The position numbers and the translations under genes were made by a program. The notes beneath the pieces were generated by a model, which did not search any database, had not been told where the DNA came from, and was given only the letters and a program-made list of their open reading frames with translations. Below are positions 1 through 64,000 of a DNA stretch of 64,000 nucleotides, piece by piece. The first letter of the stretch is position 1; the number at the start of each line of letters is the position of its first letter. Where the stretch lies: contig JAFARC010000018.1 in the NCBI GenBank assembly GCA_019245755.1, forward strand, positions 22,926-86,925. The letters run 5' to 3'. This DNA comes from Mycobacteriaceae bacterium. GTDB taxonomy: Bacteria > Actinomycetota > Actinomycetes > Mycobacteriales > Mycobacteriaceae.

Positions 1-474
1 GCGTTGACGGATCCATCGCTCACCAACCCGGCGCTGACCGGTCCCAACTCGGCGCTGACCAGCCCCACTCCCGGCTTGACCAGCCCCGCCGGCTTGACCA
101 GCCCCGCCGGCTTGACGGCTCCGCCGGGAGCGCCGAACCCGGCGCTGACCGGGCCGGCCGGCCTCACCCCCGGCCTCACCCCCGGCCTGCCCGGGGCCGC
201 GGGCGAAGTGCCGATCAGCGCACCGATCGGCGATCCTGGACTGGGACCCACGTACCCGATCCTCGGCGCTGATCCTTCCCTGGCGGCCGCGCCGGCCACC
301 GGCGGCGGCGGTCTGATGAGCGACCTCTCGCAGGCCGCCAACCAACTTGGCCTGACCCAGGGCATCGACCTGCTCAAGGGTGTCCTAATGCCGTCGATCA
401 TGCAGGCCATCAAGGCCGGCGCGCCGGCGGCGGCACCCGCTCCGGCACCCCCGCCGCCGCCGGCGAGCGGGTAG
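1..474 (+). CDS. erp: Exported repetitive protein Erp/PirG, C-terminal part (5' end outside window)
   Basis: Open from base 1; tandem P-[AG]-LTSP/PGLT pentapeptide-like repeats, then GEVPISAPIGDPGLGPTYPILG and a Pro/Ala-rich tail; next gene matches Rv3811. Confidence 0.88.
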   Translation, partial: ALTDPSLTNPALTGPNSALTSPTPGLTSPAGLTSPAGLTAPPGAPNPALTGPAGLTPGLTPGLPGAAGEVPISAPIGDPGLGPTYPILGADPSLAAAPATGGGGLMSDLSQAANQLGLTQGIDLLKGVLMPSIMQAIKAGAPAAAPAPAPPPPPASG

Positions 475-488
475 TCCCCGCCGGAAAG

Positions 489-531
489 AACGGCACCGCA
501 GGGCAAGCCCCCTCGGCCCTGCGGTGCCGTT
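489..531. terminator. Strong intrinsic hairpin after erp
   Basis: Perfect 16-bp inverted repeat AACGGCACCGCAGGGC (489-504) / GCCCTGCGGTGCCGTT (516-531), 11-nt loop, no U-tract (typical of mycobacterial hairpin terminators). Confidence 0.75.
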
Positions 532-600
532 GCAGGCTTGCGGCGCGACACGGCCGTGTCAAACCACTTGTAACAGTGGTCCCATACGTAACATCAGGCC

Positions 601-2229
601 GTGCCGTGCCGTCGCCCAGCGCCGTCGCTCGTGTTCACCGCGATTGCGGCGACTGTAGTGCTGTTGCCGTGGGCGGTCGACGGCGTCCCCGGCGACAGCA
701 AGCCACCCGCGGCGCCCACCCAGACCGAACTGTCCCAGCAGCCGCTGACCGGTGTGGGCGCCGGCGTCACGATCCGCGAGGTCAGCCAGCCCACGCCGTT
801 TTCGATGGTCGCGCTCACCGCCGCCGACCTGACCGGCACGACAGCGCGGGTACGCGCCAAGCGGCCCGACGGATCGTGGGGGCCCTGGTACCGCGCCCAC
901 GCCGAGGAGTCCGGTGGTCCGTCAGACGGTGACCACGGCCCGCGCGGCACCGAGCCGGTCTTCGTCGGGAAAACGACCAGCGTGCAGATCGCGATCAACC
1001 GGCCGACCACGTCTGCCGGCCCTCCTCCGCCCACCACTACGCCCGGGGACAGCAAGGCCGACCTGGGATACCTGCCCGCGACCGTGACGCAACCGTTCGG
1101 CCAGAACCTCAACGCGGTGCTGATCTCTCCACCGCAAGCTCCGGCCGACACCACGTGGTCACCGCCGACCGCCGTGCAGGCCCCCGGTCAACCGCCGAAC
1201 ATCATCTCCCGCGCCCAGTGGGGCGCCGACGAATCCATGCGGTGTGGAAACCCAGAGTATGACAACGGAATTCGGGCCGGCATTGTGCACCACACCGCCG
1301 GCAGCAACGACTATTCACCGCAGGACTCCGCCGAGATCATCCGCGCCATCTACGCCTACCACACCCGCACACTGGGCTGGTGCGACATCGGCTACAACGC
1401 GCTGGTCGACAAGTACGGGCAGGTTTTCGAGGGCCACTTCGGCGGCATCACCAAGCCGGTGCAGGGCACCCACACCGGCGGCTTCAACAAGAACACCTGG
1501 GCAGTCGCGATGATCGGTGACTTCGACACGGTGCCGCCGACCCCGGAGCAAGTCCGCTCGGTCGGGCGGCTACTGGGGTGGCGGCTTGCGATGGACGGCG
1601 TCAACCCGAAGGGCACTGTGCAGTTGACCTCCGAGGGCGGCCCGTTCACCTTCTTCCCGGCGGGCGCGCGGCCGACGCTGCCGACGATTTTCGCGCACCG
1701 CGACACCGGCAACACCGACTGCCCAGGCAACGCGGGTTATGCGGCGTTGCCCCAGATCCGTGACATCGCAGCCCGGTTCAACCAGCCGGTGGGACCTGCT
1801 GACCTCGCCGACACGTTGAAAGGCGGCGCGATCTACGACCGGTGGCAGGCCACCGGCGGTCCGAGCGGCCTGCTCGGCGCGCCGACGACGCCGGAGACCT
1901 CCGGCGAAGGGCACACCCGCTACGTTCGGTTCAACCATGGCGCGATCTACTGGTCACCCGAAACCGGCGCCGCCCCGGTACTCGGCGCGATCTACGACGC
2001 GTGGGCCGCGCAGGGCTTCGAGCGTGGCCCGCTCGGCCTGCCGACCAGCGGCGAGCTCCAGGAGCCCGAGTGGATCGTGCAGAACTTCCAACACGGCACC
2101 CTGAACTTCGACCGGCAGAGTTCGGCCGTGCTGCGGGTCATCGACGGAGTAGCCCTGGAGTTGCCGCCGCCCTCACCGGAGGGACCACCGGTTCAGCTGG
2201 AACGGTTCTCGGCCCCGGTGAAGCCGTAA
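601..2229 (+). CDS. Secreted N-acetylmuramoyl-L-alanine amidase/PGRP domain protein with LGFP repeats (Rv3811-like)
   Basis: AQWGADESMRCG...IVHHTAGSNDYS...HRDTGNTDCPG amidase_2/PGRP motifs; C-terminal GLLGAPTTPE/GPLGLPTSGE LGFP-type repeats; N-terminal signal sequence. Confidence 0.88.
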   Translation: MPCRRPAPSLVFTAIAATVVLLPWAVDGVPGDSKPPAAPTQTELSQQPLTGVGAGVTIREVSQPTPFSMVALTAADLTGTTARVRAKRPDGSWGPWYRAHAEESGGPSDGDHGPRGTEPVFVGKTTSVQIAINRPTTSAGPPPPTTTPGDSKADLGYLPATVTQPFGQNLNAVLISPPQAPADTTWSPPTAVQAPGQPPNIISRAQWGADESMRCGNPEYDNGIRAGIVHHTAGSNDYSPQDSAEIIRAIYAYHTRTLGWCDIGYNALVDKYGQVFEGHFGGITKPVQGTHTGGFNKNTWAVAMIGDFDTVPPTPEQVRSVGRLLGWRLAMDGVNPKGTVQLTSEGGPFTFFPAGARPTLPTIFAHRDTGNTDCPGNAGYAALPQIRDIAARFNQPVGPADLADTLKGGAIYDRWQATGGPSGLLGAPTTPETSGEGHTRYVRFNHGAIYWSPETGAAPVLGAIYDAWAAQGFERGPLGLPTSGELQEPEWIVQNFQHGTLNFDRQSSAVLRVIDGVALELPPPSPEGPPVQLERFSAPVKP

Positions 2230-2230
2230 C

Positions 2231-3046
2231 TCACAGCCACCAGCGTTCGAGCACCCGGGCCACGCCGTCGTCGGTGTTGGCCGCGGTGACTTCATTGGCC
2301 GCCGCCACCGCCTCGGGGTGGGCATTGCCCATCGCGACACCGTGCCCGGCCCACACCAGCAGCGGCACGTCATTGGGCATGTCACCGAACGCGACCACAT
2401 CGTCGGCGGCGATGCCGAGCGGGCCCGCCACCTGCTGGACGCCGGTGGCCTTGCTGATGCCCCGCGGCACCACCTCGATCAGCCCGTTGTTCGTCGAGTA
2501 GGTGACGTCGCCGTCGACACCGATGTACCTGCGCAACTCGGCCGCCATGTCGGCGCTACGGGCGCCGGCCTTGCGAATCAGCAGTTTGACGGCGGGCGCG
2601 CTCAGCAGGTCGTCCAGCGACACCTCGGTGTTGTCCGGATTCAGCCAGGCATGCTCGTACCCGGGCGAGCTGACGAACTGCGGGGTGGCCGCGTCGTGGG
2701 CGCTCCTGCCGACCCTCTCGACAGCCAGGCCGGCCTCCGGGATGGCGCGCGCCGCCAACTCGGCGAGCTCACCGAGCACGTCGGGCGCCAGCGTGCGCGC
2801 TGAAACGATCCGATCGGTGTCCGGGTCGTACACGACCGCGCCGTTGGCGCACACCGCCATCGGGGCGAACCCAAGCGCGTCGACAACCGGTTTGATCCAG
2901 CGTGGCGGACGACCGGTCGCCAGCACGAACGCCACCCCCGAGGACACCGCGGCGCGCACCGCCGCTCGAGTGCGTTCGGTGACCGTCTCGTCGTCGGAGA
3001 GCAGCGTCCCGTCCACGTCACTGGCGATCATGGCGGGCAGACTCAT
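2231..3046 (-). CDS. Cof-type HAD superfamily hydrolase (Rv3813c-like)
   Basis: IASDVDGTLLSDDE, LATGRPP, VAFGDMPNDVPLL HAD motifs. Confidence 0.88.
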   Translation of the reverse strand: MSLPAMIASDVDGTLLSDDETVTERTRAAVRAAVSSGVAFVLATGRPPRWIKPVVDALGFAPMAVCANGAVVYDPDTDRIVSARTLAPDVLGELAELAARAIPEAGLAVERVGRSAHDAATPQFVSSPGYEHAWLNPDNTEVSLDDLLSAPAVKLLIRKAGARSADMAAELRRYIGVDGDVTYSTNNGLIEVVPRGISKATGVQQVAGPLGIAADDVVAFGDMPNDVPLLVWAGHGVAMGNAHPEAVAAANEVTAANTDDGVARVLERWWL

Positions 3047-3111
3047 CCGCGCGATCCGCCTTCGCTTCTCGCTGACCTCATCCGCGCGATCCGCCTTCGC
3101 TTCTCGCTGAC
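3042..3111. repeat. Perfect tandem duplication of a 35-bp unit (CTCATCCGCGCGATCCGCCTTCGCTTCTCGCTGAC x2)
   Basis: Copies 3042-3076 and 3077-3111 are identical by eye; spans the HAD start codon and abuts the acyltransferase stop. Confidence 0.9.
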
Positions 3112-3112
3112 C

Positions 3113-3862
3113 TCACGCGCGCTCCGCCCTTTTCCGGGCCCGCTCGGCCAACTCCGCCTCGTCGAGCACCTTGGCCTCCGCCGGCGTCGGCGCGCTACCG
3201 CCCATCCGGCGTGGCACCCAGTACGCGCCGCCCGGATGGGGATACTGCCGCTGCGCCTGATCCAGCAGGGCGGTCATCGACTCCCGCAACACGGCGTTGG
3301 TGTGCTCGACGGAGTCGTCGGCATACAGCGGCGCTCCGACGTGCACGATCACCGGGATTTTGCTGCGACCCAGGTTTCTCGGATGGTCCTTGGTCCAGAT
3401 CCGCTGCGCTCCCCACACGATGATCGGAACAATCGGCACGTTGGCCTCGCGCGCCATCCGCGCCGCACCGGATTTGAACTCCTTCAGTTCGAAGCTGCGG
3501 CTGATCGTCGCTTCCGGATAGACGCCGACCAGCTCGCCCGCCCTCAGCCGCTCGACCGCGACCGCGTATGACTGCGCCCCTGCGCGGCGGTTGACCGGGA
3601 TCGATCCGGTGTGCCTGATCAGGTAACGGATGATCATTACCCGCTGCATCTCCTCTTTGATCATGAACCGCATCCGGCGGTGCCGATGATGAACCGCCAG
3701 CGCCGCCGGCAGCCAGTCGACATAGCTGGTGTGGTTGATCGCGGCCACCACGCCGCCGCGCTCGGCAATGTTTTCCAGCCCTTGGTAGGTGATTTTCGTC
3801 CCGGCCGCGGCGACGGTGATCTTGGCGAGGCTTTCCAGGGTTCGAAAGACCGGTTCGGCCAT
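3113..3862 (-). CDS. 1-acyl-sn-glycerol-3-phosphate acyltransferase family protein (PlsC-like)
   Basis: MAEPVFRTLESLAKI start; NHTSYVDWLPA (NHxxxxD), GVYPEATISRS motifs. Confidence 0.88.
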   Translation of the reverse strand: MAEPVFRTLESLAKITVAAAGTKITYQGLENIAERGGVVAAINHTSYVDWLPAALAVHHRHRRMRFMIKEEMQRVMIIRYLIRHTGSIPVNRRAGAQSYAVAVERLRAGELVGVYPEATISRSFELKEFKSGAARMAREANVPIVPIIVWGAQRIWTKDHPRNLGRSKIPVIVHVGAPLYADDSVEHTNAVLRESMTALLDQAQRQYPHPGGAYWVPRRMGGSAPTPAEAKVLDEAELAERARKRAERA

Positions 3863-3867
3863 CGGCG

Positions 3868-4647
3868 TTACTCCCGTTGTCCGGCCTGCCCGGACTGTCT
3901 CTCGGCGCGGCGAGCGGCCTTCGCCGCCGCTTCGTCGGCATCCATTCGCGCAGCTTCGGCCAGTGTCGGGGCCCCGCCGCCGAGCCGGTGCGGCACCCAG
4001 TACTCGCCGGGGGGGTGCGGACCGTAGTCGTCCTGCACGCGTTCCAGCAGGTGCTGCATCCGGGAGTGCAACAACGCGGTCAGCTCGGCGGCCGGCAATG
4101 TCGGCGGGATCGGCTCTCCGACGGCGACGCTGATGGGCACCTTGGGCCGGAAAATCTTCTTCGGGTGGTCCTTGGTCCAGATACGCTGAGCGCCCCAGAC
4201 GATGTGCGGCACGATCGGCACACCGGCCTCGAGCGCCATCCGCGCCGCGCCCGACTTGAACTCCTTGATTTCGAAGCTGCGACTGATCGTGGCCTCGGGA
4301 TAAACCCCGACGAGTTCTCCCGCCTTGAGCACCTCGCACGCCTTCGCGAAAGACTCCCCGCCGCTTGAGCGGTCCACGGGGATATGGCGCAGACTCCGCA
4401 TGATCGGCCCGGCGAGCTTGTGGTCGAACACTTCCTTTTTGGCCATGAACCGCACCTTGCGGCCGAGTCGCTGCCGGTAGGCCGGCAGTCCCGCGAACGT
4501 GAAGTCGAAGTAGCTGGTGTGGTTGATCGCGATGACGGCGCCAGCGGTGGCCGGTAGGTGCTCCACACCGGTGACTTTGAATGTCAGGCCCTGTAGCCGC
4601 CAGACCAGGCGGGCGGTCTGGATCACAGTGGCGTAAACCGGTTCCAC
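3868..4647 (-). CDS. PlsC-like acyltransferase, paralogue of preceding gene
   Basis: VEPVYATVIQTARLVWRLQGL start; NHTSYFDFTFAG, GVYPEATISRSFEIKEFKSGAARMALEA. Confidence 0.88.
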   Translation of the reverse strand: MEPVYATVIQTARLVWRLQGLTFKVTGVEHLPATAGAVIAINHTSYFDFTFAGLPAYRQRLGRKVRFMAKKEVFDHKLAGPIMRSLRHIPVDRSSGGESFAKACEVLKAGELVGVYPEATISRSFEIKEFKSGAARMALEAGVPIVPHIVWGAQRIWTKDHPKKIFRPKVPISVAVGEPIPPTLPAAELTALLHSRMQHLLERVQDDYGPHPPGEYWVPHRLGGGAPTLAEAARMDADEAAAKAARRAERQSGQAGQRE

Positions 4648-4757
4648 ACCGTCGAGACTAGTGGCCGGGGCCGTCCGCCCGTGCCGAGAGGTTCTCCGGG
4701 CCGCTGACCGCGGTGCGCACGCGGATGCAGCCATCCCGTCCCGCTAAGCTCGGGCGG

Positions 4758-6308
4758 GTGCAGGTTACGAGCGTCGGGCATGCCGGTTTCCGTATCGACA
4801 CCCATGCCGGGAGCATCCTGTGCGACCCGTGGGTGAACCCGGCGTACTTCGGCTCGTGGTTTCCGTTCCCCGACAACAGCGCACTGGACTGGGACGCGCT
4901 CGGAGATTGCGACTACCTCTACGTGTCGCACCTACACCACGACCACTTCGACCCGCGAAATCTGCGCGAGCATGTCAACAAGGATGCGGTTGTGCTGCTG
5001 CCGGACTATCCGGTGCCGGATCTGCGGCGCGAGTTGGAGAACCTAGGCTTCCATCGGTTCTTCGAGACCACGGATTCTGTCAAGCACCGTGTCAGCGGCC
5101 CCAAGGGTGAGCTTGATGTGATGATCATCGCGTTGCGGGCCCCGGCCGATGGCCCGATTGGTGACTCCGGGCTGGTGGTCGACGATTCAGAGACGGTGGC
5201 GTTCAACATGAACGACGCGCGTCCTGTCGACCTCGACGTAGTGCACGCCGATTTCGGCCAGGTCGACGTGCACATGCTGCAGTACTCGGGCGCCATCTGG
5301 TATCCGATGGTCTACGAGATGCCGGAGCGCGCCAAGGCGGCGTTTGGCAAGCAGAAACGTCAGCGTCAGATGGACCGCTGCCGGCAGTACATCGCTCAGA
5401 TGGGCGCCAGCTGGGTCATCCCGTCCGCTGGGCCACCGTGTTTTCTGGACCCCCAATTGCGCGTCTTGAACGACGATCACGGCGATCCGGCGAACATCTT
5501 CCCCGACCAGATGGTGTTTCTCGATGAGCTGCGCGCACACGGCCACGACGGCGGCCTGCTGATGATTCCCGGCTCGGCGGCGTCTTTTGTGGGCAGTTCG
5601 CTGCGGTCTTTGCGCCATCCAATGCCGGACGACCAGGTGGCGGCGATCTTCACCACCGGCAAGGCCGCCTACCTCGCCGATTACGCGCAGCGGATGGCGC
5701 CGCTGTTGGCCGCCGAGAAGGAGACCTGGGCACCGGCCGAGGGTGAGCCGCTGCTGGAGCCGTTGCGGGCGGTGTTCGAGCCGATCATGAGCCGAAGCGA
5801 TCAGATCTGCGACGGCATCGGCTACCCGGTGGAATTGTGCCTCGGCCCCGAGACGGTGGTGCTGGATTTCCCGAAACGTGCGGTGCGGGAGCCCGTTCCC
5901 GATGAGAAGTTCCGGTATGGTTTTGCGGTCGCACCGGAGCTGGTGCGCACGGTGTTGCGGGACCACGAGCCCGACTGGGTGAACACGATCTTCCTGTCGA
6001 CGAGGTTCCGGGCCTGGCGGGTCGGGGGCTACAACGAGTTTCTGTACACGTTTTTCAAGTGCCTGAGCGACGAGCGGATCGCATACGCCGACGGCTGGTT
6101 CGCCGAGGCGCATGACGACACCGCGTCGGTGGTGCTCGACGGGTGGGAGGTGCAGCGTCGCTGCCCGCACCTGAAGGCCGACCTGTCCAAGTTCGGTGTG
6201 GTGGAAGGCGCCACGCTGACCTGTAACCTGCATGGCTGGCAGTGGGATCTGCCCACCGGACGCTGCCTGACATCGCGGGGTCACGAGTTGCGGAGCGGGC
6301 GGGCATGA
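4758..6308 (+). CDS. MBL-fold metallohydrolase / Rieske [2Fe-2S] fusion protein (Rv3818-like)
   Basis: VQVTSVGHAGFRIDTHAGSILCDPW...SHLHHDHFDP MBL motif; C-terminal CPH...CNLHGWQWD Rieske ligands. Confidence 0.85.
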   Translation: MQVTSVGHAGFRIDTHAGSILCDPWVNPAYFGSWFPFPDNSALDWDALGDCDYLYVSHLHHDHFDPRNLREHVNKDAVVLLPDYPVPDLRRELENLGFHRFFETTDSVKHRVSGPKGELDVMIIALRAPADGPIGDSGLVVDDSETVAFNMNDARPVDLDVVHADFGQVDVHMLQYSGAIWYPMVYEMPERAKAAFGKQKRQRQMDRCRQYIAQMGASWVIPSAGPPCFLDPQLRVLNDDHGDPANIFPDQMVFLDELRAHGHDGGLLMIPGSAASFVGSSLRSLRHPMPDDQVAAIFTTGKAAYLADYAQRMAPLLAAEKETWAPAEGEPLLEPLRAVFEPIMSRSDQICDGIGYPVELCLGPETVVLDFPKRAVREPVPDEKFRYGFAVAPELVRTVLRDHEPDWVNTIFLSTRFRAWRVGGYNEFLYTFFKCLSDERIAYADGWFAEAHDDTASVVLDGWEVQRRCPHLKADLSKFGVVEGATLTCNLHGWQWDLPTGRCLTSRGHELRSGRA

Positions 6309-6649
6309 CGACGCCCTACCTGCACTACGACGACGGCCTGGTCCAGCTGGATCGTGCTGCGATAACGTTGCGGCGCTACCACTTTCCGTCAGGCACGGCG
6401 AAGGTCATCCCATTGCGGTCGGTCCGCGGCTACCGCGTCAAGCCGCTGGGCCTGCTGGTTCAGCGGTTCCGGATCTGGGGCACCTCAGACCTGGTCCACT
6501 GGCTACCGCTGGACGGGCGCCGGCCGTTGAAGTCGACGCTGATCACGCTGGATGTGCCGGGTACCTGGCCGAAGCCGGCGTTCACGCCCTCGGATCCGGA
6601 CCGATTCGTCGAAATGCTGGACTTGCTGCTGGACAACCGGTCCGGCTGA
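6305..6649 (+). CDS. Conserved hypothetical protein (Rv3819-like)
   Basis: ATGA overlap with upstream gene; MTTPYLHYDDGLVQLDRAAITLRRYHFPSGTAKVIP. Confidence 0.7.
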   Translation: MTTPYLHYDDGLVQLDRAAITLRRYHFPSGTAKVIPLRSVRGYRVKPLGLLVQRFRIWGTSDLVHWLPLDGRRPLKSTLITLDVPGTWPKPAFTPSDPDRFVEMLDLLLDNRSG

Positions 6650-6655
6650 ATCCGC

Positions 6656-7906
6656 TCATTCGAGCACCTCTACACCGACATACGGCACCAGCGCGTCGGG
6701 AACACGCACGCGTCCGTCGGGCTGCTGATGGTTCTCCAAGATCGCCACCAACCACCGTGTGGTGGCCAATGTGCCGTTCAGCGTGGCGGCCATCTGCGGC
6801 CTGCCGTTTTCATCGCGGTACCGGATCGACAGCCGGCGCGCCTGAAAGGTGGTGCAGTTGGACGTCGAGGTGAGCTCGCGATAGGCGTGCTGACTCGGGA
6901 TCCACGCCTCGCAGTCGAATTTGCGCGCCGCCGAGGCACCAAGGTCACCTGCCGCGACGTCGATCACCCGATAGGGCACGTCGATCTTCGCCAGCATTTC
7001 GCGTTGCCAGCCGAGCAGGCGCTCATGTTCGGCCTCGGCGTCGGCGGGCCGGCAGTAGACGAACCCCTCCACCTTGTCGAACTGGTGCACCCGGATGATG
7101 CCGCGGGTGTCCTTGCCGTAGCTGCCGGCTTCCCGTCGGAAACACGACGACCACCCGGCGTATCGCAGTGGCCCGTCCGACAGGTCGATGATCTCCCCGG
7201 CGTGGTAGCCGGCGAGCGGGACTTCCGATGTCCCGACCAGGTAGAGGTCGTCCCCCTCCACCCGGTACACCTCTTCTGAATGTGCGCCCAAAAAGCCTGT
7301 GCCGGCCATGATCTCGGGCCGCACCAGTACGGGCGGGATCATCAGGGTGAACCCGTTGTCGACGGCCAGCGCCGCGGCGAGTTGCAACAGACCCAGCTGC
7401 AGGAGCGCACCGCGGCCGGTCAGGAAGTAAAACCGCGATCCCGAGACCTTGGCGCCGCGCTCCATGTCCAGCAGCCCCAGCGCTTCGCACAGCTCGAGGT
7501 GATCTTTCGGATTGGTGATGTCGCGTGGCGAGCCGACCGTGTCGAGCACGACGTAGTCGTCCTCTCCGCCGGCCGGGACGCCGTCGACGATGATGTTGGC
7601 GATCGCCATCTGCGCGGCCTGAAAGGCGGCCTCGGCGCTGGCTTGCTCGGCCTCGGCGTTTTTCACGTCGGCGGACAGTTGCTTTGCGTGCTCCAGCAGC
7701 GCCGGCCGCTCCGCCGGCGTGGCGGAGCCGACTTTCCGGCTGGCCGCCTTTTGCTCCGCACGCAGCTTGTCGGCGGTGGAAATCGCCGCCCGCCGTGCGG
7801 CGTCGGCGTCCAACAGCGCATCGACCAGCTCTGGGTCCTCCCCGCGGGCACGCTGCGACGCCCGCACCGCGTCCGGGTGCTCCCGCAGCACCTTCAGGTC
7901 GATCAC
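6656..7906 (-). CDS. serS: Seryl-tRNA synthetase
   Basis: [24 protein letters not shown]; class II motif 2 ([26 protein letters not shown]) and motif 3 ([18 protein letters not shown]). Confidence 0.97.
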
Positions 7907-8052
7907 GGCGGCAACCCTACTTTTGAACTGCCTTGGCTGGTTCTGCGACCCCGAACCGAGACAGCGCGAACTACGCTCCCGGGCACAACCCCATAACGTT
8001 ACAACTGCATCACTTGTCGCACCGTTGGGCGCGCCTGTCACAATGGATCGCG

Positions 8053-9351
8053 ATGTCGATGGCACCTGAGCCCTGGTGGCGCAGCCTGCGGGCCACGCCG
8101 ACCCAGCGTGCGCTGCTACTGACGGCGCTCGGCGGGCTGCTGATCGCCGGTATCACCACCGCCCTGCCCGCCGGGGCCGACAACACCAGCCCACTCGGAC
8201 GGCTCGAGGCTAAAGCGGTGCCCACCACCGGCTCGCGAACCAGCGCCACGTTCAACAACGCCCACGCCGGCGACTGCCTGAACTGGCCGGACAAGTCACC
8301 CGATCAGGCCGGCATCGTCGACTGCAAAGACGATCACCGCTTTGAGGTTGCCGAATCGGTGGACATGCGCACCTTCCCGGGCAGCGAGTATGGGCCAGGC
8401 GCCGCGCCGCCGTCACCCGCGAGAATCCAGCAGATCAGCCAGGAGCAGTGTCAGGCGGCCGTGCGGCGCTATCTCGGTACGCACTACGACCCTGACAGCA
8501 AGTTCACGATCGGCATGCTGTGGTCAGGTGACAAGGCGTGGACGCAATCCGGGCAGCGCCGGATGCTGTGCGGTCTGGAGTTGCCCGGTGCCGATGATCA
8601 GCAGGTGGCGTTCAAGGGCAAGGTCGCCGACCTGGACCAGTCCAAGGTCTGGCCGGCGGGCACCTGCCTGGGCATCGAGAACAGCACCAACCAGCCGACG
8701 GACATCCCGGTTGCCTGCAGCGCGCCGCACGCGATGGAGGTCACCGGCGCGGTCAACCTCGCCGAGAAGTTCCCCACGGCGCTGCCCGCGGAAGCCGACC
8801 AGGACGCGTTCATCAAGGACAACTGCACGAAGATGACGGACGCCTATTTGGCGCCGGTTCAGCTGCGCACCACCACGCTGACCCTGATCTACAACACGAT
8901 TTCACTGCCCAGCTGGTCAGCCGGCAGCCATCAGGTGTCGTGCAGCATCGGCGCCACCCTGGGTAACGGCGGCTGGGCCACCCTCGTCGGGAGCGCCAGG
9001 GGCCTGCTGCTGATCAACGGGCAGACACCGATCCCCCCACCTGACATCCCACAGGACCGGCTGAACCTGCCGCCCATCCCGCTGCCCACCGCGTCTCAAA
9101 GCACGCAGGGCCAACAGAGCCAGGCAGGAGCGTCGTCGACACCGACCGGCACCCAGCACATGCCGGGACAGCAGAACAGCCCCGGGCCGGCCTCGGCATC
9201 TCAGCAGCCGTCGGCCACCCAACAGCCGGGCGACACCGCTGCGCCCGGTCAAGACACCGCACCGGCGCCGGGACAGGACGCCGGACCAGCGCCGGGATTC
9301 CCGCCGGGGCCACCGCCCGCCGAACCCGCACCTCCGCCGCCGGGACCCTAA
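8053..9351 (+). CDS. Septum formation family membrane protein (Rv3835-like)
   Basis: N-terminal TM, Cys-containing GDCLNWPDK / [10 protein letters not shown] repeats, Pro/Gln-rich C-terminus. Confidence 0.72.
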
Positions 9352-9356
9352 CCGCC

Positions 9357-9707
9357 GTGGCCGTGCGGATGGGCCCGCAGCGGTTCGACGAGCTGGTGTC
9401 CGGCGCGCTCGACCTCATCCCGGATGAGCTGGCGGCCGCCATCGACAACGTCGTGGTGCTCGTGCAGCCGCGGCACCCGGAAGACCCCGAGCTGCTCGGC
9501 CTCTACCACGGCATTGCGCTCACCGAGCGGGACTCGTCGTACGCCGGCTCGCTGCCCGACACGATCACGATCTACCGTGACGCGCTGCTGGAGATCTGCG
9601 ACAACGACGACGACGTGGTGGAGGAGGTCGCGATCACGGTGATTCACGAGATCGCCCACCACTTCGGGATCGACGACGAACGCCTCCACGAGCTGGGTTG
9701 GGAATGA
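9357..9707 (+). CDS. Zincin-like metallopeptidase family protein (Rv3836-like)
   Basis: HEIAHHFGIDDERLHELGW, characteristic HExxH motif of the family. Confidence 0.83.
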   Translation: MAVRMGPQRFDELVSGALDLIPDELAAAIDNVVVLVQPRHPEDPELLGLYHGIALTERDSSYAGSLPDTITIYRDALLEICDNDDDVVEEVAITVIHEIAHHFGIDDERLHELGWE

Positions 9708-9755
9708 GCAGCGCGGCAATCACGAATTGTCCGCCGGCGGTGATATGAACACCAC

Positions 9756-9947
9756 ATGAGTTTGCAGTGCCGTGATTGCCGTGACGGCTGGGAGCACTGC
9801 CACGGCACGGTGATCCAGCACCCGCAGCGCCGTTCGGAGTGCACCCAGGACGACTGCGACAGCCCCGATCGCATACCGCACACCTTCAGCATCGACTGCG
9901 CGGCGGTGGGCTGTCGCTGCGGTCAATCCGCGGCATTGGCGATGTGA
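9756..9947 (+). CDS. Small Cys-rich protein (63 aa)
   Basis: MSLQCRDCRDGWEHCHGTVIQHPQRRSECTQDDCDSPDRIPHTFSIDCAAVGCRCGQ; dense Cys/His pattern, free of larger overlapping CDS on either strand. Confidence 0.6.
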   Translation: MSLQCRDCRDGWEHCHGTVIQHPQRRSECTQDDCDSPDRIPHTFSIDCAAVGCRCGQSAALAM

Positions 9948-9951
9948 CGGC

Positions 9952-10638
9952 TCAACCCATCGGGTCGGCGTTGTCCAGCTGCTCCAGCGGGGGCATGCCG
10001 CGCGGGTCCGGCATGAACGGCGGGATGTGTTTTCCCCACTGCAGGCAGCTCCACCGCCCGTCGGTGATCGGCGCGAGTACCACCGGCTCGGCGTTGGCGA
10101 GGTGATGCTCCACGACGAAGGTGCCGTCCACGCCGGCCAGGGTGGCCGCGGCCAGCCGAATCGCCGCGCCGTGGCTGATCACGACGATGTCGTCGGCCCA
10201 GTCGTGGTTGTCTAGATAGCGCAGCCGCAGGTTCGTCAGCACTGGGACGTACCGGTCGAGCACCTCGGTGGCCGTCTCTCCGCCGGGGAGCGCCGCGTGG
10301 AGTTCGCCGAGATGCCAGCGCTCGTACACCTTGTTGAACGCCTCGACGGCCTCGTCGTCGCTGCGCATCTCCAACTCCCCCACCTGAACCTCGTGGATCC
10401 CTTCCAGCGCTCGCGGCTTGAGCGCGAATTCTTCGCCCATCACGGCGGCGGTCTCGGCGGCCCGCAGCGCGACCGAGTGCACGAGTAGCCCGGGCCGCGG
10501 CCCGAAGCGGCGTGCGAATTGGCGAGCCTGGTCGACCCCGAGGTCGGTCAGCGCCGAGCCTGGCGGCCGGGTGTCGAGCCGCCGCTCGACATTGCTCACC
10601 GACTGACCGTGGCGCACCAGAACCAGGCGCCCGCTCAT
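9952..10638 (-). CDS. Histidine phosphatase (phosphoglycerate mutase) family protein (Rv3837c-like)
   Basis: LVLVRHGQSVSN RHG motif; VISHGAAIRL. Confidence 0.9.
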   Translation of the reverse strand: MSGRLVLVRHGQSVSNVERRLDTRPPGSALTDLGVDQARQFARRFGPRPGLLVHSVALRAAETAAVMGEEFALKPRALEGIHEVQVGELEMRSDDEAVEAFNKVYERWHLGELHAALPGGETATEVLDRYVPVLTNLRLRYLDNHDWADDIVVISHGAAIRLAAATLAGVDGTFVVEHHLANAEPVVLAPITDGRWSCLQWGKHIPPFMPDPRGMPPLEQLDNADPMG

Positions 10639-11558
10639 GATCGCGGCTTCCCGTCGCGAAGCCCGCCCAACCAACGCGAGGCCTCGTCCGTGTCTGGCGG
10701 CATAGCACCTGTAACGGCTCCAGTCGGCCATGAACCCAGATACCTCACGTCTGCACAACGACGGTGCAGCGCCTTGAGTGCCTCCGCGACCGCGCTGTCG
10801 TCGATGTGGCCGACGCAGTCCAGAAAGAAGATGTAGGTTCCCAATTCGGTACGGGTAGGGCGTGATTCGATGCGTGTCAGATCGATGTCGCGGATCCCGA
10901 ACTCGGTCAACGCCGCGACCAGCGCTCCGGATGTGTTGTCGATCCGCAGCACCACCGATGTCCGGTCGGCCCCGGTGCGCGGCGGCGGCGGCCCCGGCCG
11001 CCCGGCCAGCACGAACCTGGTGCGGGCATTGGCCTCGTCGACGACGCCGCTCGCCAGTTCGTTGAGCTCGTAGCGCTGCGCGGCCAGGGTCGTCGTCACG
11101 CCGGCGTCGGTCCGCCCGAACGCGACATCCAACGCCGCTGCGGCGTTCGAGGATGACGGGACCACGTCGGCGTGCGGCAGGTGCTCGGCCAGCCAGTGCC
11201 GCACCTGGGCTGCCGCGGTCGGAAACGCGGAAACCGTGCGAATGTGTTCCGGCGTACGTCCGGGCCGCGCCACAATGCTGAACGCAACGTCGAGCGTCAA
11301 CTCCGCGAACACCTGCAGCGGCGACCCACTGGCCAGGCTGTCCAGCGTGGGCAGGATCGACCCGTCGATCGAGTTTTCGATCGGCACGCACGCGTAGTCG
11401 GCCGAGCCGTCCCGCACCGCCCGCAACGCCTCCGCGCTGCTTTCGGTCGCCACCAATTCCACCGCACCCGGCCGCGGCACCATGCCGTCGTCGACCATCT
11501 GAAGCAACGCCGCTTCGGTGAAGGTGCCCTGTGGGCCGAGGTAGGCAATGCGCGGCAC
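10635..11558 (-). CDS. pheA: Prephenate dehydratase
   Basis: MPRIAYLGPQGTFTEAALLQM; C-terminal ACT region ESRPTRTELGTYIFFLDCVGH. Confidence 0.96.
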   Translation of the reverse strand: MPRIAYLGPQGTFTEAALLQMVDDGMVPRPGAVELVATESSAEALRAVRDGSADYACVPIENSIDGSILPTLDSLASGSPLQVFAELTLDVAFSIVARPGRTPEHIRTVSAFPTAAAQVRHWLAEHLPHADVVPSSSNAAAALDVAFGRTDAGVTTTLAAQRYELNELASGVVDEANARTRFVLAGRPGPPPPRTGADRTSVVLRIDNTSGALVAALTEFGIRDIDLTRIESRPTRTELGTYIFFLDCVGHIDDSAVAEALKALHRRCADVRYLGSWPTGAVTGAMPPDTDEASRWLGGLRDGKPRS

Positions 11559-11694
11559 CTGACAACCCTATCGGGCGACCGGTGATGTGCTGCGTCCCTT
11601 GCGCGTGACCTCGACGGCGACCACGACGGCGACCACGACGTGCGGCTGCCCGTTCCGCAACGGGTTGCGCGCCTGCCGCATATAGCGTTGCGGG

Positions 11695-12453
11695 ATGACT
11701 GAGCGGGCGAGCACGGTGGCGCCGACGGCGGTGCGCGCCGAGCTCGTCATCGTGCTGGCGGTGACGTTCGGGCTCAGCGCCGTCACCGCGGTGCTGCAGC
11801 TCATCGACTCCGTGCTGCGCACGCTGAGCAAGCAGACCATCCCGCTCATCCCCCGCCGGTCCTACTTCGACCTGATCGACCTCGGCCTGAACCTGGCCTC
11901 GATCGCCCAGCTGCTGGCCTGGGGCGCACTCGGCTTGTATCTACTGCTGCTCAGCGGCGTCAGCCCGGCGATGGTAGGCCTGCGGCGACCGCGCTGGCGT
12001 CCCGATCTGCTCGGCGGCATCGGGCTCGCGGCACTGATCGGGGTGCCCGGCCTCGGCCTGTACCTGCTTGCCCGGGTTCTTGGCATCAGCGCGGCGGTCG
12101 TCCCGTCCGAACTCACCGACACCTGGTGGCGGTTGCCGGTGCTGACCGCCACGGCGTTAGCCAACGGCTGGGCTGAAGAAGTCATCGTGGTCGCCTACCT
12201 GATCACCCGGCTTCGCCAACTCGGCATGGGCGACGGCAGGGCGATTCTGTGCTCGAGCCTGTTGCGCGGCGCCTATCACCTCTATCAAGGCTTCGGTGCG
12301 GGGCTGGGCAACCTCGCGATGGGCGTGGTGTTCGGCTATGTCTGGCGGCGCACCAACCGGCTGTGGCCGCTGATCATCGCGCACGGCCTCATCGACACGG
12401 TCGCCTTCGTGGGCTATGCGCTGGCAAAAGGCCACCTTGGCTGGCTGCCCTAA
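11695..12453 (+). CDS. CPBP/CAAX-type intramembrane metalloprotease family protein
   Basis: Multi-TM; NGWAEEVIVVAYLITRL, LLRGAYHLYQG, LIIAHGLIDT motifs. Confidence 0.82.
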   Translation: MTERASTVAPTAVRAELVIVLAVTFGLSAVTAVLQLIDSVLRTLSKQTIPLIPRRSYFDLIDLGLNLASIAQLLAWGALGLYLLLLSGVSPAMVGLRRPRWRPDLLGGIGLAALIGVPGLGLYLLARVLGISAAVVPSELTDTWWRLPVLTATALANGWAEEVIVVAYLITRLRQLGMGDGRAILCSSLLRGAYHLYQGFGAGLGNLAMGVVFGYVWRRTNRLWPLIIAHGLIDTVAFVGYALAKGHLGWLP

Positions 12454-12470
12454 GACCGTAGATTGTTCCG

Positions 12471-13607
12471 GTGAGCGACAACTGGCCTTACCCGCGGCGG
12501 CGGGAGCCGTCACAGGTCATCCGCCGCGACCCGGCCTACCGGCCGCTCCCTCCACCGCCACCGCGACGCCGGCCGGCCCCGCCGCCGCCACCGCGACGCC
12601 GGCCGGCCCCGCCGCCCCGGCTGGCACCCCCAAGGGCTGCCCAACCGAGGCGCAGGCTGCCGTGGGCGCGAATCCTCGCCATCGTCGGGGTTGTGGCGCT
12701 GGTGGCGGTCGTCGGCCTGGGCATCGTGATCGACCACTCGCTACACCGGACAGCCGCGTTCAGCGATTACCCCGACCGGCCCGCTGCCGGGCGCGGCACG
12801 ACCTGGCTGCTGGTCGGGTCGGACAGCCGCAACGACCTCTCACCGCAGCAGCAGACCGAACTGGCGACCGGCGGTGATACCGGCAACGGCCGCACGGACA
12901 CGATCATGCTGGTCCATGTCTCGGGGTTCGGGTCCGGTGTGCCGACCACGATGGTGTCCATTCCGCGCGATTCCTACGTGCCGATTCCCGGCCAGGGGCG
13001 CGACAAGATCAACGCCGCGTTCGCTGTCGGCGGCCCACAATTGCTCACCCAGACCGTCGAGCAGGCCACCGGGATCCGGCTCGACCACTATGCCGAGATC
13101 GGTTTCGGTGGGTTCGCCGCGATCGTCGACGCGGTCGGCGGCGTCACGATGTGCCCCCGGCAGCCGATCGACGATCCGCTGGCCGGCATCGATCTGGCCG
13201 CGGGCTGCCAGAAGCTCGACGGCCGCACCGCGCTTGGCTATGTACGAAGCAGGGCCACCCCGCGGGCCGACCTCGACCGGATGATCAACCAGCGCGAGTT
13301 CATGTCGGCGCTGTTGCGCCGCGCCGCCAGCCCGGCGGTGTGGATGAACCCCTTCCGCTGGTTCTCCCTGGAAAGCTCGGCCACCGGCGCGTTGACCGCC
13401 GACAATGGCGCTCACGTGTGGGACCTGGCGCGGCTGGGCTGGGCGCTCCACGGCTCGATGATCACAACGACGGTGCCGATCAGCGAGTTCACCAGCAACG
13501 ACGCCGGCGACGTCGTGATATGGAACAAGGACGAAGCGTCACGACTATTCACGGCGCTGTCCACCGACGCGCCGGTGCCGGGGGACGTGCTGCAGTCTGC
13601 GCAGTAG
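12471..13607 (+). CDS. LytR-CpsA-Psr (LCP) family ligase (Rv3840-like)
   Basis: LVGSDSRN, IMLVHVSG, MVSIPRDSYVPIPGQGRDKINAAFAVGG; N-terminal Pro/Arg-rich cytosolic segment then TM. Confidence 0.88.
   Translation: MSDNWPYPRRREPSQVIRRDPAYRPLPPPPPRRRPAPPPPPRRRPAPPPRLAPPRAAQPRRRLPWARILAIVGVVALVAVVGLGIVIDHSLHRTAAFSDYPDRPAAGRGTTWLLVGSDSRNDLSPQQQTELATGGDTGNGRTDTIMLVHVSGFGSGVPTTMVSIPRDSYVPIPGQGRDKINAAFAVGGPQLLTQTVEQATGIRLDHYAEIGFGGFAAIVDAVGGVTMCPRQPIDDPLAGIDLAAGCQKLDGRTALGYVRSRATPRADLDRMINQREFMSALLRRAASPAVWMNPFRWFSLESSATGALTADNGAHVWDLARLGWALHGSMITTTVPISEFTSNDAGDVVIWNKDEASRLFTALSTDAPVPGDVLQSAQ
12557..12616. repeat. In-frame 30-bp tandem repeat x2 encoding Pro/Arg-rich decapeptide
   Basis: gccaccgcgacgccggccggccccgccgcc at 12557-12586 and 12587-12616; protein shows PPPPRRRPAPPPPPRRRPAPPP. 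Confidence 0.85.
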
Positions 13608-13608
13608 G

Positions 13609-14430
13609 TCACCGTGGCAGGTTCTCCAGCCCGCGCTCGAGCCAACCCTTGGTGCGTCCGGGATAGTTGGTCGCGATCCAGCCGACGCCCAATTTGCGAC
13701 AGAACTCCACGTCCTCGTAATGGTCGACGGTCCAGCAGTAGGTGGCGCGGCCCTGGGCGGCGGCTCTGTCGACCAGTTGGGGATGCGCGCGCAGCGTAGC
13801 GATCGATGGGCCCACGGCGGTTGCGCCGACCGTAGTGGCTGTCGCGCCGCCGAGATAATGCGACGCGCCGCCGAGCAGCACGGTCGGCAGCAGCGGCGCC
13901 GCGCGCCGGATCCGCCACATCGCGCTGGCCGAGAACGACATCAGCACAGCGCGTGACCGGTCCGCCGAGGCCGGTAGTGCGATGCCGTAGCGCTGCAGCA
14001 GCGCCAGCACCTTGAACTCCACCAGCGAGCCGTAGCGCACCGGGTGCTTGGTTTCAATGAAGATCTTCACCGGGCGCTGCCAGTCCAGCACCATCTCGAG
14101 CAGGTCATCGAGCTTGAGCAGTGGATGGTCGCCATGCTCGCAGTCGGCATCCCAGCTCGGATGCCATGACCCGAACTCAAAGCTGCGCATTTTCGCCAGC
14201 GTCATCTCACTGACGCGGCCGGAGCCCGAGGACGTGCGGTCTACCCGGCGGTCGTGCATGCACACCAGGTGGCCGTCGCGGGTCAACCGGACGTCGCACT
14301 CTATCGCGTCGGCGCCTTGCACCAAGGCCAGTTCGTAGGCGGCTAGCGTGTGCTCTGGAAGATCGGCGGAGGCCCCGCGATGTGCCACGACGAACGGATG
14401 TCCGGCGCGCACCGCGTCGCCCCAACTCAT
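13609..14430 (-). CDS. glpQ1: Glycerophosphodiester phosphodiesterase
   Basis: MSWGDAVRAGHPFVVAHRGASADLPEHTLAAYELA; ADAIECDVRLTRDGHLVCMHD. Confidence 0.93.
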   Translation of the reverse strand: MSWGDAVRAGHPFVVAHRGASADLPEHTLAAYELALVQGADAIECDVRLTRDGHLVCMHDRRVDRTSSGSGRVSEMTLAKMRSFEFGSWHPSWDADCEHGDHPLLKLDDLLEMVLDWQRPVKIFIETKHPVRYGSLVEFKVLALLQRYGIALPASADRSRAVLMSFSASAMWRIRRAAPLLPTVLLGGASHYLGGATATTVGATAVGPSIATLRAHPQLVDRAAAQGRATYCWTVDHYEDVEFCRKLGVGWIATNYPGRTKGWLERGLENLPR

Positions 14431-14434
14431 AACG

Positions 14435-15466
14435 CTATGCTGCCGGTTCCTGACCTTCTCGCTCAACTGCAGCCGGCATTTCGGGCGCTTTTTCTGGTTC
14501 CCGCGCCACCACGACCCAGCGATGCGCGGGCCGCTCGACGGGCGCGCGCTCGAAGGCGAACACCAGCTGCGCGGCCGCCACGACGGTTGCCATCGCGAAG
14601 AGGTAGGCGACGATGAAGCTAACGGTGTTGTCGGCGATGCCCTGAGCCGCGCTGGTGAAGCTGGTGGCGGTGGCGAATACCGACACCGCCGTGCTCGCGA
14701 CGAACAGCCCCCACCAGGTCGCAATGGGCCGGCGTAGCCGCACCAGGCGGTCCTCGGCCAGCGCAAGTTCCATGACGAACACCGGCGCCCACGCGAGGTT
14801 GACGATGGGCACCAGGCAACCGACGCGCAGCGCCCACACCGGCCGCGGCTCCGGCTGGTGGCGCTGCTCGAATGCCGCGGCGCGACGCGCGATCAGCCAG
14901 CCGGTCAACACGTACGCGCACCCGACGATGGAAAACAACGCGGCGACGCTGGCCAGCACCCCGAGCCAGGTGGCGCCCGCGGCGACGATCCCGTTCAGCA
15001 GCACGCTGCGGTTCACGATCAGCAGCAGGTAGCGCACCAGGTGCAGCAGCGCGGCGACGCCCAGCACCACGACCGTGGTGATCAGCGTCGCCCGCACCGA
15101 CCACGGTGACGGGCCCTGCCGCGGCGGGGCGGCGCGGATTTCGCCGGCCGTCATGGCGGGATCGACCAACCCCCATCGCGGCATCACGGCGTACCGCGGC
15201 GTCGGCCCAAGTGGCCGTCGGCGGCGCCGCGGAGGTGGCCCGGCTCCCGGTCGCACCGCGATCCACCGGTAGCCGGCTGGCAGCCACGGCATGGAGCGTG
15301 TCGACCCGGCCGCACCGCTGAGTGGTCCTGGCGCGTTCCAGGGCGACGGGCCGGGCGCAGGCGAAAAGTACGGCAGCAGCAGCGCGCCGTGGCAGCGAGG
15401 GCACCACTGGCGCTGGCGATCTCGCACGTTCCAGCGCGTCCCGCAGCGGGAACAGACCTGGATCAT
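14435..15466 (-). CDS. DUF4328-type membrane protein with N-terminal zinc ribbon (Rv3843c-like)
   Basis: MIQVCSRCGTRWNVRDRQRQWCPRCHG zinc ribbon; several TM segments; C-terminal WWGLFVASTAVSV. Confidence 0.78.
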   Translation of the reverse strand: MIQVCSRCGTRWNVRDRQRQWCPRCHGALLLPYFSPAPGPSPWNAPGPLSGAAGSTRSMPWLPAGYRWIAVRPGAGPPPRRRRRPLGPTPRYAVMPRWGLVDPAMTAGEIRAAPPRQGPSPWSVRATLITTVVVLGVAALLHLVRYLLLIVNRSVLLNGIVAAGATWLGVLASVAALFSIVGCAYVLTGWLIARRAAAFEQRHQPEPRPVWALRVGCLVPIVNLAWAPVFVMELALAEDRLVRLRRPIATWWGLFVASTAVSVFATATSFTSAAQGIADNTVSFIVAYLFAMATVVAAAQLVFAFERAPVERPAHRWVVVAREPEKAPEMPAAVEREGQEPAA

Positions 15467-15575
15467 CGGATCAGCCTAACCGGCGCGACCGCCCGCCGGC
15501 CCGACGGACCACGAATAATCAGGCGTGGTAATTGCTCCGATCCATCCGCCCGTAGCTACTCGTTAGTTCGGGCAG

Positions 15576-15605
15576 TTATCCACAATTTCCACAGGTTCAT
15601 CCACA
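15576..15605 (+). promoter_or_regulatory. Cluster of three DnaA-box-like 9-mers
   Basis: TTATCCACA (15576-15584), ATTTCCACA (15585-15593), TCATCCACA (15597-15605), same orientation, intergenic. Confidence 0.45.
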
Positions 15606-16007
15606 ACCGCCTGTGGGTTTCCGCATCGGGCCTGAGCGCGCGATCGGTGGCCCACCAGGGCTGCCGCTGTGCATAACCCGTGACCCGCGCCCGGCGGCAC
15701 ATCAACAAGGCACCGCAACCAGCAGCGAACTTGCTTGCTCGGCTATTCTTCCGACGCCAGGCCAGCGGGACACGCCACACCGGTTGGTGTAGCCCTACCG
15801 CCGTCGCGTACGTCCCGTCGAGCTCCCCGACCGGATTGCCGTTTACGAAATGCTTTTCCGGGATCGTGATCGCGCTGGGCCGCTGCGGCTTCCCGCCGAT
15901 CCGATTTTTCTTGCCCGCCGCAAACGGCTATGATCAGCGTCACAACCGTGTCCTGTGATGCATCTCACGCGGGGGAGGGTAGTGAACGTGCAGGTTAGGG
16001 GCTGCTG

Positions 16008-16166
16008 ATGGCGTCGCATCCCGTTGGTCCCGGATCGGCGATGCCACCTTCGGAGTGGAACGCCTCGTCGCACGTATACACCCGCGCGCAGATCACCGCG
16101 GCGCTGCGCGCCGCCCTGATCGCGTTGGTTCTGCTGGCCGTTCTGGCCATCGTCGTGTTGCTCTGA
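16008..16166 (+). CDS. Small single-TM protein (52 aa)
   Basis: MASHPVGPGSAMPPSEWNASSHVYTRAQITAALRAALIALVLLAVLAIVVLL; hydrophobic C-terminal helix. Absent from the ORF track (below length cutoff). Confidence 0.55.
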   Translation: MASHPVGPGSAMPPSEWNASSHVYTRAQITAALRAALIALVLLAVLAIVVLL

Positions 16167-16306
16167 CGGCCCTGTCCTGGGCCGCAACGGGCGCGGTACC
16201 GTCCTTGCGGCGCGCGCGGCGATAGAGCAGTGTTGCTAATGAGCGGCCCCGTCGCTGGGCCGGTCGAAGTCGTACCAGTGACGTCTGAAGACCAGAAAGG
16301 AGTCTC

Positions 16307-16930
16307 GTGGCTGAATACATCTTGCCCGACTTGCCTTATGACTACGGTGCCCTGGAACCGCATATCTCGGGCCAGATCAACGAACTGCACCACAGCAAAC
16401 ACCACGCGACGTACGTGAAAGGCGCTAACACCGCGCTCCAACAGCTGGCTGAGGCCCGCGAGAAGGGCGACCACAGCGCAATCTTCTTGTATGAGAAGAA
16501 CCTTGCCTTCAACCTCGGTGGCCATGTGAACCACTCGATCTGGTGGAAGAACCTGTCGCCCGAGGGCGGGGACAAGCCCACCGGCGACCTGGCGTCGGCA
16601 ATCGATGACGCGTTCGGGGGGTTCGACAAGTTCCAGGCGCAGTTCGCCGCGGCCGCCAACGGCCTACAGGGATCGGGCTGGGCCGTGCTGGGATATGACA
16701 GCCTCGGCGACAAGCTGCTGACCTTCCAGCTGTACGACCAGCAGGCCAACGTGCCGCTCGGCATCATCCCGCTGTTGCAGGTGGACATGTGGGAGCACGC
16801 CTATTACCTGCAGTACAAGAACGTCAAGGCCGACTACGTCAAGGCGTTCTGGAACGTCGTCAACTGGGATGACGTACAAAACCGCTTCGCGGCGGCGACC
16901 AGCCAGACCAAGGGCCTGATCTTCGGCTGA
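16307..16930 (+). CDS. sodA: Superoxide dismutase [Mn/Fe]
   Basis: [55 protein letters not shown] signature. Confidence 0.98.
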
Positions 16931-17113
16931 GTCCCGCTGCGTCCGGCGTGACGCCGGGGTCACCACCCGAGCGTGTGACTCCGGCGTCGCGAGCGCCGCT
17001 GGCCACCTGGCACTCGTGTCGCCTTGCGTGCCAGATGTTCTATCCCTCATTCTGACTGAATCGACCCAGAGGCGTGTCAAAGCCATGCTGGTTCGACAAC
17101 GGTGGAGGCGGAT

Positions 17114-17647
17114 ATGACGACCGGATCCGGCCGGGCCATCGAGGTGGCCCCCTTCCATTCGCATGGCTGCCTCAAGGGATTCGTGGTGTCCGGACGCTGG
17201 CCGAATTCCACGAAAGAATGGGCACAACTGTTGATGGTGGCCGTGCGCGTCGCGTCGCTACCCGGTTTACTGTCCACCACAACGATTTTCGGTGTTCGTG
17301 AGGAGCTCCCCGAGAAGCCTGAGCCGGGCACCGTCGGCCTCGTACTGGCGGAGGGCACCGTGGTAGGCGAATCAGCGGTGCCCCCAGGTTATTTCGCCGA
17401 CCACACCCCGCCCGCGCTGCTGATGCTGCATCCCCCGTCGGAAACGATGCCGTCGCTGCCGGAGTGCATCGGCGCCGCCTCCGGATGCGTGTTGCTGCCG
17501 GGTCTGCCGCATCTGGGGCTCGAGCACCGGGCCGCATGGGTGGAGGCCGAGGCCGACGGCACCGTCACATCGATGGTCAGCCGCGTCGGTGTCGACCCGA
17601 TCAGCCATCCCGACACGGCGATTTTGGCGATGCTGCTCGCGGCCTAG
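17114..17647 (+). CDS. Conserved hypothetical protein (Rv3847-like)
   Basis: MTTGSGRAIEVAPFHSHGCLKGFVVSGRWPNSTKEWAQ; position between sodA and espR. Confidence 0.7.
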   Translation: MTTGSGRAIEVAPFHSHGCLKGFVVSGRWPNSTKEWAQLLMVAVRVASLPGLLSTTTIFGVREELPEKPEPGTVGLVLAEGTVVGESAVPPGYFADHTPPALLMLHPPSETMPSLPECIGAASGCVLLPGLPHLGLEHRAAWVEAEADGTVTSMVSRVGVDPISHPDTAILAMLLAA

Positions 17648-17904
17648 GTGACCGGCACGACAACCTGCCGCACCGCGACGGTGCTGACCCGCCGGCCTGG
17701 CCATCACGGCCGAGGACCGCCGGCACTGGAAGGGTTCCGCCGGCCAGCCGGCCGTTTGCCCATTTGGCCGCTTGGTGCTCCTCGAAACCCGTGCTGGCTG
17801 GGTAGCCGATGGCGCTGCCGACCCTGCCCCGCGCCCCAGCCCTGACCCCGCCGGCCGTGTCGCAGCCCACCAGCGCCCAGCCCCGAGGCCGTCGGTCGTC
17901 AACT

Positions 17905-18175
17905 CAGCAAATCGGCCGATGACAACGACGGTTTGCTTGCCGGTGGCGCCGGAAAAGCTTGTTTTCACACAGATCGTTACGAGACCGGCAGTACCGAAAG
18001 TGGCTACCGGTCGATCGCCGCAATTTGCCTGCTAGAGCGGCAAGAAGGACAGTACGGTGGTCTGGTGTCGGCCGCTCACCGAACCCCGCGAGCCACCGCG
18101 ATTCTGCAGTTACGATAATTTTTCGGTCGTTTGCACTTGGTTGAGAGCAAAACACTCGCTACCATGAGCAGCAAA
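17905..18175. promoter_or_regulatory. espR upstream region with multiple TTTGC motifs (candidate EspR sites)
   Basis: TTTGCTG on minus strand at 17905-17911 and 18169-18175, plus GTTTGCTTG (about 17931), ATTTGCCTG (about 18023), GTTTGCACT (about 18129). Confidence 0.5.
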
Positions 18176-18223
18176 TCCGCCCGTCGGATTTGTCCGCTCT
18201 GCCAGCCGCTGGAGGTCAGTTCA

Positions 18224-18622
18224 ATGAGCAAGACGTTCGCAGCCCGTCTGAACCGCCTGTTCGACACGGTGTACCCGCCAGGCCGCGGACCGCATACATC
18301 GGCGGAGGTCATCGCTGCGCTCAAGGCGGAGGGCGTCACGATGTCCGCCCCGTACCTGTCACAGCTGCGGTCGGGCAACCGAACAAACCCGTCGGCGGCG
18401 ACCATGGCGGCCCTTGCCAACTTCTTCCGCATCAAGCCGGCGTATTTCACCGACGATGACTACTACGAAAAGCTCGACAGGGAGTTGACCTGGCTCGCCA
18501 GCATGCGCGACGAGGGCGTGCGGCGCATTGCGGCGCGTACCGTCGGCTTGTCGCCGCAGGCCCAGGACGACCTCGTCGCCAGGGTTGAGGAGTTGCGCCG
18601 CAAAGAGCACCTCGACGATTAG
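18224..18622 (+). CDS. espR: Nucleoid-associated XRE-type regulator EspR (132 aa)
   Basis: MSKTFAARLNRLFDTVYPPGRGPHTSAEVIAALKAEGVTMSAPYLSQLRSGNRTNPSAATMAALANFFRIKPAYFTDDDYYEKLD; near-identical HTH to Rv3849. Confidence 0.95.
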   Translation: MSKTFAARLNRLFDTVYPPGRGPHTSAEVIAALKAEGVTMSAPYLSQLRSGNRTNPSAATMAALANFFRIKPAYFTDDDYYEKLDRELTWLASMRDEGVRRIAARTVGLSPQAQDDLVARVEELRRKEHLDD

Positions 18623-18634
18623 CCGGACCCCGCA

Positions 18635-19774
18635 CTACCCCGGCATCCGGCGAAGTTCGGCGGGGTCGGGCCGCAGCTGCGGTCGGCGTTCCCGGCCCAG
18701 TCGGCGGTATTGCACGGCAATCTCTAGAATCCATTCGCGGTCGGAGTAGGCCTGCGGTTGGCGCAGCCAACCCAATCCCGGAAAAGGCGTCTGCCCGTAG
18801 CCGTGAGAGCCGCTGTCGTATATCCATTGGGCGATTCTGCGGGCCTGGTCTTGCGGCGCGACGGGCGCCGCCTCAGCGGCGACGTCCGCGGTTGGATCCG
18901 ACGCCCGCGCCGCAGCGCTGGCCTCTAAAAACAGCGCGTCGGAAATTAGCGACATCCGTTCGGCCACCCGGAAAGCCAGCGGCCCCCGCGGCCGGACGCC
19001 GATACCGACCTCGGGCTGGCGGCGCACCAGCTCACGAAGGAGCGGGTCGATGGCGCGCAGCTCCCGTCGGGCGCCGAACCAATCTTCGACGGTGGGTAGC
19101 AGCGACCCCGCGGCCACCACGACCATCGCGCAGGCCAGGAGCGTGATCGCGGAGCCGACCCCGACGAACCGGGTCGTCCCAACGGCCCGCAGCAGGAAGA
19201 AACCACTGGCCAGCACGATGAGACCGATCCCCATCGTGAACAAGAAAAGAGCACGCCCGCGGCGGCTTCGGTTGGAGTACCGCACCCCCGCCCACGACAC
19301 CACACTCAACGCAAACAGCACGTACAGCAGCGGCAGCAGCCATGGCAGCGAAGTGTGCGACCGCAAATTCCGCAAAAGATACATCTGCGGCGCCATCTCG
19401 GGCTGCTGGCCGTCGGCGAAGAACAAGACCACACTGATCGCGGCGATCACCAACGCCACGCCGTAATGGGCCCAGGCCAGCCGCCGGGTCACGGCGGGCT
19501 TGCGCGCCGACGCGACGGTGAGGATCATCACGCAGCTGGCGGCGGCGCACAGCGTCAACGCGACCTGCGAGAAAGCGATCGAGATGTTGGGCCAGCGCGC
19601 CACGGTGTCGATCAGCAGGGTGAGCGGTTGCCAGTTCAGGGCAGCGACCACCGCGAGGCTTCCCAGCGCGAGCATCATGGCGGCACTGACCACGGATTGC
19701 TTGTTGACCAGTGCCCAGCCGATGCGTAGCCCGGTCGCCACCCCGAGGAGGGCGGCAATCACCCAAACGATCAA
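18635..19774 (-). CDS. Seven-TM membrane protein with C-terminal cytosolic domain, MAB_1171c/DUF6545-like
   Basis: Seven hydrophobic segments, then ELRAIDPLLRELVRRQPEVG and AFRVAERMSLISDALFLE; TTG start overlaps upstream TGA (TTGA). Confidence 0.7.
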   Translation of the reverse strand: MIVWVIAALLGVATGLRIGWALVNKQSVVSAAMMLALGSLAVVAALNWQPLTLLIDTVARWPNISIAFSQVALTLCAAASCVMILTVASARKPAVTRRLAWAHYGVALVIAAISVVLFFADGQQPEMAPQMYLLRNLRSHTSLPWLLPLLYVLFALSVVSWAGVRYSNRSRRGRALFLFTMGIGLIVLASGFFLLRAVGTTRFVGVGSAITLLACAMVVVAAGSLLPTVEDWFGARRELRAIDPLLRELVRRQPEVGIGVRPRGPLAFRVAERMSLISDALFLEASAAARASDPTADVAAEAAPVAPQDQARRIAQWIYDSGSHGYGQTPFPGLGWLRQPQAYSDREWILEIAVQYRRLGRERRPQLRPDPAELRRMPG

Positions 19775-20262
19775 CCAAACGCCTCTCCAAGGCGCACCTG
19801 AACGATCGATGAACGATCGGACGGCAGCCGGCCGAGCCGGTAACTGAGCAGCGCGGCGAAGTCCTCTGCCTCCTGCTCCGCCTCCTCACCACTTGGGCCC
19901 ATGCAGCCTGTGCGTTGGTTGAGCATGTATCCGATCAGGTCATCGCTGGCCAGTTCGGTGGTGTCCCGGGCGGCCTGGACCACTGGAATCCCTTGATGCC
20001 CGAGGACCAGGTGACCCAGTTCGTGCGCAAGCGTGCGGTCCCACGCCGGCAACCCCTTCTGGATCAGAAATACATCGTGATCGGCATACTGTCGCCACTG
20101 ACCGCACACACCGGGCGGCAGATCGGCCATTTCGATGTCGATTGGCCGACCACGGCTGTCGCTGACCGCGTCGACCAGCCGAAGGATTGACACTTCACCC
20201 CGGCGGGGAGCCAGTTCGAGCACGGCTCCTACCGCATTGGCGACCCTGCGACTGGCAGGCAT
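19771..20262 (-). CDS. ImmA/IrrE family metallo-endopeptidase
   Basis: DRTLAHELGHLVLGHQG (HExxH); start MPASRRVANAVG preceded by GGAAAGGGGG ribosome binding site. Confidence 0.82.
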   Translation of the reverse strand: MPASRRVANAVGAVLELAPRRGEVSILRLVDAVSDSRGRPIDIEMADLPPGVCGQWRQYADHDVFLIQKGLPAWDRTLAHELGHLVLGHQGIPVVQAARDTTELASDDLIGYMLNQRTGCMGPSGEEAEQEAEDFAALLSYRLGRLPSDRSSIVQVRLGEAFG

Positions 20263-20321
20263 GCGACCCCCTTTCCATTCCCTCTCCCAAGCGGTAAGGG
20301 TAGCCAACCCGGTCATGGCGA

Positions 20322-21275
20322 TTACTGAAGGAAGCGCGCTATGCCTTCGGTTCGGACCACATGACCGGCTTTGGCCTGTCGATATCCAATGAAACCCCCG
20401 CCCGCCGTCAACAGCAATATGCCGGCGACGCCGGGCACGGCGAGCGCCGCCATCTCCGCCACCCCCGCGGTCCGCAGGTATTCGCTATAGCCGGCCCGGA
20501 ATGACTCCGACAGACCGACGCTGCGGCCCACCTCGGCTGGCACCGGCTCGATCGACGACTTCAACCGTTCACTGTTCGCCGGTGACGGGTTGTTGGGTGG
20601 GGCGCCCGGCGAGCCCTGCGTCGACGGGGCGCGTGGACTGGAGCCGGCGCCGACCTCAAGGGCCGGTGGCGGCACAACCAGAGGCAGCGTCAGCACCGGC
20701 GGTTCGGTGTGGGGCACGGAAGCTTCGGCCGGTCCGGCGGTCGCACCGCCGATGTCGGGTTCGACCGGACCCGGCTGCGGCTGCAGCGGCGGCCCGGGCA
20801 CGATAACCGGCGGCGGCCGTTGGCCGCCGTGGTGCGACGGAGCACTGGAACCTCCGCTGCCGGGAGGTGGTTGGCCGAGCCCGCCTCCACCGCCGCCACC
20901 GCCGTGGTCGCACGGATCGTGCGGATCTTTGCTCCCGCCGGAGCCCTCACCAGACTGTCCGTCGGGAGGCTGACCGGGCCGGCGCTGCGGCCGGCCGTCG
21001 CCACGCCGCCACGCGCTGATGCCCTGCACGGAGCCACCCTTACTGTCACTCGCGGCGCCGCCGCTTTCGCCGCTCAACCCCGAGCGGCCGCTGTCATGCT
21101 GGCCCATGCCACCAGGATCGGCGACAGCGATCACGACGCTGCGACCGGCCGCCAGCATGCCGCCGGCGATGACGCAGGCGGCCGCCGCGTACTGCAGCCC
21201 CGACCGTTCCACAGTCTCCCTCACCCGCACCTCCGAGGCCTTGCTCGTCGTCGAGATGCTGCGTGATTGTCGCAT
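20322..21275 (-). CDS. Secreted/membrane-anchored Gly/Pro-rich mycobacterial protein
   Basis: N-terminal hydrophobic helix, low-complexity G/P/S core, C-terminal TM ALAVPGVAGILLLTAGGGFIGYRQAKAGHVVRTEGIARFLQ; start uncertain. Confidence 0.62.
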   Translation of the reverse strand: MRQSRSISTTSKASEVRVRETVERSGLQYAAAACVIAGGMLAAGRSVVIAVADPGGMGQHDSGRSGLSGESGGAASDSKGGSVQGISAWRRGDGRPQRRPGQPPDGQSGEGSGGSKDPHDPCDHGGGGGGGGLGQPPPGSGGSSAPSHHGGQRPPPVIVPGPPLQPQPGPVEPDIGGATAGPAEASVPHTEPPVLTLPLVVPPPALEVGAGSSPRAPSTQGSPGAPPNNPSPANSERLKSSIEPVPAEVGRSVGLSESFRAGYSEYLRTAGVAEMAALAVPGVAGILLLTAGGGFIGYRQAKAGHVVRTEGIARFLQ

Positions 21276-21388
21276 ATCCGATGCCCCACTCTGCCCGCAT
21301 CGGCCGAACGCAGTGGGGTTTGCCGGTGGGCGTTAGGGTTGACCCACAACCGCCGTGCGCCGATGAAACGACCGGGAGGCAAGCCGGG

Positions 21389-22042
21389 ATGGGCCCGTTC
21401 AACAAGAAGAGCCGAGCGACCCGGCGAGCGCAGGCACGTGCGCTCAAGCGGCGCGCCAAGCTCGACGCCAAATATGCGGCCCGCAACGAGCGGCGACGCA
21501 TGCGCTCCGCCGAGCGGTCCGCGCAGAGGGCGCTCAAGGCCCAGCTGAAGGCCCAACGTGACAGCGACAAGGCGGCAGTGCAGGCCGCCGAGGCCCAGCT
21601 GAAGGCGGCCAGGGAAGGCAGATTGCTGTCTCCGACCCGGATTAGACGGATGCTGACGGTGTCGCGATTGCTCGCCCCAATCGTCGTGCCACTGGTGTAT
21701 CGCGCCTCCATCGCTGCCCGCGGGTGGCTCGACGAACGCCGCGCGGACCGGTTGGGGGTACCGGTGAGCGAAGTTGGGCGCTTCTCCGGACACGGGTCAC
21801 GACTGTCGGCGCGCATCGCCGGAGCCGAGCAGTCGCTGCGTCTTGTTCGCGACAAGAACCCAAAAGACGCTGAGACCAAGCAGTTCGCCGCCGCGGTCGG
21901 CGAGAAACTCGCCGACCTGTCGGCCGCGGTGGCCGCCGCCGAAAACATGCCCGCCGCCCGGCGTCGCGCCGCGCACGACGCAATAGCTGAGCAACTCGAC
22001 GGCATCGACGCTGACCTGATGGCTCGCCTCGGATTGAGCTGA
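21389..22042 (+). CDS. DUF6474-type conserved protein (Rv3850-like)
   Basis: MGPFNKKSRATRRAQARALKRRAKLDAKYAARNERRR; coiled basic N-terminus. Confidence 0.75.
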   Translation: MGPFNKKSRATRRAQARALKRRAKLDAKYAARNERRRMRSAERSAQRALKAQLKAQRDSDKAAVQAAEAQLKAAREGRLLSPTRIRRMLTVSRLLAPIVVPLVYRASIAARGWLDERRADRLGVPVSEVGRFSGHGSRLSARIAGAEQSLRLVRDKNPKDAETKQFAAAVGEKLADLSAAVAAAENMPAARRRAAHDAIAEQLDGIDADLMARLGLS

Positions 22043-22046
22043 GACG

Positions 22047-22574
22047 ATGATGCCCCGGCCAACCGATCCCGCCGCGCGTTGGCGCGGCGCTGCGGCGGCC
22101 CTGCTGACCGGGGCATTGGCCGTGGGTGCGCACGGTGTCGCCGGCGGCGCGCCGGAAGGCGCGGGCGTCGCGCTGCTCGGGGTGCTCGCAGGCACGGTGG
22201 GCGCCGTGACTGCCACCTCGCGGCGCCCACCCGGCCGGGTGACACTGCTGGCGATCCTGGCGCTCGGACAGGTCATCGGCCACCTTGTGCTGACCGCTGG
22301 CTGTCAGCACCACGCCACGCCGTCCGGTCTGCCCACGGCGCCGATGATCGCCGCTCATGGCCTCGCGGTCATGGCCGGGGCGGCGTTGATCGCCGGCGCC
22401 GACCGGCTGTTTCGGGCGTTGTCCACCGCGGTACGGGCAGTCGGGGGGCTGTCGGAGCCTCTCGCGGCCACCGCGACCGCTCCTGTCGTCGCCGGCGATC
22501 AGCCACCGCAGTCGATGCTGTTGCTGGCGGCGTCGGTGTCGCACCGGGGGCCGCCGGTCTTCCTGCCCCGCTGA
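22047..22574 (+). CDS. Membrane protein (Rv3851-like)
   Basis: Four hydrophobic segments; 4 bp after upstream stop. Confidence 0.65.
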   Translation: MMPRPTDPAARWRGAAAALLTGALAVGAHGVAGGAPEGAGVALLGVLAGTVGAVTATSRRPPGRVTLLAILALGQVIGHLVLTAGCQHHATPSGLPTAPMIAAHGLAVMAGAALIAGADRLFRALSTAVRAVGGLSEPLAATATAPVVAGDQPPQSMLLLAASVSHRGPPVFLPR

Positions 22575-22608
22575 CCACAACGTCCCGACGACAGAAAGCC
22601 ACCATCAC

Positions 22609-23250
22609 ATGACCCGCAGTATGCGGGCGTTTTCGCGCGCCCTGAGTACCACCGCGGCCACCGCCGCAGCCTTTTCCATCGCCCTGTTCGCCGGCGCCGC
22701 GCCGGCCTGGGCCCATGTCCATGTCGACGCCGATCACGCCCAGCGCGGTGCCGAGACGGTGCTGACGTTCGAGGTGCCCAACGAGTCTGACACCGGCGCT
22801 TTGACCACCCAGCTGAGCGTCGAGTTGCCGAACCCGACCTCGGCGCAAGCTGAAGTCACGCCCGGGTGGACCGCCCGCCTGGACCGTGATGTCAGCGCCG
22901 GCACCGTACGATCGGTGACCTGGACCGCCGCACCCGGGGCCGGCATCTCCCCCGATCAGTTCGCGCTGTTTCGGATCAGCGCCACGCTGCCGAACAGCGC
23001 CACGGCGAGTTACCCGGCGACACAAACATACTCCGACGGCACGGTCGTGAAATGGGACCAGCCACCGCTGCCGAGCGGCGGCGAGCCCGACCATCCGGTG
23101 CCGACGCTGACACTGTCGGCCGAGCCGCAGGCGCAGCAGCCGGCGCCCCGCACCGCAGACCACACCGCCCTGTGGGTCGCCATCGTCGGTGTGGTCATCG
23201 GCGTGGCGGGCGTGGTGCTCGGCCTGCTGAACTGGCGTCGACGGGTGTGA
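22609..23250 (+). CDS. YcnI family (DUF1775) periplasmic copper-binding protein
   Basis: Signal peptide ending AWA|HVHVDADHAQRGAETVLTFEVPNES; VVKWDQPP; C-terminal TM. Confidence 0.87.
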   Translation: MTRSMRAFSRALSTTAATAAAFSIALFAGAAPAWAHVHVDADHAQRGAETVLTFEVPNESDTGALTTQLSVELPNPTSAQAEVTPGWTARLDRDVSAGTVRSVTWTAAPGAGISPDQFALFRISATLPNSATASYPATQTYSDGTVVKWDQPPLPSGGEPDHPVPTLTLSAEPQAQQPAPRTADHTALWVAIVGVVIGVAGVVLGLLNWRRRV

Positions 23251-23762
23251 TGAGAGCGACGGCGGCGGCGGTGCTCGTCGCGGTGCTGACGATCATTGCG
23301 CTGGCGGCTGCGCCTGCGGCGTCGGCACATGCGACCCGCATCGCCGTCGACCCGGCCCAGAACGCGTCGCTGACCACCGGGCCCGCGCAGGTCAGCGCCA
23401 CGTTCAACGAACCGCTGCAGACCACCTTCGCGGCGATGACGGTGGTTGGCCCGGACGGCAACCTTTGGTCCACCGGGGACCCTCGGATCCAGGGGGCCAT
23501 CGTCAGCGTCGCGCTACGCCCGCTCGGACCGGTCGGTGTCTATACCGTCAACTACCGGGTCACCTCGGCCGACGGCCACGTGGTCGGCGGCTCATGGTCG
23601 TTTCGGCTGACCGCGCCGGGCACCGGCACACCGGGGCCGGCGGCATCGAGGCCGTCGGCGCCCGGCGGGCTCCCGGTCTGGCCGTTCATCGTGGCCGGCG
23701 TCGTGATTGTGGTCGGCGCCGCATGGTGGGTCGTGCGGCGGCAACCGAAACGCCGGGGATGA
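23250..23762 (+). CDS. CopC family copper resistance protein
   Basis: ASAHATRIAVDPAQNASL...YRVTSADGHVVGGSWSFRL; C-terminal TM; TGATG overlap. Confidence 0.88.
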   Translation: MRATAAAVLVAVLTIIALAAAPAASAHATRIAVDPAQNASLTTGPAQVSATFNEPLQTTFAAMTVVGPDGNLWSTGDPRIQGAIVSVALRPLGPVGVYTVNYRVTSADGHVVGGSWSFRLTAPGTGTPGPAASRPSAPGGLPVWPFIVAGVVIVVGAAWWVVRRQPKRRG

Positions 23763-24682
23763 GAACGGGATCGGTGCTCGCCGGCGCCCTGGCGATCATT
23801 GTGGTGTCGTGGCTGGCCGCGTTGGCGCTGGCCTACCGGTCGGGTGCTGCGGTCCCCACGCTGATCCGGGCGCTCGCCGACTGTGCCGCGGTGGCGACGT
23901 TCGGATTCGCGATCGTCCCGTCGCTCGACGACGGCCGTCGCCGCGCTGAGCTCGCCGACCGTGCGGCCGGACCGCTCACCGCGGCCGGCGCTGCCTGGCT
24001 GGTCGCGGAGGTCGGCCGTCAACTGGTCGCCGCCGCGCAGGCGACGGCATTGCCGATCACCCACCTGCCGTTGCGGATCGTGTCCGAGTTTTCGCTGCGC
24101 ACCACGCCCGGTCGTTCCGGCCTGGTGAGCATCGGCGCGGCGGCGGTGGTCTGTGTCGTGACGCTTACTGGCCGCCGGTCAGCACCGCTGCCAGCTGTCG
24201 TCGCCGGCGCCGCTGCGATCGGCATCGCCGCGCGTGCGGTGAGCGGGCACCTGTCGGGTAGCGCGGTGGGCGCCGTTGCGGTGGCGGCGCACGCGCTGGC
24301 AGCGGCCGCCTGGTGCGGCGGTCTCGCCGCGCTGCTGGTGACCGTTCGGCACCGCGGCCGATGGGCACGCGTGCTGCCGCCGTTCTCCCGACTCGCGCTG
24401 ATCTGCGTCGTGGTATTGCTGGCCAGCGGCGCCGTCGGCGCTGTGGTGGTGCTCGATTCGCCGTCGCAATTGTGGGCCACCGGCTACGGCCGTGTGCTGT
24501 CGGCCAAGGTTGGGCTCGCGGCGGGGCTGTTGGTGCTGGCCTGGTTCAACCGCAGCGGATGGCTGCCGGCCGCGCGCTCTCACCGGGCAAGTGCCGAAAT
24601 GTCGGTGAACCGGTCCGCCACCGAGGTGGCCGTCATGGTCGTCGCGCTGACGATGGCCGCCGCACTGGTCGTCACGGGCTGA
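23759..24682 (+). CDS. CopD family copper transport membrane protein
   Basis: ATGA overlap with copC; 8 or so TM segments, GLVSIGAAAVVCV, SAKVGLAAGLLVLAWFNR. Confidence 0.83.
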   Translation: MRTGSVLAGALAIIVVSWLAALALAYRSGAAVPTLIRALADCAAVATFGFAIVPSLDDGRRRAELADRAAGPLTAAGAAWLVAEVGRQLVAAAQATALPITHLPLRIVSEFSLRTTPGRSGLVSIGAAAVVCVVTLTGRRSAPLPAVVAGAAAIGIAARAVSGHLSGSAVGAVAVAAHALAAAAWCGGLAALLVTVRHRGRWARVLPPFSRLALICVVVLLASGAVGAVVVLDSPSQLWATGYGRVLSAKVGLAAGLLVLAWFNRSGWLPAARSHRASAEMSVNRSATEVAVMVVALTMAAALVVTG

Positions 24683-24737
24683 CAAGCGCGGCTGGCATGA
24701 TGGGCACCACGGCGAGACACTGCGAAGGAGCAGCCAC

Positions 24738-25253
24738 ATGGCAGACGAGCAGGATCGACCCGAGCAGCCGCGCGAACCTACCGCGCCGGCTGCCGACCCG
24801 CCCGCACCGGACGACACACCTCCGGCCGACAAAGCGGCGAAAGCCGCCAAGAAAGCCCCAGTCAAGGCCGCGAAAAAGGGCCCGGTTAAGAAAGCCCAAC
24901 CCGAGAAGGCTCCGGCCAAGGCCGCGAAAAAGGCCCCACCTAAGAAGGCGCCCCCCAAGCCAGACACCCCGCCCCCGCCGATCGCCGCAGAGCGGCCGGC
25001 CAGCCCACGCCCCGAGCCGCAACCCGCCGCCGCGAACCTGGCCGACACCAACGGAGAAGCTCAGCGCGTGGCCGCCGCGAACGAGGCCGCCGCACAGGCT
25101 AAGTGGAGCGTTCAGTCGGCGCCCGACAGCCTCACCGGTCCCGTGCCGCTGTCGTCGGGCATCGCCGCGGCCCGGCTGCCGGCGGCGGTCGCGATCGCGA
25201 TCGCCCTGTTGGCCATCCTGATGATCCGGCGGTTGCGCGCCGTCAAGGACTGA
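24738..25253 (+). CDS. hns: Hns-like nucleoid-associated protein with KAAKKAP repeats and C-terminal TM (Rv3852-like)
   Basis: [44 protein letters not shown]-terminal [21 protein letters not shown]. Confidence 0.87.
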
Positions 25254-25297
25254 CCCTCAACCGCTCCGGACCTCAGCGTGGCCGCATACTCGGCCGC

Positions 25298-25786
25298 GTG
25301 ACCAGACCTGTGCAGCCCCGCGCCACCGCTGACCTCGTCGACGACCTCGGCGGCAACGCCCGCAGTTGCGACACCCAATTCCGCCAGTTCGGGGGACGTG
25401 CGATGTTCGCCGGACCCATCAGCACCGTGCGCTGCTTCCAGGACAACGCGCTGCTGAAATCGGTGCTCTCCGAGCCCGGTGACGGTGGCGTGCTGGTGAT
25501 CGACGGCGGGGGTTCGTTGCATACCGCGCTGGTCGGCGATGTTATCGCGGGCCTGGGCCGCAGCAACGGCTGGGCCGGGATCATCGTCAACGGCGCGGTC
25601 CGTGACGCGGCGGCGCTGCGTACCATCGACATCGGTATCAAGGCGCTCGGCACCAACCCGCGCAAGAGCGGCAAGACCGGCAACGGTGCGCGCGACGTCG
25701 TGGTGGAATTCGGCGGTGTCCGCTTCGGTCCGGGCGAACTCGCCTACAGCGACGACGACGGCATCGTGGTCGTCATGCCGCGCTGA
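25298..25786 (+). CDS. rraA: Regulator of ribonuclease activity A-like protein (RraA/MenG, Rv3853-like)
   Basis: [59 protein letters not shown]. Confidence 0.92.
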
Positions 25787-27248
25787 CGGCGGCTGCCGTG
25801 TGCCGCGAAAACTCCAGTCCCGCGTCGGCGACCTTGCCGTGCCGGATAAGGCGCAGATCCAGCAGGTAGTTCATGTCCAGCCGCCACGGCTTGACGGAAC
25901 CCTGTTTGGGCAGTCGGTCCAGTGCGCGCAGCACGTACCCCGGAGTGAATTCCATGAACGGGCGCTCCTCCACCGCGTCACCCGGGTGGTGGGCGACCAC
26001 GGTGTCGTAGCCGCGGGCGTCCATGTGGTTGATGAGCCGGCAGGCGAACTCGGAGACGAGGTCGGCTTTCAAGGTCCACGACGCGTTGGTGTAGCCGATC
26101 GTATAAACGAGGTTCGGTAACCCGGACAGCATCATGCCCTTGTAGGCCATCGACCGGGTCAGGTCCACGGGCGAGCCGTCGATGCTCATCGTCGCGCCGC
26201 CGAACAGCTGAAGGTTCAAACCGGTGGCCGTGATAACGATGTCGGCGGTCAGCTCCGGGCCGGATGCGAGCTTGATACCGGTCGGGGTGAACCGATCGAT
26301 GCTGTCGGTGATCATCTCGGTGCGGCCGTGGCGGATGGCGCGGAATAAATCGCCCCTGGGAACCACGCAGAGCCGCTGGTCCCACGGGTTGTAGCGGGGA
26401 CCGAAGTGCTTCTCGACATCGTAGCCCTCGGGCAACTGTCGCCTCACCCCTGCCATCAACAGCTTGCGCAGTTGCCCCGGCCAGCGCTGGCAGGCCCGAT
26501 ACAGCGCCCATTGCCTGAGCACGTTCTTCCACCGGGTCAGCGCGTAGACGGCGTGCGGGGTAAGCAGGTTGTCCAGCCTCGCGGCGAGGGCGTCCTCGTC
26601 CGGCTGCGAAACGATGTAGGACGGGGAGCGCTGCAGGATCGTGACATGGCCGGCGCCGGATTCGGCCAGGCTGGGGGCCAGGGTCACCGCTGTCGCGCCG
26701 CTGCCGACGACGACGATGTTCTTGCCCTGATAGTCGAGGTCTTCGGGCCAGTGCTGCGGGTGGACGATCGTGCCGGTGAAGTCGTCCTGACCGGGGAACT
26801 CCGGTGCGTAGCCCTGGTCGTAGTCGTAGTAGCCGCTGCACATGAGCAGGAAGGCGCACGTCATTTCGCGTTGTTGACCGCCGTGGTCGATCCGCACCGT
26901 CCAGCGGCCATCGTCGGTGGACCAGTTGGCGGCCAGCATCTTGTGCCCGAACCGGACGTGGTTGTCGATGCCGTACCTGGCCGCGGTCTCGCCCACGTAG
27001 CTCAGGATCGACCGCCCGTCGGCGATCGACTTGGTGCCGGTCCACGGCCGGAAGCGGAAGCCCAGGGTGTACATGTCCGAGTCGGACCGAATGCCCGGGT
27101 ACTTGAACAGATCCCAGGTGCCGCCCAGATTCTCGCGCGCTTCCAGGATGGCGTAGCTCTTCGCCGGGCACCGGTCCTGCAGGTGCCACGCGGCGCTGAT
27201 GCCGGAGATACCGGCGCCGACGATCACGACATCGAGGTGTTCGGTCAT
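25773..27248 (-). CDS. ethA: FAD-dependent Baeyer-Villiger monooxygenase EthA
   Basis: [36 protein letters not shown]...[28 protein letters not shown]. Confidence 0.95.
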
Positions 27249-27289
27249 AGACCAACGGTATCAACACCGCGTCGAGTGAGTCAACGCGA

Positions 27290-27306
27290 TGTCGACAACC
27301 TCGACA
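27290..27306. promoter_or_regulatory. Putative EthR operator
   Basis: Perfect inverted repeat TGTCGA-N5-TCGACA in the divergent ethA-ethR intergenic region. Confidence 0.75.
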
Positions 27307-27323
27307 TACAGTAAACTGAACGC

Positions 27324-27974
27324 ATGCCGACGTCCCCGCTCCCGACTCACACCCACCCGTCCCGAGGTCGGCGGTCGTCGCGGCCGTCGGGCGACGACCG
27401 TGAACTGGCCATCCTGCGGACGGCCGAGCGGCTGATGGGTGAGCGGCCGGTGGCAGCCATCTCCGTGGACGATCTCGCGAAGGGTGCCGGCATCTCCCGC
27501 CCGACGTTCTACTTCTACTTCCAGTCCAAGGACGCAGTGCTGCTCACCCTGTTGGACCGTGTCGCACAGGAGGCCGACGCGACGATCGAAGGGCTCAACG
27601 AGATACTGCCTACCGACCCCGCGCGGGTCTGGCGCGCCACCATCAACGGCTTTTTCGAAGCGTTCGGCTCCCATCGGTGGATCGCGCGGAATGCGGCCGC
27701 TGTCCTGGCCACCCACGGCGAGATCCGCGAGGTATGGCTGACATTGATGCAGAAGTGGATCGACCAGACGGCCTCCCTGATCACCTCCGAGCGCGAGCGC
27801 GGCGCTGCGCCTGAAACGATCCCGGCTGAGGACCTGGCCATCTCGCTGAACTTGATGAACGAGCGCGCGATGCTCGCCGCATTCGCCGCCGAGCAGCCGG
27901 CGGTGGCCTACGAACACGTCGTCGACACGCTCACACATATCTGGTTGACGAGCATCTACGGCACCGCTTCCTGA
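27324..27974 (+). CDS. ethR: TetR/AcrR family repressor EthR
   Basis: RGRRSSRPSGDDRELAILRTAERL...ISVDDLAKGAGISRPTFYFYFQSKDAVLLTLLDRV. Confidence 0.95.
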   Translation: MPTSPLPTHTHPSRGRRSSRPSGDDRELAILRTAERLMGERPVAAISVDDLAKGAGISRPTFYFYFQSKDAVLLTLLDRVAQEADATIEGLNEILPTDPARVWRATINGFFEAFGSHRWIARNAAAVLATHGEIREVWLTLMQKWIDQTASLITSERERGAAPETIPAEDLAISLNLMNERAMLAAFAAEQPAVAYEHVVDTLTHIWLTSIYGTAS

Positions 27975-28003
27975 CTGTCGGCCCGTCGTGCGAACATGTG
28001 TTC

Positions 28004-29206
28004 GTGTCGGCACGCGGCGACGCCACGATCCTGCACGCTGACCTGGACTCGTTCTACGCCTCGGTCGAGCAGCGTGACGATCCGGCGCTGCACGGCCGAC
28101 CGGTCATTGTCGGCACGGGCGTGGTGCTGGCCGCAAGCTACGAGGCCAAGGCGTACGGCGTGCGCACCGCGATGACCGGGCGGCAGGCCCGTCGGCTGTG
28201 CCCGCACGCGGTGGTCGTGCCACCCCGCATGGCGGCCTATTCGCAGGCCAGCGACGCGGTGTTCGAGGTGTTCCGCGACACCACGCCGGTTGTCGAGCCG
28301 CTGTCGGTGGACGAGGCATTCCTGGACGTCGGCGGCTTGCGCCGCATCTCGGGCATGCCGATCCGTGTCGCCACCCGGCTACGCCGCGACGTCCGTCAGC
28401 GTGTCGGCCTGCCGATCACGGTCGGGATCGCCCGCACCAAGTTTCTGGCCAAGGTGGCCAGCCAGGTCGCCAAGCCGGATGGCTTGCTGCTGGTGCCACC
28501 TGATCACGAACTGGAGTTCCTGCATCCGCTACCCGTCCGGCGGCTGTGGGGGGTCGGCGCCGTAACCGCCGACAAACTGCACTCACACGGCATCGAAACC
28601 GTCGCCGACGTGGCTGAACTCGGCGAGTCGATGCTCGCGTCGCTGGTCGGCCGCGCGATGGGTCACCGGTTGTACGCACTGTCGCGCAATGTCAACGGCC
28701 GCCGGGTCCAGACCGGGATACGCCGCCGCTCGATTGGTGCGCAGCGTGCACTCGGGCGGGGACCGCACAGTTGCCAGCAGATCGACGCCACCGTCTGCAC
28801 GCTTGTCGACCGCATCACACGTCGGATGCGCACCGCTGGCCGCACCGGCCGTACCGTGGTGCTGCGGCTGCGCTTCGACGACTTCGGCCGCGCGACGCGG
28901 TCGCACACTTTACCGAAGCCGACCTGCTGCACCGGACCGCTGCTGGGCGCCGCCCGTGGCCTCGTCGCCGCCGCCGGACCACTGATCGGCGAGCGGGGCC
29001 TCACGATGATCGGCTTCTCGATCACCAACATCGATCGCACTGGGGCGCAGCAGCTCGAGTTGCCGTTCGATGGCGCGCCTGGATTGGGACTCGAACTGGA
29101 CCGCGCCGTCGATCTAGTCCGGCGCCGCTATGGCACCACCGCGCTCACCCGAGGGGTCCTGCTCGGCCGCGGACCCGGTTTGGAGATGCCGCACCTGCCC
29201 GACTGA
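28004..29206 (+). CDS. dinB: Y-family DNA polymerase IV
   Basis: ILHADLDSFYASVEQRDDPALHGRPVIVG, SVDEAFLDV, C-terminal clamp-binding-like QLELPF. Confidence 0.93.
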   Translation: MSARGDATILHADLDSFYASVEQRDDPALHGRPVIVGTGVVLAASYEAKAYGVRTAMTGRQARRLCPHAVVVPPRMAAYSQASDAVFEVFRDTTPVVEPLSVDEAFLDVGGLRRISGMPIRVATRLRRDVRQRVGLPITVGIARTKFLAKVASQVAKPDGLLLVPPDHELEFLHPLPVRRLWGVGAVTADKLHSHGIETVADVAELGESMLASLVGRAMGHRLYALSRNVNGRRVQTGIRRRSIGAQRALGRGPHSCQQIDATVCTLVDRITRRMRTAGRTGRTVVLRLRFDDFGRATRSHTLPKPTCCTGPLLGAARGLVAAAGPLIGERGLTMIGFSITNIDRTGAQQLELPFDGAPGLGLELDRAVDLVRRRYGTTALTRGVLLGRGPGLEMPHLPD

Positions 29207-29272
29207 CCCGAACCGATCCTGAATGACTCGCCGTGTCGGTGGGTACACCGACACCGACGGGAGGACTGGCTC

Positions 29273-29800
29273 ATGCGGGTGACCAAGGAGCAGGCTGCGA
29301 TCAACCGGCAGCGGATCGTCGACAGCGCGATCCGGCTGTTCGCCGAACGCGGTGTGGACGGGGTGGGCGTCGCCGAGGTCATGGCCGATGCCGGCTTTAC
29401 GCACGGCGGCTTCTACAACCACTTCACGTCCAAAGACGACCTCGTGCTGCACGCCTGCAGCACGTCGTTCGCACGCTCGGTGGCCTCCCTGCGCCGCAAC
29501 GCCGCCCAGACACGCGACCCGGACTTCGGCGAATGCCTTTCGGCGGCAATGTTGTCGGAGTCGTCAAAAAGCGATGGACGGTTGGGATCGGTGTACGCCG
29601 ACGGAGTGCGGCAGTTCCTCGACGTGCTGACCGAGCAGTACGGCGATCGGGGTCGCGCAGTCACGGGGCTGGCCGGCTTCGTCGGGGCCCGGGTGATCTC
29701 GAGCGCAGTCGCATCAGCCGATCCGGCGCTGGCCAACGAGTTCTCCGCCGCCCTGCACCCGCCGGAGCAGGATCAGCCGCGGCTCCAGGCCAGCAGCTGA
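29273..29800 (+). CDS. TetR/AcrR family transcriptional regulator
   Basis: RQRIVDSAIRLFAERGVDGVGVAEVMADAGFTHGGFYNHFTSKDDL. Confidence 0.9.
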   Translation: MRVTKEQAAINRQRIVDSAIRLFAERGVDGVGVAEVMADAGFTHGGFYNHFTSKDDLVLHACSTSFARSVASLRRNAAQTRDPDFGECLSAAMLSESSKSDGRLGSVYADGVRQFLDVLTEQYGDRGRAVTGLAGFVGARVISSAVASADPALANEFSAALHPPEQDQPRLQASS

Positions 29801-30777
29801 TCGGCCTCCCAGGTGTTGACGATTCGCTTCGTCGGCACGCCGGCGTCGGTGGCACGCTGCGCACCGTAGCCGAGAAAGTCCAGCTGTCCCGGCGCGTGGG
29901 CGTCGGTGTCGATGGAGAAGATGCAGCCGATCTGCAGCGCGAGGTCGATCAGTCGCCGCGGCGGGTCGCGCCGCTCCGGCCGCGAGTTGATCTCCACTGC
30001 GGTGCCGTGGTCTCGGCACGCGGTGAACACCTTCTCGGCGTCGAACTTCGACTCGGGGCGCAGCCCGCGGTTGCCCTCGACCAGCCGGCCGGTGCAGTGC
30101 CCGAGCACGTCGGTGTGCGGGTCGGCCACCGCGCGCAGCATGCGGCGTGTCATCGACGGCGCATCCATCGAAAGCTTCGAGTGCACGCTGGCCACCACGA
30201 CGTCGAGCCGATCCAATAACTCCGGTTCCTGGTCGAGGGCGCCGTCCTCGAGAATGTCGACCTCGATGCCGGTCAGGATGCGGAACGGTGCCATACGTTC
30301 TCGCAACTCGTCGATCACGTCGAGTTGCGCGCGCAGCCGGTCCGGGGACAGCCCGTTGGCAATCGTGAGCCGCGGCGAGTGGTCGGTCACTGCGCAGTAT
30401 TCGTGGCCTAGTTCCTTGGCAGCCCGCATCATCTCGTCGATCGGCGCGGAGCCGTCGGACCAGTTGGAGTGGGTGTGCAGGTCACCTCGCAGCGCGGCAC
30501 GGACCTCACCGCCCCCCAGATCCTTTGCCGCCCCCCGCAGCTGGACAAGCACGTCGGGTTCTATCCCCGACCACGCCTGCGCGATCACCGCCGCGGTCTT
30601 CGGGCCGACGCCGGGGAGCGTCTGCCAGCTGTTGGCCTGTCCGTGCCGCTCGCGTTCGTCGTCGTCGAGTGCCTCGACGATATCGGCTGCCCTGCGGTAG
30701 GCCATCACCCGTCGCGGCTCTTCGCGGGCGCGGTCCTTGTAGTAGGCGATCTCGCGAAGTGCGGCGACCGGGTCCAT
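29773..30777 (-). CDS. PHP domain protein with N-terminal helix-hairpin-helix region (Rv3856c-like)
   Basis: LPGVGPKTAAVIAQAW; GDLHTHSNWSDGSAPIDEM PHP motif. Confidence 0.85.
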   Translation of the reverse strand: MDPVAALREIAYYKDRAREEPRRVMAYRRAADIVEALDDDERERHGQANSWQTLPGVGPKTAAVIAQAWSGIEPDVLVQLRGAAKDLGGGEVRAALRGDLHTHSNWSDGSAPIDEMMRAAKELGHEYCAVTDHSPRLTIANGLSPDRLRAQLDVIDELRERMAPFRILTGIEVDILEDGALDQEPELLDRLDVVVASVHSKLSMDAPSMTRRMLRAVADPHTDVLGHCTGRLVEGNRGLRPESKFDAEKVFTACRDHGTAVEINSRPERRDPPRRLIDLALQIGCIFSIDTDAHAPGQLDFLGYGAQRATDAGVPTKRIVNTWEADQLLAWSRG

Positions 30778-30851
30778 TACGCCAGTCTGCCTAACCGGCG
30801 AACACTCCCGCGAACAGCATCCCGATCGCAGATGTGACTAGGGTTGATCTG

Positions 30852-31700
30852 GTGCGATTCGCTTTCAAAACCTCACCGCAGAACACCACCTGGGCCGAGA
30901 TGCTGCCGATTTGGCAGGAAGCCGACGACATCGACGTCTACCAGTCCGGCTGGACGTTCGACCACTTCTATCCGATCTTTTCCGACTCCACCGGCCCGTG
31001 CCTGGAGGGCTGGATCACGCTCACGGCCCTGGCGCAAGCTACCAGGCGGCTGCGGCTGGGCACGCTGGTGACCGGCATCCACTACCGCCACCCGGCGGTT
31101 CTGGCGAACATGGCCGCCGCGCTGGACGTCGTGTCGAACGGCCGCCTCGAGCTGGGCATCGGCGCTGGCTGGAACGAGGAGGAGTCCACTGCCTACGGCA
31201 TCGAGCTGGGCAGCGTCAAAGAGCGCATGGACCGGTTCGAGGAGGCGTGCCAAGTGCTGATCGGCCTGCTCAGCCAAAAGACGACAGACTTCGACGGCAG
31301 GTTCTACCAACTCAAGGCCGCGCGCAATGAGCCGAAAGGCCCGCAGCGGCCGCACCCGCCGATCTGCATCGGCGGCAGCGGCGAAAAACGCACACTGCGG
31401 ATCACCGCCCGGTATGCACAGCACTGGAACTACGTCGGCGGCCCTCCCGAGGAATTCGCCCGCAAGCGCGACGTGCTGGCCGCACACTGCGCGGACATCG
31501 GCCGCGACCCCAAGGACATCATGTTGTCCGCGCATGTGCGGCTCGGCCCGGAGCGGGACTACGACAAGGTCGTCGCCGACGCGGCTGCACTCGGCGAGGA
31601 GGGCCTAGACCTCGCGATCGTGTACCTTCCCCAGCCGTACGACCCGGCGGTGCTGGAGCCGTTGGCCAATGCCGTTAGGGCGTCCGGGTTAGCCGGTTGA
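30852..31700 (+). CDS. F420-dependent LLM-class oxidoreductase
   Basis: VRFAFKTSPQNTTWAEML, LGTLVTGIHYRHPAVLANMAAALDVVSNGRLELGIGAGWNEEE. Confidence 0.88.
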   Translation: MRFAFKTSPQNTTWAEMLPIWQEADDIDVYQSGWTFDHFYPIFSDSTGPCLEGWITLTALAQATRRLRLGTLVTGIHYRHPAVLANMAAALDVVSNGRLELGIGAGWNEEESTAYGIELGSVKERMDRFEEACQVLIGLLSQKTTDFDGRFYQLKAARNEPKGPQRPHPPICIGGSGEKRTLRITARYAQHWNYVGGPPEEFARKRDVLAAHCADIGRDPKDIMLSAHVRLGPERDYDKVVADAAALGEEGLDLAIVYLPQPYDPAVLEPLANAVRASGLAG

Positions 31701-31772
31701 TAACGGATCTGTAACAATTGGCAAAGTATCGATCGTGGGCCGCCGGGTCGGCGGTCGCTGATCGCGCAGACG

Positions 31773-31913
31773 TCAAAAGCCGAAGCGCAGCAGCTCGTCG
31801 GGGGTTACCAGGCGCTCGTGCTTGGCGGGAAATTCGCGGCTCTTCACGGGGTGCCGAAACCATGACCAGGCGATTCGACCCACCCGAGACTGGGGTATCG
31901 GGTTGAGGTGCAC
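31773..31913 (-). CDS. Candidate small protein (46 aa; 49 aa if GTG at 31922 is used)
   Basis: VHLNPIPQSRVGRIAWSWFRHPVKSREFPAKHERLVTPDELLRFGF*; preceded by GCAGGAGTGACAATC (GGAG ribosome binding site). Below ORF-track length cutoff. Confidence 0.5.
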   Translation of the reverse strand: MHLNPIPQSRVGRIAWSWFRHPVKSREFPAKHERLVTPDELLRFGF

Positions 31914-32081
31914 GATTGTCACTCCTGCGGTGAACTAGCTCCGTTTATTGACGCGGGTGATTAGTTTACACCGCACCACCCACACCCGAACATTGAACAC
32001 CCGATAGTGGGCAAACTCCGGGAGGCGCGCCAAAACTCTAAAGGGCGTGTCGAGACTTTCGCTGGCGCGCTCCGGTGACTC

Positions 32082-33548
32082 TCAGCGCTGCGGCGCGGCC
32101 GTCGGCGGGATCGGCGCGGGCAGCGCCGTGACGCCCATCAGATAGTCGTCGACGGCGGCGGCTGCCGCCCGGCCCTCTGCGATGGCCCAGACGATCAGCG
32201 ACTGCCCGCGGCCCATGTCTCCGGCGACGAATACGCCGCGAACCGAGGTCGCGTAGTCACCCTCTCGTGCGACGTTGCCACGGTCGGTGAAGTTGATCCC
32301 CAGATCGGTGAGCAAGCCGTCTCTCTCCGGCCCGACGAAGCCCATCGCCAACAGCACCAGGTCGGCTTCCAGCTCGAAGTCGGTGTCCTCCACCTTTTCG
32401 AACGTGCCGCCGACCATCTTCACCTCGTGTGCCCGAAGGCCCGTCACATGGCCGTGGCGCCCGATGAATGCCTCGGTGTTGACCGAGAATACGCGCTCCC
32501 CGCCTTCCTCGTGCGCGGCAGACACCCGGTACATCAACGGGTACGTCGGCCACGGCGTGGAGTCGGCGCGGCCGTCCGGCGGCCGCGGCATGATCTCGAA
32601 CTGGTGCACGTTGACGGCGCCCTGTCGGTGCACAGTGCCCAAGCAGTCAGCGCCCGTGTCGCCGCCGCCGATGATGATGACCTTTTTGCCCTTGGCGGTG
32701 ATCGGTGGCTCGCCGTCGCCGCCGAGCACCGGGTCACCCTCCTGCACCCGGTTGGCCCACGGCAGATACTCCATCGCCTGATGAATACCGTCGAGTTCGC
32801 GGCCCGGGATCGGCAGGTCACGCCACGCCGTTGCCCCGCCGGCCAGCACGACGGCGTCGCAGTCGGCGCGCAGCTGCTCGGCGGTGATGTCGACGCCGAC
32901 GTTCACACCCGGCTTGAAGATCGTTCCCTCGGCCTCCATCTGGGCTAGTCGGCGGTCAAGATGGCGCTTCTCCATCTTGAACTCCGGAATTCCGTAGCGC
33001 AGCAGCCCACCGATCCGGTCGGCGCGCTCGAACACCGTGACCGTGTGTCCGGCACGGGTAAGCTGCTGGGCGGCCGCGAGACCGGCCGGCCCGGAGCCGA
33101 CTACCGCGACGGTCTTGCTGGTCAGCGTGTGCGGCGGCGTCGGCTCCACCCAACCCTGCGCGAAGGCGTTGTCGATGATTTCGACCTCGACCTGCTTGAT
33201 GGTCACCGGATCCTGGTTGATGCCGAGCACGCACGACGCCTCACACGGTGCCGGACACAGCCGTCCGGTGAACTCCGGAAAATTGTTGGTGGCGTGCAGT
33301 CGCTCAATCGCATCGCGCCAGCGGTCGGTGCGGACCAAATCGTTCCACTCAGGAATCAGGTTTCCGAGGGGACAGCCGTTGTGGCAGAACGGGATTCCAC
33401 AGTCCATGCAACGCGCTGCCTGGGTGCGCAGCCTGTCGTGGCTGAACTGCTCGTAGACCTCGTTCCAGTCCTTGAGCCGCAGCGGCACCGGCCGCCGCTT
33501 CGGCAGCTCACGCTCGCGGTGCTTGAGGAAGCCGGCCGGATCAGCCAT
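32082..33548 (-). CDS. gltD: Glutamate synthase small subunit
   Basis: [44 protein letters not shown]...[29 protein letters not shown]. Confidence 0.97.
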
Positions 33549-36500
33549 GGGCCGCCGCCATGATCGCCTCGTCTACGTCGGTTCCGTTCTGCTCCGCCTC
33601 GGCGATGGCCTCCAAAACGCGCTTGTAGTCGCGCGGCATGACCTTTACGAACTGCTGTCGTTCCCTGCCCCAGTGAGCCAGAATTCGCTTGCCCGGCGCG
33701 GAGTCCGTGGCGTCGACGTGTTTGGTCAGCGCGTGGTGCAGCCAGTCCAGATCGTCGTCATCAAGTTCCTCGAGTTCGACCATCTCCGCGTTCAGGTGGT
33801 CGGGCAGCCTGCTTTCAGGGTCGTGCACGTAGGCGATACCGCCGGACATGCCCGCCGCGAAGTTTCGTCCGGTCGGACCCAGGATGACGACCTTGCCGCC
33901 GGTCATGTACTCGCAGCCATGGTCACCCACTCCCTCGACCACGGCGTGGGCTCCGGAGTTGCGGACCGCGAAGCGCTCGCCGACCACACCGCGCAGAAAC
34001 GCCTCTCCGCTGGTGGCGCCGAACAGGATGACGTTGCCGCCGATGATGTTCTCTTCGGCGACGAAGTCAGCCGGCGCATTGCGGGCCGGCCGCACCACGA
34101 TGCGGCCACCGGACAGGCCCTTGCCGACGTAGTCGTTGGCGTCGCCGTACACCCGCAGCGTGATACCCCTGGGTATGAAGGCTCCGAAACTGTTTCCGGC
34201 CGACCCGTCGAATGTGATGTCGATGGTGTTGTCGGGCAGTCCTTGCCCGCCATAGGCCTTCGTCAGCTCGTGCCCGAGCATGGTTCCCACCGTGCGGTTG
34301 ACGTTGGTTATCTTGGTGGAGAAGGTCACCGGCTTCTGTTGGTCGAGGGCCTCCCGGCTGACGACGATGAGCTGCTGATCCAGCGCCTTGTCCAGGCCGT
34401 GGTCTTGCCGCGAACTGCAGTAGAGGTCCTGGTTCATGAACGCCGACTCCGGGTCGTGCAGCACGGGCGACAAGTCCAGTTTGTGTGCTTTCCAGTGCTC
34501 GGCGGCCAGCGTGGTGTCCAAAGAGCCGACCTGGCCCACGGCTTCGTTGATGGTCCGGAAGCCGAGTTGCGCCAGGTGCTCGCGCACCTCTTCGGCGACG
34601 AACATGAAGAAGTTCTCCACGAATTCCGGCCGGCCGATGAAGCGCTTACGCAACTCCGGGTTCTGCGTGGCGACGCCCACCGGGCAGGTGTCAAGGTGAC
34701 AAACCCGCATCATGATGCAGCCCGATACCACCAGCGGTGCGGTGGCGAACCCGTACTCCTCGGCGCCGAGCAACGTCGCGATCACCACGTCGCGGCCCGT
34801 CTTCATCTGCCCGTCCACCTGAACGACGATCCGGTCGCGTAACCCGTTGAGCAGCAGTGTCTGTTGCGTCTCCGCCAGGCCCAGTTCCCAAGGCGCGCCC
34901 GCGTGCTTCATCGACGTGAGCGGGGTGGCGCCCGTGCCGCCGTCATGGCCGGAGATCAGCACCACATCGGCGTGCGCTTTGGAAACCCCTGCCGCCACGG
35001 TGCCGACGCCTACCTCCGAGACCAGCTTCACGTGCACCCGTGCCTGCGGGTTGGCGTTCTTCAGGTCATAAATCAGCTGCGCGAGGTCCTCGATCGAATA
35101 GATGTCATGGTGCGGCGGCGGCGAGATCAGGCCGACGCCCGGTGTGGAGTGTCGCACCTCGGCCACCCACGGATAGACCTTGTGCCCGGGCAGCTGGCCG
35201 CCCTCACCGGGTTTCGCGCCCTGTGCCATCTTGATCTGGATGTCGGTGCAGTTCGTCAGATAGTCGCTGGTGACGCCGAACCTGGCCGAGGCGACCTGCT
35301 TGATCGCGCTGCGCCGCCAGTCGCCGTTGGGGTCGCGCTCGAACCGACGCACATCCTCGCCGCCCTCCCCGCAGTTCGATCGGCCACCGAGCCGGTTCAT
35401 CGCGATCGCCAGCGTCTCGTGTGCTTCGGCAGAGATCGACCCGTAGCTCATCGCACCCGTGGCGAATCGCCTGACGATTTCGCTGGCCGGTTCCACCTCT
35501 TCGATCGGCACCGGGGGGCGCACTCCCTCTTTGAACTTCAACAGCCCGCGCAGCGACGCCATCCGCTGGCTCTGGTCGTCGACCAGCTTGCTGTACTCCT
35601 TGAAGATCTTGTACTGCCCGGTGCGGGTCGAGTGCTGCAGCTTGAATACGGTGTCCGGGTTGAACAAGTGGTATTCGCCCTCGCGGCGCCACTGGTATTC
35701 CCCACCCACCGGCAACTCCCGGTGCGCGCGCTCCTCAGGGCGGTCCAGATGGGCGATGGCGTGCCGGGCGGCCACGTCGTCGGCGATGTCGTCGAGGTCG
35801 ATGCCCCCGGTCGGACAGGCGAGGCCGGTGAAGTATTCGTCGAGAAGCGCCTGCGACATGCCGACCGCCTGGAACAGCTGCGCCCCGGTGTAGGACGCCA
35901 GCGTCGAGATGCCCATCTTCGACATCACCTTCAGCACGCCCTTGCCGGCCGCCTTGACGTAGTTGGTCAGCGCCTTCTCGCGGTCCATCCCGGTGATCAC
36001 GCCACGGTCGAGCATGTCCTCGATCGACTCGAACGCCATGTATGGGTTGATCGCGGCAGCGCCGAAGCCGATCAGCGCCGCCATGTGGTGCACCTCGCGC
36101 GCATCGCCTGACTCCACGACCAGTCCGACGAGCGTGCGGGTGCGTTCACGCACGAGGTGATGGTGCACGGCCGACACGCTGAGCAACGACGGGATCGGTG
36201 CTAGCTTCTCGTCGGATTCCCGGTCGGACAGCACGATGATCCGGGCGTCGTCGGCGATCGCGGCCGACGCCTGCGCGCGCACCTCATCCAGCGCGGCCTT
36301 CAGCCCGGCGCCACCCTCGGCCACCGGGTACAGACAGCGAATCACCCTGGTGCGCATGCCATGCCGACGGCCGTTGATCTCCTCGTCGGGGTCGAGATTG
36401 ATCAGCTTGGCCAATTCGTGGTTCCGCAGAATTGGCTGCTGCAGCACGATCTGACGACACGAGTTCTCGTCAGGGCTGAGCAGGTCGCCTTCCGGCCCGA

Positions 36501-38130
36501 TCACGCCCTGCAGGCTGGTCACCACCTCTTCGCGGATGGCGTCCAGCGGCGGGTTGGTCACCTGCGCGAAGAGCTGGTGGAAGTAGTCGTAGAGCATCCG
36601 CGACCGCTGCGAGAGCACGGCGACCGGGGTGTCGGTGCCCATCGATCCGATCGGCTCCACACCGGCGCGGGACATCGGCGCGACCAGCAGGTTGAGCTCT
36701 TCGTAGGTGTAGCCGAATACCAACTGCCGCAAAACGATCCGGTGATGCGGCATCCGGACGTAGGGTCCCTGCGGCAACTCCTCGAGTCCGATCAACCCGT
36801 TGTCGAGCCAGTCCTGGTACGGGTGTTCGACGGCCAACTCGGCTTTGATCTCCTCGTCGGAGACGATGCGGCCCTGCGCGGTGTCGACCAGGAACATGCG
36901 CCCCGGCTGCAACCGCATTCTGCGCACCACCTTCGCCGGGTCCAGTTCGAGCACCCCGGCCTCTGAGGCCATCACTACCAGCCCGTCGTCTGTCACCCAG
37001 ATCCGTGACGGTCGAAGGCCGTTGCGGTCCAGCACCGCCCCGACCACCGTGCCGTCGGTGAACGTCATCGACGCCGGGCCGTCCCAGGGCTCCATCAGCG
37101 ACGCGTGGTACTGGTAGAACGCCCGGCGCGCCGGGTCCATCGACTCGTGACGTTCCCACGCCTCGGGGATCATCATCAGCACCGCGTGCGCGAGGCTGCG
37201 CCCGCCGAGGTGCAGCAGTTCGAGCACTTCGTCGAAGCGCGCGGTGTCCGAAGCGCCCGGCGTGCAAATCGGGAACAGCTTCTCGACCTCGTGTGGCGAG
37301 CCGAATATGTCGGAGCCGATCAGGGCTTCGCGGGCGCGCATCCAGTTCTCGTTTCCGGTGACGGTGTTGATCTCGCCGTTGTGGGCGATCCTTCGGAACG
37401 GGTGCGCCAACGGCCAGGACGGGAAGGTGTTCGTCGAGAACCGGGAATGAACGATGCCCAGTGCGCTGGTCAGTCGCTCGTCTTGCAGATCGAGGTAGAA
37501 CGCCTTCAGCTGAGGGGTGGTCAGCATTCCCTTGAATACGTAGGTCTGACCGGAAAGGCTGGGAAAATAGACGGTTTCACGGCCGGGGCCGTCCTGACCG
37601 GGTCCCTTGGTACCGAGCTCGTGCTCTGCCCGCTTGCGCACGATGTAGGCGCGCCGTTCGAGCTCCATGCCTTCGGCGCCGGCGATGAAGACCTGTCGGA
37701 AGGTGGGCATCGCATCGCGGGCGAGTGCGCCGAGCGAAGACTCGTCGGTGGGCACCGCGCGCCACCCGAGCACCTCGAGACCCTCGGCCTCGGCGATCTT
37801 CTCCACCGCAGCACACGCCACCGCGGCGTCTTTCGACGACTGGGGCAGGAATGCCATGCCGGTGGCGTAGCTGCCCCGTGGCGGAAGGTCGAAATCCACC
37901 ACCGCGCGCAGTAATTCATCGGGAACCTGGATCAGGATGCCGGCGCCGTCACCGGTATGCGGCTCGGCGCCCTGGGCTCCGCGATGCTCCAGGTTGAGCA
38001 GGGCGGTGATCGCCTTGTCGACGATGTCGCGGCTGCGGCGCCCGTAAATGTCGACGACCATCGCGACGCCGCACGCGTCATGTTCGAACGCGGGGTTATA
38101 AAGCCCGACATTCCTGGGCGTCATTCCCAC
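33541..38130 (-). CDS. gltB: Glutamate synthase large subunit
   Basis: 1529 aa; N-terminal HDACGVAMV GATase [42 protein letters not shown]. Confidence 0.98.
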
Positions 38131-38170
38131 CTAACCCTTCGCGAAAATAATGCACCTGGCCTTGTCGATT

Positions 38171-38275
38171 CTGCGCCGGTTCACACCGGCTGCCACCAGG
38201 GCGGAATCCCGCGGAGGGAGTGCTGCCGTGCGACGCTGGACGGCGCACTTGTCCCAGTCACGACAAGTGCAGAAA
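38171..38275 (-). promoter_or_regulatory. Structured gltB leader (candidate cis-regulatory RNA)
   Basis: On the gltB strand: 9-bp hairpin GCACTTGTC-N8-GACAAGTGC (38270-38245), GCGG-GATT-CCGC (38212-38201), GCCGGT-GTGA-ACCGGC with GNRA tetraloop (38190-38175). Confidence 0.5.
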
Positions 38276-38516
38276 ACGATATGACAAACACCGCCTGACA
38301 TGCCAACTTAGTCAACCCTAACCAGGCCTTCGGCGGCCGCCGTCTGCGTCCGATTTCAGGCACCGGAACCGCTGTGCCGCTTGCTAATTGATGATACTCG
38401 CGTGGGACGCGGTGCCGGTACACCGTCCGACTCAAGTTTGCTGGATTTACGAAGCTGTCGCGCCTATCCCGCATCCACCACGTGAAATACCCGAGTGACG
38501 AGTCGCCGAGTGATTT

Positions 38517-39131
38517 CTAATTGTTTGCTGTCGGGGGGGCCTGCAGCATCCGCCACAGCCCTTCGGCAAGGCGTTCGCAGAACGCGTCGGCGCCGTCGTC
38601 GGCATGGGTCAGGGCACGAAAGAATGTGGCGCCACGGACGATGTCGAATACCGCCTCCGCGTCGCAGTCCGGGGCCACCCGGCCTTCGGCGGCGGCATGG
38701 CCGATCAACTCCTTGAGTGCCGCACGCACCGGCAGCTCGCCGCGGGTGAGCAGGCGCTGGTAGCTGGCCGGGTCGCGGCCGTAACCGGCAAGCAGGCCGG
38801 GGACTGCGGCGCGGGCGGCCGGTTCGGTGGCCACGTCGAGGAACAGCCCCACCCAGGTCCGAAGGTCGGCGCGCAGGTCGCCGGTCGGATCGGGAAGGTC
38901 GAAGGTGTCCAGATGCAGCACCGCTTCTTCGAGCAGCTCGGCCTTGCTGGCCCAGCGGCGGTAGATGGTCGGGATGCCGACCCCCGCGCGCCGCGCGATC
39001 GCGGCCAGCGTGGTGTCCTCATAGCCTTGCTCGACCACAACATCTCGGGCCGCCGAGATGATGGCCGCGCCCACCGCTGGATCACGGGGCCGACCCGGAC
39101 CCGCGCGCGTTCCGTTCTTGCTGTGCGCCAT
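38517..39131 (-). CDS. TetR/AcrR family transcriptional regulator
   Basis: GRPRDPAVGAAIISAARDVVVEQGYEDTTLAAIARRAGVGIPTIYRRWASKAELL. Confidence 0.92.
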   Translation of the reverse strand: MAHSKNGTRAGPGRPRDPAVGAAIISAARDVVVEQGYEDTTLAAIARRAGVGIPTIYRRWASKAELLEEAVLHLDTFDLPDPTGDLRADLRTWVGLFLDVATEPAARAAVPGLLAGYGRDPASYQRLLTRGELPVRAALKELIGHAAAEGRVAPDCDAEAVFDIVRGATFFRALTHADDGADAFCERLAEGLWRMLQAPPTANN

Positions 39132-39151
39132 CCGCCTCCGGAAAAGGTATT

Positions 39152-39173
39152 GATTACGTATCGTAACGTAATC
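39152..39173. promoter_or_regulatory. Putative TetR operator palindrome
   Basis: GATTACGT-ATCGTA-ACGTAATC, 8-bp arms, in the 54-bp divergent intergenic region. Confidence 0.7.
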
Positions 39174-39185
39174 TACCATGCGTAC

Positions 39186-40304
39186 ATGCTGACTGCTCAA
39201 GACGAGTTGATGTGCCACCAACTACCCACGACGTTCGATCACGTGCAGCAGTCCGATCTGCGCTGGACCGAGAGAGTGGTGGTGTACGGGTTCGAGACGG
39301 CCACCGGCACCAGCCTGATGACCGGACTGGCGCGCTACCCCAACCGGAACGTCATCGACGCGTACGCGATGGCCACCGTTGACGGGCGGGCGCATGTGAT
39401 GCGGACCTCGCGCGAGCTCTCGGCGGGCATCGACGGCATCGTCTCTTGGCAGGTCGGCGGCTACACCTACCGGATTGTTGAACCGCTACGCCAGGTGCAG
39501 ACCCTGCTGCAGGCAGGCTCCGACTACGACCTGACGATGGACCTCACGTTCACCGGCACATTCCCGTGCTATGAACAGGCGCCGGCGTTCTTTCGGCACC
39601 GCGGCCGCGTCGACGAGGACGCGCGCCGGTTCTACCAGAACGGGTACGCGACGGGATCAGTCACCGTGGGTACCCGCCGGCTAGAGATCAGCCCGCAGAG
39701 TTGGTATTTCGCTCGGGACCATTCGTGGGGGGTGCGCCGCGGCGGTGGCGGCGGCAACCTGCCGGAGTCGGCGGTGCTGCAGCCGCATGAAATTCCCGAC
39801 GGGGTGCTCTACTTCATGGGGATCTTCCAATTCGACGACCGGGTCGTTCACTTCGCGCAGCGCGAGGATGCCGGCGGCCGAATCTGGCATTACGAGGGTG
39901 AGGTGCTCTACCCGCTGTCCACCGGCAAGTCGAACCAGCGGATCACCCAGGTGGATCACCGCTTCCGCTTTCGGGAGGAACTGCCGCGGGTGATCGCCGC
40001 CGGCGACGTCGTGATCCGGGCCGACGACGGGGCCGAGGACACCATCTCGATCAAGCCGGTAACGGACTTTTGGCCAGGGTTCGCCGGTTACGACGAGTAC
40101 CGGGGATACGCGTCCGGTTACTGGCGCGGGCCCAACTACACCGACGCGTTCGTCGTTGACACCACCGACAAGAGCGCAATCGCCGAGGTGAGCATGCTCA
40201 GCGAGACCCTCTGCGAGGTGCGCTGCGGCGACGCCACCGGCCACGGCCTGCTGGAAATGGTGTTCATGGGCCGCAACGACCATTACGGCTACGCCGGTTA
40301 CTGA
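39186..40304 (+). CDS. Conserved protein, possibly lipocalin/CrtC-like fold (DUF7064/7065-like)
   Basis: 372 aa; RDHSWGVRRG motif; no transmembrane segments; assignment tentative. Confidence 0.6.
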   Translation: MLTAQDELMCHQLPTTFDHVQQSDLRWTERVVVYGFETATGTSLMTGLARYPNRNVIDAYAMATVDGRAHVMRTSRELSAGIDGIVSWQVGGYTYRIVEPLRQVQTLLQAGSDYDLTMDLTFTGTFPCYEQAPAFFRHRGRVDEDARRFYQNGYATGSVTVGTRRLEISPQSWYFARDHSWGVRRGGGGGNLPESAVLQPHEIPDGVLYFMGIFQFDDRVVHFAQREDAGGRIWHYEGEVLYPLSTGKSNQRITQVDHRFRFREELPRVIAAGDVVIRADDGAEDTISIKPVTDFWPGFAGYDEYRGYASGYWRGPNYTDAFVVDTTDKSAIAEVSMLSETLCEVRCGDATGHGLLEMVFMGRNDHYGYAGY

Positions 40305-41350
40305 TGGCGCCGACCGACCTGCTCCGCCCCACGGCCGAGGAGCTGCCTGCCCTGCTGGAGCCGGCGCTGCGTCAACACGTTCCCGGCAGCGACGCCATTG
40401 AGAACTGGCGTCCCGCAGACCGCGGCCTGTCTACCGAGACGTTTCTGTTTGACGCCATCGATTCCAGCGGCGAAACGGTCGAACAATTGGTGTTCCGTCG
40501 CCCTCCGGCGGTGGCCCTATACCCGGACTACGACCTCCTGCGCCAGGTTCTTGTGATGAACCGACTGCGGCACACCGCGATTCCGGTGCCGCGGGTAATC
40601 TGGTTCGACCGCGCGGGACGTGCCCTGGGCACTCCGTACTGCGTGATGGAACACGTGCCGAACATCGGCACAACCGGTGACTTCCCGTCCTATCACACCA
40701 GCGGGCTGTACTTCGATGCCGACGAACACCAACGCGCCAAGATGTGGTGGGGCTGCGTCAAGTCGATCGCGGACGTGCACCTCCTCGACTGGCGGACGCT
40801 GCGGCTGGAGTCGCTGCTGATGCCCGAACGCGGCGCCCGTCCCCTGCAGCAGGTCCTCGACTACTACCGGGCCACGCTGCGGTGGGCCTCGGCCGACCAG
40901 CCGCGACCGGAGTTGACCGCCGCCGTGGACTGGCTGTCTGACAACGTCTACGAGCCCCGACACCTCTGCCTGTGTTGGGGCGACAGCCGTCTGTCGAATG
41001 TGCTCTACGGCCCTCGGTTCGAGGTCGCCGCGGTGGTCGACTGGGAGGTGGCATACATCGGGGACCACGAAGCCGACCTGGCGTGGCTGCTGTTCTTGGA
41101 CTGGTCGTTCTCCGAGCATCAACAGATTCCCCGCCTGCCGGGTACGCCAACTCGCGATGAGACCATCGCGGGCTACCGCGAGTGGACCGGCTGGCCGGTG
41201 CGTAACCTGCGCTATAACGAGGTCCTGGCCGCGGTGGCGCTGGCCTGTCCGGTGTTGCGACTGCAGTCCAGGCTCCTCGCCGACGGGCTGGTTACGGCCG
41301 ATGCCGACCTGGTGGGGTTTTGCGTGGAACGGATCCGGCAGCTGCTGTAG
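40304..41350 (+). CDS. Phosphotransferase (APH/FadE36-like kinase-fold) family protein
   Basis: LCWGDSRLSNVLYG, VVDWEVAYIGDHEADLAWLLFLD; ATGA overlap with upstream gene. Confidence 0.85.
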   Translation: MAPTDLLRPTAEELPALLEPALRQHVPGSDAIENWRPADRGLSTETFLFDAIDSSGETVEQLVFRRPPAVALYPDYDLLRQVLVMNRLRHTAIPVPRVIWFDRAGRALGTPYCVMEHVPNIGTTGDFPSYHTSGLYFDADEHQRAKMWWGCVKSIADVHLLDWRTLRLESLLMPERGARPLQQVLDYYRATLRWASADQPRPELTAAVDWLSDNVYEPRHLCLCWGDSRLSNVLYGPRFEVAAVVDWEVAYIGDHEADLAWLLFLDWSFSEHQQIPRLPGTPTRDETIAGYREWTGWPVRNLRYNEVLAAVALACPVLRLQSRLLADGLVTADADLVGFCVERIRQLL

Positions 41351-41458
41351 CGCTATTGCACCGGATCTGCCCGGCCTACCCCACCGCATTTACGCTGCTC
41401 AGCTCGCCTGTTGCGGTTGCTGCGAGCCGTCTCCGGGCCAGTGGTTGATACTTGAGCC

Positions 41459-42829
41459 GTGACCGACCGCGATGACGCCCTGCGCAGAGAGCTTGGCTGG
41501 AGCGGTCCCGCGGCGTCGAACTTCGAGCCCGAGCCCGCCAGGATTGACCCCGCTACAGAGCCCTCGGCGCCGCAGCCGGATGGCGTTGCCGACGACTCCG
41601 ATAGTCCGACCGGGGACGTCGGGCCGCGCTCGGCGCCGCCGGCCGCCGGCCCGTACGGCGTGGGTCCGCCGCAACCGCGCTACAGCGCGGCACCACCGGC
41701 GTCGTTTCGCGAGTCGAGGCGTTATCCGGGCGGCAATTGGCCGGACCCCGCTGCGTGGCCGGCTCGGCCGAACCCGCAGCCAACGCGGCCACCGGTCGCG
41801 CCCGCGCCGCCCGCGCAACAGTGGCAGGGCGGCCAGGGCTGGCCGGAGTTTCGGTTTGCACCGCCTCAAGCTCCGGCCGACTGGTCGTATGCGGAGGGCA
41901 TCGACTACACCGAGCTCGTCCCGCAGCGCCGCACTCCGCCCGGCCGCGGCTGGCGCAAGCTGCTGTATCAGGCGACATTCGGGCTTGTCAATCTCGGGCC
42001 GTCCCCCGACGAGCGCCGCCAGGCGGAGCTGGAAGGCAAGATCCGGGCCGTGCTGCGCGGGCACTATAAGATCGGTGTGCTCGGCAAGGGCGGCGTGGGT
42101 AAGACGACGGTATCGGCCAGTGTCGGATCGGTTTTCGCCGAACTGCGCCAGGAGGATCGCGTCGTTGCGGTCGACGCCGACACCGCGTTCGGCAAGCTGG
42201 GAAGCCGCATCGACCCGAGGGCGCCAGGTTCCTATTGGGAACTGACCGGTGACGACCACCTGGACTCGTTCGCCGACATCCGCAGCCGCGTGGGTAACAA
42301 TGCGGCCGGCTTGTTCGTGCTGGCCGGCGAGTCCGCGCCGGCGCGCCGGCGGGTGCTCGATCCCGCGGTCTATCGGGAGGCCACCGCGCGGTTGGACCGC
42401 TACTTCAGCATCTCGATCATCGACTGCAGCTCGACGATGGATTCGCCGGTCACCCAAGAAGTTCTGCGCGACCTCGACGGGTTGATCGTTGTCTCCTCGC
42501 CGTGGGTGGACGGCGCCGCTGCGGCCGGCCAGACGATGGACTGGCTGGCTAACCGCGGACTGAGCGGCCTGCTGCAGCGCACCGTGGTGGTGCTGAATGA
42601 CTCGGACGGGCACGCCGACAAGCGGACGCGGTCCATTCTTTCTCGGCAGTTCGGCGGTCACGGCCAGGTCGTTATCGAAGTGCCGTTCGACGGGCACCTG
42701 CGGCCCGGCGGTGTGATCGACGGCACGAGCGAAATGTCGGTATTGACCCGACGCCGGTTCCTGGAGATCGCCGCCGCGCTGGCCGAGCATTTTCCGACCT
42801 CCGATGACCGGCTGCGTGACCGGCGCTGA
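41459..42829 (+). CDS. EspI/Rv3860-like protein: Pro-rich N-terminus plus MinD/ParA-type ATPase
   Basis: IGVLGKGGVGKTTVSASVGSVFAELRQEDRVVAVDADTAFGKLGSRID; downstream of gltB as in H37Rv. Confidence 0.82.
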   Translation: MTDRDDALRRELGWSGPAASNFEPEPARIDPATEPSAPQPDGVADDSDSPTGDVGPRSAPPAAGPYGVGPPQPRYSAAPPASFRESRRYPGGNWPDPAAWPARPNPQPTRPPVAPAPPAQQWQGGQGWPEFRFAPPQAPADWSYAEGIDYTELVPQRRTPPGRGWRKLLYQATFGLVNLGPSPDERRQAELEGKIRAVLRGHYKIGVLGKGGVGKTTVSASVGSVFAELRQEDRVVAVDADTAFGKLGSRIDPRAPGSYWELTGDDHLDSFADIRSRVGNNAAGLFVLAGESAPARRRVLDPAVYREATARLDRYFSISIIDCSSTMDSPVTQEVLRDLDGLIVVSSPWVDGAAAAGQTMDWLANRGLSGLLQRTVVVLNDSDGHADKRTRSILSRQFGGHGQVVIEVPFDGHLRPGGVIDGTSEMSVLTRRRFLEIAAALAEHFPTSDDRLRDRR

Positions 42830-42949
42830 CCCGCGACAACGCCGAGTCCCGCAGCGTTGTCACACCCCCGGCTACCGTGCATGGACACCGTCCCCCGCTG
42901 CCGACTACGCGGCTTCGGCGCCGCCCGCCGCGGTCAGAAAGGACCCGAG

Positions 42950-43282
42950 ATGACTACCGACAAGACAGGTGCGCAAACCGCGGTGCACCCCGCCGACGAC
43001 CGATTCACGATCAGCGTTGACGGCAAGACCGTCGGTAGCGTGTACTTCGCCGACCGCGACCCGACGCGCGTTTTCTATCACTCCGAGGTTGACGACGACT
43101 ACGAAGGCCGTGGTCTGGCAACGATTCTCGTCGGCGAGGTGGTGCGCGCCACCGGTGCGGCCGGCCTGCGGATCGTGCCGGTGTGCGGCGTGGTGGCCCG
43201 GTACCTCGATAAGCATCCCGAGTTCAGCGACGTCGTCGATGCGCCCGCACCCGAAATTAAGCGGTGGGTGGCCGGAAGCTGA
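42950..43282 (+). CDS. GNAT-type N-acetyltransferase (YidJ-like)
   Basis: RVFYHSEVDDDYEGRGLATILVGEVVRATGAAGLRIVPVCGVVARYLDKHPEF. Confidence 0.85.
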   Translation: MTTDKTGAQTAVHPADDRFTISVDGKTVGSVYFADRDPTRVFYHSEVDDDYEGRGLATILVGEVVRATGAAGLRIVPVCGVVARYLDKHPEFSDVVDAPAPEIKRWVAGS

Positions 43283-43315
43283 GCGCCCCCGAAGCGCCGG
43301 CACTCAACAGACTCG

Positions 43316-43398
43316 TGGGCGAAGGGGGACTTGAACCCCCACGTCCCGAAGGACACTGGCACCTGAAGCCAGCGCGTCTGCCATTCCGCCACTCGCCC
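43316..43398 (-). tRNA. leuT: tRNA-Leu (CAG)
   Basis: Reverse complement gggcgagtggcggaatggcagacgcgctggcttcaggtgccag...ggggttcaagtcccccttcgccca; acceptor GGGCGAG/TTCGCCC, anticodon CAG. Confidence 0.95.
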
Positions 43399-43659
43399 GA
43401 AACAACCGGTTGAGGCTATCACGAGCCGCCACACCGGCCCCAACCGCGTCGGCCTGCCATCAGGCGCCGACAATGCCCGCCCCAAACGCCCGGAACGGCC
43501 TGTGACCTGCCCTGACGGTATTCTCAGAGTTCTACCGGTCCCGCAGCGGTTCCCGGGACCGATACCATGCAGATGAACGAGGTGGTGGCACGACACGCGG
43601 ATGAGTCGGCTACCCGCGACGCGATGAGGGCGACCGGAACAGCGCGGAAAGGCGGTGAC

Positions 43660-45063
43660 ATGGGCATAGTGCAGCGCATAGAGCGCAAACTAGAGGTCAC
43701 CGTCGGCGACGTCTTCGCCCGGGTGTTCGGTGGCGCGATCGTCCCACAAGAGGTCGAGACGATGTTGCAGCGCGAGGCCGCCGATGGCGTTCAGGCGCTC
43801 GCCGGCGGACGGCTGCTGGCGCCGAACGCCTACGTCATCACCCTCAGCGAAGCCGACTATCAAAAGGCGGTCGCCGACCCCGAGCTGACATCAGATACGT
43901 TTGCCCAACAGCTTGTGGGATACATCCGCGATCAGGGTTGGCAAACGTATGGTGATGTGGTTGTCCGATTCGAGCAGTCACCGAAGCTGCACACCGGGCA
44001 GTTCCGCACCCATGCGGCGGTCAATCCCGACATCACGCCCGCCCCACCACGCCAAGACCATGCGCTCAAATCAGAACCAGGAGTATCAGCGATGACCGAC
44101 AACCCGAGCTATCGCGGCGGCCAGGGGCAGGGGCGGCCCGCCGACGATTACTACGACGAACGTTACGGCCGTCCGCAGGATGATCCGCGGGCCGCCGGCG
44201 GCCCCGAACCGCGCGCCCCTTATCCGCCGGACCAAGGCGGCTACCCGGACCCCGGCGGCTATCCGCCGCAGGGCGAGCCGGCATACCCGCCGCGTGGCGG
44301 TTACCCCGATCAGGGCGGCTACCAGGACCAGGGTGCCTACCAGCCACCGTCGTACGAGCAGCGCCCGCCGGCCGGCTACGGCCCCGGCGGCTACGACCAA
44401 CCGTCCTATCGGCCGGGCCCCGGGAGCTACGGCGGCGGACAGCCCGGTTATGGCGACTACGGCGATTACGGGCGGCCGACAGGTCCGCCGCCCGGGCGCC
44501 ACGAAGAGCCCGGTTACGGCAGGCCCGAACCGCGCCCGGGTTACGGCGATTACGAACAGCACGGCTACCCCGGACAGTCGTACGGTCGCCCCGACTACGG
44601 CCAGCACGACTACGGCCGGTATGACTCGCCGGCTGGCGCCGGATACGGCGCCCCGCAGGCCGGTGAGTACGAGTACGGTCAGGGCGGCTACCCCGGCGGC
44701 GGCTACGGCGGCCAACCCGAGTACGCCGGTCAACCGGAGTACGCCGGCCACCCCGAGTATGGCGGTGGCACTGGCCAGACCACCGTCACTCTGCAACTCG
44801 ACGACGGCAGTGGTCGTACCTATCAACTCCGCGAGGGCGCCAACGTGATCGGCCGCGGCCAGGACGCGCAGTTCCGGCTACCCGACACCGGGGTGTCCCG
44901 CCGGCACCTGGAGATCCGCTGGGATGGTCAGGTGGCGTTGCTGTCCGACCTGAACTCCACGAACGGCACCACCGTGAACAACGCCCCGGTGCAGGAATGG
45001 CAGTTGGCCGACGGCGACGTGATCCGGCTAGGACACTCGGAAATCGTCGTCCGCGTTCACTGA
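43660..45063 (+). CDS. fhaA: FHA domain protein FhaA
   Basis: MGIVQRIERKLEVTVGDVFARVFGGAIVPQEVE; long Gly/Tyr/Pro-rich linker; C-terminal FHA GRGQDAQFRLPDTGVSRRHLEI...LNSTNGT. Confidence 0.96.
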   Translation: MGIVQRIERKLEVTVGDVFARVFGGAIVPQEVETMLQREAADGVQALAGGRLLAPNAYVITLSEADYQKAVADPELTSDTFAQQLVGYIRDQGWQTYGDVVVRFEQSPKLHTGQFRTHAAVNPDITPAPPRQDHALKSEPGVSAMTDNPSYRGGQGQGRPADDYYDERYGRPQDDPRAAGGPEPRAPYPPDQGGYPDPGGYPPQGEPAYPPRGGYPDQGGYQDQGAYQPPSYEQRPPAGYGPGGYDQPSYRPGPGSYGGGQPGYGDYGDYGRPTGPPPGRHEEPGYGRPEPRPGYGDYEQHGYPGQSYGRPDYGQHDYGRYDSPAGAGYGAPQAGEYEYGQGGYPGGGYGGQPEYAGQPEYAGHPEYGGGTGQTTVTLQLDDGSGRTYQLREGANVIGRGQDAQFRLPDTGVSRRHLEIRWDGQVALLSDLNSTNGTTVNNAPVQEWQLADGDVIRLGHSEIVVRVH

Positions 45064-45160
45064 GGTCACGGCCGGTGCGAAGCTATGTGCTTCGCCCTCG
45101 TGCCGACCACCGTCCAAGTATCGTGACGTTGCCGATGGACGCGGACGGAGGGGGCGCCAG

Positions 45161-45628
45161 ATGCAGGGGCTAGTGCTGCAGCTGTCGCGCGCCGGCTTCC
45201 TCCTGCTGCTGTGGTTGTTCATTTGGTCGGTGTTGCGCATCCTGCGTACGGACATCTACGCGCCGACCGGGGCCGTGATGGTCCGCCGCGGTCTGGCGCT
45301 GCGCGGCTCGCTGCTCCCCAAACGCCAGCCGCGGAACGTCGCCGGTCACCTCGTCGTCACCCAGGGGGCGCTCACCGGCACCCGCATCACGCTCGGTAAT
45401 CAGCCGGTACTGATCGGCCGCGCCGACGACTCCACCCTCGTGCTGACCGACGACTACGCCTCGACTCGGCACGCCCGGCTGTCTCCGCGTGGGTCTGACT
45501 GGTACGTGGAAGACCTAGGATCGACCAACGGCACATATCTTGACAGGGCGAAGGTGACGACGGCGGTACGCGTTCCGATGGGCACGCCGGTTCGGATCGG
45601 CAAGACGGTAATCGAGCTGCGCCCGTGA
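45161..45628 (+). CDS. fhaB: FHA domain protein FhaB/FipA
   Basis: MQGLVLQLSRAGFLLLLWLFIWSVLRILRTDIYAPTG; FHA GRADDSTLVLTDDYASTRHARL. Confidence 0.96.
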   Translation: MQGLVLQLSRAGFLLLLWLFIWSVLRILRTDIYAPTGAVMVRRGLALRGSLLPKRQPRNVAGHLVVTQGALTGTRITLGNQPVLIGRADDSTLVLTDDYASTRHARLSPRGSDWYVEDLGSTNGTYLDRAKVTTAVRVPMGTPVRIGKTVIELRP

Positions 45629-47097
45629 CGCTGGTCCTACGCTACGCCGCTCGCAGCGACCGCGGCCTTGTCCGCGCCAACAATGAGGACTCCGTATACG
45701 CCGGAGCGCGTCTGCTTGCGCTCGCCGACGGCATGGGCGGCCACGCCGCTGGTGAGGTCGCTTCCCAGCTCGTCATTGCCGCGCTCGCCCACCTCGACGA
45801 TGACGAGCCCGGCGGCGACCTGCTGAGCAAACTCGACCAGGCAGTGCGTGAAGGCAACGCTGCGATCGCCGCCCACGTCGAACTCGACCCCGAGCTCGAG
45901 GGCATGGGCACCACTCTGACGGCAATCCTGTTCGCGGGCAATAGACTTGGCCTGGTCCACATCGGCGACTCACGCGGCTACCTGCTGCGTGACGGCGAGC
46001 TCACCCAGATCACCAAAGACGACACCTTCGTCCAGACCCTCGTCGATGAGGGCCGTATCACCGCCGAGGAGGCACACAGCCATCCCCAGCGGTCACTGAT
46101 CATGCGCGCACTCACCGGCCATGAGGTCGAGCCGACCTTGATCATGCGGGAGGCCCGCGCCAGGGACCGTTACCTGCTGTGCAGCGACGGGCTCTCCGAC
46201 CCGGTCAGTCAGGAGACCATCCTCGAGGCGCTGAAGTTACCTGATGTGGCCGAAAGTGCCGATCGCCTCATAGAATTGGCGCTACGCGGCGGCGGTCCTG
46301 ACAACGTCACCGTAGTGGTGGCCGACGTCGTCGACTACGACTACGGCCAGACGCAGCCGATCATCGCCGGTGCGGTCTCCGGTGACGACGACAACCAGAT
46401 CGCGCCACCGAACACCTCCGCCGGACGGGCGTCAGCGTTCAATCCCACCCGCAACATCGTCAAACGTGTTCTGCCCACTCAGGAAACCCCGGCCCGTCAG
46501 CCCCGGTCGCGCCGGCGCATCGTCATCGCCACTGTGCTGCTGGCGCTCGTCGTGCTTGCCGCGCTGGCCGTCGGGCGTGCGATGATCCGCAGTAACTACT
46601 ATGTCAGCGAGCACGACGGCACGGTCTCGATCATGCGAGGTGTGCAGGGATCCTTTCTCGGATATCCGTTGCAGGAGCCGTATCTGCTTGGCTGTCTGAA
46701 CGATCGAAATGAACTGTCACTTATAAGCTTTGACCAGTCTCGCGATAAGCTCGACTGTCATCTGCTCGGTGTCAATGATCTGCGGCCCTCGGAGCGCGCG
46801 CAGGTCATCGCTGGCCTGCCGACCGGCAGCCTGGACAACGCGATCTCACAGATCAATGAGCTGGCGCACAGCTCGGTGCTGCCCGTCTGCCCGCCGCCGC
46901 CCGCGACCGTCAACAGGCCTGCGCCCGCTCCGGCCACGGCACCCGCGCCCGGCCCGATCCCGCCGTCGGCTCCGCCGAATCCCGAATCGCCCTCCCCAGC
47001 TCCCGAGTCCGCGGCGCCGACTAGCACCGCGCCCACGGTCACCGCGCTCCCGCCGCCTCCGCCGGAACCGGGCACAAACTGCCGGGCGGCCGCATGA
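45625..47097 (+). CDS. pstP: PP2C-family Ser/Thr phosphatase PstP
   Basis: SDRGLVRANNEDSVYAG, LADGMGGHAAGEVAS; ATGA-type overlap with fhaB. Confidence 0.96.
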   Translation: MTLVLRYAARSDRGLVRANNEDSVYAGARLLALADGMGGHAAGEVASQLVIAALAHLDDDEPGGDLLSKLDQAVREGNAAIAAHVELDPELEGMGTTLTAILFAGNRLGLVHIGDSRGYLLRDGELTQITKDDTFVQTLVDEGRITAEEAHSHPQRSLIMRALTGHEVEPTLIMREARARDRYLLCSDGLSDPVSQETILEALKLPDVAESADRLIELALRGGGPDNVTVVVADVVDYDYGQTQPIIAGAVSGDDDNQIAPPNTSAGRASAFNPTRNIVKRVLPTQETPARQPRSRRRIVIATVLLALVVLAALAVGRAMIRSNYYVSEHDGTVSIMRGVQGSFLGYPLQEPYLLGCLNDRNELSLISFDQSRDKLDCHLLGVNDLRPSERAQVIAGLPTGSLDNAISQINELAHSSVLPVCPPPPATVNRPAPAPATAPAPGPIPPSAPPNPESPSPAPESAAPTSTAPTVTALPPPPPEPGTNCRAAA

Positions 47098-48509
47098 CCA
47101 CGCAGCCGCAACCTGTCGTCGCCGTCACGCCGCCGCTGCCCAACCGGCGCAACGCCGAACTGTTGCTGCTGGTGTTCGCCGCGGTGATCACCGCCGTGGC
47201 GCTGCTCATCGTGGAGGCGAACCAGGAGCAGGGCGTGCGATGGGATCTCGCACGATACATGGTCGCCTACCTGGCGCTGGTCGGCGGTGCTCACCTGGCG
47301 ATCCGGCGGTTCGCGCCACATGCCGACCCGCTGCTCCTGCCTGTCGTCGCGTTGTTGAATGGCCTTGGGCTCGTGATGATTCATCGCCTCGAGCTATCCG
47401 ATGGTCACCTGGTCTCCGGCACCGGAAACGAGCCGAGCGCGAACCAACAGATACTTTGGACGCTGGTAGGGGTCATTGCTTTCGCACTCGTGGTCGTCTT
47501 CCTGCGGGATCATCGCATTCTCGCGCGTTACGGCTACATCTCCGGCGTCGCAGGGCTGGTTTTATTGGTGATTCCCGCCCTATTGCCGTCGTCGCTGTCG
47601 GAGGAAAACGGCGCCAAGATCTGGATCCGTCTGCCGGCCTTCTCGTTTCAGCCCGCCGAGTTCTCGAAGATTGTCCTACCCATATTCTTTGCCGCTGTGT
47701 TGGTGGCCAAGCGCGGCTTGTTCACCAGTGCGGGTAAGCATTTCCTCCGCATGACCCTGCCTCGCCCGCGCGACCTCGCGCCGCTGCTGGCCGCGTGGAT
47801 CATCTCGGTCGGGGTCATGGTCTTCGAGAAAGACCTCGGCACGTCGCTGCTGCTGTACGCCTCGTTTCTGGTGATGGTCTACATCGCGACCGACCGGCTC
47901 AGCTGGGCGGTGATCGGTCTGGCCCTGTTCGCGGCCGGAAGCGTTGCAGCATATTATCTTTTGCACCACGTGCAGGTTCGGGTGCAGACCTGGCTCAATC
48001 CATTCGCCGATCCTGATGGCACCGGCCATCAGATGGTGCAGTCGTTGTTCAGTTTCGCGACCGGCGGCGTCTTCGGGACCGGCCTCGGTAACGGTCAGCC
48101 GGGTACCGTCCCCGCAGCGTCAACCGGTTTCATCATCGCCGCGGTCGGAGAAGAGCTCGGCCTCGTTGGGCTCGCTGGTGTGCTGATGCTGTACACGATC
48201 GTGATCATTCGGGGGTTACGGACGGCGATCGCCGTGCGTGACAGCTTCGGTAAATTGCTTGCTGCGGGGCTGGCGTCGGCGCTGGCGATCCAGCTGTTCG
48301 TCGTGGTCGGTGGCGTCACCAAGCTGGTCCCGCTGACCGGCCTCACCACGCCATGGATGTCGTACGGCGGCTCGTCGCTGCTGGCAAACTATGTGCTGCT
48401 GGCGATTCTCGTACGAATCTCTCATGCGGCACGCCGCCCGATCGGCACGCGGCCACGCCCCGCCACACCCACCGTGGTGGCGAGCACAGAGGTGATCCAG
48501 AACGCATGA
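47094..48509 (+). CDS. rodA: SEDS glycosyltransferase RodA/FtsW family
   Basis: Multi-TM; FEKDLGTSLLLYASFLVMVYIATDR; GLTTPWMSYGGSSLLANY. Confidence 0.96.
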   Translation: MTTQPQPVVAVTPPLPNRRNAELLLLVFAAVITAVALLIVEANQEQGVRWDLARYMVAYLALVGGAHLAIRRFAPHADPLLLPVVALLNGLGLVMIHRLELSDGHLVSGTGNEPSANQQILWTLVGVIAFALVVVFLRDHRILARYGYISGVAGLVLLVIPALLPSSLSEENGAKIWIRLPAFSFQPAEFSKIVLPIFFAAVLVAKRGLFTSAGKHFLRMTLPRPRDLAPLLAAWIISVGVMVFEKDLGTSLLLYASFLVMVYIATDRLSWAVIGLALFAAGSVAAYYLLHHVQVRVQTWLNPFADPDGTGHQMVQSLFSFATGGVFGTGLGNGQPGTVPAASTGFIIAAVGEELGLVGLAGVLMLYTIVIIRGLRTAIAVRDSFGKLLAAGLASALAIQLFVVVGGVTKLVPLTGLTTPWMSYGGSSLLANYVLLAILVRISHAARRPIGTRPRPATPTVVASTEVIQNA

Positions 48510-49984
48510 ACGCCTCCCTCCGCCGCATCTCGGTCACGATCATGGTCTTGATCGTCCTGTTGCTGCTCAACGCAACGCTCACCCAGGTTTTCACCGCCGA
48601 CGGCCTGCGGGCCGATCCGCGCAACCAGCGCGTGCTGCTCGACGAGTACTCCCGCCAGCGGGGCCAGATATCGGCGGGCGGTCAGTTGCTGGCCTATTCG
48701 GTGTCGACAAGCGGGCGGTTCCGTTTCCTGCGGGTATACCCAAATCCGTTGGCCTACGCGCCGATCACCGGCTTTTACTCGCTGCGCTACTCCAGCACCG
48801 GCCTCGAACGCGCCGAGGATTCGATGCTCAATGGGTCCGACGAGCGGCTGTTCGGCCGGCGGCTGGCTGATTTCTTCACGGGCCGTGACCCTCGTGGCGG
48901 CAACGTCGACACCACGATCAATCCCCAAGTGCAGCAGGCCGCCTGGGACGCGATGTCGCATGGTTGCAGCGGCGGCCCCTGCAAAGGTGCGGTCGTCGCG
49001 CTCGAGCCGGCGACCGGCAAGATCCTGGCGATGGTCTCTTCACCGTCGTACGACCCCAACCTGCTCGCCTCCCATGATGTGAATGAGCAAACAAAGACGT
49101 GGCAGCAGCTGCGCGACAGCCCGGACAATCCGATGCTGAACCGCGCGATTGCCGAAACCTATCCGCCCGGCTCGACCTTTAAGGTCATCACCACCGCCGC
49201 GGCATTGCAGGCCGGCGCGAATGAAAGCGATCAGCTCACCGCAGCCCCGAGTATCCAGCTGCCCGACAGCACAGCGACGCTGGAGAACTTCGGGAGCACG
49301 CCCTGCGGAGGTGGCCCGACCGCATCGCTGGAGGAGGCGTTCGTACATTCGTGCAACACCGCGTTCGTCCAGCTGGGGATCAAGACCGGGGTGGACGCAC
49401 TCCGTGGCGCCGCCCAAGCCTTCGGCCTCGACATGCCCCCCGACCCGATCCCGTTGCAGGTAGCCGAGTCCACCGTCGGCCCCATTCCGGACGCCGCCGC
49501 CCTTGGCATGTCAAGCATCGGTCAGAAGGATGTCGCGCTGACTCCGTTGCAAAACGCGATGGTGGCCGCCACTATCGCGAATGAAGGCGTAACGATGCAG
49601 CCGTACCTGGTCGACAGCCTCAAGGGGCCCGACCTGGCCAACATCAGCACCACCGGCCCGCATGAGCTCCGGCGTGCGGTCTCGCCACAGATCGCCGCTA
49701 GGCTGACGAGTCTGATGATCGGCGCCGAACAGGACACGCAGCAGAAAGGGGCTATTCCCGGCGTGCAGATCGCGTCCAAGACCGGCACGGCAGAGCACGG
49801 CAATGATCCCCGCAACACGCCTCCGCACGCCTGGTACATCGCCTTCGCCCCGGCACAGAGTCCCAAGGTGGCGATCGCCGTGGTCGTCGAGGATGGCGGT
49901 GACCGGCTCTCGGCAACCGGTGGGGCAGTCGCCGCACCGGTCGGTCGTGCGGTGATCGCCGCAGCGCTTCGGGAGGGATCATGA
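48506..49984 (+). CDS. pbpA: Penicillin-binding protein A
   Basis: [15 protein letters not shown] (SxxK), VHSCNTAF (SxN), ASKTGTAEH (KTG). Confidence 0.96.
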
Positions 49985-51273
49985 GCCCGCGCGTGGGTGT
50001 GACGCTCTCCGGTCGGTACCGTCTGCAGCGCCTGATAGCTACCGGCGGCATGGGGCAGGTGTGGGAGGCGGTGGACAGTCGGCTGGGCCGGCGTGTCGCC
50101 GTGAAAGTGCTCAAGGCTGAGTTCTCATCCGATCCCGAGTTCATTGAGCGGTTCCGCGCCGAGGCGCGCACCACGGCGATGCTCAACCACCCAGGCATCG
50201 CCAGCGTCTACGACTACGGCGAGACCGAGATCGACGCCGAGGGCCGCACGGCGTACCTGGTCATGGAGTTGGTCAACGGCGAGCCGCTGAATTCGGTGCT
50301 CAAGCGCACCGGGCGGTTATCGCTGCGCCATTCGCTGGACATGCTCGAGCAGACCGGCCGGGCGCTGCAGGTGGCCCACAACGCCGGGCTGGTGCACCGC
50401 GATGTCAAACCGGGCAACATTCTGATCACCCCCACTGGTCAGGTGAAGATCACCGATTTCGGGATCGCCAAGGCCGTCGATGCCGCACCGGTCACCCAGA
50501 CCGGGATGGTGATGGGCACCGCGCAGTACATCGCTCCCGAGCAGGCGCTCGGCCACGATGCCACCGCGGCCAGCGACGTCTACTCGCTGGGAGTGGTCGG
50601 CTACGAAGCCGTCTCGGGCAAGCGGCCGTTCACCGGCGACGGCGCGTTGACCGTGGCGATGAAACACATCAAGGAAACACCGGCGCCGCTGCCGGCCGAC
50701 CTGCCGCCGAACGTGCGCGAGCTCATCGAGATCACCCTGGTGAAGAACCCCGGCATGCGATATCGCAACGGCGGCCAGTTCGCCGACGCGGTGGCCGCCG
50801 TGCGTTCCGGCCGCCGGCCACCGCGGCCAAATCAGGCCCCCACCATCAACCGCGCCAGCCCTGCGGCTATCCCGTCCGGTGCGCAAGCCCGGGCGGCCGC
50901 CGACTTGACGGCCCGTTCCGGTGCCATGACCGGTGCCCGGGCCCGTCCGATCCCCGGCAGCCACCGTCCGCCGCCACCGCGGCGAACATTCTCGTCAGGT
51001 CAGCGGGCGCTGTTGTGGGCGGCGGGCGTGCTCGGTGCCCTCGCCATCGTGATTGCCGTGCTGATCGTGATCAACGCCCGCGACAAACAGAACCAGCAAC
51101 AGCAGCCGCCGCCGACGGTCAGCGAGTCTGTTACCACGTCGGCCCAGTCGCCTGGCCAAGCACCCGCTCAGCCGCAGGATTGGACGCGGACCGATGCCTT
51201 CGGGAAGGGTGGAGAACGAATCGGTGAGCCCAGACGGGCGGCTCCCGGCGCGCCTTCACATGATGAGACGTAG
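49981..51273 (+). CDS. pknA: Ser/Thr protein kinase PknA
   Basis: [50 protein letters not shown]; single TM. Confidence 0.97.
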
Positions 51274-51275
51274 CA

Positions 51276-53162
51276 ATGACCACCCCACAGCACCTGTCTG
51301 ACCGCTACGAACTGGGTGAAATACTCGGCTTCGGCGGCATGTCCGAGGTCCATTTGGCCCGCGACTTGCGCCTCCATCGAGATGTGGCGGTCAAGGTGCT
51401 GCGTGCCGATCTGGCCCGTGATCCCAGTTTCTATCTCAGGTTCCGCCGCGAGGCCCAGAACGCCGCGGCGCTGAACCACCCCGCTATCGTCGCGGTCTAC
51501 GACACCGGTGAGGCCGAGACGGCGGCGGGGCCGTTGCCGTACATCGTGATGGAATACGTCGACGGCATCACGCTGCGCGACATCGTCCACAACGACGGTC
51601 CTATCCCTGACCGCAAAGCGATCGAGATCATCGCCGACGCGTGCCAAGCACTGAACTTCAGCCACCAGCACGGCATCATTCACCGCGACGTCAAGCCGGC
51701 CAACATCATGATCAGTCACACCGGCGCGGTGAAGGTGATGGATTTCGGCATTGCCCGTGCGTTGGCCGACAGCGGCAACAGCGTTACGCAAACAGCGGCG
51801 GTGATCGGCACAGCGCAGTACCTCTCCCCGGAGCAGGCCCGCGGCGATGCTGTCGACGCGCGCTCCGATGTCTACTCACTCGGTTGCGTGCTCTACGAAA
51901 TCCTCACCGGCGAGCCGCCTTTCATTGGGGACTCGCCGGTCGCCGTCGCTTATCAACATGTCCGTGAAGATCCGGTGCCGCCGTCGCAGAAACACCAGGG
52001 CATCTCTCCGGAACTCGATGCCGTTGTGCTCAAGGCGCTCGCCAAAAACCCGGACAATCGGTACCAGAGCGCCGCGGAGATGCGCGCCGATCTGGTGCGG
52101 GTGCACAACGGCGAGACCCCGGAAGCCCCCAAGGTCCTCACCGACGCCGAACGCACATCGCTGCTGGCCGCCACTCCGTCCGCCGCCTCACGGGGCCAGC
52201 AAACCGCACCGCTGGGTCGCCAGCAGGCCGGTTACGCCGACCGCGACCGTCCCGGCCCGGGCTCGGTCGGCCGCTGGCTGATCGCCGTGGCGGTGCTGGC
52301 CGTGCTCACTGTCGTCGTCACCGTTGCGATCAACATGATCGGCGGCAGCCCGCGCGACGTGCAGGTGCCCGACGTGTCGGGTCAGCCGTCGGCCGACGCG
52401 ATCGCAGCGCTGCAGAATCGGGGCTTCAAGACCCGCAGTCAGCAGAAGCCGGACTCGACCGTACCGCCCGATCACGTCATCAACACCGACCCGAAGCCGA
52501 ATGACAGTGTCGCGGCCGGGTCTGAGGTCACGCTGAACGTGTCCACCGGGCCCGAGCAGCGGGAGATCCCCGATGTCTCGTCGCTGAGCTACGCCGACGC
52601 GGTGCGCAAGCTCACCGCCGCGGGATTCGGCAAGTTCAAACAAACCGCGGCACCATCGACCCAGGACCTGAAGGACAAGGTGGTGGGCACGAACCCGCCG
52701 GCCAACCAAACATCGGCGATCACCAACGAGATCACGATCGTGGTGGGTTCCGGCCCAGAGACCAAGCAGGTGCCCGACGTCAGCGGGCAGACGCTTGACC
52801 AGGCTCAGAAGAACCTAACCGTCTATGGCTTCACGAAGTTCGGCCAGTCGCCCGTGGACAGTACGCTGCCGGCCGGCCAGGTGCTCGGGACCAACCCCGC
52901 CGCTGGCGCCAATGTGCCGCTTGATTCGGTGATCGATCTGCAGGTGTCGAAGGGCAACCAGTTCGTGATGCCGGATCTGAGCGGCATGTTTTGGACCGAC
53001 GCCGAACCGCAGCTTCGGGCCCTGGGCTGGACGGGTGTGTTGGTCAAAGGGGCCGACCTGGCCGGGCCGGACACCCAGCGCAACCGCGTCGTCTACCAGA
53101 GCCCCGCACCCGGAACGGGGATCAATCGCGACGGCAACATCACGCTGAAGTTCGGCTCGTAG
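51276..53162 (+). CDS. pknB: Ser/Thr protein kinase PknB with four extracellular PASTA domains
   Basis: MTTPQHLSDRYELGEILGFGGMSEVHLARD; HRDVKPANIMI; VPDVSGQ PASTA repeats. Confidence 0.98.
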   Translation: MTTPQHLSDRYELGEILGFGGMSEVHLARDLRLHRDVAVKVLRADLARDPSFYLRFRREAQNAAALNHPAIVAVYDTGEAETAAGPLPYIVMEYVDGITLRDIVHNDGPIPDRKAIEIIADACQALNFSHQHGIIHRDVKPANIMISHTGAVKVMDFGIARALADSGNSVTQTAAVIGTAQYLSPEQARGDAVDARSDVYSLGCVLYEILTGEPPFIGDSPVAVAYQHVREDPVPPSQKHQGISPELDAVVLKALAKNPDNRYQSAAEMRADLVRVHNGETPEAPKVLTDAERTSLLAATPSAASRGQQTAPLGRQQAGYADRDRPGPGSVGRWLIAVAVLAVLTVVVTVAINMIGGSPRDVQVPDVSGQPSADAIAALQNRGFKTRSQQKPDSTVPPDHVINTDPKPNDSVAAGSEVTLNVSTGPEQREIPDVSSLSYADAVRKLTAAGFGKFKQTAAPSTQDLKDKVVGTNPPANQTSAITNEITIVVGSGPETKQVPDVSGQTLDQAQKNLTVYGFTKFGQSPVDSTLPAGQVLGTNPAAGANVPLDSVIDLQVSKGNQFVMPDLSGMFWTDAEPQLRALGWTGVLVKGADLAGPDTQRNRVVYQSPAPGTGINRDGNITLKFGS

Positions 53163-53805
53163 CCGCGCGCACCGTTTCGGCGACTTCGGTCTCCAGCCGG
53201 TGTACCAATGCTTCGACGGGTTCCCACCCGCAGTAGGCCAGCCAATTAGCCAGCATCCGATGGCCGCCCTGGGTGAGGATCGACTCCGGGTGGAACTGCA
53301 CTCCGTGGATCGGCAGTTCGGCATGCCGCAGCCCCATGATCACGCCACTGCCGGTGTGCGCGGTGACTTCCAGTTCGGCGGGCACGGTACCCGGAAGCAC
53401 CGTCAGCGAGTGGTAGCGCGTTGCCGTGAACGGATTCGGAAGGTTTCGCATCACACCGGTATTCGTGTGGTAGACGGTGCTCGTCTTACCGTGCAGCAGC
53501 TCGGGCGCCCGGTCGACGATGGCGCCGAACGCGACACCGATGGCCTGATGCCCGAGACACACACCGAGCAGCGGCGTCCGCGCCGCAGCGCAGGCGCCGA
53601 CCAACGCAACCGACGCGCCGGCACGTTCGGGGGTGCCCGGCCCCGGGCTAAGCAACACGCCGTCGAAATTCCGCGCCACGGCGGCGGCATCGTCCAACCG
53701 ACCGTCATCGTTGCGCCAGACTTGGGCATCGACCCCGAGCTGGCCGAGGTACTGCACCAGGTTGAACACGAAGCTGTCGTAGTTGTCGACGACCAGGACC
53801 TGCAT
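53140..53805 (-). CDS. trpG: Anthranilate/aminodeoxychorismate synthase glutamine amidotransferase
   Basis: MQVLVVDNYDSFVFNLVQYLGQLG; LLGVCLGHQAIG; GVQFHPESILT. 23-bp convergent overlap with pknB. Confidence 0.94.
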   Translation of the reverse strand: MQVLVVDNYDSFVFNLVQYLGQLGVDAQVWRNDDGRLDDAAAVARNFDGVLLSPGPGTPERAGASVALVGACAAARTPLLGVCLGHQAIGVAFGAIVDRAPELLHGKTSTVYHTNTGVMRNLPNPFTATRYHSLTVLPGTVPAELEVTAHTGSGVIMGLRHAELPIHGVQFHPESILTQGGHRMLANWLAYCGWEPVEALVHRLETEVAETVRAATSRTSA

Positions 53806-53837
53806 CCAGCCAGGCTAACGGTTGCCGTCGGCCTGGT

Positions 53838-54578
53838 TCAGCCGGTGCCCGCCGGCTTTGCGTAGTGCAGCGTGATCGGCCCGGCGGATCCGGCGACTTG
53901 CACATCGGCGCGCGGTTCCTCGGTGTAGCCCAGACCGAACCTCACGACGTACTGCTTGTACAGGGTCACCGTGGGAGCGGCGGCAAGCGAGGCTTGCATC
54001 GCGGGAACGTCGCCGATCGCGGTGACCGTGTAGGGCGGGCTGTACGTCCGGCCGTTGAGCAGCAGTGTGTTGCCGACGCACCGCGGTGCCGACGTGGCAA
54101 TGATCCGCTGATCTTGCAACTGCACGGCGTCGGCGCCGCCGCTCCACAACGCGTTGAGAACCGCCTGGACGTCCTGCTGGTGGACGACGAGGTCGTCGGG
54201 GGAGGCGTCGCGGGGGAATCGGCCGTTGGCGTCGCGCTGCGCGTCGGTCAGTGTCACCACGAGACCGGATCCGTGCATCGGCACCGTGCCGGCGGCGACG
54301 CCCAGCGGCGCCGTCCGGGCCATCAGCGCGGCCACGGCCGCGTCGCCACCCGCCGGCCCGGCCCGGACCTGGTCGATCTGTGCGGCCAGGCTGTCTCGTT
54401 GGGCACTTAGCCGGTCGACGGACCACTGGGCGTCGCGCACCAGGTCGACCAACCGGGGCGAGTCGCTGCGCCGGATCTCGCCCCCGCCAGACACCCCATG
54501 CGTCGTGCCGAGGAGTGCGCCGGCGAGCAAGCAGACGACCGGAACGCCGAAACGCCAGGCTCTGCGCCGAGATACCAC
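53838..54578 (-). CDS. DUF881 family membrane-anchored protein (Rv0012-like)
   Basis: [59 protein letters not shown]. Confidence 0.87.
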
Positions 54579-54675
54579 CAGATGTCCTCTCGTTGTGCGC
54601 GCAACGGGGAAGAACCGGCGTTGCGTTAGTCTCATGGTGCACGAGCACCGCCCGAATGTTTCCCCGAAGGAACAC

Positions 54676-54939
54676 ATGCCCAAGTCCAAGGTTCGGAAGA
54701 AGAACGACTTTACGACCAAGCCGGTCAGCCGCACCCCGGTGAAGGTCAAGGCGGGCCCCTCGAGCGTGTGGTTCGTCGTGCTCTTTGTCGGGCTGATGCT
54801 GATTGGACTGGCCTGGCTGTTGGTCTTCCAGCTCGCCTCCACCGAGATCGCTTTCCTCGCCCAATTGGGTCCCTGGAATTACGCCATCGCCTTTGCTTTC
54901 ATGATCACCGGGCTGTTGCTCACGATGAGGTGGCATTAG
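54676..54939 (+). CDS. crgA: Cell division inhibitor CrgA
   Basis: [52 protein letters not shown]...[10 protein letters not shown]. Confidence 0.96.
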
Positions 54940-55039
54940 GCCGCCGCGAGCCCTGGGATGCTTACCCCCGCGTCAATCTGGCGTTACTGCTGCGGCAACT
55001 TCGCCGTCACCCAATCACACCGTTGTGATTCATCCCCAT

Positions 55040-55061
55040 TGTGGATAGCACCTGTGGATAA
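55040..55061 (-). promoter_or_regulatory. Pair of DnaA-box-like motifs
   Basis: TGTGGATAG (55040-55048) and TGTGGATAA (55053-55061), 13 bp apart. Confidence 0.5.
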
Positions 55062-55096
55062 CTTCATTAGGTGCGGTAAACGGGTATGGGGAAGCG

Positions 55097-55537
55097 GTGC
55101 AGCAAACTAGTTGGGCCCCCAGTGCGACAGCGGTGGTCGGCAGCGGAATCCTTGGTGCGCTGATGGCGTTCGCAGCTGTGATGCTCGTCACAGACGCTCC
55201 CGGGCGGATCTTGGTCGGCGTTTCCGGGCTGGGATTGTTGATCTTTGCAGGATTCTCGTTGCGGGCGCGACCGAGGCTGGCAATCACTCCGCAGGGCCTC
55301 CTCATCCGTGGATGGTGGCGCACAATGGTGTTGCCGCGCCCGGCGATCAGGCTGATCAGGATCACCGAGTTCCGTCGGTTGGCCCGAAAAGTCCGATTGC
55401 TGGAGATCGACACCGCTGATGACAGGCTGATTGTGTTCAGCCGCTGGGACCTTGGCACGAATCCGATCGATGTGCTCGACGCGCTGACCGACGCCGGTTA
55501 CTCGCGCCGGCCCGGGCCGCCTACTGCGACACCGTGA
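55097..55537 (+). CDS. PH-domain membrane protein (Rv0010c-like)
   Basis: Two N-terminal TM segments, [31 protein letters not shown]. Confidence 0.8.
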
Positions 55538-56051
55538 CCGAGTTGATCACGACCGGATCGGTCGGCCGGTCGCGCGCATCGGTGCCGGTGGCGGCGATGG
55601 CGTCGACCACCTTCTGGGATTCGGGGTCGACCACCTCACCGAAGATCGTGTGCCTGCGGTTCAGGTGTGGGGTCTTCTCGACCGTGATGAAGAATTGCGA
55701 CCCGTTGGTGCCGGGTCCAGCGTTGGCCATCGCCAGCAGATACGGCCGGTCGAACTGCAGCTCGGGGTGGAATTCGTCGCCGAACTGGTAGCCGGGGCCG
55801 CCTCGACCGGTGCCGGTGGGATCGCCGCCCTGAATCATGAACCCGCCGATGACGCGGTGGAAGACCGCGCCGTCGTAGAACGGGCCAGACGCGCCGCCGG
55901 AGGCGTTCTGGGCGGTGTAGTCCTTGCTGCCCTGCGCCAGGCCGACGAAGTTGGCGACGGTCTTGGGGGCGTGGTTACCGAACAGCGCGATCTTGATGTC
56001 CCCGCGGTTGGTGTGCAGGGTGGCGGTCGCGGTCGCAATGGGGCTTGTCAC
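55521..56051 (-). CDS. ppiA: Peptidyl-prolyl cis-trans isomerase A (cyclophilin)
   Basis: [59 protein letters not shown]. Confidence 0.97.
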
Positions 56052-56139
56052 GGGATGCCAGTGTGCCACGCCGACTTGAGCGGTCGACGTGGCACCGTCA
56101 GATACGCTCAGCCTGAGTCCGGCGGCAGGAAGGTGCAAC

Positions 56140-56547
56140 GTGACGACCAAAACGCGGCTGACCCCAAGGGAACGCCTAACCCGCGGCCTCACCTACACCG
56201 CGGTCGGTCCCCTCGACATCACCCGGGGCACAGTTGGTCTGGGGCTGCAGACCGCACAGTCGGCTGGCAGCGGATTGCGCCGGCGCTACTCGCCGACCCG
56301 CATCGACCAGCCGCGGGAAACCCTTGCCCGCGAGCTTGCCGCGGCCCGGGGCGTGATCGCCGGCCTACCCCAGGCGTTTCGGGAATCGCGAAAGCCCAAC
56401 CGGCGACGCCGCAGGCTGATTGTCTTCTCGGCCGCCGGGCTTCTCACGCTCGCCGCTGGTGTGGTCGCGTTCTCGATCATCCGCCGCTCGTCTGAGCCGG
56501 AGCCATCGCCGCGGCCGCCCAGCGTCGACGTGACGCCGAAGCCCTGA
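56140..56547 (+). CDS. cwsA: Cell wall synthesis protein CwsA
   Basis: [41 protein letters not shown]-terminal TM; Rv0008c position. Confidence 0.9.
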
Positions 56548-56655
56548 CTGCTTTTTTCACAGCGCGATTTGGCATCCGCCAGTGCCCGCGGCCGACCTTC
56601 CGCGACTCCTGCGTTGCGTCCAATCCGTCAATGCGGACGGACTGTTTATTGGTTG

Positions 56656-56728
56656 TGGAGCCTAGGAGACTCGAACTCCCGACATCTGCCTTGCAAAGGC
56701 AGCGCTCTACCAACTGAGCTAAGGCCCC
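56656..56728 (-). tRNA. alaT: tRNA-Ala (TGC)
   Basis: Reverse complement ggggccttagctcagttggtagagcgctgcctttgcaaggcagatgtcgggagttcgagtctcctaggctcca. Confidence 0.96.
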
Positions 56729-56854
56729 TGGATGCAACCAGCAGACTGGTCGACAGCCACATGCCACACCTCGGCGCCGCGTCGGGATCGCCACACCAGC
56801 ACGACAATCGTGAGCACGACGATCAGCACCGCCAGTCTCATGGTGTACCTTTCG

Positions 56855-56928
56855 TGGGCCTAGGAGGACTCGAACCTCCGACCTCTTCGTTATCAGCGAA
56901 GCGCTCTAACCGCCTGAGCTATAGGCCC
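56855..56928 (-). tRNA. ileT: tRNA-Ile (GAT)
   Basis: Reverse complement gggcctatagctcaggcggttagagcgcttcgctgataacgaagaggtcggaggttcgagtcctcctaggccca. Confidence 0.96.
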
Positions 56929-56989
56929 GTACTCGCGTACAACCGACGGACGAGACTACCGTAATCGCGACCACCGGCCCAAACTCCGG

Positions 56990-57763
56990 TTAATCCCTGT
57001 CCGCGAGGGTCACCTCGACACCGCCGACGAGGTCGGTTGTCAGGTTGTAGATGAACGCGCCGACAGTAGCCATCGCGGTCAGCAGAACGATATTCACCAA
57101 GCCGATCAACGCCGCGCCACCAAATATCGCCCCGCTGGACACCAGCTCGGTATTGCTGGCGTTGGTCAGCAGGTCACCGACGTTGCTGTTGAGCTTGCTC
57201 CACACACCCATCCCGCCCAGAACCAGGTAGAGGAACGCCACGGCGATCATCCAGACGAAGAACAGCGCCACCGACAACACCAGCGACACCTTGAGCACGC
57301 TCCACGGGTCGACCCGCCGGATCTGCATGCTGGCGCGTAGCGGTCCCCGCGGCCGGCTGCCCACCTGCACACGGTTCCTCGCGGTCGATGAGGCCGCCGG
57401 CTCGCCACCCGGGCGCTCGGGTTGGGATTTGCGAGGCGCCGGCGGACGCGGGATCGGGCCCGACAAGTCGGGCAGTTCACTGCGGTAGGTCTCCGTGCGC
57501 GAGGGCGGCGGCGGCGTGGCATCGGGTTCCGATGTCTGCGCCGGAGCCGACCCGCCCGAGATGAACCGGTTGATGCGATCGTCGATGCCGGAACCGGTCG
57601 TCGCCGCTTCCGGCCCCGTCCGCCGCGCCTGCGCGCCACGGGCGGCAGCTCCTCGCTGCCACGGCGGCACGTCGCTGCGGTCGGCGACTGGGCTCGGTCC
57701 CGAACTGTGCGACCGCGGGCCGGGTTGCCCGTTCCCGCTGCCCGGGTCGTTCGGTGAGCTCAC
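56990..57763 (-). CDS. DUF3566 membrane protein (Rv0007-like)
   Basis: [40 protein letters not shown]. Confidence 0.9.
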
Positions 57764-57779
57764 TCCGGCTCCTTAGTGG

Positions 57780-60290
57780 TCATGTCGCGTCGGTATCCGC
57801 CCGCGCGGCGCTGTCCGTATTGTCACCTTCCTCGGCGTTACGAGCGATGGCAACCAGTGTGTCGCCCTCACCCAGGTTCATCAACCGAACCCCCTTCGTC
57901 TGTCGCCCGGCTTTGCGAACCTGTCGCGCTGCGGTGCGGATCACACCGCCACCCGAGGTGATGGCATACAGCTCCGTGCCGTCGTCGACGACCAGCGCTC
58001 CGACCAGATTGCCACGCCGCCGGTCGTGCTGAATGGTCAGCACCCCCTTGCCGCCGCGGCCCTGCACCGGATATTCCTCGATCGGTGTCCGCTTGGCGTA
58101 CCCGCCCGAGGTCGCTACCAGCAGATATGTCCCCAAACGGACGACGTTCAGCGAAAGCAGCCGGTCGGCGGCGTTGAACCGCATGCCCTGCACGCCGGAG
58201 GTGGCGCGACCCATCGGTCGCAACGCCTCATCGCCGGCGTTGAACCGGATCGACTGCCCTTTGGCGGACACCAGCAGCAGGTCGTCCTCGGCCGAGCACA
58301 GCACCGCGCCGACCAGCTCGTCACTGTCCCGCAGATTGATTGCGACGATGCCGCCGGAGCGGTTCGAGTCGAAATCGGTCAGCCGCGACTTTTTGACCAG
58401 CCCGTTGCGCGTGGCGAGCACCAGGTACGGCGCGTCGTCGTAGCCGCGGATCTGGATCACCTGCGCGATGCGCTCGTCGGGCTGAAACGCCAGCAGGTTA
58501 GCGACATGCTGGCCTCGCGCCGTACGGGACGCCTCCGGCAGCTCGTATGCCTTCGCCCGGTAGACCCGTCCCTGTGTGGTGAAGAACAGGATCCAGTCGT
58601 GTGTTGAGCACACGAAGAAGTGGGCGACGATGTCGTCCTGCTTGAGCCCCGCGCCCTGCACACCCTTCCCACCGCGCTTCTGGCTGCGGTACAGATCGGT
58701 CTTCGTCCGCTTTGCGTAGCCGGTCTCGGTGATCGTGACGACGACATCCTCGCGGGCGATTAGATCCTCGTCGGTGACCTCGCCGTCGGCGGCGATAATG
58801 CGGGTACGCCTGTCGTCGCCGTGCTTGTCGGCGATCTCGGCGAGCTCGTCGCGGACGATGCCACGCTGACGTTCCGGCTTGGCGAGGATGTCCTCGAGAT
58901 CGGCGATCTCCATCTCGATCTTCGCCAGGTCATCGATGATGCGCTGTCGCTCCAGCGCCGCCAGGCGCCGCAGTTGCATGTCGAGGATCGCCTGCGCCTG
59001 GACCTCGTCGATGTCGAGCAGTTCCCTCAGGCCGGTCCGCGCCACGTCGACGGTTTCCGATGATCGGATCAGCGCGATGACCTCGTCGAGCGCATCGAGA
59101 GCCTTGACCAGGCCGCGCAAGATGTGGGCGCGCTCGTTCGCCTTGCGGAGCCGGTACGTCGTCCGCCGCACGATCACGTCGAGCTGGTGGGTGACGTAAA
59201 ACCGGATCAGCTGGTCCAGCCGCAGCGTGCGCGGAACGCCGTCGACGATCGCGAGCATGTTGGCGCCGAAGCTGGTCTGCAGCTGGGTGTGCTTGTAGAG
59301 GTTGTTGAGCACCACCTTCGCGACCGCGTCGCGCTTGAGTTCGACCACGATGCGGACCCCGACCCGTTCGCTGCCCTGGTCCTCGATGTTGGATATTCCG
59401 TTCAGCTTTCCGTCACGGACCTGCTCGGCGATCGAGGTGATGAAATTGTCGTGATTGACCTGGTAGGGCAATTCGGTGATGACCAACCCGGTGCGGCCCT
59501 TGTTGTCTTCCTCGATCTCCACCACACCGCGCATCCGGATTGAGCCGCGACCGGTGGTGTAGGCGTCGGTGATCCCTTGGGTGCCGACGATCAACCCGGC
59601 GGTGGGGAAGTCGGGGGCCTTGACGCGCTGGGTCACCGCGGCCAGCGTCGATTCCTCGTCGGTGTCCGGGTTCTCCAGGCACCAGAAAACCGCCTGGGCC
59701 AGCTCGCGCAGGTTATGGGGCGGAATGTTGGTGGCCATGCCCACGGCGATACCGCCCGAGCCGTTGGCAAGCAGGTTGGGAAAACGGCTCGGCAGAACCG
59801 TCGGCTCCTGAACACGGCCGTCGTAGTTCGGAATGAAATCGACCGTTTCCTCATCGATTTCGCGCAGCATCTCCATCGCCAGCGGCGTCAGCCGTGCTTC
59901 CGTGTAGCGCATCGCGGCGGGCGGGTCGTTGCCTGGCGAGCCGAAGTTACCCTGGCCGTCGACCAGCGGATAGCGCAGCGACCACGGCTGTGCCATCCGT
60001 ACCAACGTGTCGTAGATCGATGCGTCACCGTGCGGGTGATAGTTGCCCATCGTTTCGGCGACCGACCGCGCCGACTTCGCATGGCTGCGGTCTGGGCGGA
60101 AACCGGAGTCGAACATCGCGTATAGGACGCGCCGGTGCACCGGCTTCAGTCCGTCGCGCACCTCGGGCAGCGCCCGCCCGACGATGACGCTCATCGCGTA
60201 GTCGATGTAGCTGCGCTGCATCTCCTGCTGGATATCCACCGGCTCGATCCGGTCGACCGAGTCGTCTGGTGGCAGCGTTATGTCGGTCAT
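57780..60290 (-). CDS. gyrA: DNA gyrase subunit A
   Basis: [75 protein letters not shown]. Confidence 0.99.
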
Positions 60291-60315
60291 GCAGTCCTCG
60301 TTCTGGCGATCGGCA

Positions 60316-62460
<2,145 letters not shown>

Positions 62461-62564
62461 CTAACTGAGCCGTGAGCTAAATTTCTCGGTCATCGCCGCG
62501 TCCGGACACTTGCGGAACGCTTCCAGCGTGTTCTGGCGCCTCTCAGCCGACGGTTAACAACAGC

Positions 62565-63089
62565 TCATCCGTACGTGTCGCGGGGTCCCCGGCCCGCGAT
62601 GTGCAGCGACCCTTTCCGCCACGAGGGTGCCGCCGGACCGGCGATCTTCAGTGCCGTGACGACCCCGTCCCCGACCGCTGTGGCGATCTTGGCCAGAAGT
62701 TGCGACTGCACCATCCGCAACTGGGTCGCCCACGCCGTCGACTCGGCGGCGATGCTCAACACACCGTCGCGCAGCGCGGTAGGCGAGGCGTGCGCAGCGA
62801 TCTGCTCACCCACCACCGCGCGCCACTGCCCGAACACCGACGCTTCGGCCACCCGCGAGGACCAACCGCGGGTTCTCGCGAGGTCTCCGGCCGCATTGCC
62901 GAGGAGCTGCGGGTCGCGGGTATCTGGTCCCGGCCCGGACCAGGTGCGCCGCCGAGCCGCACCCGCGACCCGCCGCGGGGTGGGGGAGCGGCGGCCCTGT
63001 CCGACGTTCTTGCCCTGGCCGCGCGCCGCGCCGCGGGCCTCTTCCAGGGTGCGGCGCACCAGGTCCCTCATCGCGTCCTCGTCGGTCAT
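62565..63089 (-). CDS. DUF721 family protein (Rv0004-like)
   Basis: [39 protein letters not shown] overlap with recF. Confidence 0.92.
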
Positions 63090-64000
63090 GGCTGCACCGT
63101 GGAAACCGGTCCGGTGTCGTCGTCGCCCATCTCGATGGCCATCCGGCGCGCGTCCCAACCACCCGGAATGTCGTCTGGGTCCGCGGCGGTCACCAGAACC
63201 TGCTCCGCGGAACCGGCCACGTCGGCCAGTGCGCGTCGACGGGCGCAGTCGAGTTCGGCGAAGACGTCATCTAGCAGCAGCACCGGGTCGGTACCGTCGG
63301 ACCGCAATAGTTCATAGGCGGCCAACCTCAGTGCGAGCGCCGTCGACCAGGACTCACCGTGCGACGCGAACCCTTTCGCCGGCTGATCGCCTAGCCGTAG
63401 TTCGAGGTCGTCGCGATGCGGCCCCACCAGGCACACGCCGCGCTCGAGCTCGGCCTGTCGGCGCCGGAGCAGGGCGTCCAGCAGCGCCGTTTCCACAGCC
63501 TCGATGTCGATAGCGGTGTTATCGACTTCGACGCAGGTGCGGTAACCGATGTCGGCGGCCCGAGAGGACGGCGCAAGCAGCTGATATGCCTTCGCCACCT
63601 CGGGCCGCAGCTCGGCCACCAGGTCTAGGCGCGCGGCCAGCAGTCGTGCGCCATGCGCCGCCAGGTGGCCGTCCCAGATGTCCAAGGTGTCGAGCAGGCT
63701 GCGGTCGGCTCGTCCCCGTTGTCCGGCCGCCGTTTTCAACAGCGCGGACCGCTGTCGTAGCACGCGATCGTAGTCTGCCCTCACCGCCGCAACTGTCGGG
63801 CGACGAAGGGTGGCCAGTTCATCGAGGAAGCGGCGGCGTTCCCCGGGCTCACCGCGGACCAACGCCAAGTCTTCAGGGGCGAACAGCACCGCTCGCAGCA
63901 CGCCCAGCACTTCTCGCGCAGCCCGTACCGGTGCACGGTTCAACCGGGCCTTGTTCGCCTTGCCCGCGGTGATCTCCAGCTGGACCGCCAACTCTCTGCC
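63086..64000 (-). CDS. recF: DNA replication/repair protein RecF, C-terminal part (5' end beyond window)
   Basis: [67 protein letters not shown]. Confidence 0.96.

What the first reader, a model, noticed from the sequence alone, without database searches (positions are those of the whole stretch)
18224..21275. Candidate undescribed system: EspR-type HTH regulator next to a secreted Gly/Pro protein, ImmA/IrrE peptidase and 7-TM MAB_1171c/DUF6545-like protein
In H37Rv, espR (Rv3849) directly precedes Rv3850. Here three minus-strand genes lie between them: a bitopic Gly/Pro-rich protein (20322-21275), an HELGH ImmA/IrrE peptidase (19771-20262) and a 7-TM protein with a soluble tail (18635-19774), the last two joined by a TTGA stop/start overlap. 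As I recall, XRE regulators, ImmA/IrrE peptidases and MAB_1171c-like 7-TM proteins recur as neighbours in actinobacteria. ImmA-type peptidases commonly cleave or inactivate XRE repressors (Bacillus ImmA/ImmR, Deinococcus IrrE/DdrO). EspR could therefore be, or derive from, the regulator arm of a membrane-sensor/protease/HTH pathway. The genes converge on espR with only 12 bp between stops, so a functional link is inference.
Basis: partly seen in the sequence, partly recalled or inferred. Interest (0 to 1): 0.72.

Follow-up and report, generated by a model that had tools for sequence, protein, structure and literature searches.

The report
EspR's membrane-protease partner genes
The tuberculosis virulence regulator EspR belongs to a family of DNA-binding proteins that is normally encoded next to a zinc protease, a seven-helix membrane protein and often a surface protein; the set is still intact in this bacterium, but the slow-growing relatives that include the tuberculosis group appear to have lost the partners and kept EspR alone.

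Summary
In detail: espR, then three minus-strand genes (7-TM, HELGH protease, Gly/Pro bitopic protein), then Rv3850. About 85 of 149 Mycobacterium genomes carry the convergent unit. Of the rest, those read have espR–Rv3850 51-220 bp apart with no remnant. EspR orthologues (50-56% identity) in sister genera lie at other loci yet mostly face PEP->7TM again. EspR paralogues found by EspR similarity alone have the protease nearby in 34 of 57 cases, usually as HTH->protease->MAB_1171c 7-TM. EspR and protease distances correlate across 61 modules (r=0.76, 0/2000 permutations). Zn ligands (H80, E81, H84, E129) are invariant in 55 relatives; the closest solved fold is IrrE. EspR motifs are enriched upstream of the operon. 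EspR's linker and dimerisation region evolves about 4x faster where the module is gone; its HTH does not. That rests on essentially one loss clade and is not seen in sister genera. Best reading: a membrane-sensor/protease/HTH module in which the protease inactivates EspR. The module is shown by genomics; cleavage is inferred. M. tuberculosis EspR would be an orphan. Novelty: new variant of the XRE-ImmA/IrrE kind.

The parts
18224..18622 (+). espR: nucleoid-associated HTH regulator, the HTH arm of the module (HTH about 1-80, linker 81-104, dimerisation region 105-132)
   Evidence: PDB match E 1e-66; family tree
18635..19774 (-). 7-TM protein with cytoplasmic C-terminal helical domain (DUF6545/MAB_1171c-like, sub-threshold), putative membrane sensor; TTG start overlaps protease stop; invariant R17 and D279
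   Evidence: loop charges give N-out/C-in
19771..20262 (-). ImmA/IrrE-like (M78) zinc peptidase, 163 aa, HELGH; H80, E81, H84 and E129 invariant
   Evidence: best solved fold IrrE 3dti
20322..21275 (-). Bitopic Gly/Pro-rich envelope protein: N-terminal TM, low-complexity outer stretch, C-terminal TM, short basic cytoplasmic tail
20325..20387 (-). Conserved cytoplasmic tail of the bitopic protein (GYRQAKAGHVVRTEGIARFLQ); related tails in sister genera
21276..21388 (.). Intergenic region between the operon and Rv3850; probable operon promoter
21319..21325 (+). EspR consensus TTTGC[TC][GA], 44 bp upstream of the bitopic-protein start
   Evidence: consensus from PMC3315491
18169..18175 (-). EspR consensus site upstream of espR (autoregulatory type)
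   Evidence: autoregulation in M. tuberculosis from PMC3315491
17905..17911 (-). Second EspR consensus site upstream of espR

Best explanation
The four genes form one membrane-to-nucleoid signalling module, and EspR is its DNA-binding arm. The Gly/Pro bitopic protein and the 7-TM protein sit in the cell membrane and sense or relay an envelope signal. The 7-TM protein's cytoplasmic C-terminal domain then activates or recruits the ImmA/IrrE-like zinc peptidase, which cleaves or inactivates EspR in the linker/dimerisation region just after the HTH. This would change EspR oligomerisation and its regulon, which includes espR itself and probably the operon for the other three proteins. Shown here: gene linkage, co-inheritance, catalytic-site conservation, protein architecture and EspR sites. 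Inferred: the signal, the contacts and the cleavage. Slow-growing lineages, by EspR similarity including M. tuberculosis, appear to have lost the three partner genes and kept EspR as an orphan.
For: (1) Linkage: convergent peptidase->7-TM-> <-EspR in about 85/149 Mycobacterium genomes and 77/80 named loci. (2) The unit persists around EspR orthologues (50-56%) at unrelated loci of sister genera, 18 of 26 loci read. (3) EspR paralogues found without using the peptidase have it nearby in 34 of 57; their 7-TM partners reach DUF6545/MAB_1171c significance. (4) On the EspR-family tree the deep lineages carry the peptidase; EspR and peptidase distances correlate, r 0.76, 0/2000 permutations. (5) The partner genes are lost as a unit: among 141 loci none keeps the peptidase without the 7-TM gene, and absent loci have espR-Rv3850 gaps of 51-220 bp. 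(6) Zn ligands invariant; IrrE is the best solved fold. (7) EspR region 81-131 evolves at 0.50 of the reference rate with the module and 2.12 without; the HTH is 0.20 vs 0.28. ImmA- and IrrE-type peptidases act on XRE repressors (PMC2701414; PMC7907104 abstract). (8) EspR consensus upstream of the operon in 41/60 genomes against 6 expected, maximum 15 in 300 shuffles.
Against: No biochemical evidence. The acceleration of EspR 81-131 rests on essentially one loss clade and is not repeated in sister-genus EspR without neighbours. About 40% of EspR paralogues have no peptidase nearby, so EspR-family proteins can work without one. The window proteins fall below family cut-offs. Peptidase fold match is modest (E 1.5e-3, query TM-score 0.41). 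The direction of the effect (cleavage, anti-repression, or EspR acting as an activator) is open.
Confidence: 0.62

Rival explanations
1. The module is a real signalling unit, but the peptidase's substrate is not EspR: it cleaves the bitopic protein's conserved cytoplasmic tail or another repressor, and EspR only regulates the operon.
For: The bitopic tail is conserved across genera; EspR sites lie upstream of the operon; EspR regulates many unlinked genes (PMC3315491).
Against: The EspR-family HTH, not the bitopic protein, is the constant neighbour in the co-directional modules; M78 peptidases with XRE neighbours act on the neighbour where tested (PMC2701414); EspR constraint outside the HTH tracks the module in Mycobacterium.
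Confidence: 0.2
2. Three-gene cargo between espR and Rv3850 with no functional tie to EspR: chance or passenger insertion of a membrane/protease operon.
For: The genes are on the opposite strand and converge on espR; clean absence in many species.
Against: The same convergent set recurs around EspR orthologues at unrelated loci, around EspR paralogues, and distances co-vary.
Confidence: 0.05
3. A toxin-antitoxin-like or phage-defence XRE-metalloprotease pair (Xre-COG2856 or CapH/CapP type).
For: PADLOC's best weak hits are CapP for the peptidase and CapH for EspR; Xre-COG2856 pairs were proposed as toxin-antitoxin-like (PMC2701414).
Against: Partner genes are lost cleanly while EspR stays, some peptidase/7-TM loci have no EspR (L034, L035), the locus is syntenic and core-like rather than mobile, and a four-gene membrane architecture is unusual for such pairs. 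Cyclase or effector neighbours were not searched for systematically.
Confidence: 0.06
4. The 7-TM protein is a transporter (the NCBI family name) and the peptidase/EspR pair only controls its expression.
For: NCBI names MAB_1171c a putative transporter; a MAB_1171c mutant of M. abscessus forms about 50% less biofilm, which its authors attribute to transport (PMC8707978).
Against: The model is a 7-helix bundle with a conserved soluble C-terminal domain, N-out/C-in by loop charges, with weak receptor-like fold matches and no transporter among the top 50.
Confidence: 0.07

Closest known systems
Bacillus subtilis ImmR/ImmA (ICEBs1)
   Same: XRE regulator paired with a small M78 peptidase; the peptidase is needed for proteolytic inactivation of the repressor (PMC2701414).
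   Different: No 7-TM or bitopic protein; controls a mobile element; not a nucleoid-associated global regulator.
Deinococcus IrrE/DdrO
   Same: M78 peptidase cleaves an XRE repressor (PMC7907104, abstract); IrrE is the best solved fold for the window peptidase.
   Different: Signalled through zinc/redox on radiation; IrrE carries extra domains; no membrane partner.
CapP/CapH of phage-defence loci
   Same: Peptidase + small HTH; weak PADLOC matches to both.
   Different: Defence context; no 7-TM protein (own knowledge for the function).
MAB_1171c family (NF042915) / DUF6545 neighbourhoods in actinobacteria
   Same: 7-TM + DUF6545 domain directly downstream of an M78 peptidase and an EspR-like HTH.
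   Different: The espR-locus 7-TM is a divergent subfamily below the cut-offs; family annotated only as a putative transporter; no paper in the held library mentions DUF6545.
M. tuberculosis EspR (Rv3849)
   Same: About 80% identical, same DNA-binding domain; autoregulation motif class.
   Different: Studied as an orphan nucleoid-associated protein; no protease or 7-TM partner described (no held paper has EspR together with ImmA or IrrE).

Membership tests
EspR family (HTH + C-terminal dimerisation domain) | Full-length homology to solved EspR | tested here: met
   E 1e-66 over 131 residues
EspR family (HTH + C-terminal dimerisation domain) | Conserved chromosomal context sodA-Rv3847 ... espR ... 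Rv3850 | tested here: met
Peptidase_M78 (ImmA/IrrE) | HExxH plus downstream glutamate ligand | tested here: met
   H80, E81, H84, E129 invariant in 55 relatives
Peptidase_M78 (ImmA/IrrE) | Pfam PF06114 gathering score (22 bits) | tested here: not met
   17.4-17.8 bits for the window protein; 33 of 55 relatives match PF06114 at E 0.01 or better
Peptidase_M78 (ImmA/IrrE) | IrrE-like fold | tested here: inconclusive
   Model pLDDT 82.9; best PDB match IrrE, probability 0.99 but E 1.5e-3 and query TM-score 0.41
Peptidase_M78 (ImmA/IrrE) | Proteolysis of the neighbouring XRE regulator | not testable with these tools
   needs biochemistry
MAB_1171c / DUF6545 | Family score cut-offs (100 and 24.4 bits) | tested here: not met
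   30 and 21.8 bits
MAB_1171c / DUF6545 | 7 TM helices followed by a soluble C-terminal domain | tested here: met
MAB_1171c / DUF6545 | Immediately downstream of an M78 peptidase and near an EspR-like HTH | tested here: met
Xre-COG2856 toxin-antitoxin-like pair | Addictive pair: the two genes lost or kept together | tested here: not met
   EspR kept alone in more than 50 loci; peptidase/7-TM without EspR in L034, L035
CapH/CapP defence regulators | Specific family match and defence-gene neighbours | tested here: inconclusive
   weak PADLOC hits E 3e-4 and 1.4e-4; neighbours not scanned against PADLOC

The most novel reading that the evidence does not exclude
A previously undescribed four-component transmembrane proteolytic switch (bitopic envelope protein, 7-TM relay, ImmA/IrrE-like peptidase, EspR-type nucleoid-associated regulator) exists across Mycobacteriaceae, and the M. 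tuberculosis virulence regulator EspR is an orphan of it whose protease, relay and envelope protein were lost near the base of the slow-growing mycobacteria, freeing its linker and dimerisation region to change.
Probability: 0.5. Interest if true: 0.86.

Novelty: new variant of a known kind. Interest (0 to 1): 0.76.

Why it matters
How EspR activity is controlled is unsettled: secretion-based feedback was proposed and then contradicted, and EspR levels change with growth phase (PMC3315491). Finding its likely cognate protease and membrane proteins in related non-tuberculous species turns that question into a direct genetic and biochemical test, gives an evolutionary origin for a key virulence regulator, and suggests a function (signalling to an HTH regulator through a protease) for the DUF6545/MAB_1171c membrane family, which has no known one.

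Tried and rejected
PF06114 search of the own genome missed the locus and found only one unrelated peptidase, so absence in a Pfam scan says nothing here. PDB sequence search with the peptidase profile: nothing. PHROGs and PADLOC: only weak hits. A replicate of the EspR rate shift in sister genera was looked for and not seen. 7-TM distance correlation could be computed on only 4 modules and is uninformative. EspR motif over the whole window is at chance (15 vs 16); only the two promoter regions stand out. Passenger insertion and a toxin-antitoxin reading were considered and rejected (see rivals).

Full report
What is there. The window is Mycobacterium (GTDB sense; nearest named relatives are Mycolicibacterium). 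espR (18224-18622, +) is followed by three minus-strand genes and then Rv3850. The three genes read as one operon: bitopic Gly/Pro protein (20322-21275), peptidase (19771-20262), 7-TM protein (18635-19774), the last two overlapping by TTGA. espR and the 7-TM gene end 12 bp apart.

The unit is common and is kept or lost as a whole. In 149 Mycobacterium genomes, EspR is in 147. The espR-locus peptidase (72-87% identity) and the 7-TM protein (55-73%) are present in about 85 each, side by side and, wherever I read the locus, convergent on espR. Of 80 named loci, 77 have it. Where it is absent in the loci read, espR and Rv3850 are 51-220 bp apart, in one direction, without remnants. Among 141 loci, peptidase and 7-TM presence agree except at one contig end. 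The bitopic gene was recognised in 62 of the 86 loci with the pair; its low-complexity middle defeats BLAST, so 62 is a minimum. On a SodA-Rv3847-Rv3850 tree, presence needs only three changes (shuffles about 29), one of them a contig-end artefact. The M. abscessus-like group and the Mycolicibacterium lineages have it; one large clade and one smaller clade lack it. EspR of M. tuberculosis (PDB 3r1f) is closest to the lacking group: its 24 nearest loci all lack the module.

EspR's relatives carry the same partners. I searched 34 Mycobacterium genomes with EspR alone and read 57 paralogue neighbourhoods; 34 have a homologue of the peptidase nearby (hand count over the table). The usual order is EspR-like -> peptidase -> 7-TM, and in several cases -> cytochrome P450 -> O-methyltransferase. 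The 7-TM proteins of these modules are clear DUF6545/MAB_1171c members or near-members. In the M. abscessus-like group a second locus has peptidase, two or three tandem 7-TM genes and an EspR-like gene facing them, the same convergent plan as at espR (L032, L033, L036, L037). Starting from the 7-TM family instead, across the class and the family, most loci have the peptidase immediately upstream and an EspR-profile HTH either before it or facing the 7-TM gene.

The link does not depend on the sodA-Rv3850 neighbourhood. In sister genera, EspR orthologues of 50-56% identity lie at other chromosomal places with no SodA, Rv3847 or Rv3850 near, and 18 of 26 loci read again have the peptidase and/or 7-TM gene, mostly convergent. 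Most of those loci were short, so 18 is a minimum. A bitopic protein with a Gly/Pro/Asn-rich outer part, a C-terminal TM and a short tail of the form [YFH]RxAxxxxRxxxARxxF is upstream of the peptidase in several of them. In yet other genera (L186-L189) a different module of the MAB_1171c type sits at the sodA-Rv3850 locus itself, with its own low-complexity membrane protein divergent to it.

History. In a tree of 106 EspR-family proteins the deep branches carry the peptidase; absence appears within the EspR subfamily and in a few tips (12 changes, shuffles 29; few columns, so single forks are weak, and one 'none' label, L037, is an artefact of the distance limit). Pairwise distances of EspR-like proteins and their peptidases correlate over 61 thinned modules (r 0.76; 0 of 2000 permutations, maximum 0.31). 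This is what co-inheritance as a unit predicts.

Parts. The peptidase has H80, E81, H84 and E129 invariant in 55 sequences as low as 18% identical to it. Its model (pLDDT 82.9) has IrrE as best solved match (probability 0.99, E 1.5e-3). The 7-TM model is confident (pLDDT 91.5): seven membrane helices, the last running into a cytoplasmic helical domain. Loop charges give N-out/C-in. Its best solved matches are weak, receptor-type 7-helix bundles (E 0.01-0.1, TM-score 0.3-0.4); I take this as topology, not kinship. R17 and D279 are invariant.

Hints of mechanism. (a) The EspR consensus TTTGC[TC][GA] (PMC3315491) occurs about ten times more often than background in the 500 bp before espR, and in the 300 bp before Rv3850, where the operon promoter must lie, in 41 of 60 module genomes against 6 expected (maximum 15 in 300 shuffles). 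Shared ancestry inflates such counts, but the site keeps a similar position. (b) Relative to three neighbouring genes, EspR residues 81-131 accumulate changes at 0.50 with the module and 2.12 without; the linker 81-104 goes from 0.26 to 1.79, while the DNA-binding part 1-80 is 0.20 and 0.28. A peptidase that recognises the region after the HTH would explain this. It is, however, essentially one evolutionary event, could also reflect new duties of EspR in slow growers, and is not repeated in sister-genus EspR without partners.

Interpretation. The simplest account is a module in which a membrane complex controls an M78 peptidase that inactivates an EspR-type regulator, as ImmA does to ImmR and IrrE to DdrO. 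Module and kinship are shown by the genomics; signal, contacts and cleavage are inferred. M. tuberculosis EspR then is an orphaned member. The held literature has no paper that joins EspR with ImmA or IrrE, none on DUF6545, and one on MAB_1171c, whose mutant makes about half the biofilm.

Limits. Absence in M. tuberculosis itself was not read from sequence here, and that the lacking clades are the slow growers is inferred from EspR similarity. About 40% of EspR paralogues lack the peptidase. The neighbour counts use a limit of about 2.6 kb and profile cut-offs of E 1e-3 to 1e-5.

Noticed in passing
L038, L039, L043 (downstream of the 7-TM gene): EspR-like/peptidase/7-TM operons in Mycobacterium continue into a cytochrome P450 and, in L039, an O-methyltransferase: possible output genes of the paralogous modules.
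   Followed up: partly
L186-L189 (other Mycobacteriaceae genera): A different MAB_1171c-type HTH/peptidase/7-TM module with a divergent low-complexity membrane protein occupies the sodA-Rv3850 region, the place espR has in Mycobacterium.
   Followed up: partly
L032, L036, L037: Two or three tandem 7-TM genes between peptidase and EspR-like gene in M. abscessus-like genomes: possibly several receptors feeding one protease.
   Followed up: no
L072-L083, L086-L088, L096: EspR duplicates (63-80%) and a 47-50% EspR class, plus long frames (about 300-355 aa) ending in an EspR-like domain, none with a peptidase nearby.
   Followed up: no
L061 (G002): A separate, apparently recent loss of the three genes within a module-bearing Mycolicibacterium clade.
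   Followed up: no
window 18464-18619 (EspR residues 81-132), compared with L061-L071 and L321-L360: EspR linker and dimerisation region evolve several-fold faster in the clade that lacks the module, the HTH does not.
   Followed up: partly
window 22609-24682: YcnI/CopC/CopD-like gene run next to Rv3850 (own reading of the translations); looks ordinary.
   Followed up: no
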